In this document: one piece after another, positions 1 to 64,000 of the stretch | How positions within the stretch are numbered: the stretch's first letter is position 1 | Layout of the letters: the number at the start of each line of letters is the position of its first letter | Origin: an uncultured Clostridia bacterium | GTDB taxonomy: Bacteria; Bacillota; Clostridia; Christensenellales; CAG-917 | Direction of reading: 5' to 3' | Assembly (NCBI GenBank): GCA_947625225.1 | Contig: CANQNQ010000002.1 | Coordinates: forward strand, 62,001-126,000 | DNA length: 64,000 bases | Notes under the pieces: generated by a model | The model's database searches: none | What the model saw: the letters and a program-made list of their open reading frames with translations, nothing else | What the model was told of the DNA's origin: nothing | Made by a program: the position numbers and the translations under genes

Positions 1-494
1 GCGCTTGCGCCCGCCGATATATAAAGGCGCCTCTCCATGTCGGGACGGCGAAGCAATGTGCCCGCTCCGTCCGAAGTCATCGCGCCGATAAGCATGGATG
101 GGCCCTCCGCGCCCGCCGTAACGCCCATAAACATGACAAACAGCGAGGAAGCCGCCATCGCGGGCAGCACCTTGTACCACTTCATGCGCAGCATACCCCT
201 GGATGCGCCCTCGGCTTGCGGCACGCCGTTGCCCCTTATCATCGGCACGAAGTACATCGCGACGCTCAGCAAAAACGCGCCCGCCGCCAGCACGACGAAC
301 AGCAGGGGGATGAACGCGGGATTTTCGCGGATGTAGATATACAGTTCGCCGGAATATTCGCTTATTATGTCCGCAGCTATGTTAAAAAATGTTACCACCA
401 CGCCCGTCAGCACGCCCGTCAGCAATCCCATTGCCAACAGTTGCGCGGCGCTTTTGAGCGCGTTGAGTTTGCTTTTGTCCGCTTTGATTTCCAT
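1..494 (-). CDS. ClC-family anion channel or H+/anion antiporter, 3' part missing at window edge
   Basis: The reverse strand reads open from an ATG at 494 to base 1 (164 codons), so only the N-terminal third is present. A GAGG ribosome site lies about 7 bases upstream. Residues 16-45 and 61-84 are hydrophobic helices. Two ClC signatures are readable: GNGVPQ at 88-93 (family GSGIP) and GAEGP at 128-132 (family GxEGP). The second keeps the gating glutamate, E130, which in the family is linked to proton coupling or gating. The serine that usually lines the central anion site is Asn (N89), so selectivity may differ from chloride; that is inference. The family consists of homodimeric membrane proteins moving chloride or fluoride. 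The next gene on this strand is a WYL regulator upstream; co-transcription is possible but unproven. Confidence 0.85.
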   Translation of the reverse strand, partial: MEIKADKSKLNALKSAAQLLAMGLLTGVLTGVVVTFFNIAADIISEYSGELYIYIRENPAFIPLLFVVLAAGAFLLSVAMYFVPMIRGNGVPQAEGASRGMLRMKWYKVLPAMAASSLFVMFMGVTAGAEGPSMLIGAMTSDGAGTLLRRPDMERRLYISAGAS

Positions 495-582
495 ATATAC
501 CTCGAAGTGTCAGCGCCGCGGAAAAGCGGCTTTGCGGGTTGTGAATTTATGACAAAATTGCCACCTGTATTGAGTTTTCAGC

Positions 583-1554
583 TCATTTTGTGTACATGTC
601 AAGAGTTTTTTGCAATGTTTCTATAACTTTTTGCCTTAAAGTCGGCGGGGACAGCACCTCGACGTTGGCGTTGTATTGCAGCGCCCAAAACAGCATCGCC
701 TGTTCGCTTGCCTTGACGGTGACGATTATGTGGTCGTCCTGCTTTTTCACCGTGTAGTCCCTGCCAAACCAGTCCGCCAGCGCGTCCGTCATAAACAGCG
801 GGCACTTCATCGTCACAGGGCAGGGCTTGTCGCTGTACATATAGGGCATGGATGTCGCTATCGTGCGATAGTTGATCCCGCGCGCGTAGCCGGGATTGGA
901 TTTTAGCGGCACCGCTTCCTCGTCCAGAAGGCGCATTTTGGTGATCTTGTCCATGCGGTAGAATCCAACTTTGCCGTATTTGTCGTCGCGCAACATCAGG
1001 TAGTAGCGTTGGTTGTGCAGCAGCATCTGATAAGGGGAGGCGACGTGGCTGTCCGACTTGTGCAATTTTTTGTCAGCGCCCACGCGATTGTAGTCAAAGG
1101 CTATCTTTTTGCCGCTTTCTATCGCCTCGTCCGCCAGCTCGATGTTCAGGAAAAAGTCCCTGTTTTCGGACTTTTCCCAATCCTTGACGGAGTAGACGTG
1201 GCGCACATGATTTTTGAAATCGCGGCCGCCAAGCGAGATCAGCTTGTTTATCAGCTGCTCGGAATGCGCGGAATTGATGTGCCGCGCGCTCAGTACGCTG
1301 TCTATAAGCAGGCGCAGTTCGGAGTTTTCAAGCGGGCGGGAGGCGAGATAGGAGCCGTAACGCGTGCTCTCTATGTCGTAGCCCATCTCTTTAAGGCAGG
1401 AGATGTTGCGCCCTATCGCCTTGCGCTCGCATTCGGCACCGTATTCCTTGTCGAGATACTCGATGATGTCCTGTTGCGTGAGAGGGTGCTCGGCGTCGGA
1501 ATGCTTGTCGAGTATCTGATATATGCGCATAAGCAGCGTCTTTTTTGTTTCCAT
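583..1554 (-). CDS. WYL-domain transcriptional regulator
   Basis: A 323-residue protein with an N-terminal winged helix-turn-helix (about residues 1-65, including a Q-Q-D-I-I-E-Y-L segment). A WYL domain follows at about 145-215, recognisable from SGKKIAFDYNRV and the RYYLMLRD stretch, then a WCX-like C-terminal region to about 320. WYL proteins are DNA-binding regulators that respond to small ligands or nucleic acids, and some control defence systems. Start at 1554: an AAAGGAGGA ribosome site lies just upstream. A promoter is visible on the same strand at 1667-1695. It ends about 90 bases before the ClC gene, so regulation of that gene is possible. No defence operon adjoins it. Confidence 0.88.
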   Translation of the reverse strand: METKKTLLMRIYQILDKHSDAEHPLTQQDIIEYLDKEYGAECERKAIGRNISCLKEMGYDIESTRYGSYLASRPLENSELRLLIDSVLSARHINSAHSEQLINKLISLGGRDFKNHVRHVYSVKDWEKSENRDFFLNIELADEAIESGKKIAFDYNRVGADKKLHKSDSHVASPYQMLLHNQRYYLMLRDDKYGKVGFYRMDKITKMRLLDEEAVPLKSNPGYARGINYRTIATSMPYMYSDKPCPVTMKCPLFMTDALADWFGRDYTVKKQDDHIIVTVKASEQAMLFWALQYNANVEVLSPPTLRQKVIETLQKTLDMYTK

Positions 1555-1666
1555 ATGTCCTCCTTTGCGCCTTCCTCGCGCATATGACGGCAGCGGAACA
1601 GGCGCAATTGCGACTTTTTTTGAAATTTTTTGAAAAAAGTTTTCAAATGTACCGTTTTCGGGACAT

Positions 1667-1695
1667 ATTATACGCTAAAATGAAATTGAAATCAA
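1667..1695 (-). promoter_or_regulatory. Promoter for the WYL regulator
   Basis: On the reverse strand TTGATT (1690-1695) and TATAAT (1667-1672) are separated by 17 bases. It lies 113 bases upstream of the regulator start. Confidence 0.6.
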
Positions 1696-1757
1696 GGGGA
1701 AATGAAAATTTCCTCCCAAAAAACAAAAAAATTGCCGCAAGGCGCAAAGGAGTCAAT

Positions 1758-1871
1758 ATGAATATCAGCATTTCACGCATCAGCAAAGGCGACCAAGTTT
1801 GCAACTCGTCCGTGGCGACCGCCGCAGACGGCAGCCTAATCAGCGTCAGGATGAGCATAATCCATCGCTGA
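1758..1871 (+). CDS. Possible 37-residue small protein
   Basis: A short frame starting MNISISRISKGD. Its ATG lies 5 bases after an AAAGGAG ribosome site, and a hairpin terminator follows in the same orientation at 2032-2070. The coded peptide has no transmembrane helix and I recognise no family. The ribosome site and terminator suggest a small forward transcript in the otherwise gene-free 1555-2283 gap. The codons are unremarkable and the frame could arise by chance. Confidence 0.3.
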   Translation: MNISISRISKGDQVCNSSVATAADGSLISVRMSIIHR

Positions 1872-2031
1872 CCGACCCCGCTCCCATAACCCATTGCTTC
1901 GGATGAAAACTAAAAGCACGCAGGATAAAGCTGGAAAATACAAAAGATAAACTATTTCTGAGCATAAATTGCGCGCTGTTGTCATCAAGAAGTAAGTTGT
2001 TTGCCGGAAGTTGTTTGTTTCTCTCTCCTAT

Positions 2032-2070
2032 GTCAAGCGCCACGCTATTTGCGCGGCGCTTGACTTTTTT
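2032..2070 (+). terminator. Rho-independent terminator
   Basis: A 10-bp perfect stem, GTCAAGCGCC (2032-2041) against GGCGCTTGAC (2055-2064), is followed by six T. It points forward, away from any recognised gene except the small frame at 1758. From 2071 to 2230 I see only AT-rich sequence. Confidence 0.65.
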
Positions 2071-2230
2071 GCAAATTTTACAAAATCATAAATGAAAAAC
2101 GCAATAGACATAAATAATAGAAAGAATATTTAATCATAATATATGGAAATATTTCAAATATGGAAATGTTTCAAACGAGCGCCGAGCTGAGGACAGGCGC
2201 GGCTTTGAACAGCTATATGTTTTAATCATA

Positions 2231-2258
2231 AAAAATGCAGTCGGGCGACTGCATTTTT
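2231..2258 (-). terminator. Terminator of typA
   Basis: A 12-bp stem (2231-2242 with 2247-2258) has A runs on the left and T runs on the right, so it can act on both strands. It lies 26 bases beyond the typA stop. Confidence 0.8.
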
Positions 2259-2283
2259 TGGTGAAAATTATATTCAGCGTAAA

Positions 2284-4110
2284 TCAATTGTCTTTTTTGC
2301 CGTAGGCAAGTTTCATTCTTTGTTCGCCGGAGAGGATGACTTTGCGTATCCTTATGTTTTGCGGGGTGACCTCGAGCATCTCGTCGTCGCCCAAAAACTC
2401 CAGCGCTTCTTCGAGGCTGAAGCGGCGGGGAGTGTTGAGGCGCAGCGCTTCGTCCGAACCTGCGGCGCGCATATTGGTGACGTGTTTGCGCTTGCAGACG
2501 TTCACGCGGATGTCCTCGTTTTTGGGAGACATGCCCACCACCATGCCCTCATAGACCATGGTTTGTGGGGTGATGAACAGCTGACCGCGCTCCTGCGCGT
2601 TGAACAGCCCGTACGTCGCGGCTTCGCCCGTTTCGTAGGCGACAAGCGACCCCGTGTAACGGCGCTGGATAGGCCCCTTGTAGGGCGCGTAGCCGTCAAA
2701 CAGCTGATTCATCACGCCCTCGCCCTTGGTGTCCGTCAAAAACTCGTTTTTGAAGCCGAACAGGCCGCGGGCGGGCACTTTGAACTCCAGGCGTATGCGG
2801 CTGCCTACGGGATTCATATTGAGCAGTTCGCCCTTTCTGAGTCCCATGCGTTCCATCACGGGCCCCACGCAATCCGCGGGCACGTCGATGTACAGCCTTT
2901 CCATAGGCTCGCACTTTTCGCCGTCTATTGTTTTGAAGATCACCTTGGGGGTGCTTACGCTGAATTCGTAGCCCTCGCGGCGCATTGTCTCAATAAGTAT
3001 CGAAAGGTGCATTTCGCCCCTGCCGCACACCTTGAAGGTGTCGGGGCTGTCCGTCTGATAGACGCGCAGGGAGACGTCCTTTTTAAGCTCCCTGAACAGC
3101 CTGTCGCGCAGGTGGCGGGAGGTGACGTACTTGCCTTCTTTGCCCGCAAATGGGCTGTCGTTGACAAGGAAGTTCATCTCTATTGTGGGCTCGCCTATCT
3201 TGACGAAGGGCACGGGCTCGATCTTGGCGGGGGAGCAGATGGTGTTGCCTATGGTGATGTTGTCTATGCCGCTGAAGCACACTATGTCGCCCACGTATGC
3301 GTTTTCAACGGGCACGCGCTTGAGGCCCTCTATCTGGAACAGGTTGACTATCTTGCTCTTGAAGGGGGAGATGCCGCTGTGGTAGTCGCACACGACCACT
3401 TCCTTTGCCATGTCGACTCTGCCGCGCTCTATCCTGCCTATGCCTATCCTGCCCACGTAATCGTCGTAGGAAATGGCGGAAACAAGCAGTTGCAACTCGC
3501 CGTCTGCATCGCCTTCGGGAGCGGGTATATAATTGAGTATTGTGTCAAAAAGCGGCTTTAAGTCGACGCCTTCGATATGATAATCTGTCGTTGCGGTGCC
3601 TTTCTTGCCGGAGCAGTACAGTATGGGACTTGCCAATTGTTCGTCAGTGGCGTCAAGGTCCAGCAGCAGTTCCAGTACCTCGTCGGCGACTTCGTCAAGT
3701 CTTGCGTCGGGGCGGTCGATCTTGTTGACGACGATTATTATCTTCAGTCCAAGCGACAGCGCCTTTTCCACTACGAAGCGGGTCTGCGGCATGGGACCTT
3801 CCGCCGCGTCCACAAGCAGGACGACGCCGTTGACCATCTTGAGTACGCGCTCCACCTCGCCCGAGAAATCCGCATGGCCGGGGGTGTCGATGATGTTTAT
3901 CTTGACCCCGCCATAGTGGATGGACGTGTTTTTGGCAAGTATTGTGATGCCGCGTTCGCGCTCAAGATCGCCCGAATCCATGACGCATGTGGCGACCTGT
4001 TGGTTTTCCCTGAAGGTGCCGGACTGCTTCAGCATGCCGTCCACAAGCGTGGTCTTGCCGTGGTCGACGTGCGCAATGATTGCAATGTTCCTCAAATCTG
4101 TACGTATCAT
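2284..4110 (-). CDS. typA: Ribosome-associated translational GTPase TypA/BipA
   Basis: A 608-residue translation-factor GTPase of usual TypA length. The G1 motif AHVDHGKTT is at 13-21, followed by RGITI (G2), DTPGHADF (G3), NKID (G4) and the CSGKKG segment (G5). EF-G-like domains II, III and V and the TypA-specific C-terminal domain follow. TypA binds the 70S ribosome and is needed under stress such as low temperature; it acts in ribosome assembly. The frame is open 16 codons further upstream, but ATG 4110 is chosen because an AAAGGAC ribosome site precedes it and family members begin shortly before the P-loop. It is divergent from the serine dehydratase, sharing a 218-bp promoter region, with a terminator immediately downstream. 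Confidence 0.96.
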
Positions 4111-4262
4111 ATTGTCCTTTTTGTCCGTCCGCGGTGTTGCGGGCGGCGGAGCGCGCAAAGCGCTCTCTTCAAAACTGCCTTATATTAGCACACTTAAATA
4201 TTGTTTGGCAAATCGTTGGGGCGTCAAACGCAAAAAAATATGCAATATTTTTTGTAACCGCC

Positions 4263-4290
4263 TTGAAATGGGCGCAACTCATGTTATAAT
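4263..4290 (+). promoter_or_regulatory. Promoter for serine dehydratase
   Basis: TTGAAA (4263-4268), a 16-base spacer and a perfect TATAAT (4285-4290), 38 bases upstream of the start codon. Confidence 0.75.
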
Positions 4291-4328
4291 TCTTATGGTC
4301 GCGAGCTAGCGCGGCACGGAGCGTGGTT

Positions 4329-5561
4329 ATGAAAAGTCTTACTCAACTTTACAGGATAGGCAGAGGCCCGTCCAGTTCGCATACAATGGGTCCGGAAAGG
4401 GCGGCAAAATATTTCGAGGCGATGTACCCCGACGCGTCGTGTTACGCGGCGCTGCTGTACGGGTCGCTTGCCGACACGGGCAGGGGACACGGCACGGACA
4501 GGGTGCTGCAAAAGACGTTTTCAAAGCCCGTGGAAGTTGTTTTTGATGTGGATACGCCCACCGCGCATCCCAACACATTCGACCTCATCGCGCTTGACGG
4601 CGACGGCAAAGAAATTGCGCGCAGACGCGTTGTAAGCACGGGCGGCGGCGCAATAGAGATGGAGGGCGTGGACAACTCCGAAAGCGAGGACGTCTATCCC
4701 CACCGCAGCTTCGAGCAAATAAAGCTGTACTGCGAAGAGAACGGGCTGTCCCTCCCCGAGTACGTCTACCGCTTCGATGGAGAGGGCATAAAGACCTATC
4801 TGCGCGACGTTTGGCGGCACATGGAAGCCTCAATATACGAGGGGCTGATGGAGGAAGGCGAACTGCCCGGAGGGCTGCGCACAAGGCGCAGAGCAAAGGT
4901 CCTGTTTGACACCGCTCCCCCCGATGAGGAGCCCGAAACGCGTGAGAACAGGCTGGTGTGCGCATACGCTTTTGCCGTGTCCGAGCGCAACGCCGCGGGC
5001 GAGATGATAGTCACGGCGCCCACCTGCGGTTCTTGCGGGATCGTACCTTCAGTGCTTAAATATGAGCAGATAAAGTACGGATTTGGCGAAGATAAAATTA
5101 TAGACGCATTGGCGGTCGCTGGGATCATGGGCAACATTGTGAAGGCAAACGCGTCCATAAGCGGCGCTGAGTGCGGATGTCAGGCGGAGTGCGGAACGGC
5201 GTGCAGTATGGCGGCCGCAGCTGCCGCTCAGCTGGGCGATATGTCCCTCGACGAGATCGAATATGCCGCGGAGGTCGCAATGGAGCACCACCTCGGGCTT
5301 ACCTGCGATCCCGTGGACGGGCTGGTGCAGATACCTTGTATAGAGCGCAACGCCGTTGCGGCGATGAGAGCCATCAACGCGGTGTCGTTGGCGCATTTTC
5401 TTACAAGTTCCCGCCAGATCTCATTTGACGCGGTGGTGCGCACCATGTACCAGACGGGCAAGGACATCAACTCGCGCTACAGGGAGACCGCGGCGGGCGG
5501 TCTTGCGCAAAACTATACGCTTTCACGCCTGTCCAGCCGATTTATCCGACCAAAAGATTGA
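4329..5561 (+). CDS. sdaA: L-serine ammonia-lyase, single-chain Fe-S type
   Basis: A 410-residue enzyme converting L-serine to pyruvate and ammonia. The beta-type N-terminal domain ([15 protein letters not shown] near residue 12) is fused to the alpha-type catalytic domain. That domain carries TAPTCGSCG, the cysteine-rich ECGCQAECG segment and [14 protein letters not shown], which supply the [4Fe-4S] cluster ligands. Bacillus uses two chains (SdaAB and SdaAA); this fused form resembles the proteobacterial and some clostridial enzymes. ATG 4329 is preferred over GTG 4323 because GGAG lies 7 bases before it. It has its own promoter and no clear downstream terminator; a repeat element begins about 30 bases after the stop. 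It appears monocistronic. Confidence 0.95.
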
Positions 5562-5589
5562 TTTTGCGCCGCCCGTGAAAAATTACTCC

Positions 5590-5785
5590 GTGCCGGTCGC
5601 TTTTTGGTTCGCAAAGCTCAAAGGCACTTCGAAATTTTTCACTCACTACCGCGATTTTACCCCACACAATCACTACGTAATTTTGCGGGGACCCCAAAAA
5701 AAAATAACGTTTCGCAATTCGCATTTGGCAGTTGGGGAGCGTTTTTCTTAAAATGCTCATGGCTCGCTATTTTTTGTGCTTGGTG
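5590..5785 (-). repeat. Dispersed hairpin repeat, copy A
   Basis: Diverged relative of the two tandem copies at 20316-20493 and 20516-20693. It keeps, in order, a GTGCC...GGCAC hairpin, the CCCC-stem-GGGGACCCC hairpin (5658-5695), the CAATTCGCATTTG segment and the final TTTTTTGTGCTTGGTG. No frame or transposase is present. Strand is given by the GGGGTCCCC-first orientation. Confidence 0.75.
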
Positions 5786-5890
5786 TTTTGGGACTCCGTC
5801 CCCGCTCAAAAATCTTAACGGTTCACAATATCTCACATTACAGATGTGTATATGGTTCGCCTGATTTTTGTGTTTGGTGGTGGGTTTCAT

Positions 5891-5920
5891 CGCCACCACT
5901 CCCGTAATGGCTGTGAAGCG
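5891..5920 (-). repeat. Short dispersed repeat, copy 1
   Basis: The sequence around CGCCACCACTCCCGTAATGG occurs as its reverse complement at 29175-29204, both in gene-free DNA. The flanks also share GAAG-rich sequence, so the true repeat may be longer. Confidence 0.65.
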
Positions 5921-6359
5921 AAGGGCACCTTCACTTCGCAGGAATATAGATTTTGAGATGAGTTAATTTCTGTGCTTCGTACTTTGTCCCCGATTTTAGC
6001 GCAAACGCCGTGCAGCCTCGCATTGGACTTAACATAACAAGTATCTTTTATAAGAAAGACCGTTGCAGTGGAAGTGCAAAAAGACGTAAAAAAAGAAACG
6101 CGTCCACAAGAGGCATAACCTCTCGCAATGTCCACCGTTACGGCTTTTTGCTTTACGGCTTTTTGCGTTTCGTATATGTATTTTAACGCGTAAAATTGCA
6201 AAAATCAAACGTTTTTACAACGAAAATGCAAATTAAAAGTGCAATTATGCAAATGTGGTTATCTTGCCGATTAAGATAATTCCGTTTATCATCTGCTTGC
6301 AAAAATGTATTCTGTTTTCGAACATTTGTAAAAAATATTTACGGATTTTCAAATTTGTA

Positions 6360-6388
6360 TTGAAAAAATCGGATATTTTAGATATAAT
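6360..6388 (+). promoter_or_regulatory. Promoter for GPH symporter
   Basis: TTGAAA (6360-6365), 17-base spacer, TATAAT (6383-6388), 64 bases before the ATG. Confidence 0.75.
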
Positions 6389-6452
6389 GGCATAGTCTGC
6401 TCAGTGCATTCTTGTTTTACGGCGCAATCAACGGGCAGAAGGGGGAGTATTT

Positions 6453-8150
6453 ATGACGGCAACCAACCTCATGGAAAAAAAGCCCGAAAAACGTTTTTTC
6501 GGACTTAACGGCAATATGTGGGTGTATGCCCTTGGCGTAATGGGCATCAACCTCGCAATTGGCCTTGTCAACAGCTATCAGGCGGAGTTTTTCAACAAAC
6601 TGATGCACGTTGACCTCGTCGCGGTGGCGCTCATCATCCTTGCGGCAAAGGTCATCAGCATTGTGGCGGATTTCGTCTTTGGCAACCTTATAGACCGCGC
6701 AAGGTTCAAATCGGGCAAGATGCGCCCATGGATACTTATGTCGGCGTTCCCGCTGGCGGCGTTCACGATGTTATCCTTTGTCGCCATACCCTTCGGGACG
6801 GGCCACGCCGCGACGATAGGCAAGTATTTTTACATCACCTTTGTGCTTGTGCTGTGGAACGTCAGTATGACCATGGCGGATATACCGTCGCAGGGCATGC
6901 TGTCCTTTGTGGCGGACAACGCCAACGACACCAACAACGCCGCGGGCATGGCAAACACCCTCAAATCCGCCGCGCTGGCTTGCTCGGGCATATTCTTCAC
7001 CATAGTGTGCATGATCACCGGCTCCAGCGAAAACGGCAAGAAGGAATACCTCATCACCGCGGGCATTCTTGTGGGCGTGGGACTTATATTCCAACTGGTG
7101 ATGTATTTCAAGTCCAGGGAGATCAACAAATCCGTTGCGCCCACGGGCATGAGCTTCAGGGAGATGTTCCGCGAGCTTAAAAACAACAAACAGATCCTCA
7201 TCGTGCTTGGCACCTACCTGCTTGGCTTTGGCAGGAACATCGGTCTGGGCATAGCGGTGCAGGCAAGCTGCATCCTCATAAGGGACGGCATAGACCTCAG
7301 CTTCCTCGGCATGGGCACGCTGTACGGCGACGCGTGCAGTTGGGCGATAGGCATTACATCCGCTATCGCCAGCGCGGTCACCATCATACTCAATCCCATG
7401 ATCAACAAGAAGTTGGGCGAAAAGAAGTACTTCATCATCGCCGGCGTCTACGGCTTTGTCGTCAGCGTCATATGCTTCCTGTGTTATGCGCTGGGCGGCA
7501 ACGCGCTGCGCTCAATATGGGCTATATGGGTATATCAATTCTTCCTCGGCTTCTCATTCGGCCCCAACGGGTATTTGCCTATGGTCATGACCGCGGACAT
7601 CGTGGACTACCAGGAGTGGAAGACGGGCAAGCGAACGGAGGGTACGCAATTTGCGATACTTTCCATGTCAAACAAGCTATCTAATGCGCTGTCTGTATCC
7701 GTCGGACTGCTGCTGATAGGCGCGATCGGATTCAGCTCCGCACAATATTCCACCGTTGTCGCGCAGGCTACCGATTCCGTCACAAAAGTCGTGGATACAA
7801 GCGTGATCGCGGGCTATGTGACCAACTCCATGCAGAACAAGGCGTGGGCGATAGAATTCCTCGTGCCCGGCGTGTGCATGTTGCTAAGCTCCATTCTGAT
7901 GTTCTTCTACAAGATAGACGAGAAGACCAAGAAGGTCATGCGCGAAGAGCTTGCTCAGCGCCGCGCCGCCGCAAGATTGTCCGAAGAGCAGGGCGAGGAA
8001 GCTGAAGCAACTTTGAGTGGCGAGCTTAACGGCGCAGAGGGCGTCGCCATGAGCGAGGCGTTGGAGGAGATAGAGGCGAACAAGGCCGAAAACGCGGACG
8101 CGGAAGAGGTGTTCGATATGGACGACAAGTCGGGCGATTCGGACGCATAA
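6453..8150 (+). CDS. GPH-family glycoside/sugar:cation symporter
   Basis: A 565-residue, 12-helix membrane protein of the glycoside-pentoside-hexuronide branch of the major facilitator superfamily. The loop 2-3 motif reads DRARFKSGKMRPW, and the signature before helix 11 reads DIVDYQEWKTGKRTEG; both mark this family (relatives MelB, XynB, GusB). It imports a sugar or glycoside with sodium or protons; the substrate cannot be read from sequence. The C-terminal 70 residues are an unusual acidic, Glu/Ala-rich cytosolic tail rather than the regulatory EIIA domain of LacS-type relatives. Start: a GGGGGAG ribosome site precedes the ATG. It has its own promoter and terminator and no glycosidase gene next to it. 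Confidence 0.92.
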   Translation: MTATNLMEKKPEKRFFGLNGNMWVYALGVMGINLAIGLVNSYQAEFFNKLMHVDLVAVALIILAAKVISIVADFVFGNLIDRARFKSGKMRPWILMSAFPLAAFTMLSFVAIPFGTGHAATIGKYFYITFVLVLWNVSMTMADIPSQGMLSFVADNANDTNNAAGMANTLKSAALACSGIFFTIVCMITGSSENGKKEYLITAGILVGVGLIFQLVMYFKSREINKSVAPTGMSFREMFRELKNNKQILIVLGTYLLGFGRNIGLGIAVQASCILIRDGIDLSFLGMGTLYGDACSWAIGITSAIASAVTIILNPMINKKLGEKKYFIIAGVYGFVVSVICFLCYALGGNALRSIWAIWVYQFFLGFSFGPNGYLPMVMTADIVDYQEWKTGKRTEGTQFAILSMSNKLSNALSVSVGLLLIGAIGFSSAQYSTVVAQATDSVTKVVDTSVIAGYVTNSMQNKAWAIEFLVPGVCMLLSSILMFFYKIDEKTKKVMREELAQRRAAARLSEEQGEEAEATLSGELNGAEGVAMSEALEEIEANKAENADAEEVFDMDDKSGDSDA

Positions 8151-8167
8151 AACAAAAGCAAATATTG

Positions 8168-8203
8168 TCGGAGGACGCAAAGCGACGTCCTCCGATTTTT
8201 TTT
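8168..8203 (+). terminator. Terminator of GPH symporter gene
   Basis: A 10-bp perfect stem, TCGGAGGACG (8168-8177) with CGTCCTCCGA (8186-8195), followed by eight T. Confidence 0.93.
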
Positions 8204-8362
8204 GTGCGGAAGAGCGCGCTCCGCAAATGGGAAACGCATTTTAGGTTTTTGTTGTAGGCCGCGCGCGGCGTTTGAGCCGACAAATTTTGTAAAACCGCGC
8301 GGTTTTGTCACCCGAAGCGCACTTATTATATATAATATCAAAGAAATTTGATAAAATGATAC

Positions 8363-8391
8363 TTGACAAGCGTATGCTGTGTTGGTATAAT
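8363..8391 (+). promoter_or_regulatory. Full-consensus promoter for the SPFH/TIR pair
   Basis: TTGACA (8363-8368), exactly 17 bases, TATAAT (8386-8391). It has all twelve consensus bases, which suggests strong constitutive transcription. The remainder of the 308-base gap holds only the upstream terminator and AT-rich sequence. Confidence 0.88.
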
Positions 8392-8458
8392 CATTTTAGT
8401 AATACTTTATTGCATTTTGCTGTCTTGGAGCGGGATGCGATTATGGAGGGAAATTTAT

Positions 8459-9682
8459 ATGTGCAAAATGAAAGGTAACGTGACGATCGAGTTCAAGCCC
8501 GGCATCAACGACAAGGACTTGGAATTGGTTGCAAATGAACTCAAATCCATGGCGGCAGACATCGTAGCTGCGCCCAAAAAGTATTTCTGGGGCAGCCTCA
8601 AAAACCGCGAGTATGTCTATCAGGAGTTCGCTCAGGAATTGGTAGAGAGAGCCGACAAGCTGCTGGATTACTATGAGTATCGCAAGTCTCTTTCCGACGC
8701 CGACGTGGTGTGGAGAGTCAGGCTCGACGAGGAATTGCTTGGACTTTCCCTTGCTCCCGCAAGGCTGAGAAACAACAAATTCAAGGCAGTTTCTTTCCGC
8801 AAGATCAAGAAGATCAACAAGGCTTATGTCAACGTCATAGTGCCTTACACCAGAGAGGCCGTGTTCATCGACGACGGCAAGATCGACGAGCGCGCATGGG
8901 AATCGGGCAAGCATCGCATCAAGACAAAGACGATGTACGATCCGTTTGCACATTGCGAGCGCCTCACCAGAAGGGCAAGCAAGGATCTGCCTTCCGGTCA
9001 ACTTAAGTTCCGTCACTCCATGGATCTGTTCCTAATCAACAAGACCGTTGTTCAGGACATCAAGTGGGGCACCGAGGAAAATTTCTACATGATCGACCCC
9101 ATCCTCAAGATGCCCGTACCCTTCGGCGCGCACGGCGTTGCGAAATTCTCCATTTCCAACTCCAAGCTGTTTATGACCAGAGTGGTCGGCACCAAGGGCG
9201 AAAACAATATCGACGATATGACCAAATTCTTCCGCAGCAAGATAGTGATGCTGTTCAACTCTTTGCTGGGCAAGAAGCTGGTTGAAATGAATATGAGCAT
9301 ATTCCAGCTTGCGTCTCAACTGCACACCATGTCCGGCGTGTTGCTGACCGCAATGAAGAAGGAGTTTGCCGACTACGGCGTCAACCTCGAGGACTTCGCG
9401 ATAGAGCATATCGCAGTTGTCAACAACAAGGTCGAGGACGAAAACGGCGAGATAGTCGAGGAGAGGATCAATCCCGTGGATCTGTACGCAAATCACCAAG
9501 AGATACTGCGCATACAGATGCAGAACGGCGAGAACGAGGCTCTGCTCAAGTCGCTGGTCAGCAGGAATGCGGACGCCAACACCGACAGGATCGTCCGCCT
9601 CATCGAGGCAAAGGGCAAGGCTCTCAAGGACGCAAAGGACGAGAGATCCATCGTTATCAACAAAAACAAATCTGTGCTCTAA
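8459..9682 (+). CDS. SPFH (band 7)-domain protein paired with a TIR protein
   Basis: A 407-residue protein without a transmembrane helix or signal peptide. Residues about 185-330 resemble the SPFH domain of YdjI/virion-core-like proteins. The cues are the FINKT-WGT-like opening (LINKTVVQDIKWGT), a DP-F/Y beta segment, KFFRSKIVMLFNSLLGKKLVE, and the final strand AIEHIAV. The C-terminal 80 residues are charged and helical. SPFH proteins form membrane-associated oligomeric cages or scaffolds. The start is ATG 8459, with GGAGGG 8 bases upstream; the frame extends further up but would overlap the promoter. The zinc-ribbon/TIR gene follows 45 bases later with no terminator between, and strong terminators bracket the pair, so they form one unit. 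Function is unknown; a scaffold or sensor for the TIR protein is inference. Confidence 0.75.
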   Translation: MCKMKGNVTIEFKPGINDKDLELVANELKSMAADIVAAPKKYFWGSLKNREYVYQEFAQELVERADKLLDYYEYRKSLSDADVVWRVRLDEELLGLSLAPARLRNNKFKAVSFRKIKKINKAYVNVIVPYTREAVFIDDGKIDERAWESGKHRIKTKTMYDPFAHCERLTRRASKDLPSGQLKFRHSMDLFLINKTVVQDIKWGTEENFYMIDPILKMPVPFGAHGVAKFSISNSKLFMTRVVGTKGENNIDDMTKFFRSKIVMLFNSLLGKKLVEMNMSIFQLASQLHTMSGVLLTAMKKEFADYGVNLEDFAIEHIAVVNNKVEDENGEIVEERINPVDLYANHQEILRIQMQNGENEALLKSLVSRNADANTDRIVRLIEAKGKALKDAKDERSIVINKNKSVL

Positions 9683-9727
9683 GAAGGAGTACGGCGCTAT
9701 TTGAGCCCCTTCAGTTAGGATTGGACT

Positions 9728-12517
9728 ATGCAACAGAACAATATGTTCCGGGACGTCTGCCGCACTTGCGGTGCGGAGCTCGTGCTGGAGAGAAAAAATC
9801 TATATGTGTGTCCCTATTGCGGCAACCACTATTCTGTGCAGAAGAATGACCCTCCGTCTGCGACGTTGCGTCTTGCAAACGCGTGCAGGGAAAGCTTTGA
9901 CTTTGCAAAAGCCGAAAGTTTGTACCTGTCGCTTATCAGGAGCAATCCCGACGGCGATCTGACGGATGTGTACTGGGGCTTATTCCTTTTGGAACAAAGA
10001 TGCGTGTTTGAGGAGGACGAGCACGGCGATCGTTTCCCGTCCTTTTATGACATAGTGCCATACGACGTAGAGCAGTCCGAATATTTCAAGCTGGCTGTCA
10101 AGAGCGCGCAGGCCGCGGGCGACGCCGAAAAGGCGGAGACCTACCGCACGCTTGCAAAGCGCATGCAACAGCTCAAGCTGAAATACCAGACCATCAAGCG
10201 CACGACAAAGCCGTATGACATATTCATCTGCTTCAAAAAGAATGCTTCGCAAAACACGGTCACGGCAGATTACAAGTTGGCGTACGAGCTGTACAACCGT
10301 CTCAGCAGGGACTACAACGTGTTTTTCAGCGAGAGGTCGCTGAGCAACATCGTCGTCAGGGAGTACGAGCCAAACATCTATCACGCGCTGTACACCGCAA
10401 AGGTGATGCTTGTGCTTTGCTCAAGGCGCGAGTATCTTGACGCGCAATGGGTCAAAAACGAGTGGTCGCGCTTCAGGGAGATATCCAAGAACTCCGCGGA
10501 GCCAAAGGCGATGATCCCCATCTTTATAGACGGATTTATCCCCGACTATCTACCCGACGAACTGAGGAGCTGCCAGGGGGTGCGCGCAGACGTCAACCTG
10601 ATGGCAAACCTCACCGAGATGATCTCGCATATCGTCGCGCCAATAGACCGCAGCGCTATGCTGGAGGCGGAGCTGAGCAACATGACCGCCGATTTCAGCG
10701 CCAAGTTTGAGGAGCTGAACAACAAGGTCAGTCAGCAACAGCAACTTCAACAGCAGATCTTGAGCGCGAAGCAGGCAGCGCCCACCGTGACGGAAAGCGT
10801 GACCGTGCCCGTAAGCGGCATACCGCGTATGCCCGTCGCTCAAGCGACGCCCGCGCCGGTGGCGCAAGCGGCTCCGCAGGTGGTGTATCAGACAATGCCC
10901 GGCATGGATATGCTGGTTGGCAACACCAGACAGCTTGCGGACAGCTTCTACGAAGGGCGCAAATATAAGGCGGCGAAGGACAAATATCTCGAATGCCTCA
11001 ACGTAAACGCGGGCGACTATCGCAGCAGATATATGTGCGAGCTGTGCGACGTCAACATATCGCTTGACAACGACTCGCTTGCAGGACTTGCGGACGCCAC
11101 CAAACGCTATATCGGCAGCTGGACTTTTGACAAGACGGCGGACAAGTACAACATGATCCCGCAGAGCCTATCCCTCGGCTCTGTGCTGAATCCCAAGAGC
11201 TCTGTCCCCGCCGCGCTCAAACAGTACAGAAGCGGCGGCAAGTACGCCTCCGGCAGCATAGGCTACCATAAGGGCGAGCAGGCGTTTGCCCCCGGCGATA
11301 TAAGCGCGACGAGCGCCGCCTACGCAGCGGATGCAAAATTGCCCGCAATACCCAACCTGCCGCTGGCAGTTGCGATAGAGACGTTGGGCTGCTATCAGAA
11401 GAAGTACCTCAACAAGCAGCGCGACGAATTGCTGGATTACTACAACGCGGTAGACAACCTTGGCTACGACAGCGTGCAGAGCGGCAACGCCAAATTCCGC
11501 AACTACATCAACAGCGTATGGAGCCAGCTGGATATGTCCATGAATTTGCTGGACTATCTGATGAGCGGCGCCTACGTCAAGAAAAATATCAAGGATTGCA
11601 ACAAACTTATCGCAACGCAACTGTCCAACACGCGCGAACTTGCAAAGTATTGCGAGGACAGCTATACCGTCAGCGTCGCCGACAGCAGCAGACCCACCGC
11701 ATACGAGACCTTCGAGATGTCCGTATTCGACAGGGAGAGGCTGACCTCCGCGCGCAGACGGCTTAAGGAGTACGCCGGCTATGTCATAGCTCGCGAAAAC
11801 CTCAAGCACAAGCGTTATCTTGAGGCGTTCAAGCAGCTGAAGGACAACACCGTGCTCAACTCCAAGGCGTTATTCAAAAAGTGCAGCAAGCTCACGCAGG
11901 TAGAGCGCTACAACAACGCGATCAATCTGTACAAAAACAAGCAATACGCCGAGGCAAAGGAGGAGCTTGAGGACCTCGCGGGTTACCGCAACGCCGACAA
12001 GTACCTCGCCAGCGTGGACAGCAAGTTTATGCAGGAGGACTACCGCGACGCGCAGCAGAAGATAGAGGACAAGGACTACGAGGGCGCGAAGGAGCTGTTT
12101 GTCAAGCTGTCTATGTACAGCGAGGAGTACACCGTCCCCGCAGGCGGCTACAAGGATTCCGCCGAGATGGTGGAGGAGTGCGACAAGCAGATCGCAAAGC
12201 GTTCTGCCAAGCAGGGCAAGGTAGCCTCCACGGTGATCATGGACCTCACGCTTGCGCTGGTGATGATCGCGGCGATCGTGGGCGCGCTGTTGCCCGTGCA
12301 GGTCAGCTCCGCGCTGAGCGGACTGATGGTGCTGGTGGTGCTTGTGCCCATTGTGGTGTTGACCATCGCCACGTTGTGCAGCCTCAAACGCTTCAGGTAT
12401 CCCGCGCTGACGGTTGTGCTGCTGGTGCTGGCGGTCATAGCGATGGCGCTGATGATGCTGTCGGCAACATTTGCGGCAGATATCGGCTTTGTGGGACTGA
12501 GCGATATGCTTGCATAA
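9728..12517 (+). CDS. Zinc-ribbon, TIR-domain, TPR-like, C-terminally membrane-anchored protein
   Basis: A 929-residue multidomain protein. A zinc ribbon uses C11, C14, C28 and C31. A helical segment (45-155) leads to a TIR domain at about 162-300: strand A is YDIFICFK, the BB-loop region is NVFFSERSL, and YTAKVMLVLCSRREYLDAQW is followed by E245. By alignment with the W-x3-E pattern of NAD-cleaving TIR domains, E245 is the candidate catalytic glutamate. A short Gln-rich coiled coil (310-350) and Pro/Ala linker (352-385) follow, then TPR-like helical repeats (about 400-440 and 735-830) and three or four hydrophobic helices in the last 105 residues. TIR domains in bacteria make NAD-derived signals or deplete NAD. 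The SPFH partner lies directly upstream. Activity, trigger and a role in defence are inference. Confidence 0.85.
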   Translation: MQQNNMFRDVCRTCGAELVLERKNLYVCPYCGNHYSVQKNDPPSATLRLANACRESFDFAKAESLYLSLIRSNPDGDLTDVYWGLFLLEQRCVFEEDEHGDRFPSFYDIVPYDVEQSEYFKLAVKSAQAAGDAEKAETYRTLAKRMQQLKLKYQTIKRTTKPYDIFICFKKNASQNTVTADYKLAYELYNRLSRDYNVFFSERSLSNIVVREYEPNIYHALYTAKVMLVLCSRREYLDAQWVKNEWSRFREISKNSAEPKAMIPIFIDGFIPDYLPDELRSCQGVRADVNLMANLTEMISHIVAPIDRSAMLEAELSNMTADFSAKFEELNNKVSQQQQLQQQILSAKQAAPTVTESVTVPVSGIPRMPVAQATPAPVAQAAPQVVYQTMPGMDMLVGNTRQLADSFYEGRKYKAAKDKYLECLNVNAGDYRSRYMCELCDVNISLDNDSLAGLADATKRYIGSWTFDKTADKYNMIPQSLSLGSVLNPKSSVPAALKQYRSGGKYASGSIGYHKGEQAFAPGDISATSAAYAADAKLPAIPNLPLAVAIETLGCYQKKYLNKQRDELLDYYNAVDNLGYDSVQSGNAKFRNYINSVWSQLDMSMNLLDYLMSGAYVKKNIKDCNKLIATQLSNTRELAKYCEDSYTVSVADSSRPTAYETFEMSVFDRERLTSARRRLKEYAGYVIARENLKHKRYLEAFKQLKDNTVLNSKALFKKCSKLTQVERYNNAINLYKNKQYAEAKEELEDLAGYRNADKYLASVDSKFMQEDYRDAQQKIEDKDYEGAKELFVKLSMYSEEYTVPAGGYKDSAEMVEECDKQIAKRSAKQGKVASTVIMDLTLALVMIAAIVGALLPVQVSSALSGLMVLVVLVPIVVLTIATLCSLKRFRYPALTVVLLVLAVIAMALMMLSATFAADIGFVGLSDMLA

Positions 12518-12533
12518 AAACGATAAACTACGG

Positions 12534-12561
12534 CGTCCGCAGTGAAAACTGCGGACGTTTT
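12534..12561 (+). terminator. Terminator of the SPFH/TIR unit
   Basis: A 9-bp stem CGTCCGCAG/CTGCGGACG with a TGAAAA loop and TTTTC tail, 17 bases after the TIR gene stop. Confidence 0.85.
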
Positions 12562-12588
12562 CTTATTATTGGAAATCATAAACTAGTC

Positions 12589-12719
12589 CAAGCGAGGCGT
12601 GAATAGCTTAGGCGTTGAGGATTATCCACCAACTAAGCTAAGTGAGGCGAGAAGAATTTAGGCATTGAGAGATAATCGACTGAACCGAGCGAGGCGGAAA
12701 TAGCTTGGGAGCTTAGAAA
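12589..12719 (+). repeat. Degenerate tandem repeat, three units of about 45-50 bases
   Basis: Three successive units each contain (A)AGYGAGGCG, a few bases, AATAGCTT/AATTTAGG, then GG-TTGAG/GAGCTTAG. They begin near 12589, 12637 and 12685. The sequence is non-coding and sits between two facing terminators. Unit differences are too many for a CRISPR array, and no spacers are present. Confidence 0.55.
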
Positions 12720-12732
12720 ATTTGTATAATGC

Positions 12733-12757
12733 AAACGGCGGCTTGTCGCCGCCGTTT
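12733..12757 (-). terminator. Terminator of the P-type ATPase gene
   Basis: A 10-bp stem, AAACGGCGGC (12733-12742) with GCCGCCGTTT (12748-12757), 44 bases beyond the stop of the reverse-strand gene; only a short T run. Confidence 0.6.
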
Positions 12758-12800
12758 ACATATAAACTCATACTCCATTGTCCCTCTTTTGTATAAAATT

Positions 12801-15371
12801 TTAATTTTTGTTTGATTTTGCGCGGGCAAATATGTTGTACGCGCCGCGCGGGCGCGCGTCACGCGCGCGCATTGCCGCGTCAAGTCTGCCAAACGTGGCT
12901 TCCATCCTGTCGCCAAGGCGCTTTCTCAAAAGGCGCATGGCAAGCGAAAGTCCAATGTATATGGGCAGCATAACCGCCGCGATCGTCAGCATAGCCTTGC
13001 CCATCTCCCAAGTGATGTCGTTGGTAAGCCCGAAGAACTCCATCACAATGTCGTGGGGCAGGGGCACGACGTAGCACATAGCAAACAGCGCCAACATCAG
13101 CGCAAACAGCGCCCCATGTATCCAATTGAAGGGCAGACATACCTTAAACAGCAACATAAACCCCACAAATGTGATGAGTATGATAAACAGCTGCTTTGCC
13201 TGCATGCCCGATATATCCGTAAGGAAATATGTGTTGGCAAGTATAACTGCCGTTGCGCACAGCAGCACCGTGAAGCCGCCCGGCAGCGCGTCCGTCAGCA
13301 CCTTGGGCAGGAAGCGACCCTTTACGCGTTCGTGGTTTGGCTCCAGCGCGAGGATGACGGAGGGGATACCTATTGTCACCGCGCCCATCAGCGTAAGGTT
13401 TTGCGGCGTGAAGGGCAGCGTCTGAGGAATAAACATAAACAGAATTGCAAGCAACGTGTTGTACACCGTCTTCATCAGGTACAGCGACGCGGAGCGTTCA
13501 AGATTGTTTATGGAGCGCCTGCCCTCGGCGACTACGCGTGGCATGGAGGCAAAATTGCTGTCCAACAACACCAGCGAGCTCACGTTTTTGGCGGCGTCCG
13601 AACCGCTCGCCATGGCGATGGAGCAGTCCGCGGATTTTAGCGCCAGCACGTCGTTTACGCCGTCGCCCGTCATTGCGACGGTGTGTCCCGCCGCTTTGAG
13701 CGCGTTGACAAGTATAAGTTTTTGTTCGGGCAGCACTCTGCCGAACACGGTGTACTTGGTCGCGGCTTCCCGCACTTCCTCCTCGGTGCGCAGGGTGGAC
13801 ATATCTATGATGTCGTCGCAGTTTTCAAGCCCCGCGCGCATCGCCACGGCGCGCACCGTAGCGGGATTGTCGCCGGAGATTATCTTGACCGCAACGCCCT
13901 CGTCCCTGAAGAATTTGAGGGTGGCGGGAGCCTCCTTCCTTATGGTGTCCGCGATATATATAAGCGCGATGGGCGCAAGCCCCTCCGGCAGCTTGTTGTC
14001 CTCAAAAGCGGCAGTTGAAGTGGCGATCGTGAGCACTCTAAGTCCTTTTTGCGCCATTTCGTCCACTTTTTTCATTATCTCATCGCGGCCGTCGCGCAGC
14101 ACAAATTCGGGCGCGCCGAGCACGTAGGAAACGCCGTCAAAGCGCGCTCCGCTCCACTTGCGTTGGGAGGAAAACGGCACCGTCTGCGTTGCCTTGCCGC
14201 TTGGGGTAAGGTCGGCGACGTAATCCCTGAGAGCGTTTGCGGTGGCATTGTCGTCGGGCAGGGCGGAGGTTATGTTTTTGACTATCTGTTTCAACTGCTC
14301 TTCGCTCACGCCAAGCCCCTCCGCGCCGTCCACGGTCATCGTGCCTTCGGTGATGGTGCCCGTCTTGTCAAGGCACAGCACGTCCACGCGCGCCAGCGTC
14401 TCCACGCAGTACAGATCCTGCGCCAGGGTCTTGTGGCGGGACAGCCTAACTACGCTTACGCAAAACACCGTCGAGGTCAGCGCGACAAGTCCGCTGGGTA
14501 TCATGCCCACCACCGAACCGACGGTGGTAAGCGCTATGGTTTTAAGGGTGTCCGTTCCGCCGTTGAGGACGCTGTTGGCTTGCAGGTAGTATTTCACCAA
14601 AAACAGCGCCACGCCCAGCGGCACAATGACCGCCGCCATCACCTTTACGATGAGCATAAGCGAGCGCCATATCTCGGAGTTGGGCTTTTTCATATACTTT
14701 GCGCCCGCGCTTATCTTTGCGGCGAAGTTGTCCGCGCCCACGTGTTCCACCTGAGCCTTGGCTTTGCCGGACACTACGAAGCTGCCGGACATCACCTTGT
14801 CGCCGATTTCTTTCACTATAGCGTCGCTCTCGCCGGTGATGAGGCTTTCGTTGACCTCTATGCGTCCCTCGCGCACGATGGCGTCCGCGCATATCTGACA
14901 GCCGCTCGCAAGCACGGTTATGTCGTCAAGCACTATGTCGCTTACCGCAATTTCGCGCTCGACCCCGTCGCGCAGCACAGTCGCTTTGGGCGCGGAGATG
15001 AGTGATAACTTGTCTATAGTGCGTTTTGCGCGCACTTCCTGTATGATGCCGATAAGCGCGTTGACCACGACCAACGCCATAAAGCCGAAGTTGCCAATCG
15101 CGCTCAAAAAACCGCCTTCCCAATCGGAGCAGGCGGCGGTGATGACGGCAAGCGCAACAAACACCGCGTTGAAAAAGGTAAGCAGATTTTCCCTGCAGAT
15201 CTGCGCGATGGATTTGGTCTTGACGTTCTGATCGCCGTTTTGTTTGCCCTCGGCGACGCGTTTTTCCACCTCGGCGGCGCTAAGACCCGTTTGGACGTCT
15301 GTTTGCGGCGAGTTTTCCTCGGGAGATTGAGTTGAGTCGGTCATTTCCCCGACGGAGATGTTGTTATCCAT
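12801..15371 (-). CDS. P-type cation-transporting ATPase, CtpE-like
   Basis: An 856-residue P-type ATPase. The actuator motif TGES is at 179-182, the phosphorylated Asp is D335 in DKTGTITEG, and ISGDNPAT and TGDGVND follow in the P domain. About ten membrane helices are present. The helix-4 motif reads IPSGL (291-295), not the PEGLP of Ca2+ pumps or CPC of heavy-metal pumps. Together with LARVDVLCLDKTGT this places it with the CtpE/YfgQ group, for which Ca2+ uptake has been proposed. Ion specificity here is uncertain. No metal-binding N-terminal domain is present; the first 55 residues are polar. The start at 15371 has only a weak ribosome site. It is divergent from the PepSY lipoprotein gene and is otherwise a single-gene unit. 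Confidence 0.9.
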   Translation of the reverse strand: MDNNISVGEMTDSTQSPEENSPQTDVQTGLSAAEVEKRVAEGKQNGDQNVKTKSIAQICRENLLTFFNAVFVALAVITAACSDWEGGFLSAIGNFGFMALVVVNALIGIIQEVRAKRTIDKLSLISAPKATVLRDGVEREIAVSDIVLDDITVLASGCQICADAIVREGRIEVNESLITGESDAIVKEIGDKVMSGSFVVSGKAKAQVEHVGADNFAAKISAGAKYMKKPNSEIWRSLMLIVKVMAAVIVPLGVALFLVKYYLQANSVLNGGTDTLKTIALTTVGSVVGMIPSGLVALTSTVFCVSVVRLSRHKTLAQDLYCVETLARVDVLCLDKTGTITEGTMTVDGAEGLGVSEEQLKQIVKNITSALPDDNATANALRDYVADLTPSGKATQTVPFSSQRKWSGARFDGVSYVLGAPEFVLRDGRDEIMKKVDEMAQKGLRVLTIATSTAAFEDNKLPEGLAPIALIYIADTIRKEAPATLKFFRDEGVAVKIISGDNPATVRAVAMRAGLENCDDIIDMSTLRTEEEVREAATKYTVFGRVLPEQKLILVNALKAAGHTVAMTGDGVNDVLALKSADCSIAMASGSDAAKNVSSLVLLDSNFASMPRVVAEGRRSINNLERSASLYLMKTVYNTLLAILFMFIPQTLPFTPQNLTLMGAVTIGIPSVILALEPNHERVKGRFLPKVLTDALPGGFTVLLCATAVILANTYFLTDISGMQAKQLFIILITFVGFMLLFKVCLPFNWIHGALFALMLALFAMCYVVPLPHDIVMEFFGLTNDITWEMGKAMLTIAAVMLPIYIGLSLAMRLLRKRLGDRMEATFGRLDAAMRARDARPRGAYNIFARAKSNKN

Positions 15372-15472
15372 ATTGTCAAATTTCCCATATTTATTTTACC
15401 ACACACATCAATGTTTGGCAATACCAATTGTTTTAAGTCATATCTCGGCGGATGGCGGCATACATTTTGCGT

Positions 15473-16135
15473 ATGAAAAGAAAATTTGTGTTGTGTGCAG
15501 TCACCCTTATCCTTGCAATTTGCGTCCTGTTTTGCGCCTGCAACAAAAAGGACGATGTCGAACCAAAATCCAACGTCTGTCGCCGCACGGACGGCTATCT
15601 TGCGGGGGAGAGCGAAAGCTTTGCCGTCAGCATAGAAAGCGGCTGCCGTGAAAAATGCTTCATTGCGGACGGAAAGGCGACGGACGTGATACCTTTTTGC
15701 GAGATAAATATAACGCCGCTTGTGACGATCGATCGCGACAGCATATCCTTTGCGCTGACGGACGGCGAGGGCAACTCGCTCAGCGGCGCTTGCGAAGGCG
15801 GCAAATTCGGCGAATTTTGCGCGGATATAACACTCGATTTCACTCCGACAGCCGTCACAGTTACGGCGGGGGAGAAGAGCAGCGAGATAGAGCTGTGCGA
15901 CGTGCTCGATGGGTGCATCACCGCCGCGGACGCCATCAATATAGCCGCAGATGCATTCAAGGACGCTCTTGAAAAAGAGGACGCCGAGGGTAAACATGAG
16001 CGAGAGATATATGTCAAAGTCATCACGGGCGACAGACTCAACTACTACTATTACGTGTCGTTTATAGGCGACGGCGTGGACTACCGCGCTGTGCTGATAG
16101 ACGTCAAGACGGGCGAGATAGCGTCAAAAAAGTAG
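15473..16135 (+). CDS. PepSY-domain lipoprotein
   Basis: A 220-residue protein. MKRKFVLCAVTLILAICV forms a signal peptide leading to a lipobox ending at C23, so it is probably lipid-anchored outside the membrane. The middle part is beta-rich with no recognised domain. The last 75 residues (AADAINIAADAF, YVKVITGDRLNYYYYVSF, LIDVKTGEIAS) match the PepSY pattern, a small fold thought to bind or inhibit proteases or ligands at the cell surface. ATG 15473 is preferred over ATG 15452 because it begins exactly at the Lys-rich signal peptide; neither has a good ribosome site. It is divergent from the P-type ATPase gene and faces HU. Confidence 0.72.
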   Translation: MKRKFVLCAVTLILAICVLFCACNKKDDVEPKSNVCRRTDGYLAGESESFAVSIESGCREKCFIADGKATDVIPFCEINITPLVTIDRDSISFALTDGEGNSLSGACEGGKFGEFCADITLDFTPTAVTVTAGEKSSEIELCDVLDGCITAADAINIAADAFKDALEKEDAEGKHEREIYVKVITGDRLNYYYYVSFIGDGVDYRAVLIDVKTGEIASKK

Positions 16136-16144
16136 GGGAGAGCA

Positions 16145-16170
16145 TAAAAAAATCCGGACTTGACAGTCCG
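16145..16170 (-). terminator. Distal terminator on the HU side
   Basis: A CGGACT/AGTCCG stem with, on the reverse strand, a following run of seven T. It would stop reverse-strand transcripts reading beyond the HU gene. A GCCATG/CATGGC hairpin lies between, near 16221-16243. Confidence 0.5.
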
Positions 16171-16267
16171 AATAAAAACCAAATGCGGCGCAACAAGCCA
16201 AAGTGCCGCGCCGATAAAATGCCATGTGCATGCGCCTCATGGCAATCAACGGTGCAAGATATGATAT

Positions 16268-16290
16268 GCGCTCCCTAAAAAAGGGAGCGC
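16268..16290 (-). terminator. Hairpin just beyond the HU stop
   Basis: GCGCTCCCT (16268-16276) pairs perfectly with AGGGAGCGC (16282-16290), with flanking ATAT extending the stem. There is no long T tract after it, so it may be an mRNA 3'-end stabiliser or a weak terminator. Confidence 0.6.
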
Positions 16291-16303
16291 AAATATGATC
16301 TTG

Positions 16304-16576
16304 TCAGTTGAACAGATCCTTGTAAGCCTTTCCGAACTTGAGCACAGGCGCGTTGGAGGGGCCGATGGTGATGGGCTGGTTGGATCTGGGATTGTAGCCC
16401 TGTCTTTCGGGTTTGACCTTGAGTTCGTATGAACCGAAGTTGGCGATGGCAACTTTATCTCCGGACTTCAGCGCTTCGGTGATGACATCCTGATATGCAT
16501 TCACTGCGGCGGTTGCGTCTTTGAGAGAAATGTCTGCTTTCTTTGCGATTGCTTTGATAAAATCTGCTTTGTTCAT
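16304..16576 (-). CDS. hup: HU-type DNA-binding protein
   Basis: A 90-residue histone-like protein of exact HU length. It begins MNKADFIKAIAKKADIS and carries the core VAIANFGSYELKVKPERQGYNPRSNQPITIGPS, whose beta arms insert in the minor groove. It ends with FKFGKAYKDLFN-type sequence. HU dimers bend and compact DNA. A near-perfect AAGGAGGT ribosome site sits 7 bases before the ATG, and a strong promoter is just upstream (16605-16633), as expected for an abundant nucleoid protein. It stands alone and is convergent with the PepSY lipoprotein gene. Confidence 0.97.
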   Translation of the reverse strand: MNKADFIKAIAKKADISLKDATAAVNAYQDVITEALKSGDKVAIANFGSYELKVKPERQGYNPRSNQPITIGPSNAPVLKFGKAYKDLFN

Positions 16577-16604
16577 TAGGTGACCTCCTTAAGGTTATGG
16601 TGAT

Positions 16605-16633
16605 ATTATAAGTCATAAGCGGAAAAAACGCAA
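16605..16633 (-). promoter_or_regulatory. Promoter for hup
   Basis: On the reverse strand TTGCGT (16628-16633), 17 bases, TATAAT (16605-16610), 28 bases from the ATG. Confidence 0.78.
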
Positions 16634-16781
16634 GCCTTTATTTACATTATGTCCGCTGTTTGGTTGATTTTTGTCAAAAATCGCGTGAATATACCCATTG
16701 TATACGATATTGACCGCCTTATTTTGTTGCGCAAACAGTCATTATGTATATTCTGTATGGTTTTCTTGTATAAAATGCATA

Positions 16782-16810
16782 TTTACAATCGCCCGCGAGT
16801 TTGTTATAAT
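16782..16810 (+). promoter_or_regulatory. Promoter for the class III aminotransferase
   Basis: TTTACA (16782-16787), 17-base spacer, TATAAT (16805-16810), 34 bases before the start codon. Confidence 0.75.
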
Positions 16811-16844
16811 ATAATAAAGAATTTTTTATATTCGGAGGACAATT

Positions 16845-18464
16845 ATGGCAAACGGCTACGGAATTTCCGAGTGGCAAGACGCAAAAGAAATATACAAAGA
16901 GCTGAATGAACTTACATCCAAACCGATATATTGCGTATCGGACGACGCGCTCAAGCGCATATTGGAGCACTTTGACACCAAGTGCGCCGCTTCAAAGGAG
17001 ATCACCACCGAGGCGAAAAAGTATATCCCCGGCGGCGTGCAGCACAACCTTGCGTTCAACTACCCCTTCCCCATGTGCATGGAAAAGGCGGAGGGCGCAT
17101 ACCTGTATGACCGCGACGGCAATCAGTATATAGACTTTTTGCAGGCGGGCGGCCCCACCATCCTCGGCAGCAATTATCCCGCAGTCAAGGAAAAGGTGTT
17201 TGAGCTTCTCAATCACTGCGGCCCCGTCACGGGTCTGTTCCACGAGGGCGAGCTGTTGCTCGCAAAGAAGATAAGCGAGCTGATGCCCGCATGCGAGATG
17301 TTCCGTATGCTCGGCAGCGGTACGGAGTCCGTCATGGCGGCGATAAGAGTCGCGCGCTGCGCCACAAAGAAAAAGCGCGTCATCAAGATAGGCGGCGCAT
17401 ATCACGGCTGGTCCGACCAGATGGTCTACGGCCTCAAGATCCCCGGAAGCAGACAGTTCTTGGAATCTCACGGCATCCCCGGCAGCTACGGCACGACGGA
17501 CGAAGTGCGTCCCAACGACCTCAAGATGCTTGAAAAGATGCTGCGCAAAAACCAGCTTCGCGGCGGCACGGCGGCGGTCATTGTGGAGCCCGTCGGTCCC
17601 GAATCCGGCACCCGTCCCATCGATTTCGATTACAACGAGAAGGCGCGTATCCTGGCAAAGAAGTACGGCGCATTGTTCATCTTTGACGAAGTCGTCACCG
17701 GCTTCAGAGTGGGCATCCACGGCGCGGCAGGCTACTTCTTCGGCGAGAAGTACCCCTACAACGACAGCCCCGTCACCATCAACGGCGCTCCTTGGCTCAT
17801 CAAGAAGAAGGTCGTCAAGGATGGCAAGGTGAAGGAAGTCACAGTGCAGGGCACCAACAGAGATATGTATCCCGACCTCACCGTGTTCGGCAAGATCGTT
17901 GCGGGCGGCTATCCCGCAGCGGGCGGCGTCGGCGGCAAGAAGGAATATGTCAGCCTTATGGCGGCAGGCCTTGCGGGCATGGGCAAAAAAGCGTACGTGG
18001 GCGGCACCCTCGCGGCAAACCCCCTCAGCTCCTATGCGGGCTACGTCGCGATTTGCGAGATAGAGAAGAACAACGCTTGCGAAGTCGCGGGTCGCGCGGG
18101 CGACAGACTCGCCGCAGGCCTCAAGGCGTTGATCAAAAAGTACAACCTGCCTTACGTTGTTTACAATCAGGGCTCCATCGTGCACCTCGAATGCACCGGC
18201 GCAATGAGCTATGACTTCAGCAGCATGAGCTTGCTCGGCTCCGTCATTCCTCTCCTCAAGAAAAAACCCGAAATGCTCCGCCGCAAGGTCGCAATGGAAC
18301 AGATGGGCGCCGCCTATATGGCAAACGGTCTCGTAACTCTCGCCGGCTCCCGCCTCTACACCTCCATGGCAGACACCGATGAGGTCATCGACGAGGCGTT
18401 GCGCCGCTTTGAGAATGTGTTTAGGGATGTGGTGGAGTGTAAAGATAACTCCCGCTTTGAATAA
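16845..18464 (+). CDS. Class III PLP aminotransferase, glutamate-1-semialdehyde aminomutase-like
   Basis: A 539-residue PLP enzyme. The pattern GGVQHNL..YPFP, GSGTESVMAAIRVAR, GGAYHGWSD, FDEVVTGFR and FGKIVAGG (PLP lysine K350) is that of glutamate-1-semialdehyde aminomutases and their relatives. Typical HemL is about 430 residues. This protein has a 55-residue N-terminal extension and a Lys-rich insertion of about 40 residues (305-345) before the lysine motif. No other tetrapyrrole gene is nearby, so HemL activity should not be assumed; other amino-group mutases or transaminases share the fold. GGAGGA lies 6 bases before the ATG. The composite hairpin terminator at 18464-18591 begins at the stop codon. 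Confidence 0.85.
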   Translation: MANGYGISEWQDAKEIYKELNELTSKPIYCVSDDALKRILEHFDTKCAASKEITTEAKKYIPGGVQHNLAFNYPFPMCMEKAEGAYLYDRDGNQYIDFLQAGGPTILGSNYPAVKEKVFELLNHCGPVTGLFHEGELLLAKKISELMPACEMFRMLGSGTESVMAAIRVARCATKKKRVIKIGGAYHGWSDQMVYGLKIPGSRQFLESHGIPGSYGTTDEVRPNDLKMLEKMLRKNQLRGGTAAVIVEPVGPESGTRPIDFDYNEKARILAKKYGALFIFDEVVTGFRVGIHGAAGYFFGEKYPYNDSPVTINGAPWLIKKKVVKDGKVKEVTVQGTNRDMYPDLTVFGKIVAGGYPAAGGVGGKKEYVSLMAAGLAGMGKKAYVGGTLAANPLSSYAGYVAICEIEKNNACEVAGRAGDRLAAGLKALIKKYNLPYVVYNQGSIVHLECTGAMSYDFSSMSLLGSVIPLLKKKPEMLRRKVAMEQMGAAYMANGLVTLAGSRLYTSMADTDEVIDEALRRFENVFRDVVECKDNSRFE

Positions 18465-18591
18465 AAAAACCGCACCAGGCAGCGAATAACTGTGTCAACG
18501 CCCATCTCCATTCGCGTCATGTACAAAAAGTACATTAGGCGCTTGAGAGATGGGCGTTTCCTTGTTCTTCATCTGCCTGGAGCGGTTTTTT
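18464..18591 (+). terminator. Long composite hairpin terminator
   Basis: AAAAAACCGC-A-CCAGGCAG (18464-18482) pairs with CTGCCTGG-A-GCGGTTTTTT (18573-18591), giving an 18-bp outer stem with one mismatch and a U tract. It encloses the inner stems of structured module 1. It probably terminates the aminotransferase transcript. Confidence 0.7.
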
Positions 18592-18731
18592 ATATTATAT
18601 TAAGTACATTAGGCGGCTTGGCAAACCCCTCTTTCGCGCTATACATCTAAATCACGCAGTTTTTTTTAATAATATTTGTGGTACATATAAATTGGGGTCC
18701 CCGCGAAAACACTTTGTGTTTTTGTGGGGTA
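18481..18731 (+). repeat. Structured tandem module, copy 1
   Basis: The module runs in order: AGCGAATAACTGTGTCA; a variable arm (18497-18508); hairpin ATGTAC-AAAAA-GTACAT (18519-18535); the complementary arm (18547-18558); CCTTGTTCTTCATCTGCCTGG; a T tract; TAAGTACATTAGGC; CGCGCTATACATCTAAATC; a GCAG-T run; and a GGGGTCCCC hairpin (18694-18731). Copy 2 repeats the same order 255 bases later. Non-coding. Confidence 0.75.
18694..18731 (+). repeat. GGGGTCCCC-hairpin-GGGGTA element
   Basis: One of six. Flanks GGGGTCCCC and GGGGTA enclose a stem AAAACAC/GTGTTTT with a TTT loop. It closes structured module 1. Confidence 0.75.
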
Positions 18732-18735
18732 TAGT

Positions 18736-18972
18736 AGCGAATAACTGTGTCAGGAGCACCCGCTCTGTCGACCATGTACAAAAAGTACATTGGGTCGCCG
18801 TATCGGGTGCCCCTTCCTTGTTCTTCATCTGCCTGGATCGGTTTTTTGATATGCCGATAAGTACATTAGGCTGTCCGCCCGCGGGCGTTTTCGCGCTATA
18901 CATCTAAATCCCGCAGTTTTTTAATATTATTTGGGGTCCCCAAGCAAATGAGCTTACGAATTTGTTGGGGTA
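18736..18972 (+). repeat. Structured tandem module, copy 2
   Basis: Same order of conserved blocks as copy 1. The variable arm is GGAGCACCCG (18753-18762) pairing with CGGGTGCCCC (18804-18813), unlike the copy 1 arm in sequence but paired at the same place. The inner hairpin ATGTAC-AAAAA-GTACAT (18774-18790) is flanked by CGACC/GGTCG. It lacks the outer 5' arm that gives copy 1 its terminator stem. Confidence 0.75.
18933..18972 (+). repeat. GGGGTCCCC-hairpin-GGGGTA element
   Basis: Stem CCCCAA/TTGGGG with inner CAAAT/ATTTG. It closes structured module 2. Confidence 0.75.
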
Positions 18973-18978
18973 AAATGT

Positions 18979-19050
18979 TGGGGACGGAGCAAAAATGTTA
19001 CATTTGTCTTTGCCAAATCTAACATTTCAGGCGGTGTTGTTCCGTCCCCG
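18979..19050. repeat. Inverted repeat with GGGGACGGA ends
   Basis: GGGGACGGA near 18980 pairs with TCCGTCCCC ending at 19049, and inner AAATGTTA pairs with TAACATTT. It is a 70-base imperfect hairpin between module 2 and the next GGGG element. No gene is present. Confidence 0.6.
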
Positions 19051-19062
19051 CAACGGCAATTC

Positions 19063-19101
19063 GGGGCGCCCATCCAATTTGTATGCAAATTGAATGGGGT
19101 A
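19063..19101 (+). repeat. GGGG-hairpin-GGGGTA element next to the phosphatase promoter
   Basis: GGGGCGCCC, a stem of CCCAT/ATGGG plus AATTTG/CAAATT, and GGGGTA. The phosphatase -35 box begins 3 bases after it. Confidence 0.65.
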
Positions 19102-19103
19102 AA

Positions 19104-19132
19104 TTGACATCGCATAGCGCATTTGGTATTAT
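19104..19132 (+). promoter_or_regulatory. Promoter for the alkaline phosphatase
   Basis: TTGACA (19104-19109), 17 bases, TATTAT (19127-19132), 33 bases before the ATG at 19166. No PHO-box-like direct repeat is evident. Confidence 0.75.
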
Positions 19133-19165
19133 ATAGGGGATAAAGCTGTGTTTGAAGGTAGCGTT

Positions 19166-20305
19166 ATGAAAAAGAGCAGAAAGATTGTGGCAATTGTACT
19201 TATCGTGGTGTTCGGCGCCGCGGCAATATTCAGCCTTGTGATAGGCGGGATCGCCATTTGGCGCAGTCAGAAGTATCTGAACAACTACGATTTTTCTCCG
19301 CTTGGCGGCGCGGCAAACAAGGTAGTGCTGTTCATCGGCGACGGCATGGGATTCAATCACATCAAAGTTACGTCAAGCTACTATGAAAAAGATATGTTTG
19401 TTGACTCCATGGAGTATAAGGGCGAGATAACCACATTTTCGCGCAGCGTACTTGCCCCCACGGACAGCGCCGCCGCGGGAAGCGCGCTGGCAACGGGACG
19501 TAAACACTATCTTGGGCAGGTGGCGAGGCGCTACAGCAAGGACGTAGAGACCATCGCCGAAACCGTCAAAAAGCAGGGGCTTGGCGTGGGCATCGTCACA
19601 ACGGACAAGCTGAGCGGCGCGACCCCCGCAAGTTTTTCCGCACACACGTGGCTGAGGAGCAATTCGGACGAGATAATATCCGACCAGGCGAAGAGCAATT
19701 TCGACCTGTTTCTGGGCGCGGGCAAGGAGGACTACGAGGCGAAAAAGCAGAAGTTTGTGGACAACGGCTACACGTTCTGTACAAATATGAACGAACTTGG
19801 CGAGGCGGACGGCAAGATCATCGCCGCGTTCGGCGGGCTGTCCGCGTCCGCAGGGGAAGGCGATATGTCCGAGGCGCCCACACTCAGTATGCTGACTGAA
19901 TTTGCGCTGAGCTATATGGAGCAAAAATATCCGCAAGGCTACTTTTTGATGATAGAGGGCGCGCATATCGACAAGCGCAGCCATCGTAACGACGTGTTTG
20001 GCATGGTGGAATACCTCGACAATTTTGACGAGAGCATCCGCTTTGCCTGCGAAACGTTGGGCGAGATGGACAACACCGCTGTGCTGGTTACCGCCGACCA
20101 CGAAACGGGCGACTTGCAGTTTGACGGTCAGACCAAGGCGCAAATAAGCAACGACCTCTACCGCCGCGGCGGACATTCCACCGCAAACGTCCCGTATTTT
20201 ATGAACCTCAACACACTTAAGAGCGTGGACGTCGCCTCAGTGATAGGCAAACGCATGGACAATACCGATATTTACAAGATAATAAAGGCATTTATGGGCT
20301 TATAA
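19166..20305 (+). CDS. Membrane-anchored alkaline phosphatase
   Basis: A 379-residue phosphomonoesterase of the PhoA family. An N-terminal helix (residues 7-30) lacks a clear cleavage site or lipobox, so the enzyme is probably tethered outside the membrane. The metal site and nucleophile are readable: D59 in FIGDGMG, D100-S101 in PTDSAAAGSALATGRK (S101 nucleophile), MIEGAHIDKRSH, VTADHETG and GGHS. It releases phosphate from external esters. GTG 19148 is also in frame, but ATG 19166 follows a GAAGG ribosome site and begins exactly at the Lys-rich anchor. It is shorter than E. coli PhoA (about 470) because lid loops are missing. A single-gene unit with its own promoter. Confidence 0.92.
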   Translation: MKKSRKIVAIVLIVVFGAAAIFSLVIGGIAIWRSQKYLNNYDFSPLGGAANKVVLFIGDGMGFNHIKVTSSYYEKDMFVDSMEYKGEITTFSRSVLAPTDSAAAGSALATGRKHYLGQVARRYSKDVETIAETVKKQGLGVGIVTTDKLSGATPASFSAHTWLRSNSDEIISDQAKSNFDLFLGAGKEDYEAKKQKFVDNGYTFCTNMNELGEADGKIIAAFGGLSASAGEGDMSEAPTLSMLTEFALSYMEQKYPQGYFLMIEGAHIDKRSHRNDVFGMVEYLDNFDESIRFACETLGEMDNTAVLVTADHETGDLQFDGQTKAQISNDLYRRGGHSTANVPYFMNLNTLKSVDVASVIGKRMDNTDIYKIIKAFMGL

Positions 20306-20315
20306 TAATTGCTGC

Positions 20316-20493
20316 GTGCCGGGCGCTTTTCTGAGCGCAAAGCTTAAAGGCACTACGCGACTTTACCCCACGAAATCACTTCGTAATTTTGCGGGGACCC
20401 CGAGAAAAAATTGACGCTTCACAATTCGCATTTGATATTTTGGCAAGTCGGGAAGTAGAAATGCTCATGGCTTGCTATTTTTTGTGCTTGGTG
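20316..20493 (-). repeat. Dispersed hairpin repeat, copy B
   Basis: A 178-base unit: a GTGCC...GGCAC hairpin enclosing GCGCT/AGCGC, the CCCC-hairpin-GGGGACCCC element (20364-20401), then CAATTCGCATTTG and TTTTTTGTGCTTGGTG. It differs from copy C at one readable position (A at 20355, C at 20555). Confidence 0.88.
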
Positions 20494-20515
20494 TGGGGGC
20501 TTCGCCCATCCTTTA

Positions 20516-20693
20516 GTGCCGGGCGCTTTTCTGAGCGCAAAGCTTAAAGGCACTCCGCGACTTTACCCCACGAAATCACTTCGTAATTTTGCGGGGACCC
20601 CGAGAAAAAATTGACGCTTCACAATTCGCATTTGATATTTTGGCAAGTCGGGAAGTAGAAATGCTCATGGCTTGCTATTTTTTGTGCTTGGTG
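20516..20693 (-). repeat. Dispersed hairpin repeat, copy C
   Basis: Same 178-base unit exactly 200 bases after copy B, including the GGGGTCCCC element at 20564-20601. Near-identity implies a recent duplication or conversion; copy A at 5590 is much more diverged. Confidence 0.88.
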
Positions 20694-20785
20694 ATGCGCC
20701 TGCGGCGCAGTGGGGCTTTGCCGTCCCCAACGCAACAGGCATCAGGTAGAGGAGAAAACTCAAATTTTCCAACCTCATATATAAA

Positions 20786-20814
20786 AAATCACCGGATGTG
20801 CCGGTGATTTTTTT
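20786..20814 (+). terminator. Bidirectional terminator
   Basis: A 10-bp stem AAATCACCGG/CCGGTGATTT with a 5-base loop and T runs on both strands, before the Sel1 gene promoter. Confidence 0.8.
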
Positions 20815-20946
20815 GATAGAAACACAGTTGATATGTTTATCTTTGTTTGTATAGCATACGCTTGAAAAAACTGCAAGAGCGCGAGGGTATAAAAATGGGC
20901 CGTGAAAAAGTGATTGAGGAAGAGGCAAAATAAAGTAAATTCGTTA

Positions 20947-20974
20947 TTGCAATATCTTGATATTATGTTATAAT
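20947..20974 (+). promoter_or_regulatory. Promoter for the Sel1-repeat protein
   Basis: TTGCAA (20947-20952), 16 bases, TATAAT (20969-20974), 40 bases before the ATG at 21015. Confidence 0.65.
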
Positions 20975-21014
20975 ATAATAGAATAATGCTAAAATGTCCG
21001 TAAGGAGTCCAAAG

Positions 21015-23102
21015 ATGGCAAAGCTGCTGAAATGCTCTAAATGCAACAAAATCATTTATGTTGACGCTGCGCGCAAGATAATCGAATGCCCCGATTGCGG
21101 CACGCAATATCGCAACACCTTTTACGTCGACCCGATGGCGGCGCGCGAGGAGAAGGAGGGCATACCCACTTTCGATATGTCGCCGGATCTTGTGCCCGTG
21201 TTTATGAAGGCGAAAGAGGGCGATCTCGAGTCCATAAAGCAGATGGCGTTTTGCTACAGCACCGGGCAGGGCGCGCCACTCAACAGGGAAAAGGCGGTGG
21301 AGTACTTCACGGAAGCCGCGGAGCAGGGCGACAAGGAGTCGCAATATCAGCTTGCAAATCATTATTCAACGGGACTCGGCGTAAAGCGTTCGGACGAGCT
21401 TGCGGCAAAATACTATATCATGGCGGCTAAGAAGTGCCATGTGGATTCGATGTACTATGCGGGCTGGCATTACTACCTCGGCAAGGGCGTCAAGAAGGAC
21501 GAGGTAGAGGCGGCAAAGTATTTCAGAGCAGCCGCAAAGAGAGATCACGACAAGGCGCAGTGCATGCTGGGCGTGTGCTACGCAAACGGCGTGGGATTTG
21601 AAGCCAACGCCAAAAAGGCGGCGGAATGGTTTGGAAAATCCGCCGAACAGGGCTATGCGCGCGCGCAATACAACTATGGCGTGTGCTTCGACAGAGGAGA
21701 GGGCGTAAAGCAGAGTTACTCAACTGCCGCAAAGTGGTTTTTCAAGGCGGCGGAGCAGGGTGACGTGGACGCGCAATACGATCTCGCGCTGATGTATCTT
21801 GATGGGCACGGCGTAAAGAAAAACGCGCAAAAGAGCCTTATGTGGTTCAAAAAAGCCGCCGAACAGGGCGACGTGGACGCACAATACAACGCGGGCATAA
21901 TGTATGACGAAGGGCTTGGCGAGAAGACCAGCTATATAAAGGCTGCCAAGCTGTATAAACAGGCGGCGGAGCAGGATGACAGAGACGCAATGTTCAATTC
22001 CGCCGTGTGCTACCACCTCGGACAGGGCGTAAAGAAGGACTATGCCGAGGCGACAAAGCGCTATATCAAGGCGGCGGTCAAGGGCGACGTGGACGCAATG
22101 TTCAACCTCGGCACCATCTACCGCACCCGCGACGACGGCAACGCGCGCAATATAGAGGCGGTCAAATGGTATCGCGCCGCCGCGGAGCAGGGCGACAGGG
22201 ACGCGCAATACAACCTTGCCGTGTGCTATCACAAGGGCGAGGGCGTCAACCAAAACTACGACGAGGCATTCAGATGGTATCGTACTGCGGCAGACAACGG
22301 TTGCACCGCCGCATACTTCAACCTCGGCCAATGCTACTTTGAGGGCATGGGCGTGCCCAAAGATTACACCGAGGCGTTCAAGTGTTTCCGCGACGCTACC
22401 GACGCAGAGGAATCAGACAGCGACGCCGCGCTGATGCTTGGCTACTGCTACCTGTCCGGGCTTGGCGTGGATTCGGATTTTGATAAGGCAATGGAGCTGT
22501 TCAAGCGCTCCGCCGATCTGGGCAATAAGTTTGCAAAACGCAACCTGGGTGCGCTTTTGGGCAGCAGACGTTACAATACCGTGGATCCGCTGGAAGCAGT
22601 CAAGGGCTATAAGGAAGCGGCGGCAGAGGGCGACATCGACGCGCAATTCAACCTGGGCGTCTACTACGACAACGGCTTCGGCGTGCCGCAGAATTATGCC
22701 GAGGCTATAAAGTGGTACAAGAGGGCGGCGGATCAAGGCAACGAGCTTGCGCAATACAATCTCGCGGTCATGTACATCCGCGGCATAGGCGTTGAACAGA
22801 GCTACGAGGAGGGCGCCAAATTGCTTGAAAAGGCGGCAAACAAGGGACTGTCCACCGCACAGCTCTACCTCGGTCATTGCTATTTGCTGGGCAAGGGCGT
22901 GGAACAGAACCTGTCCATGGCGAGCCACCTGTACAGCCTCGCGGCAGAACAGATGAACATCGGCGACGAGTTCGACTTTGACTTCCGCTTCAGCAGCGCC
23001 ACCATCCGCGTGTTCCGCATCAACAACGCAAAGGACGTGGTGACGGACATCCGCGAGAGGAGAGAGCATATCCGCGTGGAACGCCGCGGCTTTGCAAAAT
23101 GA
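21015..23102 (+). CDS. Zinc-ribbon protein with sixteen Sel1-like repeats
   Basis: A 695-residue protein, apparently cytosolic (no signal peptide or helix). A zinc ribbon with C7, C10, C25 and C28 is followed by a short linker and about sixteen consecutive 36-residue Sel1 repeats from about residue 70 to 655. Each has the form A-x2-NLGVCYxxGxGVxxDYxEAxKWYxKAAEQGD. Sel1 repeats form alpha-solenoids that scaffold protein complexes; in bacteria they are often stress-linked or exported effectors. The first 40 residues align without gaps with those of the ABC ATPase at 53379. ATG 21015 is chosen because AAGGAG lies 8 bases before it; the frame begins 7 codons earlier. A single-gene unit; partners are unknown. 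Confidence 0.9.
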   Translation: MAKLLKCSKCNKIIYVDAARKIIECPDCGTQYRNTFYVDPMAAREEKEGIPTFDMSPDLVPVFMKAKEGDLESIKQMAFCYSTGQGAPLNREKAVEYFTEAAEQGDKESQYQLANHYSTGLGVKRSDELAAKYYIMAAKKCHVDSMYYAGWHYYLGKGVKKDEVEAAKYFRAAAKRDHDKAQCMLGVCYANGVGFEANAKKAAEWFGKSAEQGYARAQYNYGVCFDRGEGVKQSYSTAAKWFFKAAEQGDVDAQYDLALMYLDGHGVKKNAQKSLMWFKKAAEQGDVDAQYNAGIMYDEGLGEKTSYIKAAKLYKQAAEQDDRDAMFNSAVCYHLGQGVKKDYAEATKRYIKAAVKGDVDAMFNLGTIYRTRDDGNARNIEAVKWYRAAAEQGDRDAQYNLAVCYHKGEGVNQNYDEAFRWYRTAADNGCTAAYFNLGQCYFEGMGVPKDYTEAFKCFRDATDAEESDSDAALMLGYCYLSGLGVDSDFDKAMELFKRSADLGNKFAKRNLGALLGSRRYNTVDPLEAVKGYKEAAAEGDIDAQFNLGVYYDNGFGVPQNYAEAIKWYKRAADQGNELAQYNLAVMYIRGIGVEQSYEEGAKLLEKAANKGLSTAQLYLGHCYLLGKGVEQNLSMASHLYSLAAEQMNIGDEFDFDFRFSSATIRVFRINNAKDVVTDIRERREHIRVERRGFAK

Positions 23103-23123
23103 TATAAATGCGTATAAATACAA

Positions 23124-23157
23124 AAACTTCCGCTTTTGCTTTGCGGGAGTTTTTTTG
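23124..23157 (+). terminator. Terminator of the Sel1-repeat gene
   Basis: AAACTTCCGC (23124-23133) pairs with GCGGGAGTTT (23143-23152) with G-U pairs, continued by further T. Confidence 0.75.
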
Positions 23158-23305
23158 TGCAAACAAGCTGGTCGGCGGGACAAAATATCAAAAAAATTTT
23201 TGCAAATTGTGCAAATAATGCTTTATATTATTCCAAATGTTTGGTAGTATATTATATAGACAATAATCATATATAAGACGCGCTTAAAGGCGCGCAAGGA
23301 GAAAT

Positions 23306-24562
23306 ATGAACGAACAGACTTTGCAAAACATCTCCAATTACGCAGGTATGCTTGCAAAAAAAGGCTACCTCAGGTCGGGCTTTGTCGCCGTGAAGGAGGA
23401 GGACGGGATACTTATCACCGTGCCAAAGGCGCAATATGAGTCCCTGAAAGAGGAGGAAGTCAAATTTGTCAACGACAAGAATATAGAGGAGCTGGAAGGC
23501 AACTTCCGCGCCGCCGCAGTCATCCTGTTCTGTGTGGTAAGGCAGGGCAAGGACGTCGGCGCCGCAGCCATTGTGGACAGCGAGAGCATACTTGACTTCT
23601 CCACCAAGCGCAAGCCCCTCGCGCCCATCCTCGACGACCTCGCGCAGGTGTGCGGCATCTCCATAAAGAGCGCCGCCAAAAACGTGGCGTCCGAGGTGGT
23701 GACCGCAATATCCGGTCTGCGCAACTCCTGCTTCCTGCCCGACGCGGGCGCGGTGGTAACTGGCCGTACGCTTGACGAGGTGTTTACAGCAACGCTTGTG
23801 TTGGACAAGGCGTGCAACGCCGAGAAGCTGGCGGGCAAAAAGGGCGGCACCGAGAGCATGAAAAAGCTGAACGCCGTGTTGGAACACGTGGTCTATAAGC
23901 TGAAATACAGCAAAAAGAACACTCAACAACATATGGAAAACGAGGGTGACGCGCCCAAAAAGGATAAGAAGGACAAAAAAGAGGAGCGCGTGACAGCAAT
24001 CGTCACCGACGAGGAAAAGCGCATCGCCGCCGCCATAAAGGATACGGGCGTCAGGATGCTTGACGAAAACCTGGTGCAGGGCACCTGGGGCAACATAGCC
24101 GTCAAGCTGGACGACAAATTTATGCTTGCCACACCATCAGGTCTCGACTACGTGTTGTTAAAGCCCGAGCAGATCGCCAAGGTGGACATGGACACACTCG
24201 AATGGACGGGCCTTGACAAGGCTACCAGCGAGAAAGGCATACACGCAGTGCTGCTCAAGGGCGAAGGCGTGGGCGCGACGATACACTCCCATCCCTTCTA
24301 CGGCTGCATACTCGCGGCAATGAACAAGGCAATGCCCGTGCCCGAAAAATACCAAGATGTGCTTGGCAAGGAGATCCCCTGCGCGGCGGCGGCTTTGCCC
24401 GGCACAAAGGGACTTATAAAAAACGTGTCCGCGGCGATTGGCGACGCGCCCGCATGCTTCCTTGCGCACCACGGCGTCATTGCAAGAGGCAAGGACCTCG
24501 AGGATACGCTGAACATATGCAGAGCGCTTGAAAACGCCTGCCGCGACTATCTTACCGAGTGA
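23306..24562 (+). CDS. Duplicated class II aldolase/adducin-type protein with an inactive first half
   Basis: A 418-residue protein, twice the usual length (about 200). The C-terminal half (235-418) is an intact class II aldolase domain: the GNIAVKLDDKFMLATPSG opening, metal-binding H327 and H329 in IHSHP, and H388-H389 in AHHG. Relatives are fuculose- and ribulose-phosphate aldolases and epimerases. The N-terminal half (1-190) follows the same order (GFVAVKEEDGILITVP, then VDSE where HSHP should be and PDAG where AHHG should be), so the metal ligands are lost. A Lys/Glu-rich linker (210-232) joins them. The substrate is unknown; no kinase or sugar gene is adjacent. The ATG has GGAGAA upstream. 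The AlkZ-related gene follows after 62 bases. Confidence 0.85.
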   Translation: MNEQTLQNISNYAGMLAKKGYLRSGFVAVKEEDGILITVPKAQYESLKEEEVKFVNDKNIEELEGNFRAAAVILFCVVRQGKDVGAAAIVDSESILDFSTKRKPLAPILDDLAQVCGISIKSAAKNVASEVVTAISGLRNSCFLPDAGAVVTGRTLDEVFTATLVLDKACNAEKLAGKKGGTESMKKLNAVLEHVVYKLKYSKKNTQQHMENEGDAPKKDKKDKKEERVTAIVTDEEKRIAAAIKDTGVRMLDENLVQGTWGNIAVKLDDKFMLATPSGLDYVLLKPEQIAKVDMDTLEWTGLDKATSEKGIHAVLLKGEGVGATIHSHPFYGCILAAMNKAMPVPEKYQDVLGKEIPCAAAALPGTKGLIKNVSAAIGDAPACFLAHHGVIARGKDLEDTLNICRALENACRDYLTE

Positions 24563-24624
24563 TTTGATAAAATGGGCTTATATCGCGCAATACGCGGTTT
24601 AAGCGGCAAAAAGAGGTAAATAAA

Positions 24625-25299
24625 ATGGTTTTTCCGCAGATACATAGCGCGGAGGATATGGCAAAGCTCGTGAATGACGCGGGCTTTTTGCCTTTTTTCA
24701 GGAATGAGATAGAGGGCTTTTCCATCGAGGATATCACCCCGCCGTCGCTGTGGTTCAGCGATACCGAGGACGGTCCGTGGGAGTGGAAAGGTCCCGTCAT
24801 AGCGCTCACGGGCGGAGCGTACGGCAAGTTTTTCAGGGGCAAGGCGATGTTTGTAAGCAGGCAGTGGTTCGCACACTTTGCAAACTACAGGCGGGACGGA
24901 TACGACTTCGATTCGCGCGTGGACGAGGGGCTTGTGCGCGCGGCGGACGAGAGAGTGTACGGCGCGCTGGAAAGGCTGGGCCCGTCGCTGTCCAAGCGGC
25001 TAAAGGCGTATGTGGGATATGGCGGCGAGGCCGTCAAGGGTTTCGACGGAGTGATGACCAGGCTGGAGATGGGCGGCTATGTTGTGACGGCGGACTTCGA
25101 GTATATGCACGACGCAAGCGGTAAGCGCTACGGCTGGGGAGTGGCGAAGTACGCGACGGTGGAGCAGTTTTTCGGTGAGGAATTCAGAAAAGAGATGTAC
25201 GCCGTCCGCCCTTCGGAGTCCTACGAGATGATGTTTGAGCACCTGCGCGCGCTGTTGCCGTCCGCCGACGAGGCGAGCATACGGCGGCTGTTGGGGTAG
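24625..25299 (+). CDS. AlkZ-related protein of unknown function
   Basis: A 224-residue soluble protein. The segments FLPFFRNEIEGFSIEDI, WFSDTEDGPWEWKGPV, AYGKFFRGKAMFVSRQWFAHFANYRRDGYDF and the C-terminal E-Y-M..F..L match, from memory, a Bacillota family labelled AlkZ-related. Its link to DNA glycosylases is weak and its activity is not known. Aromatic residues are frequent in the first half. The start has an AAGAGGTAAATAAA ribosome region. It is probably co-transcribed with the aldolase gene and ends at a bidirectional terminator facing the two-component genes. Confidence 0.6.
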   Translation: MVFPQIHSAEDMAKLVNDAGFLPFFRNEIEGFSIEDITPPSLWFSDTEDGPWEWKGPVIALTGGAYGKFFRGKAMFVSRQWFAHFANYRRDGYDFDSRVDEGLVRAADERVYGALERLGPSLSKRLKAYVGYGGEAVKGFDGVMTRLEMGGYVVTADFEYMHDASGKRYGWGVAKYATVEQFFGEEFRKEMYAVRPSESYEMMFEHLRALLPSADEASIRRLLG

Positions 25300-25322
25300 A
25301 ACAAAATAGCAATAACAAAAAT

Positions 25323-25347
25323 AAGCAGGCGGTTGCCTGCTTTTTTT
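25323..25347 (+). terminator. Bidirectional terminator between convergent genes
   Basis: AAGCAGGC (25323-25330), GGTT, GCCTGCTT (25335-25342) and further T. It serves the AlkZ-related gene and, on the reverse strand, the response regulator. Confidence 0.85.
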
Positions 25348-25362
25348 CATTCGGTGCAACTT

Positions 25363-26118
25363 TTATGCGCAGATGTAGTTTTCAGCCCAGTCGTAGCTTT
25401 TGAGGAATATTTCGGAGGGGCGTGAAATGGCGCCGTCAAGATAGTCCCAATAGTCGCAAGTGATGTTCTGTTTGTTCAGGATGAGTCTTGCGCGCTCGAA
25501 AGTGACGCACTCGAAGCCCGCTGCCTTAAGGGTCTTTCTCAGGCGCCAGACGGCGTCACGGTAGAGAGGTTTTGCCTTGTCAAGGTTCATATCCGGCCAC
25601 AGTTGGGATATTGCGTCGGACATCTCGAGGATCTTGCCGTTGTAGGTCAAAAGCAGTGCGAACAGTTCTTTTGACTTGCCCGATGAAAAGCGCACAGCCA
25701 TATCGTTGATGAAGCAGTCAAAGGCGCCGAACATATTGGCGGTCATAGTGGGCGCGTCCTTGCCGAGGGAGGAGAGGATAAGTTCGAGCGAGCTTGCCTC
25801 GTAGGGTTTGTACAAAAACGCCATGACGTGCGAGGCGACGTCCTCGTCGAGGTCGTCCTTGGTGAAGTCAAGCGCGGTGATGAACACTATGCGGATCGCG
25901 GGCAGGGTGGCGATCAGCTCGCGCGCGAGGGCTATGCCGTCTATGTTTGGCATGCGTATGTCCAGAAATGCTGCGACGATGTTGTTCCTGCCGGCGTAGT
26001 CTAATATCTCGCGCTCGTCGTCCTTGAAGAATTTGTATTCGATGTCGGAGCGGTGTATTACGTCGGACAAAAAGGTATGCAGGGCGCTCATTTCGTCGTC
26101 AACGATGATTATTTTCAT
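25363..26118 (-). CDS. Response regulator, receiver plus winged-helix (SARP-like) output
   Basis: A 251-residue protein. A receiver domain (1-120) begins MKIIIVDDE, with acidic D7-D8, phospho-acceptor D53 in FLDIRMP, T81 and K104 in FLYKPYE. The C-terminal part (about 140-235: AFDCFINDMAVRFSSGKSKELFALLL, ISQLWPDMN, YRDAVWRLRKTLKAAG) resembles the transcriptional-activator winged helix of SARP/OmpR type. The frame opens 10 codons earlier, but ATG 26118 is the family start and has AAGGAG about 11 bases before it, inside the kinase gene. It overlaps the kinase gene by 20 bases, so translation is probably coupled. Confidence 0.88.
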   Translation of the reverse strand: MKIIIVDDEMSALHTFLSDVIHRSDIEYKFFKDDEREILDYAGRNNIVAAFLDIRMPNIDGIALARELIATLPAIRIVFITALDFTKDDLDEDVASHVMAFLYKPYEASSLELILSSLGKDAPTMTANMFGAFDCFINDMAVRFSSGKSKELFALLLTYNGKILEMSDAISQLWPDMNLDKAKPLYRDAVWRLRKTLKAAGFECVTFERARLILNKQNITCDYWDYLDGAISRPSEIFLKSYDWAENYICA

Positions 26119-27511
26119 TTTTTTCAAACTCCTTGGACGTGATGACAATGCTTACGCACGTCCCCTCTCCGGGGGCGCTGTTTATGACGGGCGTGATACC
26201 CATAAGCACTTCAAACCGTTCGGTAGAATTTTTTATACCGCACGATAACGGGGGGGGGGTACTTTTTGAGTCAAATCCAACGCCGTTGTCCACAATACGG
26301 ACGACAGCGTTGCCGTCCTTGGTGAGGCGGGAGGAGATTTTGATGTAGCCGTCGGGCTTCTCGTTGACCTTGCTGTGGCGGATGGAGTTTTCAATGTATG
26401 GTTGCAGGGAAAGCACAGGGACGTAAAAATCGGTGTATTCTATGTCGAATATGACGTTGAACTCACGGTCGAAGCACAGGTTTTCAAGCTCGATGTATGC
26501 CTGAATGTTGTCCAGCTCCTTTTCAAAGGGGATGAGGTCCACGTTTCCCGCTTCGACGTTGGCGCGCATATGTTTTGAGAACAGCGTGATCGCGCGGTCG
26601 CCCAGCTCGAAGCTGCGACGGTACAGCCCCTGTATGGCGGCAAGGGAGTTGAAGATGTAGTGCGGCTTGATCTGCGCGCGCAGCGCCTCCGTCCTCACGC
26701 GCTCGTACTTGAGCTTGTATTCGCTTACTTTCAGAGCGGCGCGGTCGCCTCGCACAGCAAAGGCGATGTAGGTCAACGCAAACAGCGCGATTTGACATAT
26801 AGCGTAAAAGCTGGTGAAGCCGTAGGGCGCAAACGTTATCCATCCGCCGCACATAATGTTGCTAAGGCTGCTGCCTATCGCGGTGGCAAGCAGCAGGGAA
26901 GTGGTGTAAAAGGGCGGGTCGTCAATGCCGGACTTTAACACCTTGCCCATTATGATCGACATGACGACGAGTAACGCGGTGACGTAAACGAAGTATGCGA
27001 TAGGCTCAAGTCCCACAAAGCTCAGCCCCGCATAGGCACCTATGCATAAGGCGGCAGCGGCGACAGTAAGCGCGCGCACCGCTCGCGGCGTACGAATGGA
27101 GTAGGTGTAGCGCTGGAAGGAGAGTACGGAAAGGGTGAGCAGTACAAAGAACATGAAGTAAACTATCCCGAACGCGCGCTCGTCAACTACGGCGCCCTTG
27201 TCTTTAAGAAAGAGCGCGAAGTCGGGCGAGAACACCGTCGCGCCTATAAGACACGCCGCTATGAGAACGGTGTGCAACGTGGAGTCCGATATCTTGAACA
27301 TGGAAATGAGCTCCACCGTGAAGATCAGCGAAAAAAAGCACATCACAAAAATGGCCAGCACTTTCACCGCGTACAGATAGGAGCGAGAGGCGCTGTGCCC
27401 GAGCGCGCCGAGTATCGCCGCTATGACGGAGGCGACAACCATTAAAAACAGTTCCGACGTCGTTAGAAACGCCGCTTTGCGTTTGATGTCCATACACTCA
27501 AAAGATAACAT
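26099..27511 (-). CDS. LytS/YehU-type sensor histidine kinase with an internal poly-G tract
   Basis: A 470-residue protein with seven or eight hydrophobic helices (about 18-255) and no extracellular domain. A His_kinase domain follows: H284 in QIKPHYIFNSL, QPYIENSIRHS (N box), VDNGVGFD, and GEGTCVSI at the end. Such kinases sense cell-wall or metabolite signals and phosphorylate the adjacent regulator. The coding strand has ten consecutive C at 26250-26259, read as Pro-Pro-Pro (about 419-421) between the DNGVGF and GI-N-ER boxes where ATP-lid sequence is normal. A slip of one base would remove the last 50 residues and shift the stop used for coupling to the regulator gene. Starts 27511 and 27493 are both possible; neither has a good ribosome site. 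Confidence 0.88.
   Translation of the reverse strand: MLSFECMDIKRKAAFLTTSELFLMVVASVIAAILGALGHSASRSYLYAVKVLAIFVMCFFSLIFTVELISMFKISDSTLHTVLIAACLIGATVFSPDFALFLKDKGAVVDERAFGIVYFMFFVLLTLSVLSFQRYTYSIRTPRAVRALTVAAAALCIGAYAGLSFVGLEPIAYFVYVTALLVVMSIIMGKVLKSGIDDPPFYTTSLLLATAIGSSLSNIMCGGWITFAPYGFTSFYAICQIALFALTYIAFAVRGDRAALKVSEYKLKYERVRTEALRAQIKPHYIFNSLAAIQGLYRRSFELGDRAITLFSKHMRANVEAGNVDLIPFEKELDNIQAYIELENLCFDREFNVIFDIEYTDFYVPVLSLQPYIENSIRHSKVNEKPDGYIKISSRLTKDGNAVVRIVDNGVGFDSKSTPPPLSCGIKNSTERFEVLMGITPVINSAPGEGTCVSIVITSKEFEKNENNHR
26250..26259. repeat. Poly-G tract of ten within the kinase gene
   Basis: Ten G on the forward strand inside the histidine kinase reading frame, flanked by AC and TA. The frame is intact in this copy. 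Confidence 0.9.
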
Positions 27512-27596
27512 TCTATTTTGCCGCTGTCAACATCGAGGCGGCAAAAATCGCCGACAGGTCAAAAAAATTTAAGGAATTTTTTTAGGCGGCGCGCGG

Positions 27597-27618
27597 TTTA
27601 GCACTTTTTTAGCACTTT
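27597..27618 (+). promoter_or_regulatory. Perfect 11-base direct repeat upstream of the LRR lipoprotein gene
   Basis: TTTAGCACTTT occurs twice head to tail with period 11, one helical turn, in the 149-base divergent region between the kinase and LRR lipoprotein genes. It is a candidate operator for the response regulator; that assignment is inference. Confidence 0.5.
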
Positions 27619-27660
27619 ATTTTCTATGATGATGTAAACACCCAATAATGGAGGTAATTT

Positions 27661-29070
27661 ATGAAAAAAGCAAAATTTGTCGTGGCGCTGATGTTTGTCA
27701 TGGCGCTGGCTCTTGCGCTCTCACTGACGATGGTGGCGTGCAACGGCGACAAGAACAACGATAACAACGACAACGGCCCCAAGTTTGAGACCCAAGTCCT
27801 TGAAGATGGCACCATCTCGGTCACAGGGCTGAGCTCCGTGTATGAGCCGGAAGACCATACTCTGACCATTCCCGAGACCCTCGAGGGCCGCACCGTCACG
27901 CAGGTCACCATTTCCAAGGGCTATGACCCATCGACACGCAGCGATATCATCTCGCCCAACATTTCCGATATGGTGTTGCCGGACACCGTTCGGCAACTCG
28001 GCTGCGACGAGTATACGTTTGACGGCATACCCGGCATCGCGCGCTTCAACATTCCGAGGGATCTGCGCAACATCACCTCGCACGCCTTCGACGATATCGA
28101 GCTCTCCACCACCACCGTTGACGGCATGAGCTATCTGGGCACCGAGGAAAACCCCTATATGATACTGTGGCAGGTGCAGTCCAACAGTGAGCACCTCACC
28201 GGCAACGTCACGCAGGGCACCAGAAAGTTGACTTTGCGCGATGAAACGACCATCGTCGGCCCAAACGCCCTCCTCAACAGATATACCAGCAGCTACACGT
28301 CGGTAGATATTGTGGACTTGAAGAACGCCACCATTCTGTGTGATGAGGCATTCTCGCAGTACAACCGCACCGATTGCCCCGTCAGCAGCATAATTGGCGT
28401 TGACAAACTCAAATATGTGGGCGACTATGCGCTGCACGGCTGCAACATGAGCGCAGTGTACTTCGGCGCAGATCTGGAATACCTCGGCAAAGGCGCGTTT
28501 ACCGGAAGCAGCAAGTTGGAGACCATCGACATCTCAAACTCCGCTAAACTCAAGACCATCGGCGATTACTGCTTCGAGGGCTGCACCAAAGTCGGTTCCC
28601 GCTTGGATCCCACCCTCAACATTCCCGCGTCCGTCGAGATCATCGGTGACTACGCGTTCAGCAGCGACAGCTTCGTTGAGATCGTCTTTGGCTCCAACAG
28701 CAAGCTCAAGGAGATCGGCGACTATGCCTTTGCAAGCAACAGCAAGCTGTCAGGCTCCCTCGAGCTGCCCGAAGGTCTGCTCTCCATCGGCAGCAACGCT
28801 TTCTACGGCAATTATTCTTTGGGTTCGGTCACCATCCCCGCTTCCGTCACGTATATCGGCCGCGGTGCGTTCGATCCGAATCCCAGAACGGGTAGCTTGC
28901 AAGCGACCTTTGCCGATACCAACGGTTGGGGCGTTTCCAAGGACTCCGGCGCCGAGCGCAACGAGATGACCACTCCAGCCCTGCGCCCCGCCACCGATCC
29001 CAACGGCCCGGCGATCAACGGAAATCTGCTGCAGGGAACGTACGTGGACTACTATTGGAGGAAGGCCTGA
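27661..29070 (+). CDS. BspA-like leucine-rich-repeat lipoprotein
   Basis: A 469-residue surface protein. The signal peptide runs to a lipobox TMVAC (C27), then an Asn/Asp-rich linker. From about residue 60 to 420 it carries LRR_5 (BspA/TpLRR) repeats, recognised from LxxIGDYCFEGCTKV, IPASVEIIGDYAFSS and LPEGLLSIGSNAFYG segments. These form a curved beta-solenoid used for adhesion to host proteins or other bacteria. GGAGG lies 8 bases before the ATG. It is transcribed away from the two-component genes with a tandem TTTAGCACTTT repeat between them, so it may be a target of that system. A terminator follows. Confidence 0.9.
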   Translation: MKKAKFVVALMFVMALALALSLTMVACNGDKNNDNNDNGPKFETQVLEDGTISVTGLSSVYEPEDHTLTIPETLEGRTVTQVTISKGYDPSTRSDIISPNISDMVLPDTVRQLGCDEYTFDGIPGIARFNIPRDLRNITSHAFDDIELSTTTVDGMSYLGTEENPYMILWQVQSNSEHLTGNVTQGTRKLTLRDETTIVGPNALLNRYTSSYTSVDIVDLKNATILCDEAFSQYNRTDCPVSSIIGVDKLKYVGDYALHGCNMSAVYFGADLEYLGKGAFTGSSKLETIDISNSAKLKTIGDYCFEGCTKVGSRLDPTLNIPASVEIIGDYAFSSDSFVEIVFGSNSKLKEIGDYAFASNSKLSGSLELPEGLLSIGSNAFYGNYSLGSVTIPASVTYIGRGAFDPNPRTGSLQATFADTNGWGVSKDSGAERNEMTTPALRPATDPNGPAINGNLLQGTYVDYYWRKA

Positions 29071-29094
29071 TCAGTCTTTCAGAACGTAAAAAGA

Positions 29095-29116
29095 GCAGGC
29101 GTTTGCCTGCTGTTTT
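29095..29116 (+). terminator. Terminator of the LRR lipoprotein gene
   Basis: GCAGGC-GTTT-GCCTGC followed by TGTTTTT. Confidence 0.8.
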
Positions 29117-29174
29117 TACATTCGGCGCAAAAACAAGATAAAATTAAATTCCTGTGATGTGGAGGTTTCCTTCA

Positions 29175-29204
29175 CTTCACAGCCATTACGGGAGTGGTGG
29201 CGGC
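29175..29204 (+). repeat. Short dispersed repeat, copy 2
   Basis: Reverse complement of the sequence at 5891-5920 around CCATTACGGGAGTGGTGGCG, with related flanks (TTCACTTCACAG). Confidence 0.65.
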
Positions 29205-29337
29205 ATAGCCGACATTGGGACAAAGCTCCCGCACGCAAAGCGAAGTTTACGTGAAATTTGCAAAAATAAACCTCGTTTTCGAGACTTTAGGGTAATACTA
29301 TAATTTATATGTTCGCGAGCGGAGCAACGTTTGCGCT

Positions 29338-29368
29338 AAAAACAGCTGCCGATAGGGCAGCTGTTTTT
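29338..29368 (-). terminator. Terminator of the 29388-30812 gene
   Basis: AAAAACAGCTGCC-GATA-GGGCAGCTGTTTTT. It is symmetrical with T runs on both strands, 20 bases beyond the reverse-strand stop. Confidence 0.8.
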
Positions 29369-29387
29369 ACATCCGGAGCAAAATTAT

Positions 29388-30812
29388 TCAGATCTTTTTG
29401 CGTGCGTGCAGGCAGGCGATGACTATCGCCGCAATTATGCCGCCTGCCACTGCGGCGATCAACAAAATGAGCGCGGTGGCTATCAGCACTATGTATAAGA
29501 CCGTCAGTCCTCCGGAGCTGCTACGTTCCGGATCTTCCGACGCGCACAGCGTAAACGTCAGCTCGCCGTCGGGCAGTCCGTCCAGCGAGAGGGCATAGCC
29601 GTCCTCGGTCTTTGTAAATCCCTCCGGCGCGCTGCCAAGCAGGAAGCTGTCGGTGCGGATGAATATGTCTATGTCGCCGAAACTACTCCACGTCGTGGCG
29701 GGAGAGAGCAGGTACGTGTAGTCGTATTTGGGCGGGTCGTAGTCGTCGTATATGTATGGATAGATGGGCGCAGTGACGGAGTTGAGCACGCGCTCGTTTG
29801 GGTCGAGGGTGATGTCGTATTCGTACCAGCGCATAAGCAAGCGCTCAAATCCGCTGCCGAAGTCGGCGGTGGTTATGACGATCCCGTTGTCGTACTCGTC
29901 GCTGAGCTCGGCAACTGCCGCGTTGTACAGGTCGACCTTGCTCACGGGGCTATTTTCGGTCCTGCTTGCCATGACGAATTCCTCAAACGTGAGCGTTGAT
30001 GTGGACGTCAGTGCCACATCCAAGGAGCACTGTTCCTCATCGCGCAGGCTGCCGTTTTTGTAAAATTTCCAATCGGGGAACTGCGCGTACGGAGTGCCCA
30101 GCACGTACACCGTAAGGGTGTCGTCCAGGTCGACCCATATGCCCGCGCGCGTGACGGCTCCGCGAATGTAGAGGTTGGGGGAGCCGGGGAAAACAATGCG
30201 CCTGTCCGCGCTGTTTATAAAGTCAAAAGCCGCGCATAAAGTGCCGTTCAGATCAACTTGAGTCGTTCCGCCGTATGCGAAGTCGTATCTGGTCACGGTC
30301 AGGTCGGGCGAGAAGAAGCTGTCCGTCACGTAGTCGTCGCGGATGAGGGCGAGCTGTCGGGTAGTGTCAAACTTGCCGTACTTATAGCCGGATAATGTAT
30401 GGCGCAGTCGCGTATCCACCGCGTTGCCGTTCACGGTCAGAGCGTAGGAGTCTATGACCTGCGCGTCATCGGCGCCTAAGTCGTAGTAGTAGGGCAGCGT
30501 TCCGAATGGGAAGAGCAGCGTCGCGGTGATAGTGTAGTCGGATGGATTGTAAAAGGTATACTCGGCGGTGACTTTGCCGTCGTAGCCGTCCTGCGTGCCT
30601 ACGGTGGGGAAGCTCGTCAGGTCAAAGGTCAGCTGCTCGTGTTCGACGACGATGGGATTTTCGCCGCGCATTATCGCGCCCATGGCGTCCACGCCCTCGT
30701 AGCGCTGCAAAGCCGAGTTGGCATTGGCCAACGACGTGGGCATAAATACGAGCGCCACCGTAACAAGCAGCGCTGCCGCGGCGCATATAGTAAGGCGTTT
30801 TGTAAGTTTCAT
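29388..30812 (-). CDS. Unknown secreted protein with C-terminal membrane anchor
   Basis: A 474-residue protein I do not recognise. MKLTKRLTICAAAALLVTVALVFM is a signal peptide with likely cleavage after the Ala-Asn-Ala region near residue 32. Residues 50-420 are rich in Asp, Tyr, Thr and Phe and look all-beta, with many aromatic pairs (YYYD, YPYIYDDYD). A hydrophobic helix at about 447-470 followed by HARKKI would stop transfer and leave a short basic cytosolic tail, so the bulk would face outside. The first beta segment (YTFYNPSDYTITATLLFPFG) recalls inter-alpha-trypsin or DUF4424-like folds but is not decisive. It has a strong promoter at 30957-30985 and is a single-gene unit. Confidence 0.75.
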   Translation of the reverse strand: MKLTKRLTICAAAALLVTVALVFMPTSLANANSALQRYEGVDAMGAIMRGENPIVVEHEQLTFDLTSFPTVGTQDGYDGKVTAEYTFYNPSDYTITATLLFPFGTLPYYYDLGADDAQVIDSYALTVNGNAVDTRLRHTLSGYKYGKFDTTRQLALIRDDYVTDSFFSPDLTVTRYDFAYGGTTQVDLNGTLCAAFDFINSADRRIVFPGSPNLYIRGAVTRAGIWVDLDDTLTVYVLGTPYAQFPDWKFYKNGSLRDEEQCSLDVALTSTSTLTFEEFVMASRTENSPVSKVDLYNAAVAELSDEYDNGIVITTADFGSGFERLLMRWYEYDITLDPNERVLNSVTAPIYPYIYDDYDPPKYDYTYLLSPATTWSSFGDIDIFIRTDSFLLGSAPEGFTKTEDGYALSLDGLPDGELTFTLCASEDPERSSSGGLTVLYIVLIATALILLIAAVAGGIIAAIVIACLHARKKI

Positions 30813-30956
30813 AATAGCCTCTTTGCTGCGGAACGGGGATAAAAATTATGCCGCCGATACCGCCGAGCATGATTTCTTATTGTAGTTATACGGGCGCATG
30901 TGCGCTCAAATTTGTTTGCATACGCAGGCGGGTACACAGCGCGCCGTTATGGACAA

Positions 30957-30985
30957 AGTATAGCACATCGGTCGGCGCTTGTCAA
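30957..30985 (-). promoter_or_regulatory. Promoter for the unknown surface protein gene
   Basis: On the reverse strand TTGACA (30980-30985), 17 bases, TATACT (30957-30962). The leader is about 140 bases long with no recognised riboswitch. The rest of the 30813-31254 gap is AT-rich and otherwise holds only the xpt promoter. Confidence 0.78.
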
Positions 30986-31134
30986 GGCGGGCGGCGGCGA
31001 CCCGTCTCAAATAGAATGATATAGCTAAGTTAATAGATAAACTATAATAATATTTATCCATAATTGAGCATATATTCAAAGGATATACTTTTTGTGTTTT
31101 TTTGAAAAAAATTGTCGCAACATAGTTATTTTGT

Positions 31135-31163
31135 TTGACACGCCAATTTGAATTAAGTATAAT
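31135..31163 (+). promoter_or_regulatory. Full-consensus promoter for xpt and the nucleoside transporter
   Basis: TTGACA (31135-31140), 17 bases, TATAAT (31158-31163). The leader to the xpt ATG is about 85 bases. I looked for a purine riboswitch core there and did not find one. Confidence 0.85.
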
Positions 31164-31254
31164 TCACCTATCATTTGCGAGCAACCAATCACGCAAACAC
31201 AACAGGCGGGACTGCGTTCCACGCCCAACCACCATATATGGTGCAGAGGTGACA

Positions 31255-31833
31255 ATGCAACTTTTGGAAGAGCGCATCCTCAAGGACGGCAAGGTTTATC
31301 CCGGCGAGGTCCTCAAGGTAAGCGGATTTCTGAATCATCTTATAGACGAGCAACTGCTCGACGAGGTCGGTAAGGAAATTTCTGCACGCTTTTGCAAGCA
31401 AAATGTGACGAAAATTCTGACCATTGAGGCATCGGGTATAGCGATAGCATGTGCGGCGGCACACTATCTGCATGCGCCGGTGCTTTTTGCTAAAAAGAGC
31501 AAGACCAACAACATATCCGCGGACTGCTATTGCGCGGACGTGATGTCCTACACGCACGGCACCCTCAGCAAGGTCTGCGTCGACAAGGAGTTTCTATCCT
31601 CAAGCGACCGCGTGCTGATTGTGGACGACTTCCTTGCGCGCGGCGAGGCTGTCAGGGGGCTGAAGAGCCTCGTCGAACAGGCGGGAGCGGAGCTGGTCGG
31701 TTGCGCCATCGCCATCGAAAAGGGCTTCCAGCCCGGAGGCGCGCAGCTAAGAGCCGAGGGCGTACGCGTGGAGAGCCTTGCCATCATCGACAGTATGACG
31801 GACGACAGCCTGGTCATACGCCACCAAAATTGA
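31255..31833 (+). CDS. xpt: Xanthine phosphoribosyltransferase
   Basis: A 192-residue purine salvage enzyme making XMP from xanthine and PRPP. It opens MQLLEERILKDGKVYPGEVLKV, as in Bacillus Xpt, with IEASGIAIACAAA for the base pocket and VLIVDDFLARGEAV for PRPP binding. A longer in-frame start exists at 31135, but that lies in the promoter; ATG 31255 follows AGAGGTGA. In Bacillus xpt sits with pbuX under a purine riboswitch. Here it instead precedes a BMP-type nucleoside ABC transporter by 43 bases without a terminator, so uptake and salvage are probably one unit. Confidence 0.95.
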   Translation: MQLLEERILKDGKVYPGEVLKVSGFLNHLIDEQLLDEVGKEISARFCKQNVTKILTIEASGIAIACAAAHYLHAPVLFAKKSKTNNISADCYCADVMSYTHGTLSKVCVDKEFLSSSDRVLIVDDFLARGEAVRGLKSLVEQAGAELVGCAIAIEKGFQPGGAQLRAEGVRVESLAIIDSMTDDSLVIRHQN

Positions 31834-31876
31834 AAAGCAAAAAATAAAGCCTTACGGCTAAAAAGGAGATGTAACA

Positions 31877-33088
31877 ATGAAAAAGAGAATTTTGGCACTT
31901 GTGCTGTGCGTAGCACTTGTGGCAGCACTCAGCGTCGGTTTGGTGCTTGGTCTTGCGGCCTGCAACAATAACGATGATACTCTCAAAGTGGGTCTTATCT
32001 GCTTGCATGATGAAAACTCCACCTACGACCTCAACTTCATCGATGCTATGGAGCGCGCAAGAGTTGAGCTTGGTTTTTCCAAAGCCCAAATCGTCATCAA
32101 GAAGAACATACCCGAAGGCCCCGAATGCTATGACGCCGCAGTTGAGCTCGTCGAAGACGGTTGCGACATCATCTTTGCGGACAGCTTCGGTCATGAAGAT
32201 CATATAATCCGCGCCGCCAAAGAGTATAAGGATGTTCAGTTCTGCCATGCTACAGGCACCAAGGCACATACCGAAAATCTTGCCAACTACCACAATGCAT
32301 TTGCTTCCATATATGAGGGCAGATACCTTGCAGGCGTTGCCGCAGGTCTGAAGCTCCAGGAAATGGGTTACGGCGAGGGCACCACTTTGGGCAATGCACC
32401 CAAGGTAGGTTATGTCGGCGCATTCCCCAATGCGGAAGTTAAGTCCGGTTACACCAGCTGGTTCCTTGGCGTTCGCTCTATCATAAGCGGAGCAACCATG
32501 GATGTTACGTTTACAAGTTCTTGGTATGACCAGGTCGCTGAGCATACCGCAGCAGAAACTCTCATCAGTGCAGGTTGCGTGCTTATTTCCCAGCATGCTG
32601 ACTCCATGGGCGCTCCTAACTCTTGCAAAGAGCACAGTGTTCCCAATGTCACTTATAATGTGAGCACAGAGAGCAGTTGCTCTGGTACATACATTGCAGG
32701 CTCCAGAATCAATTGGACTCCTTACTATGTGTATGCTATTAAGGCGTTGCAGAATGGCGAACAGATAGCGGCAGATTGGACGGGCACGCTTGCAACAGGT
32801 TCCGTTGAACTGCTTGAAATCGGCACCGCTGCTGCCCCCGGAACAAAGGAGAAGCTCGATGCAGTGAAGGCTAAACTCATTGATGGGACGTTGCATGTGT
32901 TTGACCTCGACACTTTCACGGTTGGTGGTGTGAAACTCACATCATTCCCCGCTGACATTGATTCCGATGCCGAGTATGTGCATGAGACGGCAGTAGATCT
33001 TTCTAAGGGCTATATCGAGGAATCAACTCTTCGTTCTGCACCTTACTTTGATCTTGACATTGACGGAATCACACTTCCCCAAGCCTAA
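31877..33088 (+). CDS. BMP-family nucleoside-binding lipoprotein of an ABC importer
   Basis: A 403-residue substrate-binding lipoprotein. The signal peptide has a lipobox ending at C29 (LGLAAC). The BMP/PnrA fold is shown by LKVGLICLHDENSTYDLNFIDAMERA, ELVEDGCDIIFADSFGHED, YEGRYLAGVAAG and KVGYVGAFPNAEV. Relatives bind purine nucleosides. A strong AAAAAGGAGATG ribosome site precedes the ATG. It sits between xpt and the importer ATPase and permease genes. A strong stem-loop after its stop may keep its mRNA in excess, as is usual for binding proteins. Confidence 0.93.
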   Translation: MKKRILALVLCVALVAALSVGLVLGLAACNNNDDTLKVGLICLHDENSTYDLNFIDAMERARVELGFSKAQIVIKKNIPEGPECYDAAVELVEDGCDIIFADSFGHEDHIIRAAKEYKDVQFCHATGTKAHTENLANYHNAFASIYEGRYLAGVAAGLKLQEMGYGEGTTLGNAPKVGYVGAFPNAEVKSGYTSWFLGVRSIISGATMDVTFTSSWYDQVAEHTAAETLISAGCVLISQHADSMGAPNSCKEHSVPNVTYNVSTESSCSGTYIAGSRINWTPYYVYAIKALQNGEQIAADWTGTLATGSVELLEIGTAAAPGTKEKLDAVKAKLIDGTLHVFDLDTFTVGGVKLTSFPADIDSDAEYVHETAVDLSKGYIEESTLRSAPYFDLDIDGITLPQA

Positions 33089-33109
33089 TAAACGAACGAA
33101 TAAAACAGA

Positions 33110-33138
33110 GGTTAGACGGAGCGCCGCTCCGTCTAACC
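33110..33138 (+). promoter_or_regulatory. Intercistronic stem-loop
   Basis: A 13-bp perfect stem, GGTTAGACGGAGC (33110-33122) and GCTCCGTCTAACC (33126-33138), with a GCC loop and no T tract. It lies between the binding-protein and ATPase genes. A role as partial terminator or 3'-end protector is inference. Confidence 0.75.
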
Positions 33139-33180
33139 GATTTATGACTTAAAAATCTATTTTGCGACGGAGGTAACAAC

Positions 33181-34971
33181 GTGGAAAAAACCGTTGCTAT
33201 CGAGCTTAAAGGCATCACCAAAACCTTTGGTGAGGTGGTCGCCAATAAGGATGTAAATCTCGACGTGTACAGGGGCGAGGTTCTTTCAATTTTGGGGGAA
33301 AACGGAAGCGGCAAGACTACGCTTATGAATATGATTGCCGGCATTTATTTCCCCGACGAGGGTCAGATTTTTATTGACGGCAAAGAGGTTGTCATCAAAT
33401 CGCCCAAGGACGCATTTGCTCATAAAATCGGCATGATACACCAGCACTTCAAACTGGTGGACGTGTTCAGCGCGGCAGACAATATAATCTTGGGTGAAAA
33501 GGCGCCTCGTTTTGATATGCGCGCGGAAGTTCAGCGCGTGAAAGACGAGTATGCCGAGGAAAACAAGCGTTTTGAGGAGTATGACGAAAGCGAGCATCCC
33601 GGCGCGCTTGCCTACCTACAAAAGCCAAAGTATCACAGCAACGCTCAGCTAAACCTCAAGCTGATGAGTCTGCCCTTTGAGGAGATAGGCAGAAAAATCA
33701 AATTCAATTGGCTCAGCCGCAATCGCGTCAAGGCGGTGCAGAGCATAGCCAACAGATTTGGATTTCAGATAGACCTTAAAAAGAAAATTTACGATATGTC
33801 TGTCAGTGAAAAGCAGACTGTCGAGATAATAAAAGTGCTGTATCGCGGCGCGGATATCCTCATCCTTGACGAACCCACCGCGGTGCTGACCCCGCAGGAG
33901 ATAGAAAAGCTGTTTGACGTCATCCGCAATATGCGCGACAGCGGCAAGTCCATAATCATCATCACGCACAAGCTCAACGAGGTTATGGAGATCTCGGACA
34001 GGGTGGCGGTGCTCAGAAAGGGCGAACATATCGCCACCGTCAACACTGCGGAAACCAACGAGCAGGAGCTCACCGAGATGATGGTGGGCAAAAAGGTGTC
34101 CCTCAACATAGACCGCACCCTGCCGCACGACGTGGTGGACAGACTTATTGTAAAAAACCTCACCGCCGTGGACCACGAGGGCGTAAAGGTGCTCAACAAC
34201 ATCAGCTTCGAGGCGCGTTCGGGCGAGATATTGGGTATCGCGGGCATAGCGGGCAGCGGCCAGAGGCAATTGCTGGAAGCTATCGCAGGTCTTTACAAGG
34301 TCAACGAGGGCGAAATAAGTTATATAGACCCATTCAACAACAATGAAAAAGTGGATCTGCGATCTAAGACTCCCGTGCAGATAAGAGAATTGGGAGTCAG
34401 GTTGTCATTTGTGCCCGAGGACAGGCTCGGCATGGGACTTGTAGGCAACATGGACCTTGTGGACAACATGATGCTGCGCAGCTATCGCAAGGGCAAATCT
34501 ATATTCCTTGACAGAAAGGCGCCCAAGATACTTGCGGACAAGATAGTTGAGGAATTGGAAGTGGTCACACCCAGCACTCACACCGCGGTCAGAAAGCTGT
34601 CGGGCGGCAATGTGCAAAAGGTGCTGGTCGGCAGAGAGATCGCCGCTTCGCCCACCGTGCTGATGGCGGCGTATCCCGTCAGAGGCCTTGACATCAACTC
34701 GTCGTATACGATCTATAATTTGCTCAACGAGCAAAAGGAAAAGGGCGTCGCGGTCATCTTCGTAGGCGAAGATCTGGACGTGCTCATAGAACTTTGCGAC
34801 CGCATATTGGTCATCTGCGCGGGACAGGTCACCGGCATTGTGGAGGGCAGACGCGCCATCAAGGAACAGCTCGGCTTGTTGATGACAAAGACCGATGTTG
34901 ATGAAAATCAAATTTCCATTGACGAGCTGACAATAAAGCAGGAAACCGAACAAGGAGGGGAGGAGCAATGA
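33181..34971 (+). CDS. Nucleoside ABC importer ATPase, two fused nucleotide-binding domains
   Basis: A 596-residue protein. The first domain has Walker A GENGSGKTT (39-47), signature MSVSEKQ (206-212) and Walker B ILILDEP. The second domain (from about residue 320) has GIAGSGQRQ, signature LSGGNVQK and the degenerate AAYPVRGLD normal for the second half of this sugar/nucleoside-type family. Typical members are about 510 residues; here a charged insertion of about 75 residues (109-184) separates the Q-loop region from the signature of domain 1. It energises uptake through the two permeases that follow, and its stop overlaps the next start by 4 bases (ATGA). ACGGAGGTAACAAC precedes the start. 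Confidence 0.93.
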   Translation: MEKTVAIELKGITKTFGEVVANKDVNLDVYRGEVLSILGENGSGKTTLMNMIAGIYFPDEGQIFIDGKEVVIKSPKDAFAHKIGMIHQHFKLVDVFSAADNIILGEKAPRFDMRAEVQRVKDEYAEENKRFEEYDESEHPGALAYLQKPKYHSNAQLNLKLMSLPFEEIGRKIKFNWLSRNRVKAVQSIANRFGFQIDLKKKIYDMSVSEKQTVEIIKVLYRGADILILDEPTAVLTPQEIEKLFDVIRNMRDSGKSIIIITHKLNEVMEISDRVAVLRKGEHIATVNTAETNEQELTEMMVGKKVSLNIDRTLPHDVVDRLIVKNLTAVDHEGVKVLNNISFEARSGEILGIAGIAGSGQRQLLEAIAGLYKVNEGEISYIDPFNNNEKVDLRSKTPVQIRELGVRLSFVPEDRLGMGLVGNMDLVDNMMLRSYRKGKSIFLDRKAPKILADKIVEELEVVTPSTHTAVRKLSGGNVQKVLVGREIAASPTVLMAAYPVRGLDINSSYTIYNLLNEQKEKGVAVIFVGEDLDVLIELCDRILVICAGQVTGIVEGRRAIKEQLGLLMTKTDVDENQISIDELTIKQETEQGGEEQ

Positions 34972-36215
34972 AATCTGTGACAGGTAAGCCCAGCAAATTC
35001 GACGCCTTTGTCGATAAGCTCAAAAAAGAATCCCCGATACATATTGCAAAGCGTATGGACGCGCCCAAATGGCTGCCTTGGGTGGTCAGGGTTTCAGCTG
35101 TGATTGTTGCAATCTTTGTTTGCGCCATTGTTTGCGTTGGTGAAGGCGGGTCTTTTGGCGGTTTCTTTACGGAACTGTTCAGAGCTTCATTTTCTACGGG
35201 AAGAAGGGTTGTCAATTTGTTGCAGGAAATTGCAATTTTGTTGTTGATTGCGCTTGCGGTGACTCCCGCCTTCAAAATGAAGTTCTGGAATATCGGCGCT
35301 GAAGGGCAAGTGCTCATGGGCGCGCTGATGAGTGTTGTATGTATCAAATATCTTGGGACATATGTCACTAACGGCTCAATGAGCGACGGCGGTTTGATAT
35401 TTATATGCCTCATCGCTGCAATAGTTGGCGGCGCTGGTTGGGCGGTAATCCCCGCGATATTCAAGGCAAAGTGGAACACAAACGAAACGCTGTTTACACT
35501 GATGATGAACTATATTGCAACAGGTATTGTTGCGTTTTCAATCGTAGCTTGGGTCCCCGCAGGTTCATTTACCCTTGGCATTTTGCCGCAAGGACATTTG
35601 CCAAATGTAGGCGGATATCCATATATTATAAATATAATTGTAGTTGCAATTTTAGTTGTGCTTGTGTGGGTTTATCTCAGATTTTCAAAACATGGCTATG
35701 AAATATCCGTTGTGGGTGAATCGGTAAATACCGCAAGATATATCGGAGTTAGCGTGCCCAAAGTCATCATCCGTACGATGTTGCTTTCGGGCATGCTGTG
35801 CGGCGTGGCAGGATGGCTGCTTGTCAACGGCGCAAGTTTCTCCATAACCACAGAAACCGTAGGCGGCAGAGGTTTTACGGCGATTCTGGTAAGTTGGCTG
35901 GGACAGTTTAATCCATTCGCTATGGTTGTAGTAGCTTTCCTTGTCGCATTCCTCACCAAGGGCGGCTCACAGCTTGCGTCGACCTATAATTTTGGCGGTT
36001 CTTTCCCTAAAATTATGACGGGCATTTTCTTCTTCATTTTCATTGCTTGCGAGTTTTTTGTAAATTATAAATTGAAATTCAATTTTGAGCATTTGAGAAA
36101 AGAAAAGAACCAAAATGAATGCGTAGCAGACGATGTAATCGATGTTCAAGCTGAAGATGATAATAAAAACAATGATGCGACCGAATCGAATATGGATGAG
36201 GAGGTGACTGACTGA
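34968..36215 (+). CDS. Nucleoside ABC importer permease 1
   Basis: A 415-residue membrane protein with about nine to ten helices. The conserved FKMKFWNIGAEGQVLMGAL and NETLFTLMMNYIA segments belong to the BPD_transp_2 permeases paired with BMP binding proteins (YufP/NupP type). Cytosolic ends: about 30 basic residues at the N-terminus and a 50-residue acidic Asn/Asp-rich tail after the last helix. It starts within the ATPase stop (ATGA overlap, ribosome site GGAGGGGAG) and its stop overlaps the next gene by one base (TGATG). Codons end in A or T more often than in neighbouring housekeeping genes. Confidence 0.93.
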   Translation: MKSVTGKPSKFDAFVDKLKKESPIHIAKRMDAPKWLPWVVRVSAVIVAIFVCAIVCVGEGGSFGGFFTELFRASFSTGRRVVNLLQEIAILLLIALAVTPAFKMKFWNIGAEGQVLMGALMSVVCIKYLGTYVTNGSMSDGGLIFICLIAAIVGGAGWAVIPAIFKAKWNTNETLFTLMMNYIATGIVAFSIVAWVPAGSFTLGILPQGHLPNVGGYPYIINIIVVAILVVLVWVYLRFSKHGYEISVVGESVNTARYIGVSVPKVIIRTMLLSGMLCGVAGWLLVNGASFSITTETVGGRGFTAILVSWLGQFNPFAMVVVAFLVAFLTKGGSQLASTYNFGGSFPKIMTGIFFFIFIACEFFVNYKLKFNFEHLRKEKNQNECVADDVIDVQAEDDNKNNDATESNMDEEVTD

Positions 36216-37162
36216 TGTGGATTTTTTTGAGAAAAGCTGTTAGATTAAGCGCCATATATTTATATGGTGCAACCGGTGAAATCCTCACCGAAAAATCAGG
36301 TCACCTCAACCTTGGAACACCCGGTATTATGTGTATGGGTGCAATAGGCGGATGCTTAGGTGTACGTGCCTATGTGGGGACGTTGAGTTCGCTTGCTCAG
36401 ATGAATGGTTTTGCCGTCGTCTTGATAGGCATAATATGCGCATTCTTGTTTGGTATGCTTGGCGGACTTATATACAGTTTCCTCACAGTCACGCTGCGTT
36501 GCAATCAAAACGTTACCGGTCTTACGCTTACAACATTCGGCGCAGGGCTCATGAGCTTTGTGCTAAGCAGTATAGACCAAACAGGATTCAGCGAAGCAAG
36601 CGAATATTTTAGAATGGGATTTGTGAATGGTCAGGATCTCGATTGGTTCAGTACGCTGTTCCTCAATTACGGCACGCTTGTTTATTTGGCGATAGCAATT
36701 GCAATTATTGCGGCTATAGTGCTTAAAAAGACGCGTACAGGTCTAAATTTGCGCGCTGTGGGCGAAAATCCCGCCACCGCGGACGCCGCAGGTATAAGCG
36801 TAGGAAAATACAGATATTTTGCTACATTGACGGGCGCGGGGATAGCAGGACTTGGTGGTCTATGTTACATCATGGACTCTCTTCTCGGCACAATCGACTA
36901 TGAGGTTGAGGCATTCGGTTGGATAGCAGTCGCTCTTGTTATATTCTCGATATGGAAACCCGATTTGGCAATTGTAGGTTCATTGTTGTTTGGTATTCTT
37001 CTTAATGCTGCAGATGCCATGCAGATTCTAAACAAGGGGCTTATCAAAACTTTGCCTTATGTTGTTACAGTAATTGTGCTTGTTATCACGAGTATAATCA
37101 ACAAGAGAGAAACGCAGCCGCCGGCGGCGCTGGGTACGTCGTATTTCAGAGAGGAGCGATAG
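36215..37162 (+). CDS. Nucleoside ABC importer permease 2
   Basis: A 315-residue membrane protein with eight to nine helices and the YLYGATGEILTEKSGHLNLGTPGIMCMGA opening typical of NupQ/YufQ-type permeases. The DAAGISVGKYRYFATLTGAGIAGLGG coupling loop contacts the ATPase. The start overlaps the upstream stop by one base, with GATGAGGAGG upstream. It is the last gene of the purine unit and is followed by a strong terminator. Confidence 0.93.
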   Translation: MWIFLRKAVRLSAIYLYGATGEILTEKSGHLNLGTPGIMCMGAIGGCLGVRAYVGTLSSLAQMNGFAVVLIGIICAFLFGMLGGLIYSFLTVTLRCNQNVTGLTLTTFGAGLMSFVLSSIDQTGFSEASEYFRMGFVNGQDLDWFSTLFLNYGTLVYLAIAIAIIAAIVLKKTRTGLNLRAVGENPATADAAGISVGKYRYFATLTGAGIAGLGGLCYIMDSLLGTIDYEVEAFGWIAVALVIFSIWKPDLAIVGSLLFGILLNAADAMQILNKGLIKTLPYVVTVIVLVITSIINKRETQPPAALGTSYFREER

Positions 37163-37181
37163 CGCATTTTGAACAAAAAAA

Positions 37182-37215
37182 ACGGCGCGGCGAGTATATC
37201 GTCGCGCCGTTTTTG
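37182..37215 (+). terminator. Terminator of the purine/nucleoside unit
   Basis: AACGGCGCG...CGCGCCGTTTTT with a short wobble extension. Confidence 0.85.
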
Positions 37216-37310
37216 CATATTTACAAAATCGGCGTTATTTTGCGCATGCGCGGGTTGAATGTCGCGTTGTGCATGCGTAAAGTCGAAGTTTTGCGCTCAG
37301 AGGGGAGCGG

Positions 37311-38915
37311 TCAGCGGAGGTCGTCCTCCGAGTAGCCGTGCTTTGCCAGCTGCGCCACGTACGCGTCGTGCGCCGCCTTCACCGCCTCGTCGTCGGGGGA
37401 GTCGTTCATGCCCGCGACAAAGCTGGCTTTGATGTACGCCTCGTGCGCGGAGGCGATCTCGGGTATGGCAAACGCCGCCGCTATACGCGCCTCTGCCGCC
37501 TGTTTTTGGGCGTCCGCCTGCTTGCGCTTTTCGGCTTGTTGCGCCGCTGCCGCTTGCTGCGCCTCCGTGAGCTGTACGGCGTTGGGCGTCACCTTCAGCG
37601 CGCCCACCACCGTGGTTATGCCGTTTTTGCGGTACTCCGACAGCAGCCTGTTGATGTAGGGCGTGGCGTACGTTTTGTCCACCGCCTGCGCCGCCGCAAA
37701 CAGTATAAGCTCATCGTCAAAGCCCCAATCCGCCGTCCAGGTGCGGTATATCTCCCTGTCCGCCGCCGTCACGCTGCGCGAACGTCCGCTGCGCTCGATG
37801 ATGGCGCGGATCCTGGCGTCCTGCTCGGATTGCAGGCGCAGATATTCGTCTATGCTGGACGCCGTAAGCAGACCCTGCGCGTAAAACTTGCCCACCGCCG
37901 CGTTCATGCCGTCCAGCGTGCGGATGTTGCTGACAAAACAGTGATGAGCTATCTTTTTCAGCGCCTCGTCGCTGAAACCTTTCGCCGTCCAGGGCGCGAT
38001 GTATATCTCTATCTCGTGGTCGAAGGACTCGTAGTAGACGCCAAGGTTTTTGTTGACCGCTATAGCCAGCGCTTTCAGCTGCTCGCGACGCGCCTGCCAA
38101 TCCGCCATCTCCTCGGCGGTGAAGATGGACAGCCGATAAAATTCGTCCAGACGCGCGTCCAGCTTGCCTATGCTCTTGCCGCCCTTGAGCGTCTTTGCCG
38201 CCGCAAGTATGGCGTCAAGCTGATAGCCCCAGCTGCGCGTCCACTTCTGCAGCATCTGCTTGTCCTCAAGCTCCGCGCCGCCCTTGCGGTTAAGCGCCGC
38301 CAGCACCTGGCGCATATCGTCGGATTGTTGGTCGTATTCGTTGAGCTTGTCCTCGACGTCCTTGGCGGTGCGCACGCCGTCCGCCACCCAGTTGCGCGCC
38401 ACCGTCAGTATGTAAGGGTAGCGCACGCTCATGCCCTTGAGGTTGATGCAGTATTGCACGATCATCAGCATGGCGTCCTGTTCAAGCTTGCTCTCGTCAA
38501 GGAACATGTAGTACTCGTTGTATTCGTTGGGCGTGATCATGCGCTCCGGAAAGAGCTGCTGAAGCTGTACGTTGAAATCGTTCCATTTTTCGCCGCGGTA
38601 CTTTTTGGGCGGCTGATTGGCCTTTTTGAGGCTGAGATAGCTGACCTCCAGCGGCTCGCGCGAAAGTATGCGCACCAGCCCCATGTCCTCAAAATAGGAG
38701 TAGACGGACAGGATCTCGCCCTCCGTCATGTCAAGGCGCGCGCAGAGTGCGTCAAGGCTGTTGTCCTCGGCGGGATTGTTGCACAGGTACAGCCCGAACA
38801 GATATACCTTGATCTGCTTTTCGTCGCAGCCGGGAAGATGCTCGTTGATGAACAGATTGTCAACGAGGGTGAATGTTTCCATCAAAAAATCGCTTGAAAA
38901 TTTTGCAAAGCTCAC
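37311..38915 (-). CDS. DnaD-like primosome protein with repeated DnaB_2 domains
   Basis: A 534-residue protein. The N-terminal winged helix (MSFAKFSSDFLMETFTLVDNLF, LPGCDEKQIKVYLFGLYLC) is that of DnaD, the Bacillota helicase-loading protein. It is followed by about four DnaB_2-type helical modules, seen as W-x2-WG-x-D-x-AILAAAKTL (about 225-275), then 310-360 and 395-450, with an earlier copy near 155-215. DnaD usually has one or two and about 230 residues. An Ala/Gln/Lys coiled segment (465-490) precedes the C-terminus. A GTG start at 38915 is chosen: AAAGGAG lies 6 bases before it and the family N-terminus begins there, although the frame extends 30 codons upstream. No DnaC-like loader adjoins. 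Confidence 0.85.
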   Translation of the reverse strand: MSFAKFSSDFLMETFTLVDNLFINEHLPGCDEKQIKVYLFGLYLCNNPAEDNSLDALCARLDMTEGEILSVYSYFEDMGLVRILSREPLEVSYLSLKKANQPPKKYRGEKWNDFNVQLQQLFPERMITPNEYNEYYMFLDESKLEQDAMLMIVQYCINLKGMSVRYPYILTVARNWVADGVRTAKDVEDKLNEYDQQSDDMRQVLAALNRKGGAELEDKQMLQKWTRSWGYQLDAILAAAKTLKGGKSIGKLDARLDEFYRLSIFTAEEMADWQARREQLKALAIAVNKNLGVYYESFDHEIEIYIAPWTAKGFSDEALKKIAHHCFVSNIRTLDGMNAAVGKFYAQGLLTASSIDEYLRLQSEQDARIRAIIERSGRSRSVTAADREIYRTWTADWGFDDELILFAAAQAVDKTYATPYINRLLSEYRKNGITTVVGALKVTPNAVQLTEAQQAAAAQQAEKRKQADAQKQAAEARIAAAFAIPEIASAHEAYIKASFVAGMNDSPDDEAVKAAHDAYVAQLAKHGYSEDDLR

Positions 38916-39027
38916 GCCGTACTCCTTTTGCCCCAAACGCGCGCACATATGTGTTTGAGCGATGTTGGGGAACAACAGCATACCACACCTTTCCGCCGCG
39001 GGCAAATCTTGACGGCAAAATTTTTGT

Positions 39028-39049
39028 CAGATACTACATTTGGTATCTG
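39028..39049. promoter_or_regulatory. Palindrome between the DnaD-like gene and the 39349 gene
   Basis: CAGATAC and GATATGG-type arms: CAGATAC (39028-39034) pairs exactly with GTATCTG (39043-39049) around an 8-base centre. It may be an operator in this 433-base divergent gap, which otherwise holds only AT-rich sequence and the 39289-39317 promoter. Confidence 0.35.
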
Positions 39050-39288
39050 CCGCCGCTTCGCGCTCATATTGTCAAGCGCCGTTGCACATTCCAAATTGTG
39101 CATTCGGTGGGCGAACAGAATGGTGAAGAGATATTCTCTTGCAAAATGCCTCCGCTTGCGCCATTGACGTTTTTTTTAACAAACGCCCCCTCGACGTATT
39201 GACCATAGACAGCCGCGCTCATATTACGCCCTTGTAGCAAACCGTACCGGAGAAGTCTACTTAAAGCGAATTGTGCCTTTCAAGCGCG

Positions 39289-39317
39289 TTGACTTTGCGC
39301 GCGGCATATGCTATCAT
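39289..39317 (+). promoter_or_regulatory. Promoter for the 93-residue protein gene
   Basis: TTGACT (39289-39294), 17 bases, TATCAT (39312-39317), 31 bases before the ATG. Confidence 0.7.
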
Positions 39318-39348
39318 AACCGTTGGCAGTCTGCCGCGAGGTGAAAGA

Positions 39349-39630
39349 ATGAAAATCTGGGCAAAATTGATGAAGGGCGACAAGATGTTGAAGGACATAA
39401 TTTATGAGGACGATTTTACGTTGCGCTCGGATAAGTATATCGCGGCGCTTCAGAACATCGCATACAAGTTGGACATCGCCACGCCCATCAGCTTACCCTC
39501 CCACCTCAAGCATTTTGAGAGGTTCAACCGCGTGAAATATACCCCGAGAGATTTTGTGGAAGAGGTGGATTTTGACCTTATACTTGAGCGCGTGGTTGAG
39601 GATAAAAGGCTGAAAAATTATCTCAAATAA
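39349..39630 (+). CDS. Conserved-looking small protein, function unknown
   Basis: A 93-residue soluble protein starting MKIWAKLMKGDKMLKDIIYEDDF. It is highly charged and predicted helical (AALQNIAYKLDIA, PRDFVEEVDFDLILERVVEDKRLKNYL). I recognise no named domain. The frame begins 26 codons earlier, but ATG 39349 has GAGGTGA 6 bases upstream and lies correctly after the promoter. It precedes the sporulation-linked spoVT cluster; a hairpin at 39730-39787 separates them. Confidence 0.7.
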   Translation: MKIWAKLMKGDKMLKDIIYEDDFTLRSDKYIAALQNIAYKLDIATPISLPSHLKHFERFNRVKYTPRDFVEEVDFDLILERVVEDKRLKNYLK

Positions 39631-39729
39631 ATTCAAAAATTTTTTAATTTACGGTGTTAATTTTCAAAAATGGCGTTTATCTTGCGTTTTGATGTTATAA
39701 AGTGCCGTTTATGCGACTGAAAATGGATG

Positions 39730-39787
39730 TGCTGTCCCCAAAAGCAAAGAAGTTTTTTTGGCTTAAACGGGGACAGCCATTTTTTTG
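39730..39787 (+). terminator. Long-loop terminator before spoVT
   Basis: TGCTGTCCCC (39730-39739) pairs with GGGGACAGCCA (39769-39779), followed by seven T. The loop of about 30 bases is large. The 39631-39955 gap contains nothing else recognised except the spoVT ribosome site. Confidence 0.6.
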
Positions 39788-39955
39788 CGCGTCGCGTGAC
39801 GATTGTAGCGGTATATGTTTTGGTGTTGGAAATATTGTGCGACTGCGCCCTTGCCCGCGCCGCTGATTTTTGTATGATTTTGCGGTGAAAAGCGGTGGAT
39901 ATGGCCTTGCATATTCTCTGAAGTTTGAAAAATACTAAGTGCAAACGGAGGAAAT

Positions 39956-40483
39956 ATGACGTCTGCAGGAATTGTAAGAAGAATAGACGAGCTTGGCAGG
40001 ATAGTTATACCCAAGGAGTTGAGGCGTACGATGCGCCTCAACGAGGGCGACGAGATGGAGATTTGCGTGGACGGCGGCAACATAACGCTGCGCAAGTACA
40101 GCGGCTTTGAAAGCGTGCGCGCTCTTGTGCGCGCGGTATCGGGGCTGTTGGCGAAGGAAACGGATTCCGACGTGTTGTTTGTTACCTCTCAGAGCGTGGA
40201 AGTTGCGGAGGGTAAAAACAAGCGGATGTACGCGGGGCGCAGGCTGTCCGACAAATTTGCGGAGGATATGCGCCGTCGCAAGCCCGACATACTGCACGGC
40301 GACGCGCTGAAGGATCTATTTGCCGAGGGCGAATGTTCCTGCTGTTACGTTGTGGAGGAGCCTGTCATTGTGGGAGGCGACCTAATAGGCGCGGCTCTCA
40401 TGCTGCTTGACAGCCTGCCCAGCGACATCTCGCGCGCGTATCTGCATTTTTGCGTGGAAATGATCGAGGCGTCGCTTGGCTGA
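39956..40483 (+). CDS. spoVT: Stage V sporulation-type regulator SpoVT (AbrB fold plus GAF)
   Basis: A 175-residue protein. The AbrB-type swapped-hairpin DNA-binding domain MTSAGIVRRIDELGRIVIPKELRRTMRL (1-50) is joined to a GAF-like domain (55-175), the SpoVT architecture (Bacillus protein 178 residues). SpoVT tunes sigma-G-dependent gene expression in the forespore; AbrB relatives control the transition state. A GGAGGAAAT ribosome site precedes the ATG. The following order, flippase then mazG, matches the Bacillus spoVT-yabM-yabN region, supporting the call. The next start overlaps its end by 8 bases. Confidence 0.92.
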   Translation: MTSAGIVRRIDELGRIVIPKELRRTMRLNEGDEMEICVDGGNITLRKYSGFESVRALVRAVSGLLAKETDSDVLFVTSQSVEVAEGKNKRMYAGRRLSDKFAEDMRRRKPDILHGDALKDLFAEGECSCCYVVEEPVIVGGDLIGAALMLLDSLPSDISRAYLHFCVEMIEASLG

Positions 40484-42080
40484 GCGCGCAAAGGAAAAAC
40501 TGAAGGGACGTATGCTGTCCGGCGCGGCGGTGCTTGCGGTGGGCAGCGTCGTCGCAAAACTGCTGGGAGCGCTGTACCGCGTTCCGTTGACCAACATTCT
40601 GGGCGCGGAGGGCATGGGCATGTACCAGCTAGTTTTTCCGGTGTTCGCGCTGTTCATTGTGCTGGGCACGGCAGGCATTCCCACCGCGCTTTCCCGCATT
40701 GTAGCCGAGAAGAATGCGCTGGGGGAGCCCACAAAGAAGTATCTTACGTCCGCTATGCTTGTGTTGACGGCGCTGGGCGCGGCGCTTGGCATAATAGTGT
40801 TCGGGCTGTCCGGATACATCGCGCGCTGGCAGGGCAACGAGCAGACGAGGTACGGATATATGATAATTGCGCCCACCATAATCTTTGTAAGCGCGATAGC
40901 GGGCTTTAGGGGCTGGTTTCAGGGTGAGATGTATATGCTGCCCACGGCTATATCCAACATGATAGAGCAGGCGGTGAAGCTTGCGGTGGGCATCGGGCTG
41001 TCCGTCGCGTTAAAGCCGAGGGGAGTGACGGCGGCGGCGATGGGCGCGCTGTTGGGCGTTACCGCGTCCGAGGTGTGCGCGCTTGTTTATTTGCTTATAA
41101 CCTACCTTGTCAGGGGCAGAAAATCAGGCGCGCAGAGGGTAAAACTTAGCGGGAGCGAGGCCAGAGAGATGTTTTCCATTGCGTTTCCCATTGCCATTGT
41201 GGCGCTGCTTATGCCGCTTTCCAACTTTTTTGACAGTTTGATAATTGTAAATATGCTTAAACTTTCCGGGCTGTCCTATACGGATGCGACGGCGCAGTAC
41301 GGGTTGTTGTCCGGGCCCGTCAATTCGCTTATAAACATGCCCGTGGTGATCATAATGTCGCTCGCGGTGGTCGTAGTGCCCGCCGTCAGCGTGTCCCGCG
41401 TGAAGCGCGACATAGGCGGAGTTATGCTCAAAAGCCGCCTGTCCATAAAGCTGGCGTATCTCATCGGCATACCTTGCGCGCTGTATTTCGCGGTGTTTGC
41501 GCCGCGGCTGATGCCCGTAATATATCCAAGCCTCAGCCCCGCTCAGTTGCGCATAGCGGCGGATCTGTTGAGGATAGCCTCCTTCAACGTGGTGTTTTTG
41601 AGCGCCATGCAGATATATGTGTCACTTTTGCAGGCGTTGGACAGGACAAAGTCGGTGATCGTCTGCCTTAGCGCGGCGATAGTCCTCAAGGTGATGCTCA
41701 GCCTTGTTTTGACGCGGTTTGTGGGCGTTTACGGCTCGATGGCGGCGTCGGTCGCGATGGCTGCGGCGGCGCTTATAGGCACAAATGTGACATATTACAA
41801 AATATGTGGGCTACATCTTGAAAAAAACATTTTTCTAAATGCGCTTTGCGGTGTTATAATGGCATTGTGCGGCATGATGGTCAGCGCGCTTGTAAGCAGT
41901 CATATTGCGGCGACGCTTGCGGGCATAGCGGTGTGCGCGGCGGCGTACGTGTGGACCGTGTTTCTCTTCGGGCTGATAAGCAGGGAGGAGATAGAGTACC
42001 TGCCCATGCGCAAACTGTTGCGCGGGCTGCACAGAGTTATCCGCTTTTGGGAATACGGCGAGGCGGAAAAACATGTTTGA
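40476..42080 (+). CDS. SpoVB/YabM-type polysaccharide (lipid-linked) flippase
   Basis: A 534-residue MOP-superfamily flippase with 13-14 helices and the conserved opening KLLGALYRVPLTNILGAEGMGMYQLVFPVF. Such proteins flip lipid-linked cell-wall or polysaccharide precursors; SpoVB acts in spore cortex synthesis and YabM is its close relative. Position after spoVT and before mazG argues for YabM. The start is taken as TTG 40476, with GAGG 7 bases upstream, overlapping spoVT; ATG 40512 with AAGGGA close by is an alternative. It is 8 bases from mazG and probably translationally linked. Confidence 0.9.
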   Translation: MAERAKEKLKGRMLSGAAVLAVGSVVAKLLGALYRVPLTNILGAEGMGMYQLVFPVFALFIVLGTAGIPTALSRIVAEKNALGEPTKKYLTSAMLVLTALGAALGIIVFGLSGYIARWQGNEQTRYGYMIIAPTIIFVSAIAGFRGWFQGEMYMLPTAISNMIEQAVKLAVGIGLSVALKPRGVTAAAMGALLGVTASEVCALVYLLITYLVRGRKSGAQRVKLSGSEAREMFSIAFPIAIVALLMPLSNFFDSLIIVNMLKLSGLSYTDATAQYGLLSGPVNSLINMPVVIIMSLAVVVVPAVSVSRVKRDIGGVMLKSRLSIKLAYLIGIPCALYFAVFAPRLMPVIYPSLSPAQLRIAADLLRIASFNVVFLSAMQIYVSLLQALDRTKSVIVCLSAAIVLKVMLSLVLTRFVGVYGSMAASVAMAAAALIGTNVTYYKICGLHLEKNIFLNALCGVIMALCGMMVSALVSSHIAATLAGIAVCAAAYVWTVFLFGLISREEIEYLPMRKLLRGLHRVIRFWEYGEAEKHV

Positions 42081-42088
42081 GGTGAGTT

Positions 42089-43147
42089 ATGTCCAAATTG
42101 CAACAAGCGCTTTTGGGAAGTTACCAGCGTTACATAGCCGCGGATTTTTTGTCCACGGAATTTTTTGACAGGCGCCATCCGCTTATAGTACAGTGCGGCG
42201 GCGTTTCGGCATATGCGTTGAAGACAAAGATAGCGGACTGCTTCGGCGACGTGGAAGTCACGCTGATCGCGGGCGATACAGAGAGACAAACGCGCGCGGT
42301 GGAGCTTGGCGAGGAGATAGAAAATGAGGGCAATCTGCTTATAATCGACGGCTGCGCGCTTACCGAGTGCAAGCGCTTCGGCTTTGCGGACTTTGTGCAG
42401 ATAATGCGCAGGCTGCGCGCGGACGACGGCTGCGAATGGGATAGGGCGCAGACGCACGAGAGCATACGCATCAACCTCATAGAGGAGGCGTACGAGCTTG
42501 TGGAGGCGATAGATCTGGCAAACGCGGAGATGATGCGCGAGGAGTGCGGCGACGTGCTGATGCAGGCGGTTTTCCACACGCTCATCGCCGAAAAGAACGG
42601 CGAATTTGACAGCTACGATATGCTCACCGAGCTGTGCCGCAAGCTCATAGACCGCCACACGCACATCTTCGGCGCCAACCACGCCAACAATCCCGACGAG
42701 GCGCTGGCGTTCTGGAACGAGGCGAAAAAGAAGGAAAAGAAGTACAAGTCCACTGCGGACGCCATGGACAGAGTGCCCAAAAACCTGCCCGCGCTGCTGT
42801 ACGCCGAAAAGGTGCAGAAGCTGGCGAAAAAGAGCGGCTTCGATTGGGATTCCGCCGCGGGCGCAGAAGACAAGCTGGCGGAGGAATTGAAGGAGCTGAG
42901 GGCGGCGGACGGTGATCACACCTTTGAGGAGGCGGGCGACTTGCTGTTTGCGGCGGTCAATGTGCTTAGGTTTTATCACGTCGAGCCCGAGATGGCGCTG
43001 AGGGAAGCTTCCGCAAAATTTATGAGGCGTTTCGAGGGCGTGGAAAGGATGGTCGCTAAGACGGGCAAACCCATGACGGACTTCACGCTTGAGCAGCTTG
43101 ACGCGCTGTGGAATAAGGTGAAAGCCGCCGAAAAGGCGAATGATTGA
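42089..43147 (+). CDS. mazG: MazG nucleoside triphosphate pyrophosphohydrolase with a shortened N-terminal region
   Basis: A 352-residue house-cleaning NTP pyrophosphatase. Two MazG modules are present: RRLRADDGCEWDRAQTHESIRINLIEEAYELVEAI (from about 108) with the EEAYE and EECGD metal-binding acids, and a second from about 245 (EDKLAEELKELR). In the Bacillus orthologue YabN (about 490 residues) a tetrapyrrole-methylase domain precedes MazG. Here only about 105 residues remain (YQRYIAADFL, DVEVTLIAGD, NLLIIDGCAL), resembling the end of that domain and lacking its SAM-binding start. GAGGTGA precedes the ATG. Operon with spoVT and the flippase. Confidence 0.92.
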   Translation: MSKLQQALLGSYQRYIAADFLSTEFFDRRHPLIVQCGGVSAYALKTKIADCFGDVEVTLIAGDTERQTRAVELGEEIENEGNLLIIDGCALTECKRFGFADFVQIMRRLRADDGCEWDRAQTHESIRINLIEEAYELVEAIDLANAEMMREECGDVLMQAVFHTLIAEKNGEFDSYDMLTELCRKLIDRHTHIFGANHANNPDEALAFWNEAKKKEKKYKSTADAMDRVPKNLPALLYAEKVQKLAKKSGFDWDSAAGAEDKLAEELKELRAADGDHTFEEAGDLLFAAVNVLRFYHVEPEMALREASAKFMRRFEGVERMVAKTGKPMTDFTLEQLDALWNKVKAAEKAND

Positions 43148-43233
43148 GGTGCGTTTTTGACGAATGCAAAAATCTCAAAATACAATATAACAGGCACATA
43201 AAGTATATATTTTTGCAACATAAAATATCGATT

Positions 43234-44163
43234 ATGAAAATAGGTGACGTTCAACTTAAAAGCGAAATATTGTTTGCGCCCATCGCGGGATTTTCCGACG
43301 TGGGCTTCAGACATTTGTGCGCGCGCTATGGCGCGGGCGTCACCTATACCGAGCTTGTCAGCGCAAAGGGGCTGGTGTACGGCAACAAGGGCACGGACGA
43401 GCTTATAGCCACAACGGACATCGAGACGCCCTGCGCGGTGCAATTGTTTGGAAGCGATCCCGAGTATATGTACAGGGCGGCAAGCGACGAGAGGCTGGCT
43501 AAGTTTGACATCGTGGACATCAATATGGGCTGTCCCGTGAAAAAAGTGTTTTCAAACGGGGACGGCTGCGCGGTGATGCAATATCCCTCGCTGGTCACGG
43601 AGCTGGTGCAGGCGGCGGCGGAGGGCAGCAAAAAGCCCGTCACCGTCAAGATGCGCGCGGGCGTCGCCGGGATCCCGCTTGCCGTGGAGTGCGCCGTGGC
43701 TGCCCAGAGAGGCGGAGCGGCGGCGGTGACCGTGCATCCGCGCTACAGGGAGCAATTTTACAGCGGACGCGCAGACCACAGCGTGACGCGCGCGGTCAAG
43801 GCGGCGGTGTCCATCCCCGTGATAGCCAACGGCGACATCGTGGACGCCTCTTCGCTGGAGGCGGTCAGGGCGCAGTCGGGCGCGGACGCGTTTATGGTAG
43901 CGAGGGGCGCGCTGGGCAGGCCGTACATATTCAGCGAATTGGCGGGCAAGCCGTATGAGTTCGACGTGCGCGAGGCGGTGCGCACGCAGGTGCGCGTCAT
44001 GCGCGAAGTCATGTCGGACAGAGTGGTGGCAAATTTGATGAAAATGCATATGTGCTACTACTTCAAGGGCGAAAATTGCGCCAAACAGGTGCGCGTGGCG
44101 GCGGGCGAGGCGAAGTGCGTCGAGGATATCTTTGCAATAGCTGACGCATTTGCCAAAAGATGA
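43234..44163 (+). CDS. dus: tRNA-dihydrouridine synthase
   Basis: A 309-residue FMN enzyme reducing uridine in tRNA D-loops. The TIM-barrel start MKIGDVQLKSEILFAPIAGFSDVGFR is followed by DINMGCPVKKV, with the catalytic cysteine, then VKMRAG, VHPR, IANGDI and MVARGALGRPYIF (phosphate binding), and a C-terminal helical tRNA-binding part. The frame opens at 43144, but ATG 43234 is the family start. No ribosome site is visible there; TTGACG/TACAAT at 43157-43186 may give a short-leader transcript. trmL follows 45 bases later, making a tRNA-modification pair. Confidence 0.93.
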   Translation: MKIGDVQLKSEILFAPIAGFSDVGFRHLCARYGAGVTYTELVSAKGLVYGNKGTDELIATTDIETPCAVQLFGSDPEYMYRAASDERLAKFDIVDINMGCPVKKVFSNGDGCAVMQYPSLVTELVQAAAEGSKKPVTVKMRAGVAGIPLAVECAVAAQRGGAAAVTVHPRYREQFYSGRADHSVTRAVKAAVSIPVIANGDIVDASSLEAVRAQSGADAFMVARGALGRPYIFSELAGKPYEFDVREAVRTQVRVMREVMSDRVVANLMKMHMCYYFKGENCAKQVRVAAGEAKCVEDIFAIADAFAKR

Positions 44164-44208
44164 AACCGCAATGATTGCGAAAGGGCGTTACGCTTTGAGA
44201 GGATAGAG

Positions 44209-44733
44209 ATGTTCAACATAGTTTTGGTGGAGCCGGAGATCCCGCAAAACACCGGCAACATAGTGCGCACTGCCGCCGCGACAGGCTGCAAAGTGCATCT
44301 TGTCAAACCGTTGGGCTTTGACATAAGCGACAGAGCGCTGAAGCGCGCGGGGCTGGACTACTGGCACCTGACGGATTTTACCGTGTACGACAGCCTAATG
44401 GACTTCTTTGAGAGGACGGCGGCGGGCAGAGCGGACGCAGATATGCGCATTGCGGACGGCAAGCCGCACTTTTACTTTATGTCTACAAAGGCGCAGCGCA
44501 GATATGACGAGGCGAAGTTTGAGGACGGGGACTACCTGCTGTTTGGCAAGGAGACCAAGGGCTTGCCGGAGGAGCTGCTGAGGGCCAACTACGCGATGAC
44601 GTTGCGCATACCCATGATCGCCGAGGCGAGATCACTCAATTTGTCCAACTCGGTGGCGATAGTGGTGTATGAGGGCATGCGTCAGCAGGGCTTTGAGGGT
44701 CTGCTTGAACACGGAAAACTCACCAAATTTTAA
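44209..44733 (+). CDS. trmL: tRNA (cytidine/uridine-34-2'-O)-methyltransferase
   Basis: A 174-residue SPOUT methyltransferase that 2'-O-methylates the wobble base of tRNA-Leu. MFNIVLVEPEIPQNTGNIVRT is motif 1, LLFGKETKGLPEELL is motif 2, and LNLSNSVAIVVYE is motif 3; the last two build the knotted SAM site. Length matches E. coli TrmL (157) with a small insertion (RTAAGRADADMRIADGK, about 69-84). GAGAGGATAG precedes the ATG. It forms a pair with dus. Confidence 0.94.
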   Translation: MFNIVLVEPEIPQNTGNIVRTAAATGCKVHLVKPLGFDISDRALKRAGLDYWHLTDFTVYDSLMDFFERTAAGRADADMRIADGKPHFYFMSTKAQRRYDEAKFEDGDYLLFGKETKGLPEELLRANYAMTLRIPMIAEARSLNLSNSVAIVVYEGMRQQGFEGLLEHGKLTKF

Positions 44734-44772
44734 GTTAAATTGCAATTTGAAGGGCGCAATGCAAATTTTTTA

Positions 44773-44801
44773 TTGTAAATACTGCCGTAATATGATATGA
44801 T
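44773..44801 (+). promoter_or_regulatory. Promoter for pgk
   Basis: TTGTAA (44773-44778), 17 bases, TATGAT (44796-44801), 62 bases before the ATG. Confidence 0.6.
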
Positions 44802-44863
44802 ATTATAAACAAATGCGGCATACTGCCGCCTTAAATGAAATAAATTTGCAAGGAGAATATCTT

Positions 44864-46174
44864 ATGGCAAAAAAGACTATTCGCGACATTGACGTAGCAG
44901 GCAAAAAGTGCCTGGTGCGCGTCGACTTCAACGTCCCCATGGTGGACGGCGTCATCACTGACGAAAACCGCATCAACGGCGCTCTGCCCACTATCAGCTA
45001 TCTTGTGGAGCACGGCGCAAAGGTGATACTTTGCTCGCATATGGGCAAGCCGCACAACATCTTCACCGAAAACTTCTCCCTCAACAAGAAGGAGAAAAAG
45101 ACCGTCGAGGAGCTGCCCGAGCAGGAGCAGGCCGCCGCAAAAGCGGGCCTCATCGCAAAGGCGCTGAAGAACGACATCAAAAAGTACACGCTCAAGCCCG
45201 TTGCGGACAGGCTGGCTCAGCATTTCCCGGGCAAAGTGACGTTTGCAAGCGACGTGGTGGGTCCCGACGCTCACGCCAAGGTGGCGGCGCTGAAGGACGG
45301 CGAGATCGTGCTGCTTGAAAACACCCGCTTCGAGGCAGGCGAGGAGAAGAACAGCGAGGAGCTGTGCCGCAAACTTGCGGAATTCTGCGACGTGTACGTC
45401 AACGACGCGTTCGGCACCGCGCACCGCGCGCACGCAACTACCGCGGGCATCGTGCAATACGGCTTTGCAAAGGTCGCCGTCAGCGGCTTCCTCATCGAGA
45501 AGGAATTGAAGTTTTTGGGCAACGCGGTGGAAAATCCCGTGCGTCCCTTTGTGGCTATCCTGGGCGGCGCAAAGGTCGCCGATAAGCTGAACGTCATCGA
45601 CAATCTGCTCAACAAGTGCGACACGCTTATAATCGGCGGCGGCATGGCGTACACCTTCATCAAGGCGCAGGGCGGCAACATCGGCACCTCACTGGTGGAC
45701 GACGAGAAGATAGAATATTGCAAGACCATGCTTGAGAAAGCAAAGTCCCTCGGCAAGCAGATATACCTGCCCATCGACACCGCGGTGGCGACGTCCTTCC
45801 CCGATCCCATCGATTCGCCCATAAGCGTGGAGTACGTGGACAGCTTCTCCATCCCGTACAACAAGATGGGTCTTGACATCGGCCCCAAGACCCAGCAGCT
45901 GTTTGCGGACGCGGTAAAGAGCGCAAAGACCGTCGTGTGGAACGGGCCTATGGGCGTGTTTGAAAACCCCACTTGCGCGGCGGGCACCATAGCGGTGGCG
46001 CAGGCAATGGCGGACACGGACGCAACCACCATAATCGGCGGCGGCGACAGCGCGGCGGCAGTCACGCAGATGGGCTTTGCGGACAAGATGACCCACATCT
46101 CCACGGGCGGCGGCGCTTCTTTGGAATTTCTCGAGGGCAAAGTTTTGCCGGGCATCGCTTGCCTCAACGACTGA
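44864..46174 (+). CDS. pgk: Phosphoglycerate kinase
   Basis: A 436-residue glycolytic kinase making ATP from 1,3-bisphosphoglycerate. RVDFNVPM, the HMGKP loop, [25 protein letters not shown] and the final [25 protein letters not shown] are all present. Usual length is about 395. The extra length is a charged insertion of about 40 residues (64-106, rich in Lys, Glu and Ala) immediately after HMGKP, where most enzymes go directly to the KYSL-type segment. AAGGAGA lies 8 bases before ATG 44864; the frame extends 17 codons upstream. The glycolysis cluster continues with tpiA and gpmI after two small genes. Confidence 0.97.
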
Positions 46175-46220
46175 ACCTGATTTGGCAATAAATGTGCAAA
46201 AAACAATGATTTATAACATC

Positions 46221-46247
46221 AAAACAGCCGCATAAAGCGGCTGTTTT
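46221..46247 (+). terminator. Bidirectional terminator after pgk
   Basis: AAAACAGCCGC-ATAAA-GCGGCTGTTTT, between the convergent pgk and the 46268 gene. Confidence 0.85.
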
Positions 46248-46267
46248 GATGTATAATTTGAAAATTA

Positions 46268-46579
46268 TCAATGGTGCCACAGGGTTGGCAAAATGACAAG
46301 CATACACACTATACCGCTGCCAAGCAATATTCCGACAAGTATGAGCAGCTGGCATTTCCAGCTTTCGCCGGTTATGCTGTCCGCAATGCGATACAGCTCT
46401 TCGACATTGGCGTCGGCGGAGTCATTTTCAAGGATAATCGTCCACCTCAAAGAAAACGCAAGACGCGTAAGCTCCGAACCCTTTGAGACGTTCACGACCC
46501 TCCAGCCCTTTGCGGCAAACCTTTCCAGACCCTCTTTCAGCCCGAATTGCGAGGAGCGTATGTTGACGATCTTCTGCAT
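46268..46579 (-). CDS. DUF4177-like small protein with one membrane helix
   Basis: A 103-residue protein. Residues 8-52 (LKEGLERFAAKGWRVVNVSK...WTIILEN) fit the DUF4177 pattern, a short beta-rich fold with a GWR turn, of unknown function. A single hydrophobic helix (about 78-100) would anchor it in the membrane, leaving the domain in the cytosol. ATG 46579 has AAAGGAGG upstream; the frame extends 7 codons further. It is divergent from the RHH gene, and the two sit inside the glycolysis cluster on opposite strands. Confidence 0.7.
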   Translation of the reverse strand: MQKIVNIRSSQFGLKEGLERFAAKGWRVVNVSKGSELTRLAFSLRWTIILENDSADANVEELYRIADSITGESWKCQLLILVGILLGSGIVCMLVILPTLWHH

Positions 46580-46687
46580 TGTCCGCCTCCTTTCAAACAT
46601 TTGGAATTTATCTTATTTTATCCTACTTTATCCGATAAGTCAAGAATTTATAGGACGGCATTTATAATGTTTTGCGTAGGAGGGCAT

Positions 46688-46840
46688 ATGAAGCCGTTGA
46701 AGGAAAAGATAAGCGTTACACTGGATTCCGATCTTGTGGGGGAGTTGAAGGATATGGCGGAGGCGGACGACCGCTCGCTGTCGCAGTACATCAATCTGAT
46801 ACTACGCAAATACGTCAAGGCGCAGAAGGATGAGCAATGA
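46688..46840 (+). CDS. Ribbon-helix-helix (Arc/CopG-type) small DNA-binding protein
   Basis: A 50-residue protein. The strand KISVTLDSDLVGELKDMAEADDR (ribbon) is followed by a turn and SLSQYINLILRKYVKAQ (second helix), the whole RHH fold. Such dimers bind short operators and often regulate themselves. AGGAGGG lies just before ATG 46688; the longer frame upstream is non-coding. No toxin partner is adjacent. The DUF4177-like gene is divergent across a 108-base gap, and tpiA follows 107 bases later with its own promoter. Confidence 0.75.
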   Translation: MKPLKEKISVTLDSDLVGELKDMAEADDRSLSQYINLILRKYVKAQKDEQ

Positions 46841-46892
46841 CCGTCAAATTTGCCGCAAAGCGGCAATATTTTTTTATATTTTGGCAGCTATG

Positions 46893-46921
46893 TTGCATTT
46901 GAGATATCAATGTGGTATAAT
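46893..46921 (+). promoter_or_regulatory. Promoter for tpiA
   Basis: TTGCAT (46893-46898), 17 bases, TATAAT (46916-46921), 26 bases before the ATG. Confidence 0.75.
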
Positions 46922-46947
46922 GTTAAAAAAATTTCAGAGGTGACAAT

Positions 46948-47700
46948 ATGTCTAGAAAAGCTATCATTGCCGGCAACTGGAAGATGAACAACACCATCGC
47001 TCAAACCAAAGAGCTGGTCACCGCGCTCATCCCCCTCGTAAAAGACGCTGAATGCGACGTCGTCATCTGCACCCCCTACACCGACTTGGCAACCGCAGTG
47101 GAACTGACCCGCGGCACCAACATCAAGGTCGGCGCCGAGAATGTGCATTGGGCGGAAAAAGGCGCTTTCACGGGCGAGATATCCGCAAACATGCTTGTGG
47201 AGCTTGGCGTTGAGTACGTCATCATCGGCCACAGCGAGCGTCGTCAGTACTTCGGCGAGACGGATCAGACCGTCAACATGAGGGCAAAGGCGGCTTTGGC
47301 GGCGGGATTGAAACCCATCATCTGCGTCGGCGAAACTCTCGAGGAGAGAGAAGCGGGCAAGGTGGAGGAAGTGCTTGTGCGCCAGACCACCGCGGCGTTC
47401 GAGGGCATCGAGAAGGAAGCGCTTGACAACATCGTCATCGCCTACGAGCCCGTGTGGGCGATAGGCACCGGCAGGACCGCCACCGCAGAGGTCGCAAACG
47501 ACACCATCAAGATCATCAGGGACACCATGGCAAAACTGTATTGCCCCAAGTGCGCCGAGAACAGAGTGCGCATCCAATACGGCGGCAGCATGAACGCCAA
47601 GAACGCGTCCGAGCTGATGGCGATGGAGCAGATAGACGGCGGCTTGATAGGCGGCGCTTCGCTGAAAGCGGAGGACTTTTCAAAGGTCGTTCATTTTTGA
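46948..47700 (+). CDS. tpiA: Triosephosphate isomerase
   Basis: A 250-residue TIM-barrel enzyme interconverting dihydroxyacetone phosphate and glyceraldehyde 3-phosphate. The catalytic residues are in place: the Lys of GNWKMN (11-16), the His of IIGHSERR, and the Glu of AYEPVWAIGTG, with phosphate binding by YGGSM and GGLIGGASL. Length is normal. The helix before the YGGS strand carries a CPKC pair, which is not usual in the family; whether it binds metal or forms a disulfide is unknown. AGAGGTGA precedes the ATG. A hairpin separates it from gpmI. Confidence 0.97.
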   Translation: MSRKAIIAGNWKMNNTIAQTKELVTALIPLVKDAECDVVICTPYTDLATAVELTRGTNIKVGAENVHWAEKGAFTGEISANMLVELGVEYVIIGHSERRQYFGETDQTVNMRAKAALAAGLKPIICVGETLEEREAGKVEEVLVRQTTAAFEGIEKEALDNIVIAYEPVWAIGTGRTATAEVANDTIKIIRDTMAKLYCPKCAENRVRIQYGGSMNAKNASELMAMEQIDGGLIGGASLKAEDFSKVVHF

Positions 47701-47723
47701 TAAGCTATAGCGTATAAATGCAG

Positions 47724-47770
47724 AAACGGGTGTTTATGCCTGACTTTTGTGCAGGCAATATCCCGTTTTT
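47724..47770 (+). terminator. Hairpin between tpiA and gpmI
   Basis: Outer stem AAACGGG/CCCGTTTTT and inner stem TGCCTG/CAGGCA. It ends in five T, so it may terminate or attenuate between the two glycolytic genes. Confidence 0.65.
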
Positions 47771-47800
47771 GCTGTAATAAACATTTTTGAGGATGCGATT

Positions 47801-49369
<1,569 letters not shown>

Positions 49370-49404
49370 ACAGCCTCCCCACAGGGCGCAATACCAAGCA
49401 AAGA

Positions 49405-49432
49405 AAAATCCCGCGATTGCGGGATTTTTTGA
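49405..49432 (+). terminator. Bidirectional terminator between gpmI and the MATE gene
   Basis: AAAATCCCGC-GATT-GCGGGATTTT with extra T, between convergent genes. Confidence 0.88.
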
Positions 49433-49461
49433 TAAAAACAACAGTTTAATGTGTCAAAATA

Positions 49462-50934
49462 TCATGATAAAGCGGTTTTTGAGGCGCTTATGGTGGGGGA
49501 ATCCTCAGCGGAAATACGAACGTACTCCTTTGTGCTCAGCTTGTAGCGGAAGATGGTGTTTATCGTGCGGATGGCGATGGGGATGAAGATAAGCACCGAG
49601 ACTGCTTCCGCTATCGGGAACGCCGTCCAGAAGCCCGTAAGCCCCAAGGGGGAGTAGAACGCCAATACGTAGCCCAGCGGAATGAGCAGCCCTATCTGCC
49701 TTAATATGGAGATGAGCATTGCCTTGACTCCGTGTCCCACGGCGTTGAACATGGCTATCATTATCACGCCGAAGGCGGCGGGCAGGAATGCCACCGAGCA
49801 CAGGCGCAAAGCCTCGCTGCCCACGGCAAGTCTCGCGGCGTTGTCGCCGGCGGAGAACAGCTGCATCAGCGGCCCCGGCAGCGTGTGGAATATGATCAGC
49901 GCAAAGGTCATATAGCAGAACGCTATCAGCATGGCGAGGCGGAAGGTCTTGTCAAAGCGCTTGCGGTCGCCCGCGCCGTAGTTGTAGCCCATGATGGGGA
50001 TGCAGCCTTGATTGAGGCCGAATATGGGCATAAACGCGAAGGATTGCAGCTTGAAGTACACGCCAAACGCCCACACCGCCTCCGCAAAGCGGTTGAGGAT
50101 GACGTTGGCGACCATGTACATCACCGAGCCGATCGAGTTCATAACAACGGTGGGCAGTCCCACGCGCATTATGTCGGCAAGGATGCGCTTTTTCAGCCTG
50201 AAGCCGCGCTTGAAGAATATGTCTATGTCCCACTTGCCGCGGCGGATGAATATGACCGCGATGGGCACGCACATCGCGATTATCTGCCCCGCAACGGTCG
50301 CTATTGCCGCGCCTATGGAGCCAAGCCCTATCACGCTGATGAAGATGGGGTCAAGCACTATGTTGGTGATCGCGCCCACCAGCTGCGATACCATGGGGAT
50401 GATCATGTTGCCCATGGATTGCAAGATGCGGTTGAGCATGATCTCTATCATCATGCCGAAGCTGCAGCAGGTGCAGATGCTGAGGTACTTGTAGGACATC
50501 TCGTACACCACATGCATGTCCGCCGAGTCGCCCGCCACCGCGCCGCCCAGCGTGTACGCGCGCACAAACGCCTCCGACACAAAGTAGCCGCACGCCGCAA
50601 ACATCACGCTTGCCGCCAGCGACAGCAGTACGCCCGTCTGCGAGGCGAGGCTTGCGTCCGCATTTTTGCCTTCTCCCAAAAGTCTTGATATAAGCGAGCC
50701 GGTGCCCACCGCAAGGCCTATCGCAAACGCGTTGACCAGCAGTTGCATGGGCAGGGCATAGGACAGCGCCAACACGCCGTTGGCCGCGTCGTAGGCGCCT
50801 ATAAATATGCTGTCCACGATGTTGTACAGCGCTTGAACAAGCATGGAAAGTATGGCGGGACCGCTCATCTGAAAGATGAGTTTGCCAATGGGCGTTGTGC
50901 CAAGTTTGTCCGATTGCAGCGTCTCAGATGCCAT
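49462..50934 (-). CDS. MATE-family efflux transporter
   Basis: A 490-residue, 12-helix exporter. IGKLIFQMSGPAILSMLVQALYNIVDSIFIG is the MATE opening, and the internal repeat starts again at about 250 (RVGLPTVVMNSIGSVMYMVANVILNRF). FGLNQGCIPIMGYNYGAGD is a conserved loop. Members expel drugs, dyes or metabolites using Na+ or H+; this branch looks like MepA. Substrate is unknown. AGAGGAAC precedes the ATG. It is probably transcribed independently of the CPA2 antiporter gene, which lies 137 bases upstream on the same strand. Confidence 0.93.
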   Translation of the reverse strand: MASETLQSDKLGTTPIGKLIFQMSGPAILSMLVQALYNIVDSIFIGAYDAANGVLALSYALPMQLLVNAFAIGLAVGTGSLISRLLGEGKNADASLASQTGVLLSLAASVMFAACGYFVSEAFVRAYTLGGAVAGDSADMHVVYEMSYKYLSICTCCSFGMMIEIMLNRILQSMGNMIIPMVSQLVGAITNIVLDPIFISVIGLGSIGAAIATVAGQIIAMCVPIAVIFIRRGKWDIDIFFKRGFRLKKRILADIMRVGLPTVVMNSIGSVMYMVANVILNRFAEAVWAFGVYFKLQSFAFMPIFGLNQGCIPIMGYNYGAGDRKRFDKTFRLAMLIAFCYMTFALIIFHTLPGPLMQLFSAGDNAARLAVGSEALRLCSVAFLPAAFGVIMIAMFNAVGHGVKAMLISILRQIGLLIPLGYVLAFYSPLGLTGFWTAFPIAEAVSVLIFIPIAIRTINTIFRYKLSTKEYVRISAEDSPTISASKTALS

Positions 50935-51071
50935 GATGTTCCTCTTGATGTCGGAAAATGACGGCTTTTAGTATAAATATTGAGAGGAAAAAAAGCAAAT
51001 GAATTTGAATGTAAATATATAAAACATATCTCTAATTTTATATGAAACAGTTGCAGAGCAAAAAGGAAATA

Positions 51072-52370
51072 TCAATTTTGAGCGGACCCGTCGGCAGACG
51101 CGGGCGTTTCTTCGGAAGGAGTCACCGCTTCGAGGGCGGGAGCGGGCTCAAGCGGCTCGTGACGATAGGACAACTTCAAAAGCAGCGGCGCAAGCAGGGC
51201 GGAAAGTATGATGAGGATAAGCACAAAGGGCATTATGCTTGGGTTGATCATGCCGTTTTCCACGCCGCGCTGGGTGCAGACCAGCACCACTTCGGCGCGC
51301 ACCATCATGCCTATGCCCACGCGCAGGCTGTCCTTAAAGCTGTATTTGCATGCCAGCGCAGTCAATCCGCAGCCCAGCACCTTGCCCAGCAAGCCCACCG
51401 CTATAAACGCGAAGCCGAAGCCCACCATAGCGGCGTCTATGCCCGAAAAGTCCGCCGTGATGCCTATGTTTGCAAAGAACACGGGCACGAAGATCATGTA
51501 GCTGCTGACTTCCACCTTGCGGTCTATATACTCGTGCTCGCGCACAGTGGATATGATTATTCCCGCCACATAGGCGCCCGTGATGTCCGCAACGCCGAAC
51601 CACTCCTCGGCGGCGTACGCAAACAGGAAACATATCGCAAAACCGAGTATGGGCAGTCTGCGGGTGTGCGGATGCTTTTTTTCGATGAGGTTCAGCAGGA
51701 AGTGTAGCGCAAAGCCCACCACCGCTGCCGCCGCAAAGAAGCCTACCATCTTGCCGATGACAATGCCTATGTTGCTTGCGCCTTCGCCGCCGTTGAGGCT
51801 GATGAACAGCGACAGCAGTATGACGCCGATGATGTCGTCAAGTATCGCCGCTTCTATTATGGACGCGCCCACCTTTGTGTTCAGCCTGCCCAGTTCCTTC
51901 AGGGCGGCGACGGTGACGCTGACGGACGTGGCGGCAAGTATCGTGCCGTAAAACAGGTTGACTATCGCCTGATGGGAGGTCATGCCCGCAAATCCGCCGT
52001 TGAAGGCGGCGGCAACGATAAAGCCCAATCCCAGCGGCAATATAACTCCGCCGAAAGTTATCAGCACCGATGGCAGACCGCAGGACTTGAATTGACGGAT
52101 GTCCGTCTCAAGACCCGCCGAAAACATGATGAGTATAACGCCTATTTTGGCGAGGAAACTGAGCCCTTCAAGCGTGGACTCCGTAAAAACAGTCTGGTTG
52201 GGGATAAGCCTTATAAGCCCCAGCAATATGCCCGCGATCAGCATGCCCACCACCTGCGGCAGTCCCAATCTTTTGCCTACCAACGCGCAAAATTTGGTAC
52301 TTAACAGTATGAGTGCCAAGGGGAGGAGAATTTCAAAATATTCTATTGCGGAAACTATCTGAGCGGACAT
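51072..52370 (-). CDS. CPA2-family cation:proton antiporter
   Basis: A 432-residue membrane protein with 12-13 helices. The double-Asp motif AAILDDIIGV in the middle of the protein marks electrogenic Na+/H+ (or K+/H+) exchangers of the NapA/KefB fold. LGLPQVVGMLIAGILLG and FSAGLETD are typical N-terminal motifs. No TrkA-N domain is attached; a 30-residue polar Pro/Glu/Ala tail ends the protein. It probably exports Na+ or K+ for pH and salt balance. GGAGG lies 5 bases before the ATG. Confidence 0.93.
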   Translation of the reverse strand: MSAQIVSAIEYFEILLPLALILLSTKFCALVGKRLGLPQVVGMLIAGILLGLIRLIPNQTVFTESTLEGLSFLAKIGVILIMFSAGLETDIRQFKSCGLPSVLITFGGVILPLGLGFIVAAAFNGGFAGMTSHQAIVNLFYGTILAATSVSVTVAALKELGRLNTKVGASIIEAAILDDIIGVILLSLFISLNGGEGASNIGIVIGKMVGFFAAAAVVGFALHFLLNLIEKKHPHTRRLPILGFAICFLFAYAAEEWFGVADITGAYVAGIIISTVREHEYIDRKVEVSSYMIFVPVFFANIGITADFSGIDAAMVGFGFAFIAVGLLGKVLGCGLTALACKYSFKDSLRVGIGMMVRAEVVLVCTQRGVENGMINPSIMPFVLILIILSALLAPLLLKLSYRHEPLEPAPALEAVTPSEETPASADGSAQN

Positions 52371-52864
52371 ACCTGCCTCCGATGGTAGGTTATACTCTTT
52401 TTTTTGATGGCAGTCAAGCGATTAAATATCATTGCATATAAAAATATTCCGCACGCTTGGCACGCGTTCGGCGGCAGGGGAAGCGGCGACATATTTCGCC
52501 TCGCGCGGCGGTGGACGTCGCGGACGATGCGGCGCAAAAGCGCGCGGCGCGAAGAGCGAAAATATGGATAAAAATGGCGTTTACGCGCGACTTTTGCCCG
52601 AAATCAGCCATTTGTTCAAAAATTTTTGCGGTTATATCAAAAGTACAGCCCAAATTGCACGATTGACGTTTGATTTGTTCAAAATGATGTGATAAACATA
52701 TGGAATTGCAAGATTTTTTGCGGTCAATGGCTGTCAAAAATGTGCTTTGTGGCTGTCTTGAAAGGCTTGAAAGGGGCTAAAACGACGGATTTTCTTGACA
52801 ACAAAATGTGAACTTGGTAAAATGTTATCCGACAAGATGCTCATAGCATAAAGGAGACTCAGCG
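52371..52864. other. Gene-free region
   Basis: Nearly 500 bases. A GC-rich stretch with many CGCG and GCGGC words (52450-52560) is followed by AT-rich sequence. The frames present have arginine-rich or biased sequence and no ribosome sites. Only the promoter at 52795-52823 is supported. Confidence 0.6.
52795..52823 (+). promoter_or_regulatory. Promoter for the small membrane protein gene
   Basis: TTGACA (52795-52800), 17 bases, TAAAAT (52818-52823). Confidence 0.75.
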
Positions 52865-53281
52865 TTGAAACTTTTGTCGGAGATATTCAATATCGGCTTT
52901 GTCGGCTACGCCACGCTTGTACTGTTTTTGCTTGGCGCGGGATTGACCTTGCTGTGTTGCAAGCGCAATAAGCGTCCCGACAGATCTTCCACGCTGGCGC
53001 TACTTGCGCTGTGGGCTATTTTTATTGCGGTGCTTCGCACGGATATGATGACCAATACATTCCTCAACTTGCTCAGAGGGATAGTGGGCTTCGTCGCGAT
53101 GTACGCAATGTTTGTAATTTATCAGTGCATGAGCTTTGACGCTCATCAGGTCACGCCCGGATATTGCGTAAACCGTTTTGCGGGCGCAGGCGAGACCCTG
53201 TCCGCCACGGCGTGCGTTGCGCGCGGCAATGTCGGCCGCGTGACGCGTATGGCAAACGTGGGGCAGCGACTGTTGCAGTGA
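52865..53281 (+). CDS. Small membrane protein, function unknown
   Basis: A 138-residue protein read from TTG 52865, which has GGAG 8 bases upstream and an upstream promoter. Helices lie at about 12-32, 44-61 and 68-88. The last 45 residues are polar and cytosolic, with two Gly/Arg-rich short segments. I recognise no family. It precedes the zinc-ribbon ABC transporter unit by 97 bases; whether it belongs to that unit cannot be decided. Confidence 0.6.
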   Translation: MKLLSEIFNIGFVGYATLVLFLLGAGLTLLCCKRNKRPDRSSTLALLALWAIFIAVLRTDMMTNTFLNLLRGIVGFVAMYAMFVIYQCMSFDAHQVTPGYCVNRFAGAGETLSATACVARGNVGRVTRMANVGQRLLQ

Positions 53282-53378
53282 ATTTGTCTTGGCAGGCGCA
53301 AGCAGCGCTCGGCGCCGATTTTATGGATTATATTATCATTTTCAATAAATACTAAGTATAAACAATAAGGAGTAAACT

Positions 53379-54407
53379 ATGTCAAAGAAGTTCAAATGCG
53401 TCGACTGCGGTACTCTCAATGTGATCGACGTCAACAAAAAGGTTTTGGTGTGCCCCAATTGCGGCAAGAAATATTCGAACAGATTTTACGAGGGAGTGGA
53501 CAAAGACAACGTCGAACTGACCTTATCCAAGCAAGAGATACAGGGCGGGCTGGAGTTTATAGGTTCCGGCTACAATCCTCAGCTTGAGGAAAATCCCGAT
53601 CCCGGTTCCATGCTAATCGTGCGCAAGCTGGTCAAGACGTATCCCAAGAGCGACCGCGTGGCGGTGGACAACATCTCATTTTCCGTGCGACCGGGCGAGA
53701 TATTCGGTTTTTTGGGACAAAACGGCGCGGGCAAATCCACCACTATAAAGTGCCTGACCGGCATACTGCCCTTTGACAGCGGCGAGATAAAGATATGCGG
53801 ACACGACATAGTCAAGGATCCCATCAAGGCGAAGATGTGCATGGGTTATGTGCCCGACAACCACTCCGTCTACGAGAAGCTGACGGGCAGGGAGTACGTC
53901 AACTACGTCGCCGACCTCTACAAGGTCCCCACCGACCTCAGGCGCGAGAGGCTGGACCGCTTTGCAAAGCTGTTCAAGCTGGAATTTGCAATAGACAGGC
54001 AGATAAAGTCCTACTCGCACGGCATGAAGCAGAAGATATGCATCATCGCCGCCCTCATACACGAGCCGAAGCTGTGGGTGCTTGACGAGCCCATGATGGG
54101 TCTTGACCCGCAGTCAACGGCGGAGATAATCGCGCATATGCGCGAGCATTGCGCAAACGGCAACACGGTGTTCTTCTCCAGCCACAACCTCGACCTCGTC
54201 AAGAAGCTGTGCCACAGGGTGGCGATAATCAACGAGGGCAAGATAATAGATATGTTCGACCTTGCGGGCAACGAGCAGAACAAGGCGAATCTGGAGGAGA
54301 GATTCTTCCGTCTCACCGGCACATATGAGGACAGGCTGTTTGAGGACTACATCGCGCAGGAGAGCGCGGATATGCGTCCCGCCGCAGTTTTGAACAATAA
54401 CGACTGA
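53379..54407 (+). CDS. ABC transporter ATPase with N-terminal zinc ribbon
   Basis: A 342-residue ATPase. A zinc ribbon with C7, C10, C25 and C28 (CVDC...CPNC) and a 35-residue linker precede a complete ABC domain: Walker A GQNGAGKST (113-121), signature YSHGMKQ (212-218; the usual LSGGQ is altered), Walker B LWVLDEP (232-238) and switch His H269. The ABC part belongs to the ABC-2-type exporter ATPases. The first 37 residues match the Sel1 protein at 21015 at 15 positions with no gaps, including the cysteines. An AAGGAG ribosome site precedes the ATG. The permease gene follows 11 bases later. Confidence 0.9.
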   Translation: MSKKFKCVDCGTLNVIDVNKKVLVCPNCGKKYSNRFYEGVDKDNVELTLSKQEIQGGLEFIGSGYNPQLEENPDPGSMLIVRKLVKTYPKSDRVAVDNISFSVRPGEIFGFLGQNGAGKSTTIKCLTGILPFDSGEIKICGHDIVKDPIKAKMCMGYVPDNHSVYEKLTGREYVNYVADLYKVPTDLRRERLDRFAKLFKLEFAIDRQIKSYSHGMKQKICIIAALIHEPKLWVLDEPMMGLDPQSTAEIIAHMREHCANGNTVFFSSHNLDLVKKLCHRVAIINEGKIIDMFDLAGNEQNKANLEERFFRLTGTYEDRLFEDYIAQESADMRPAAVLNNND

Positions 54408-54418
54408 GAGGTGTGCGA

Positions 54419-56170
54419 ATGAAACGCGAATTTTCAATGCGCAGTGTTCACACACTGTTCAAACTTGACCTCCGCTCGCGCTTTGGCTCCGCGCAGAAGC
54501 TGAGCGTGAGGCAGAGGATATTGCAGATATTCAACTACCTGCTGTACATTGTGGTATACGGCATACTTGTCGCGGGCATGTATTTCTTGGGTCAGATATT
54601 TGTCATGCGCTCCGGCCTTGACGTGGAGTATCTGGTGATAGTGACCACCGCGACCATGTTGCTTGCGACCATTGTGGCGACAAGCACGGTGATAAAAAAC
54701 CTGTATCAAAGCGGCGACAACGAGATGCTGTTGCGCTTCCCGGTGAGCGGACAGGAGATATTGGTGTCAAAATCCATATATTGCTTTTTGCACAACCTTA
54801 TCGTGTGCCTGCTTATAATGCTGCCGATGTACATCACCTACGGCGTGGTGATGCAGGCGACGGCTACGGACTATGTGGCGTACGTCATCATAGTGCTGCT
54901 CAGTTCCTTCCTGCCGTTTTTCATCGCCAACATAATCGCGGTGCCGGTCATGAAGATAATCAACGCGGTCAAAAACAAGTTTGTGTTGGTGCTGATATTC
55001 ACCATAATCATTGTGTGCGTGGTGTTCATCGTGTACCTGGTGCTGCTGGGCAACGTGTTGACCTACATGAAGGACAACAACCAGAGCGTATTTTCGGGCG
55101 CGATGGTGGCAAGATACAGACAGTTTGCCAACAACGCCTATCCCTTCAAGTGGTATGCGGAGTTTGTGCATTTCTTCTCGGTGATGTGCAACGAGCGCGC
55201 AAAGGATTGCGCCAGCGCGACTGTGGTAAACCAGGCGGCGGCTCAGATGGGTCTGCGCTTCCTGTACATCACGGCAATCAACCTTGTGCTTGGCGCGGTG
55301 GCTGCGATAATCACAAGCCACGAGTACTATAAGACCATCCTGTACGGCATCGAGACGCAAAAGGCTTCCTTCAAGAAGAAGATGAAGGACAAGAAGCGCA
55401 GCGTCTCCCACGCGCTGTTCAAGCGCGAGTTCAGCCTGATACTGAGGAGCTTCAACTACTCCTTCCAATATCTCGCCATGGCATGCGCGGCGCCGGTGAT
55501 GGTGTTCTTCTGCAACCGCTTGGCGGCTACGATGGGCACGGAGAGCGTCGGCGCGGACATCATGCCCGGACTTACGCTGATGGTCATCATCATATTCATC
55601 ACCATCACGGTGTCCTTTGCCTCCACGTGCATATCAAGGGAGGGCGATTGCTTCTACCATACCAAGATAATCCCCGTCAGTTTCACCAAGCAGGTGGTCA
55701 TCAAGTTCTGCCTGTACGCGGTGGTGGCTACGATATCGGTGGCTCTGTGCTGCCTGCTGTCCGGTCTGTATTACACGTCGGAGGAGGGCGGCAAGGTGCT
55801 CAGCGCGGTGGATGTCGGCGCGATATTCGGCATATCCGAGCTGCTTGTGCTCAGCCTCACCAGCCTCAGCATAATTTCGGACATCAAGTCGCCCACCTTC
55901 AACGTGTCGGGCGACGGCGAGCTGGTCAGCGCCAACAAGAACGTCGCGCTGGCAATGGTGGTCGGCATAGTTGTGGCGATCGCGTACGGCCTGTTCGCGA
56001 TGATATTCAACTTCCTGCCGCTGACAATAGGTTCGGTAAGCATATCTACTCCGGGGCATATGGAAAACATATATCTGATACTTGCCGCGCTGTCGGGCGC
56101 ATTGCTGATAGGCAGCGTGTCGGGTCTGTTCATCAACCTCAACAAGAGGTACCTGAACATAGTTCCGTAA
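54419..56170 (+). CDS. Large ABC-2-type permease partner of the zinc-ribbon ATPase
   Basis: A 583-residue membrane protein with roughly 12-14 helices in two halves (28-330 and 345-580), joined by a basic cytosolic segment KKKMKDKKRSVSHALFKREF. This doubled layout is typical of Bacillota ABC exporters of the putative-ABC-exporter family, whose substrates are largely unknown. ATG 54419 is chosen over GTG 54413 because GAGAGGTG lies at a normal distance. It is followed 22 bases later by the first giant surface protein, so all four genes probably share one transcript. Confidence 0.85.
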   Translation: MKREFSMRSVHTLFKLDLRSRFGSAQKLSVRQRILQIFNYLLYIVVYGILVAGMYFLGQIFVMRSGLDVEYLVIVTTATMLLATIVATSTVIKNLYQSGDNEMLLRFPVSGQEILVSKSIYCFLHNLIVCLLIMLPMYITYGVVMQATATDYVAYVIIVLLSSFLPFFIANIIAVPVMKIINAVKNKFVLVLIFTIIIVCVVFIVYLVLLGNVLTYMKDNNQSVFSGAMVARYRQFANNAYPFKWYAEFVHFFSVMCNERAKDCASATVVNQAAAQMGLRFLYITAINLVLGAVAAIITSHEYYKTILYGIETQKASFKKKMKDKKRSVSHALFKREFSLILRSFNYSFQYLAMACAAPVMVFFCNRLAATMGTESVGADIMPGLTLMVIIIFITITVSFASTCISREGDCFYHTKIIPVSFTKQVVIKFCLYAVVATISVALCCLLSGLYYTSEEGGKVLSAVDVGAIFGISELLVLSLTSLSIISDIKSPTFNVSGDGELVSANKNVALAMVVGIVVAIAYGLFAMIFNFLPLTIGSVSISTPGHMENIYLILAALSGALLIGSVSGLFINLNKRYLNIVP

Positions 56171-56192
56171 GGAGCAAGGAGAATCTTAAACA

Positions 56193-59100
56193 ATGAAAAA
56201 AGTAATGGTGGGTATTTTGGTACTCATTCCCGTCATAATACTGTTGGTAATGGCGGCGGTGTCCACCATTGTATCGGTGCAGGCATGGATCGCCGTCGAC
56301 GACCTTCTTGTGACCTATCGCGGCACGAACGAGGCGGCGGATATGCTTGTCATCGACTACGAAGGCCCGCAAAAGGAATTTGACCTTGGCGACTACGTGG
56401 ATCTTACCGTGCTTCCCACAAGAGCAAATATGTATACGCTGGAATGGAGCATCGTCGGAGACGTGCAGTGCACGGATCTGGCTTATGCCGCGCGTTACCA
56501 GCAATATCTCGACAGTCTTGAAAATCACGAGGAAGACATCGTCCCCGTGGAGCCCGTCGTCACCTTCCTCTCTCCCATAGGCGAGGACGGTCTGTCGGGC
56601 AGCAACGGCAAACTGAAGGTCAACAGTTTCTGCCGCTTCACCGTCATGGTCAGGGCTGAGAGCGTGTCGCGCACATTCTCCGTGTCCTTCGAGGGGCATG
56701 TGCCAAACGCCATAATGCTTACGGGCGCAAAGGATTCCCTTGGCGTGGGCGAAAGCATGAGGCTGAATGTCACCTACGACCCGCTTGGCAGCGTAGTCAA
56801 CAACACAAGCTGGACAAGCAGCGATCCGTCCGTCGCGACTGTCGACGCCAACGGCACCCTGACTGCGATATCGGAGGGCAGCGCGGAAATTACAGTGAGC
56901 ACTTTGCGCGATGACGACAAGGTGGTGACCTCCAACAAATTTGCGATAACCGTGTTCGCTTCCGTAAGCAAATACGGCGACAGGCTGACCACATCCAAGC
57001 GCACGGTTTCTCCCGAAGAGCTGGGCCTGAACGTGGAGGATCTGCTGATGGAGCAGTCCGACGGCGTAACTTTGGACGGCGACGGCAAGCTGGTGTTTAC
57101 CGGCGAAAACGCAACTTTGAAAACCTCAAAAGGCGACTTGAACATCGACTTCTGCGATGAGGACGCCATAGAGATAGACAACGCGGCAAACTACGATCTG
57201 GACAGCGGATACGTGTTGGAAGTGGGTCCGCTGAAGCTGGATCTGGGCGTGCGTTGGCAGGACAGACTTAAGAGCGGCGCGCCCGCAGGCGTCGTGTGGA
57301 CGTCAAGCAATCCGCACATCGCAAGCGTGGACCAAAACGGCGTAGTAACGCCGCTTGGCAACGGCGTTGTCACGATAAGCGCGCAGCTTTCGGCAGGCGC
57401 CTCTGCGGCAGCAGATCGACCCACCGTACGGGGGGGGGTATCGGAAAGCATAGCGAGCATAAGGCTGAACGTTCAGCAGAAGCTGGACAGCGTGCTGCTC
57501 AGGACGGACGACGCCTCTTTGCAGGTGGGGCTTGCAAGAGAGACCGTGTTCGCCTCCGAAAAATTTGCGGACTTTGCGGCGGGCAATACGCAGCGCGTGC
57601 CCAACAGCGCGGACATCCTCGTCAGAGGGGAGCCCAAGAGGGCGGATTACGCTACGGATAGCGATCATGCCGAGGCGGTAAAGGCGTTTTACAACTCCTT
57701 CAACTTCGAGGTGATAGAGGGCGGACAGTTTGCCGCATTCTCGGACATCGCGACCCCCAACAGGCTGTACTTCGACAGCGCGGCGCTCGAGGGCAAGGGC
57801 AAGCAGACGCTCACGATCAAGGTCACCGCAAAGTTCCCCAAGTACGAGACGGAAGAGGCGCTGAAGATGACCACCGCATATGTGCACATCAGGTGCGTAT
57901 ACGGTGTGGAGGCGCAAAACTACGAGCAAGTGAAGGCTGCAACCGTCATACAGAGAGAGTACTCCGAGCGCGAGGGCAACTTCCTGCCCGAAAAGCTGGT
58001 GTTTGAGTCCGCGCCCAATCCCAAGGACAACAAGACTGTCAAGGTGTACGACGGCGTCGAGATAATCAACAACTACGCAATATGCCTTGTGGGCGACGTC
58101 GTGTATCCCGAAGGTATGGTGATACAGTACGACGACCTCATCTACCTGTTCGGCGACTTTTACGGCAACGGACACATGGTCTGGAGTCAAGCCACGCTGT
58201 CAGATGGATTGACAAGCTGTTATTGGGACGCCAACCTGCTCACAATGGGCAGAGGCGGACTGATGATAAGCAACGCCACTGTGCGCGCTCACGTGTTGCA
58301 GGACGGCACCCTTACAGAGGACAACGTCGATTATATCAAGATCAGCGGTATCAATATAGAAACCTACGGCGACGGGTCGGCGCACAACGAGGGGTATAAG
58401 CACCTCAACAACGACCGCATAGAGTTCTGCATATTGGAAAACGCGCACACCGCCATACGTCCGGTCAACGCCAGCTATACGGTGGACGGCAGCATACTGC
58501 GCAACTGCACCTCATGCGCCATATACAACTCCGAGGGCGTGGAGGATCACAGCGACGCAATATATCTGCTGCATGTCGAAGCGACCCTCAACAACCTCAT
58601 CGCGTCCAACAATATGGGCACGTCGTTCGGATTCTCCTATCAAAGAGTTACTTTGAAGAACGACCAGTCTCCCAGATTCGGCGCGACCAAGCAAGAGAGC
58701 GAGCAGTGGTATCAGGAGAACGTTGCGGACAAAGGTTACACGGGCAAGATAAAGCAGACGGGCTTTCTTGATATATACAATTGGATGAACGTCAACGGCG
58801 CCAAGCTGATAAGGACGGGCATGTCCGAAGTGGACAACGTCATTGCCACGCTGGGCGGCGATATGCTTAAATACTGCGACGCGTTTGATGACGCGAGGTA
58901 TATGTATAACGATGATTATTACTACCACCTCGGCTTCTTCGTAAGCGGCATAAGCACGGGACAGGGCATCTTTGACGAGGCGATATACCTTGAGACTACG
59001 TTTGAGGACAACCGCTTCATATGCAAGTACGCCCGCGACCTGGTGGATGAAAACGGCGAACCGCGCGTTCCGTCCGGCTCGCAATATGCGGGCGCAAGGG

Positions 59101-59228
59101 TGGCGGCGAGGCTGCTGGGCAACATGTCCATATGGCTGTACGGCTACAACAATCAATCCACGCTGACGCCGGCGTCATCTTACACGGTAAACGCCAAGCT
59201 GATAAACCATCTGCACGGCGAAGAGTAA
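56193..59228 (+). CDS. Giant anchored surface protein with Ig-like (BIG_2) and beta-helix-like domains, paralogue 1
   Basis: A 1011-residue protein. An uncleaved N-terminal helix (about 4-30) is followed by an extracellular region starting QAWIAVDD. BIG_2 modules are seen at about 175-255 (TSWTSSDPSVATVDANGTLTAISEGSAEITV) and 350-430 (VVWTSSNPHIASVDQNGVVTPLGNGVVTISA). After a linker, residues about 570-880 resemble a right-handed beta-helix (NDRIEFCILENAHTAI, YTVDGSILRNCTSCAIYNS). Nine G at 57430-57438 are read as Arg-Gly-Gly-Val (about 413-416) in an insertion absent from paralogue 2; slippage would stop translation. The ATG has AAGGAGAA upstream. It follows the ABC genes in one unit; the link with transport is inference. 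Confidence 0.85.
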   Translation: MKKVMVGILVLIPVIILLVMAAVSTIVSVQAWIAVDDLLVTYRGTNEAADMLVIDYEGPQKEFDLGDYVDLTVLPTRANMYTLEWSIVGDVQCTDLAYAARYQQYLDSLENHEEDIVPVEPVVTFLSPIGEDGLSGSNGKLKVNSFCRFTVMVRAESVSRTFSVSFEGHVPNAIMLTGAKDSLGVGESMRLNVTYDPLGSVVNNTSWTSSDPSVATVDANGTLTAISEGSAEITVSTLRDDDKVVTSNKFAITVFASVSKYGDRLTTSKRTVSPEELGLNVEDLLMEQSDGVTLDGDGKLVFTGENATLKTSKGDLNIDFCDEDAIEIDNAANYDLDSGYVLEVGPLKLDLGVRWQDRLKSGAPAGVVWTSSNPHIASVDQNGVVTPLGNGVVTISAQLSAGASAAADRPTVRGGVSESIASIRLNVQQKLDSVLLRTDDASLQVGLARETVFASEKFADFAAGNTQRVPNSADILVRGEPKRADYATDSDHAEAVKAFYNSFNFEVIEGGQFAAFSDIATPNRLYFDSAALEGKGKQTLTIKVTAKFPKYETEEALKMTTAYVHIRCVYGVEAQNYEQVKAATVIQREYSEREGNFLPEKLVFESAPNPKDNKTVKVYDGVEIINNYAICLVGDVVYPEGMVIQYDDLIYLFGDFYGNGHMVWSQATLSDGLTSCYWDANLLTMGRGGLMISNATVRAHVLQDGTLTEDNVDYIKISGINIETYGDGSAHNEGYKHLNNDRIEFCILENAHTAIRPVNASYTVDGSILRNCTSCAIYNSEGVEDHSDAIYLLHVEATLNNLIASNNMGTSFGFSYQRVTLKNDQSPRFGATKQESEQWYQENVADKGYTGKIKQTGFLDIYNWMNVNGAKLIRTGMSEVDNVIATLGGDMLKYCDAFDDARYMYNDDYYYHLGFFVSGISTGQGIFDEAIYLETTFEDNRFICKYARDLVDENGEPRVPSGSQYAGARVAARLLGNMSIWLYGYNNQSTLTPASSYTVNAKLINHLHGEE
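57430..57438. repeat. Poly-G tract of nine within surface protein 1
   Basis: Nine G inside the reading frame, flanked by AC and TA exactly like the kinase tract at 26250. The frame is intact here. Confidence 0.9.
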
Positions 59229-59281
59229 AAACATAACCCAAAATACTTGCGTTTATAATCAACCAGATTCGGGAGTTAGCT

Positions 59282-62257
59282 ATGAAAAAAGTTATGATAG
59301 GGATATTGATCATCATACCCATCGTGATCGTGCTTGTGGTGGCGGCTGTCTCGCAGATAGTCTCCATGCAGGCATGGATCGCAGTCGATGATTTTTCCAT
59401 AAAGGCAAAGGGCAGCGAAGAGCCGTTTGAAAGGCTGGATATCAAGTGGTCGGAAGGCGAGATACTGGATATAACCGAATATATCGACATCGATATAATG
59501 CCCACAAGGGCAAACGCTTACACCATTCAGTACACCGTCGTGGGCGACGTGGAATACTTCAATCACGGCTATGAGCAGGCGTATATCGACTACATAAACG
59601 GCGATAGCGACGCCTATACGGAGCCGGGAGCATACGCCATCGTCGATAGCGGCGAGGCAAACGTCAACAACGTCAACACTACGGGCAAATTCAAGATAAA
59701 CACCGTCTGCGCGTTCAGCGTGGGCGTCGTTATCGAGCATTTGCAAAAGACCATCTGGGTGCAGGCTACGGGCGAAGTGCCCGACAAGGCGGAGCTGAAT
59801 GTGCTTAAGGGCGATACCGAGCTGACTGTGGGCGAAAGCGCCATATTGGAGGCTTCCTACGATCCGCCCATCAACGACGCAAAGAGGACTCAGTGGATAA
59901 GCAGCGATCCCTCCGTCGCCACTGTTGATGGCGGCGTGGTCAAGGCATTGGCGCCGGGCACGGCGGATATAACCGTGTACTCCTACTTCGAGGACTCCGA
60001 GGGCGAGGAGCACAACGTCATGAGCGAACCGCTTACCATCACCGTAAAGGCGGGCGCAAGCGCCAAATTCGGCAACAGCCTCACCACCAGCAGAAACTCC
60101 GTCACGCTTGAGGAGTTGGGCATAAGCGCCGCCGACATAGATATCGCGGGCAGCGAAGGCGTGCAGATAGAGGGCAACACCGTCACGTTTACCGCACAAA
60201 CCGCCACATTAAAGACCTCAAACGGCACGCTCAACGTCGAGAAGTGCGAGCAGGAGGACATCGCCATATCCGGCGCGGAGCTTTACGGCTACGACGAGGA
60301 TAGCGAGAGGAACTACGTGCTGGGCATCGATGAGGAGCCGCTTAAACTCTCCGTTGTGTGGAGGGATCAGCTGAAGGCCGACAGTCCCGCGCAGCTTGTG
60401 TGGCAGTCCGACAACGAGCAGGTCGCCACAGTCAACGGCGACGGCATTGTCACAACGGTAGGCAGCGGAATTGTCACCATCTCCGCCAAAATAGCAAGCG
60501 CGGCGCGCGCCGCGGACAGCGTGGCTTCCGTCAGACTCAACGTGCGCAAAAAGGTGAGCGTGTTGCTGCTCAAGACCACCGAGGCAAGCCTCGCTATAGG
60601 TCTTGCAAGGGAGACCGTGTTTGCCACCAACAAGTACAACGACGCTATGGAAGTGGTGGAAAACACCGTCGCCGTCGAGTTGATGGATGCACCCGCGGAC
60701 GCCGCAGGACAGCAGAAATTTTATGAGGATTACGCATTCTCCGTGATAGATGGCGGCGAGTACGCCTACTTCGAGGACGGCAGCAATGTGATGCACTTTA
60801 CAAACAAGGATGGCGTGTACGCGCTGGAGGGCAAGGAGAAACAGATCATCACCGTGGAAGTGCGCGCTAAGTATCCCAAATCCTACCTTTACACCCGCGA
60901 TTACGTCAAGACGGTGAAGCTGAGCGTTGTGTACGGCATAAGCGTGGTCAACATAGACCAGCTGCGCGCCGCGGCGAACGCACAGGACGAATATATGCGC
61001 CGCGAGGGCAACTTCATCCCCGAAAGCACGGAGCTTATCGCTTCCCTCAACGGCAACAACTACTACATCAAACACGCCGAAACAAGCAGCGCCCAATTGG
61101 CGATAGTGCTGGACGCGGACTGCGCATTCAAGGTGGGCGAGACGCACAGCGCCAACCCCATAAACAACTTTAAGGGCGACGTGTACGGCAACTCACATAT
61201 GATAAGCTCCACCACCGCCAACTGCAACTGGAGTTACGGCATGATAGGCGTAGGCACCAGCGGCGTCACGCTAAGCAACGTTATCATCAGATCCAACGAG
61301 GTGCCCGAGGACGGCGTCATCGACGCTGAGGAAGCGATAACTTTCGGCGGCACGCCGCTATGGTTTGGCGTAACGCGCAACAGTGACGACAAGCAACCCA
61401 TCCACATGACCGACAACAGGGTAGAGTATACCATTGTGGAAAACGGCGGTTTCGGCATACGTTGTTACAACTCCGACACCACCTTTGACGGCTGTGTGAT
61501 GCGCAACACAAAGAGCAGCGGCGTGTACTGCCCGCAACACATCGTCAATCCCGTCGACCCCACCGACTCCAGTAAGAGAATATTTACCGAAGGCTACGTG
61601 CAGTACAATCATATTGAGATGCACAACGTGACGTCTTCAAACATGTTGGGCTTCTTTGGCAACTGCAACTACGAGGAAGTGACGTGGATATACGACGAGG
61701 CGGCAAAGGACGGACACTACAACCGCTTCTACGAGGACGACGCGCGCAACGCGGAGTTTTACGTGCAGAACTTTGTGGACAAGGGCTACGGCTATCAGTT
61801 TGACCAGACGGGATTCCTGAACATCTACAACTGGCAGAACGCCGCCAACGCGAGACTCATAGAGCTGCAGAAAGAGGAATACAACCAGATGATCCAGACG
61901 CTGATCGAGCCCATCCTCAAAGGCAACGATTTCTTCAAAGACGTGCTGTATGAGTACAACGACGAGATATGGTTCCACATGGGCTTCTTTGTCAGCGGCA
62001 TAATGATGAGGGGCAACCTGTTCATCTACGAGGAGCCGACCTATCCCACGATGAACATGGAGGACAAGAGCTTCTACTCGCTGTACGCCAAAGAGTTGGT
62101 GCCCAGAAAGGGACTTGGACTCACTTCCGTCGCGGAGCAGTTGATATCCAGTCTGGAGTTCAGGATATACGGCTACGACGGCACGTCAAAGCTGACGCCC
62201 GCCTCGACCTACACCCTCGACTACGACTTCATCAACAGCCTGCACAGCGAAGGCTGA
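59282..62257 (+). CDS. Giant anchored surface protein, paralogue 2
   Basis: A 991-residue tandem paralogue of the preceding gene with the same order. An N-terminal helix MKKVMIGILIIIPIVIVLVV leads to QAWIAVDD, an identical PTRAN-AYTIQYTVVGDVE segment, BIG_2 modules at about 170-260 (ISSDPSVATVDGG, TADITVYS) and 350-425 (VWQSDNEQVATVNGDGIVTTV), then a beta-helix-like region (about 620-760: VTLSNVIIRSN, NRVEYTIVENGGFGIRCYNSDTTFDGCVMRN) and a conserved C-terminus (FHMGFFVSGI, LTPASTYTLDYDFINSLH). It has no poly-G tract. GGGAG lies 7 bases before the ATG; the gap to the upstream gene is 53 bases. A terminator follows. Confidence 0.85.
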   Translation: MKKVMIGILIIIPIVIVLVVAAVSQIVSMQAWIAVDDFSIKAKGSEEPFERLDIKWSEGEILDITEYIDIDIMPTRANAYTIQYTVVGDVEYFNHGYEQAYIDYINGDSDAYTEPGAYAIVDSGEANVNNVNTTGKFKINTVCAFSVGVVIEHLQKTIWVQATGEVPDKAELNVLKGDTELTVGESAILEASYDPPINDAKRTQWISSDPSVATVDGGVVKALAPGTADITVYSYFEDSEGEEHNVMSEPLTITVKAGASAKFGNSLTTSRNSVTLEELGISAADIDIAGSEGVQIEGNTVTFTAQTATLKTSNGTLNVEKCEQEDIAISGAELYGYDEDSERNYVLGIDEEPLKLSVVWRDQLKADSPAQLVWQSDNEQVATVNGDGIVTTVGSGIVTISAKIASAARAADSVASVRLNVRKKVSVLLLKTTEASLAIGLARETVFATNKYNDAMEVVENTVAVELMDAPADAAGQQKFYEDYAFSVIDGGEYAYFEDGSNVMHFTNKDGVYALEGKEKQIITVEVRAKYPKSYLYTRDYVKTVKLSVVYGISVVNIDQLRAAANAQDEYMRREGNFIPESTELIASLNGNNYYIKHAETSSAQLAIVLDADCAFKVGETHSANPINNFKGDVYGNSHMISSTTANCNWSYGMIGVGTSGVTLSNVIIRSNEVPEDGVIDAEEAITFGGTPLWFGVTRNSDDKQPIHMTDNRVEYTIVENGGFGIRCYNSDTTFDGCVMRNTKSSGVYCPQHIVNPVDPTDSSKRIFTEGYVQYNHIEMHNVTSSNMLGFFGNCNYEEVTWIYDEAAKDGHYNRFYEDDARNAEFYVQNFVDKGYGYQFDQTGFLNIYNWQNAANARLIELQKEEYNQMIQTLIEPILKGNDFFKDVLYEYNDEIWFHMGFFVSGIMMRGNLFIYEEPTYPTMNMEDKSFYSLYAKELVPRKGLGLTSVAEQLISSLEFRIYGYDGTSKLTPASTYTLDYDFINSLHSEG

Positions 62258-62276
62258 GCAAACAAAAGTAATTTTT

Positions 62277-62312
62277 GCCCGTCGTGAGCAATTGCGGCGG
62301 GTATTTTTTTTA
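62277..62312 (+). terminator. Terminator of the ABC/surface protein unit
   Basis: CCCGTCG (62278-62284) pairs with CGGCGGG around 62295-62301, followed by TA and eight T. Confidence 0.85.
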
Positions 62313-62316
62313 TATG

Positions 62317-62345
62317 TTGAAAATGCGGCGGCGAGATGTTATAAT
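62317..62345 (+). promoter_or_regulatory. Promoter for the patatin gene
   Basis: TTGAAA (62317-62322), 17 bases, TATAAT (62340-62345), 49 bases before the ATG. Confidence 0.78.
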
Positions 62346-62394
62346 TATATAAATACAACGATTTACGGATAGCTTTACCGTACGGAGGATAAAT

Positions 62395-63207
62395 ATGGGC
62401 GATCTGGGACTTGTCCTGGAAGGAGGAGGCGTCAAGGGCGCGTTCGAGGCGGGCGTGCTTAAAACGCTGGACGACAACGGCATACGCTTTGCGGGCGTGA
62501 CGGGCACGTCCATCGGCGCGGTCAACGGCGCGCTGTACGCGCAGGGCGGCGTGGAGGATATGCTTAATATGTGGAGGCATATAACCACAGGCTCCATACT
62601 CAATTTTGACGACGAGGTGCTCTTGCAACTCAAAAATCACGACCTCACGCTTGACACAATAGTGTACGTGGGCAAAAAAGTGCTGAAATTGCGCACACTG
62701 TTAAAGCAGTCCGGGCAGAAGGCGGAGAGGTTTTTGAGGCAGTTTGTGGACGAGGACAAGCTGAGGAACAGCGGCGTAATGTACGGGCTTGTCACCTACA
62801 ACCTCAGCAACTTCAAACCCATCGAGACCATGAGCGAGGATATCGAGGAAGGGCGCCTTGTGGACTTCATCGTTGCAAGCGCAACTTATCCGCTGTTTCC
62901 GCCAAAGGTCATCGAGGGCAAACGCTATATAGACGGCGGCGTGTACGACAACATGCCCATCGGCTTGCTCGCCTCGCGCGGATTTGATCGCATAGTCACC
63001 GTGCGCACCAACCTTCCCGACAAGCACGGGCGCAGGGCGGACAAAATATCCCACGACGGCGCGGAGGTGTTCTACATACTTCCGCCTGAGCCGCTTGGCC
63101 CCGCAATGGCGTTTTCATCAGACAACGCGCGGCGCATGTACGGCCTTGGGATCGAGGCGGCACGGCGCGCGCTGGACGAGGGACTTGAGCAGTTCATTTT
63201 GCAATAA
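62395..63207 (+). CDS. Patatin-like phospholipase/acyl hydrolase
   Basis: A 270-residue lipid hydrolase. The oxyanion motif EGGGVKG lies at 9-15, nucleophile S39 is in GTSIG, and catalytic D180 is in YIDGGVYDN, so the Ser-Asp dyad is complete. There is no signal peptide, so it acts in the cytosol or at the inner membrane face, on phospholipids or related esters. RssA-like bacterial relatives are of similar length (about 300). GGAGG lies 7 bases before the ATG, and it has its own promoter. polA follows after 21 bases and may be co-transcribed. Confidence 0.93.
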   Translation: MGDLGLVLEGGGVKGAFEAGVLKTLDDNGIRFAGVTGTSIGAVNGALYAQGGVEDMLNMWRHITTGSILNFDDEVLLQLKNHDLTLDTIVYVGKKVLKLRTLLKQSGQKAERFLRQFVDEDKLRNSGVMYGLVTYNLSNFKPIETMSEDIEEGRLVDFIVASATYPLFPPKVIEGKRYIDGGVYDNMPIGLLASRGFDRIVTVRTNLPDKHGRRADKISHDGAEVFYILPPEPLGPAMAFSSDNARRMYGLGIEAARRALDEGLEQFILQ

Positions 63208-63228
63208 AACAACTTTATACGGTGGTTT

Positions 63229-64000
63229 ATGGCAACTAAAATATTGTTATTGGATTCCAACAGCCTTATGCATCGCGCATATCACGCGCTGCCCAACCTC
63301 AAGACCACAAAGGGGCTTTATACGGGGGCTATTTTCGGATTTCTCAACATTTTGCTGCGCCTCATCAAGGAGCAGCGCCCCACGCATATCGCCGCCGCGT
63401 TCGACCTGCACGGGCCCACCTTCCGCCACAAGATGTACGACGGTTACAAGGCGACGCGCAAGCCTATGGACGAGGAACTGCGCCAACAGGTGGAGCCGCT
63501 TAAAGAACTGATCACGGATATGGGCATCAAAATCGTCAGCATGCAGGGCTACGAGGGCGACGACATCCTGGGCACGCTGGCAAAGCGCTTCAACGAGGAG
63601 TGCATAATCGTCACCGGGGACCGCGACAGCTTCCAGCTGGTCAGCCCCACCACCAAGGTGTTCTGGACAAAGCGCGGCGTGACGGAGATAGAAGTGTACG
63701 ACGAGGCGCGCCTGCTTGAGGACGGCTTCACCACCTCGCAATATATAGACTACAAGGCGTTGCGCGGCGATACGTCCGACAACATCCCGGGCATTCCCGG
63801 CGTGGGAGAAAAGACCGCCAAGCAGCTTATAGAACAGTTCGGTTCGCTGGACAGCGTGCTTCAAAACGCGGGCAACATAAAGGGCAAATTGGGCGAGACC
63901 ATCGCCACCCACCGCGACATTGCGCTGCTCAGCCGCCGGCTTGCCGTCATAGATACGGACGTGCCCGTGGAATGTACGCTTGCCGATATCGCATTCACGC
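63229..64000 (+). CDS. polA: DNA polymerase I, N-terminal 5'-3' exonuclease part, cut by window edge
   Basis: From ATG 63229 (GGTGG upstream) the frame is open to the window end (257 codons). It encodes the flap/5' nuclease domain: LLLDSNSLMHRAYHALP, FDLHGPTFRHKMYDGYKATR, GYEGDDILGTLAKRF, VTGDRDSFQLV (metal-binding acids), then the helix-hairpin-helix DTSDNIPGIPGVGEKTAKQL. This matches Pol I, which replaces RNA primers and fills repair gaps; the proofreading and polymerase domains lie beyond the window. A stand-alone 5' nuclease of about 290 residues cannot be excluded, since the end is not seen. Confidence 0.9.
   Translation, partial: MATKILLLDSNSLMHRAYHALPNLKTTKGLYTGAIFGFLNILLRLIKEQRPTHIAAAFDLHGPTFRHKMYDGYKATRKPMDEELRQQVEPLKELITDMGIKIVSMQGYEGDDILGTLAKRFNEECIIVTGDRDSFQLVSPTTKVFWTKRGVTEIEVYDEARLLEDGFTTSQYIDYKALRGDTSDNIPGIPGVGEKTAKQLIEQFGSLDSVLQNAGNIKGKLGETIATHRDIALLSRRLAVIDTDVPVECTLADIAFT

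What the first reader, a model, noticed from the sequence alone, without database searches (positions are those of the whole stretch)
8459..12517. SPFH protein plus zinc-ribbon/TIR/TPR-like/membrane protein as an isolated two-gene system
The sequence shows a full-consensus promoter, two genes 45 bases apart and strong terminators on both sides, so this is one self-contained unit. The second protein joins a four-cysteine zinc ribbon, a TIR domain with the candidate catalytic E245, a coiled coil, TPR-like helices and a C-terminal membrane bundle. The first is an SPFH (YdjI-like) protein. From family knowledge, TIR enzymes cleave NAD or make NAD-derived signals in defence, and SPFH proteins form membrane-bound cages. 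That the SPFH partner holds or senses for a membrane-tethered TIR effector (immunity or stress) is inference. I know of no named system with this composition.
Basis: partly seen in the sequence, partly recalled or inferred. Interest (0 to 1): 0.78.

Follow-up and report, generated by a model that had tools for sequence, protein, structure and literature searches.

The report
Membrane scaffold paired with TIR enzyme
A gut bacterium carries two neighbouring genes, a membrane-scaffold (SPFH) protein and a TIR protein that keeps the NAD-cutting active-site residue; the pairing recurs in many gut bacteria and looks like a membrane-damage alarm or immune device that has no name yet.

Summary
SPFH (8459-9682, Pfam Band_7_1, E 4e-22) and a Zn-ribbon/TIR/TPR-like/membrane protein (9728-12517, TIR_2, E 3e-9) form a two-gene unit with a 12/12 consensus promoter and flanking terminators. 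E245 aligns with the catalytic Glu of plant TIR enzymes and is invariant in 25/25 relatives collected without motif bias. The pairing is not chance: 27 of 35 TIR loci in the same order have an SPFH gene within 5 kb, always on the same strand, as do 42/80 loci across gut Clostridia (42/42 same strand). Two sister species share the exact two-gene order and a perfect promoter; in at least seven the insertion site is empty, so the pair is accessory. In a subset of relatives the operon also holds an ESCRT-III-like protein, an MIT-AAA (Vps4-like) ATPase, a Zn-ribbon trypsin-like protease and sometimes BrxL. Against a plain defence reading: neighbours are not enriched in defence genes, and plasmids and phages almost lack the TIR. 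Best reading: a TIR-armed relative of the YdjI/PspA membrane-surveillance module, in which a membrane-bound SPFH assembly clusters and triggers a TIR NADase. Activity, trigger and outcome are inferred. No published SPFH-TIR system was found in the open library.

The parts
8167..8196 (+). Terminator-like hairpin plus T run after the upstream MFS transporter gene
8363..8391 (+). Full-consensus promoter TTGACA-N17-TATAAT with TG extension
   Evidence: 12/12; sister pairs in L062 and L063 carry an identical 29-nt perfect-consensus promoter upstream of SPFH
8459..9682 (+). SPFH gene, 407 aa, soluble (no membrane-spanning stretch), N-terminal extension of about 110 aa, no C-terminal zinc ribbons
8798..9424 (+). 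SPFH (Band_7_1, YdjI-type) domain, residues 114-322
   Evidence: PF13421 E 4.1e-22; profile of the family matches stomatin/prohibitin structures
9728..12517 (+). Zn-ribbon/TIR/coiled-coil/TPR-like/membrane gene, 929 aa
9758..9820 (+). Zinc ribbon, Cys 11, 14, 28, 31
   Evidence: invariant in 25/25; 111 of 113 with all four Cys, 2 with none
10205..10636 (+). TIR domain, residues 160-303
   Evidence: TIR_2 E 2.8e-9; fold match to SARM1 TIR, prob 1.00
10460..10462 (+). Codon of E245 in WVKNEW
   Evidence: aligned with the Glu of WCLEEL in ROQ1 and WCLDEL in RUN1; invariant 25/25
10649..10774 (+). Coiled coil, residues 308-349
   Evidence: AF2 helix
10898..12199 (+). Helical, partly TPR-like region (residues 391-824) with low-confidence stretches
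   Evidence: AF2 model and TPR-type fold matches
12224..12472 (+). Hydrophobic C-terminus, about three membrane-spanning stretches (residues 833-915)
   Evidence: hydropathy
12532..12559 (+). Terminator-like hairpin after the TIR gene

Best explanation
The pair is a TIR-armed relative of the YdjI/PspA-type membrane-surveillance module. The soluble SPFH protein assembles into an oligomer at the cytoplasmic face of the membrane, held there by its partner's zinc ribbon and C-terminal membrane helices, as B. subtilis YdjI depends on membrane partners of which YdjG is a zinc-ribbon protein. The oligomer clusters the partner's TIR domains. On membrane damage or an envelope-directed attack, phage included, the clustered TIRs become an active NAD+-cleaving enzyme, which stops growth or sends a nucleotide signal. 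Shown: domains, invariant catalytic Glu and Zn ligands, conserved same-strand pairing, accessory insertion, and ESCRT-III-like/Vps4-like genes in related operons. Inferred: SPFH-TIR contact, clustering, trigger, NADase activity, outcome.
For: Conserved pairing: 27/35 order regions, all same strand; 42/80 loci across Clostridia, 42/42 same strand; pairing present in most large clades of the TIR tree; SPFH and TIR distances correlate, r 0.84, 0/2000 permutations as high. E245 and Zn Cys invariant; aligned with plant TIR catalytic Glu. TIR fold. Related operons hold an ESCRT-III-superfamily protein (15 best PDB fold matches all ESCRT-III/CdvB/Vipp1) and an MIT-AAA ATPase (Pfam MIT 1e-6 in one of nine members); genomes with the Snf7-like gene have the TIR more often, 18/31 against 5.5 expected, p 8e-8. 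YdjI needs membrane partners YdjG/H to bring PspA to the membrane (PMC8581546); YdjG carries zinc ribbons and a TM segment and the SPFH partner has a C-terminal ZnR (PMC11237479).
Against: The window's genome has neither PspA nor the Snf7-like gene, so the link to membrane remodelling is by family, not by this locus. The nearest TIR relatives (L064/L103, L105, L107, L108, L113) have no SPFH within several kb, so SPFH is not always needed in cis. No activity or complex was measured. Single-match significance of the ESCRT-III fold hit is weak (Foldseek E 0.057, model pLDDT 64). The distance correlation does not control for shared descent.
Confidence: 0.5

Rival explanations
1. A dedicated anti-phage abortive-infection pair: the TPR-like region or the SPFH recognises a phage component directly, and the TIR depletes NAD+; membrane stress as such is not the trigger.
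For: Accessory presence: in at least seven sister species the MFS and ATPase genes are adjacent with 5-473 bp between them, where the window has the pair. Patchy distribution (TIR in 53/297 genomes of the order). Tandem TIR arrays in some relatives (L180, L149). TIR with catalytic Glu. BrxL-like and Zn-ribbon trypsin-like protease genes in some related operons. Divergent XRE-type regulator genes beside both sister pairs.
Against: No enrichment of PADLOC families in close neighbours against controls; no match in 72,556 plasmids or 50,697 phage records and two in 2.9 million viral contigs; no meaningful PADLOC hit for either protein.
Confidence: 0.28
2. A non-lethal envelope-stress response: the TIR makes an NAD-derived signal or modestly tunes NAD, and the pair protects rather than kills.
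For: YdjI-type SPFH and, in relatives, ESCRT-III-like plus MIT-AAA genes point to membrane maintenance; mostly chromosomal; perfect housekeeping-type promoter.
Against: Accessory and often absent in sister species, unlike a core stress response; characterised bacterial TIR enzymes mostly act in defence (family knowledge; papers listed).
Confidence: 0.15
3. The TIR is a non-enzymatic adaptor that only assembles the complex.
For: TIR domains can serve as scaffolds (family knowledge).
Against: E245 and the W-x-x-N-E-W-x-R motif are invariant in all 25 unbiased relatives, and no member in 113 has lost the Glu (partly motif-selected).
Confidence: 0.05
4. The two genes are unrelated neighbours.
For: Some close TIR relatives stand alone.
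Against: Same-strand adjacency across many genera (p 2.7e-39 under an assumed 2% chance rate, strand p 2e-13).
Confidence: 0.02

Closest known systems
PspA-YdjGHI module of Bacillus subtilis (YdjI SPFH, YdjG zinc-ribbon membrane protein, PspA ESCRT-III)
   Same: YdjI-type SPFH domain without own membrane anchor; partner with N-terminal zinc ribbon and membrane helices; in related loci an ESCRT-III-superfamily protein in the operon
   Different: A TIR enzyme and TPR-like region are built into the partner; no PspA in the operon or genome; no YdjH gene beside it; SPFH here lacks the C-terminal zinc ribbons
TIR NADase immune proteins (Thoeris ThsB, SPARTA TIR-APAZ, TIR-STING, plant TIR-NLR, SARM1)
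   Same: TIR fold and WxxxE catalytic Glu
   Different: None of these has an SPFH partner (family knowledge); no SLOG, APAZ, STING or NB-ARC domain here; Thoeris-type match only 17.6 bits against a cut-off of 220
Archaeal ESCRT systems with SPFH genes (Meth_adaptin loci, PMC10936438)
   Same: SPFH, ESCRT-III and MIT-AAA genes together, seen here in a subset of related loci
   Different: Bacterial; TIR and zinc-ribbon protease effectors; the window locus itself has no ESCRT-III or Vps4-like gene

Membership tests
TIR domain enzyme | TIR fold | tested here: met
   TIR_2 above cut-off; Foldseek match to SARM1, SPARTA
TIR domain enzyme | Catalytic Glu in the WxxxE position | tested here: met
   E245 aligned with ROQ1/RUN1 Glu, invariant 25/25
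TIR domain enzyme | NAD+ cleavage | not testable with these tools
   needs an assay
YdjI-type SPFH (PF13421) | Band_7_1 domain | tested here: met
   79 bits, cut-off 24
YdjI-type SPFH (PF13421) | C-terminal zinc ribbon as in YdjI | tested here: not met
   absent in the window and two sisters, present in most other family members
PspA-YdjGHI system | PspA gene in operon or genome | tested here: not met
   no PF04012 match in the genome while control genomes ring
PspA-YdjGHI system | Membrane partner with zinc ribbon, homologous to YdjG | tested here: inconclusive
   TIR protein has zinc ribbon and hydrophobic C-terminus; homology to YdjG not shown
Thoeris | ThsA-type effector gene beside the TIR gene | tested here: not met
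   neighbours are SPFH and a P-type ATPase
Thoeris | Match to a Thoeris TIR model | tested here: not met
   ThcB4 17.6 bits, cut-off 220; no PADLOC Thoeris hit
ESCRT system | ESCRT-III gene with MIT-AAA gene | tested here: not met
   Snf7-like gene absent from the window genome; both present in related loci
Known defence system (PADLOC) | Family hit or defence-island context | tested here: not met

The most novel reading that the evidence does not exclude
Bacteria have a membrane immunity built on SPFH and ESCRT machinery: an SPFH cage, with ESCRT-III and a Vps4-like ATPase in its fuller forms, recruits interchangeable zinc-ribbon effectors (TIR NADase, trypsin-like protease) to damaged membrane, and the window pair is its minimal form.
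Probability: 0.3. Interest if true: 0.88.

Novelty: new variant of a known kind. Interest (0 to 1): 0.64.

Why it matters
It ties a TIR NADase to membrane-organising SPFH proteins, a pairing for which no paper turned up in the library searched, in a family found in hundreds of gut Clostridia genomes. In some relatives it also brings ESCRT-III-like and Vps4-like genes into one bacterial operon with the TIR. If the mechanism holds, it gives a simple two-gene system in which to ask how membrane damage is turned into NAD+ cleavage.

Tried and rejected
Defence-island enrichment: PADLOC on 78 close neighbours gave no more hits than 76 controls. Mobile-element carriage: no plasmid or phage match, two viral contigs. 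Thoeris membership: far below cut-off. PspA partner in trans: none in the genome. Sequence-only proof of ESCRT-III for the related c4 protein: Pfam Snf7 E 0.048 and no PDB sequence match; only the fold comparison supported it. MIT by PDB sequence search: no MIT chain found; Pfam MIT hit one of nine members at 1e-6. Plain phmmer of the full TIR protein against PDB gave nothing useful. An operator-like palindrome TATCAAAGAAATTTGATA at 8336-8353 was seen, but such palindromes arise in about 12% of shuffles, so it is not claimed. RNA families and tRNAs: none in the window. GC content of the pair does not stand out.
Full report
What is there. The first, 407 aa from ATG 8459, matches Pfam Band_7_1 (PF13421) well above cut-off at residues 114-322; the second, 929 aa from ATG 9728, matches TIR_2 above cut-off. 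The intergenic gap is 45 nt. A perfect TTGACA-N17-TATAAT promoter with a TG extension lies at 8363-8391; only two such sites occur in 64 kb, with 0.02 expected. Terminator-like hairpins bound the unit. The SPFH protein has no membrane-spanning stretch; the TIR protein has about three hydrophobic stretches at its C-terminus.

The TIR domain. An AF2 model from 22 family members is confident over the TIR region and its fold matches SARM1, TIR-STING and SPARTA TIR domains with probability 1.00. A TIR-only profile matches ROQ1, RUN1 and AT1G72930; in those alignments E245 in WVKNEW falls on the Glu of WCLEEL/WCLDEL, which in ROQ1 counts to residue 86, the known catalytic Glu (the role of that residue is family knowledge). 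E245 and the four zinc-ribbon cysteines are invariant in 25 relatives that were found by whole-protein search. The Glu is also kept in all of a larger set of 113, but part of that set was fetched with a motif containing the Glu, so the first number is the fair one.

The pairing is real. The TIR gene is single-copy in this genome. Among 297 genomes of the order, 53 have a relative. In 35 regions fetched for the TIR, 27 have an SPFH gene within 5 kb on the same strand (one of these, in L095, is a weak match that may be only zinc ribbons). In 80 loci from named genomes (Christensenellaceae, Lachnospiraceae, Oscillospiraceae, Ruminococcus, a few Lentisphaerae, Tannerella and Acholeplasmatales MAGs) 42 have an SPFH gene, 42 of 42 on the same strand; three of these repeat earlier loci. 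With truncated loci set aside, 65 are paired and 18 stand alone with 5 kb or more of flank. On the TIR tree, pairing is spread through most clades with many changes, so the link is old or repeatedly made and often lost. SPFH and TIR distances correlate at r 0.84, although shared descent is not removed. The closest TIR relatives outside the sister pairs (45-52% identity) mostly stand alone.

The sister species. Two genomes of the same genus have the same SPFH-then-TIR order (L062, L063). Both carry an identical 29-nt perfect-consensus promoter and a divergent small XRE-type regulator gene, which the window lacks. In at least seven sister species the flanking MFS and P-type ATPase genes are direct neighbours with 5 to 473 bp between them, where the window holds the pair. 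In L062 the pair sits beside the same MFS gene; in L063's genome that junction is empty and the pair is elsewhere. The unit is therefore accessory.

The wider family. In other genera the operon is longer. About a dozen loci hold a 190-200 aa protein, c4. Its AF2 model (mean pLDDT 64) has the ESCRT-III helix order, and its 15 best PDB fold matches are all ESCRT-III, CdvB or Vipp1; no single E-value is below 0.05, so this rests on the consistency of the list. [quoted passage not shown] Genomes with c4 have the TIR more often than chance, 18 of 31. Six loci encode a zinc ribbon fused to a trypsin-like protease with conserved His, Asp and Ser, and three a BrxL-like protein. The zinc ribbon at the front of both TIR and protease proteins looks like a shared docking module with exchangeable effectors (inference). 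The window's own genome has neither PspA nor the Snf7-like gene, but it has a second SPFH locus without TIR (L081), which carries a membrane protein and a Zn-ribbon/TPR-like protein.

Mechanism. B. subtilis YdjI, the SPFH prototype, has no anchor of its own and needs the membrane proteins YdjG and YdjH to bring the ESCRT-III protein PspA to the membrane (PMC8581546); YdjG has zinc ribbons and a TM segment (PMC11237479). In the window the soluble SPFH and the zinc-ribbon, membrane-tailed partner repeat that layout, with a TIR domain added. TIR enzymes are switched on by clustering (family knowledge) and a bacterial SPFH protein forms a closed 24-mer on the membrane (cited in PMC10936438), so SPFH-driven clustering of TIR domains at the membrane is the simplest joint reading. 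What triggers it, membrane damage or a phage component, and what follows, arrest, death or a signal, cannot be told from sequence.

Defence or stress. For defence: the catalytic TIR, accessory insertion, patchy distribution, tandem TIR arrays, BrxL in some operons. Against: no meaningful PADLOC match, no excess of defence genes nearby, almost no plasmid or phage copies. The membrane-surveillance reading explains the SPFH and ESCRT-like partners better. The two are not exclusive.

Literature. Searches for SPFH or band-7 with TIR, ESCRT and defence terms found no report of this pairing. The band-7/'CesT-Tir' association in PMC11237479 concerns an unrelated chaperone domain. Most subscription papers are outside the library, so absence is not proof. 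Some gut Clostridia TIR domains have measured NADase activity (PMC9092222); whether any belongs to this family could not be checked here.

Noticed in passing
L062:6694-6906 and L063:11866-12090: Small divergent XRE-type HTH genes beside both sister SPFH-TIR pairs, sharing an intergenic region with an identical 29-nt perfect promoter; the window pair has no such regulator.
   Followed up: partly
L065, L066, L067, L068, L069, L075, L078, L084, L087, L092, L098: Bacterial operons with an ESCRT-III-like protein, most also with an MIT-AAA (Vps4-like) ATPase, beside SPFH and/or TIR genes; elsewhere in the order (e.g. G173, G196, G241, G123) the Snf7-like gene sits 1-3 kb from an SPFH gene.
   Followed up: partly
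L067:7970-8728, L075:5816-6625, L078:2896-3681, L087:262-1035, L092:5515-6285, L098:10502-11272: Zinc ribbon fused to a trypsin-like serine protease with conserved His/Asp/Ser, encoded beside the TIR genes: a second effector with the same N-terminal module.
   Followed up: partly
L081:9243-13683 (own genome, another contig): Second YdjI-like SPFH locus without TIR: SPFH with C-terminal zinc ribbons, multi-TM protein, Zn-ribbon/TPR-like protein, coiled-coil membrane protein.
   Followed up: partly
window 12572-12716: Three imperfect 48-nt direct repeats just downstream of the pair's terminator, not seen elsewhere in the window nor beside the sister pairs.
   Followed up: partly
window 20994-23102: Protein with an N-terminal zinc ribbon followed by 15 Sel1 repeats, an architecture that recalls the Zn-ribbon/TPR proteins of the SPFH loci.
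   Followed up: no
L180, L149, L131, L156: Tandem arrays of four to five Zn-ribbon/TIR genes in Lachnospiraceae, Clostridiales and Ruminococcus MAGs.
   Followed up: no
window 31135-31163: The only other perfect TTGACA-N17-TATAAT site in the window.
   Followed up: no

Follow-up and report, generated by a model that had tools for sequence, protein, structure and literature searches.

An in-frame C10 tract in a LytS-type histidine kinase gene of an uncultured Clostridia bacterium: a candidate contingency locus

In a LytS-type histidine kinase gene from an uncultured Clostridia bacterium, ten consecutive C residues of the coding strand, read in frame, probably form a contingency locus (we put the probability at roughly 0.6) – a reading reached by analogy with other poly-G tracts of this lineage. 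The tract lies in a stretch of 64,000 nucleotides that was analysed as a whole (the window; Table 1). Slipped-strand mispairing at replication would be expected to change its length by one base: with ten, seven or thirteen C, a full-length kinase able to phosphorylate its partner regulator would be made, and with other lengths the protein would end just past its DNGVGF motif, lacking the G2 box along with the final ATP-binding strands. A kinase truncated in this way would be expected to be inactive, leaving the regulator unphosphorylated and, through loss of translational coupling, probably also less abundant. Because the regulator would be unphosphorylated, and because a repeat that it presumably binds replaces the –35 box of the neighbouring LRR lipoprotein gene, expression of that gene should shift – the direction, like the binding, being a prediction – heritably, reversibly and cell by cell. 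If this is true, single cells randomly toggle a sensing system and probably also a neighbouring surface protein.

Table 1. Features of the window and promoter tracts elsewhere in the same genome (window positions, or contig and position)
Feature	Position	Strand	Source
C10 homopolymer (G10 on +) coding T-P-P-P	26250..26259	-	sequence, alignment, structure model
LytS-type histidine kinase gene, 470 aa	26099..27511	-	ORF list, profile matches
Premature stop for C9 or C12 (425/426 aa)	26233..26235	-	frame enumeration
Premature stop for C8, C11 or C14 (432-434 aa)	26211..26213	-	frame enumeration
Kinase promoter-like site TTGACA-17-TATCTT, -10 at 27507-27502	27502..27530	-	promoter search
Response regulator, REC and weak Trans_reg_C winged helix; start codon ATG at 26118, preceded within the kinase end by AAGGAG	25363..26118	-	profiles
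Perfect tandem repeat, 2 x 11 bp, TTTAGCACTTT, likely operator of the regulator	27597..27618	+	repeat search
TATGAT, probable -10 hexamer of the LRR lipoprotein gene	27625..27630	+	sequence, inference
BspA-type LRR lipoprotein, 469 aa, PF13306, divergent from kinase	27661..29070	+	ORF list, profile match
Second in-frame tract (G9), within the Big_2 surface protein gene at 56193-59228	57430..57438	+	frames, profile match
Promoter tracts TTGACA-AATTACT-G10 or G9-TATTAT	C1:74488, C2:166313		own genome
Promoter tract with TTGAAA -35	C3:127879		own genome
Promoter tract TTGACA-ATC-G11-TTG-TATCCT	C14:15743		own genome

Read directly, the forward-strand run is exactly ten G long, and the coding strand over it is ACC CCC CCC CCG, giving Thr-Pro-Pro-Pro; a sequence-only reading of the window, which had described an in-frame ten-G tract encoding Pro-Pro-Pro within the kinase, is borne out in this respect. 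In the translation the site is flanked by DNGVGFD and GIKNSTER, and from its position we take the loop to be the ATP lid, the boxes being named here as they are generally understood. The kinase matches the PF06580 His_kinase profile above the family cut-off (E 6.5e-16) and HATPase_c more weakly (E 2.6e-4; 21.8 bits vs a cut-off of 26.4). The LytS-type features found are this His_kinase domain and the N/G1 and G2 boxes, together with a membrane N-terminus read off the sequence. An AlphaFold model, built on eight sequences, is poor in the membrane half and good for the larger part of the catalytic half; in it the tract residues fall within 409–423, an irregular stretch linking a strand to a helix, and the model's confidence dips at the tract loop (mean pLDDT 60 over residues 411–420). 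As the best promoter-like site overlaps the start at 27511, the real start of the kinase may be the ATG at 27493 instead; one such site was found vs 1.7 expected in shuffles, a match that is weak alone and carries no above-chance signal.

When the tract length was varied by script, a full-length product was obtained only at 10 ± 3n C (469, 470 and 471 aa for C7, C10 and C13). C9 and C12 gave 425 and 426 aa, and C8, C11 and C14 gave 432–434 aa (433 for C11), with the early end preceding the G2 box in every case; the claim that a one-base slip would truncate the kinase thus holds on frame enumeration in both directions. The same reading had proposed that a slip would alter the coupling of the kinase stop to the overlapping regulator start, and this fared less evenly. 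The normal kinase stop (26099–26101) lies beyond the regulator start, an overlap of 20 nt, and the slipped stops do move, to about 93–115 nt upstream of the regulator ATG. That ATG, however, has a Shine–Dalgarno sequence of its own, and because AAGGAG stands a few bases ahead of it, the regulator would still be made, perhaps in smaller amounts, so that the effect on coupling is probably partial.

The regulator matches REC (1.9e-11) and, below the cut-off, Trans_reg_C (E 0.087). Regulators of the SARP/OmpR type bind direct repeats that recur every 11 bp close to the –10 box of their targets, and the window's only period-11 repeat as long as 2 x 11 bp stands between the kinase and the divergent LRR lipoprotein gene, followed six bases downstream by TATGAT, itself 30 bases upstream of the lipoprotein ATG. 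No TTGACA-like –35 was found ahead of TATGAT; the tandem repeat occupies that place. The repeat is likely, judging from its sequence and setting, to be the operator of the response regulator, and the LRR lipoprotein gene is likely to be the regulator's target, since a perfect repeat stands where its –35 would be. A possible link of the tract to this gene, which the sequence-only reading had raised, accordingly gains a plausible route. Within the genome, TTAGCAC-N4-TTAGCAC has its sole perfect copy here; with up to two mismatches there are three genome matches vs seven for a reversed control, and with three mismatches the window count falls below that of its shuffles. As mismatched matches are no commoner than controls, only the perfect copy is telling. 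A homologue in one relative (G090) has the same regulator–kinase layout with a divergent lipoprotein-like gene, but its divergent region contains no perfect 11-bp repeat, and we therefore do not generalise the operator.

By composition, a homopolymer of this length in a reading frame exceeds chance; with protein and codon usage fixed, the excess is weaker. The G/C runs of the window comprise 29 of length five, one of six, none of seven or eight, one of nine and one of ten. Markov models of orders 5 to 2, based on the bacterium's own DNA, predict, for runs of at least nine, 0.001 to 0.09 in the window and 0.03 to 2.1 in the genome, and the draft genome (31 contigs) holds eight such runs plus one G8. 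With amino acids fixed, by comparison, the longest C run in the kinase gene reached at least ten in about 24% of 2000 synonymous-codon shuffles, since Pro is most often encoded by CCC (60% of its codons). This frequency is the main weakness of the switch finding. It favours a chance run – Thr-Pro-Pro-Pro in a tolerant ATP-lid loop, spelled in the preferred CCC codon, slipping at a basal rate and unselected as a switch – an account that we nonetheless regard as rather unlikely. The shuffles predict 7.7 C6, 2.1 C7 and 0.5 C8 (about ten runs) in the window's 40 genes vs a single C6 observed, so that long C runs look avoided; Pro triplets are themselves scarce (only 2 in 17,902 aa); and the kinase tract carries the DNA-level border of its genus, a TA immediately 3′ of the run as read on the G strand. 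Besides the shuffle frequency, the C-sense late position of the tract and the fact that both tracts of the window are in frame also weigh against a contingency locus.

The second of these tracts, in a Big_2 surface protein gene, is the only other G/C run of at least nine in the window, and it is rarer under the shuffle null, with at least nine G in 2% of shuffles. Changed to G8 or G10, the gene would encode 419 or 489 aa vs 1011 aa normally, by frame enumeration. In another species, a Big_2-like protein (L144, position 3020) has a G9 of its own about 40 residues further on, as compared by eye; this distance from the position of the window's G9 suggests that the two G9 tracts are separate gains within one gene family.

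The kinase itself has few close relatives. Among 100 relative genomes, one per species, 34 (its own included) contain matches, the best others among the better matches having 32–36% identity and none exceeding 36%; in 43 genomes of the family no close orthologue was found, and only two others pass 1e-40. One further protein (L107:4267-5586) turned out not to be a LytS-type kinase and was removed before alignment A2. In none of the seven aligned homologous kinases is there a Pro triplet at the loop, where the residues differ, or a G/C run of at least seven in the gene, which agrees with the earlier description of the place as unusual for such a run. Homologues without the tract also fit a chance run, as they would make it young or lineage-specific. 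The loop has nine residues in the three nearest homologues vs ten in the window kinase, and C7 would therefore restore the homologues' loop length.

Arguments for a switch come, by analogy, from the use that the lineage appears to make of G tracts elsewhere. Within the genus, 17 of the 20 genomes, own genome included, carry tracts of at least nine G. Genus loci were drawn from the tracts listed as 13 and then 20 regions, followed by 12 more, several of them chosen for looking coding; the frame test was applied to 12 intragenic tracts in genes judged real. In the assemblies, the frames up- and downstream of the tract agreed in seven of these and disagreed in five. Eight further tracts in long frames (L141, L142, L143 twice, and L144 to L147) were all in frame by inspection, bringing the tally, with the window's two, to 17 in frame and five out (n = 22). 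One genome has two paralogous lipoprotein genes in different states, one with an in-frame G10 (L127) and the other with an out-of-frame G12 (L121), while orthologues keep their tracts: G9 in all three species for L122, L142 and L146 (78% and about 72% nucleotide identity around the tract) and G9 in both L137 and L141, at 84% nucleotide identity. Most of the tested intragenic tracts have G in the sense strand and belong to genes for lipoproteins or surface proteins, where several lie close to the 5′ end, whereas the kinase tract is C-sense and lies late in a cytoplasmic domain. A membrane protein with an in-frame C11-sense tract at its start was also seen (L132 3001, genome G016); it presumably resembles members of the acyltransferase-3 family.

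On the G strand, TA follows directly after 13 of 14 clearly intragenic tracts (the 12 of the frame test and the window's two), compared with 80 of 1242 G4–6 runs (6.4%), and after 17 of the 32 genus tracts lacking a promoter-level score. The border is independent of coding strand and frame, C-sense genes, the kinase among them, included. Such indifference to coding strand would also be expected of an element acting at the DNA level – a Gn-TA followed by a –10-like hexamer, the relic or copy of a poly-G promoter landed in a gene, where slippage would be incidental – but we consider this very unlikely for the kinase, where no –35 is in reach (best 3/6 + 3/6, at 26250) and where the loop length, the same as or nearly that of the homologues, speaks against any large insertion. 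A promoter at the kinase tract was likewise rejected as a candidate, on those hexamers for the G strand and by eye only for the C strand. Outside the genus, the TA border looks less uniform by eye among the matches listed.

The same kind of tract recurs in promoters. Of the nine runs of at least G8 in the bacterium's genome, four lie between –35 and –10 boxes of sigma70 type, with spacers of 16–18 nt, and two of these promoter tracts stand about 50 and 94 nt upstream of lipoprotein-like genes (1246 and 1302 aa). In the genus, 11 of 43 tracts (the window's two included) score at least 10 as promoter spacers vs 0.39% of 12,111 random positions. The pattern TTGACA-N3..10-G8-N0..5-TANNNT, searched across the order together with a reversed control, is present in 60 of 248 genomes, the control in none of the genomes listed; in a sample of the class, it was found in 9 of 372 genomes of other orders vs 6 of 19 of this order. 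Spacer statistics were taken from 132 sites among the matches listed, nested duplicates omitted; 123 distinct sites were among them. In 97 of the 123, the –10 has at least 5/6 matches to TATAAT, three bases being fixed by the pattern itself; spacer lengths peak at 15–19 nt, and tract length and remaining spacer correlate negatively (–0.44), as a constraint on their sum would predict. Among the matches listed, genomes of the order have up to 15 pattern matches, some nested, and identical poly-G promoter copies occur in some of them (four in G264, four in G139).

These recurrences also bear on whether the kinase tract could be an error of assembly or sequencing. Homopolymers are error-prone in sequencing and the genome is a draft, yet the frame stays open through the tract, and tracts of this kind occupy promoter spacers and recur at orthologous places across genomes; we hold an artefact to be the least probable account. 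A contingency locus in the kinase remains our preferred reading. A wider proposal is put forward tentatively and is, in our estimate, doubtful: that one DNA motif, the G9..13-TA of the genus, may serve as a portable slippage switch within a poly-G repertoire of the order of the kind found in Campylobacter, placed within promoter spacers, within signal peptides and surface proteins (in both orientations), and, in the window, within a sensor kinase, where a single slip at a regulator would flip a surface gene of the second tier.

Sensor kinases with coding homopolymers have precedents. In Bordetella pertussis, bvgS has a coding poly-C of C6 or C7, in which an extra base truncates the kinase and switches the regulon (PMC1891110). 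Both are sensor-kinase genes with a C homopolymer in their coding region; the bvgS variation is demonstrated, whereas the window's C10 is known from one sequence. BvgS belongs to another kinase family and another phylum. In Helicobacter pylori, a change from C15 to C14 at nt 1261 of the 1347 of arsS (HP0165) brings an early stop (PMC12838425); the accessible text of PMC6083042 and PMC4464171 does not cover this tract, and that of PMC2831843 offers only a list of groups. As in the window, a histidine kinase gene has a long C run towards its 3′ end, but the kinase is of another type and the acid-responsive ArsRS has many targets, vs one likely adjacent lipoprotein in the window. In the gut commensal Bifidobacterium breve, an intragenic G tract in pilus genes slips at replication and turns surface structures ON or OFF (PMC9187656), a G-tract switch acting on pili where that of the window would act on a regulator. 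In Neisseria meningitidis, the length of a promoter poly-G sets porA expression (PMC3639595), which resembles the promoter tracts of this order and differs in class from the kinase tract.

Phase-variable sensor kinases are thus already known (BvgS, ArsS), and the window kinase plausibly adds a candidate case. A literature search, conducted mostly without subscription papers and preprints, returned no description of poly-G tracts or phase variation in this lineage. If the tract slips, a little-known lineage shares a strategy of mucosal pathogens, including its rarer, regulator-switching form. Poly-G promoter spacers, which about one in four of the genomes sampled from the order contain, and the G9+ tracts of the genus can be tested in existing metagenome reads, and the pattern would make expression state readable from DNA; the order's broader poly-G repertoire merits separate study.

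Some tracts of the bacterium's own genome fall outside these classes. The surroundings of a G10 (L031 4001-4010) and of the G8 (L035 4001-4008) show no convincing ORFs. A G13 (L030 4001-4013; C1:128720-128732) lies upstream of a 776-aa gene, in a short leader ORF that has promoter-like boxes and a Shine–Dalgarno sequence; only one of the three leader frames (e.g. that of G14, 62 aa) crosses a hairpin-like stretch and a T run and ends just ahead of the Shine–Dalgarno sequence of the 776-aa gene. Its layout makes this leader a possible phase-variable attenuator.
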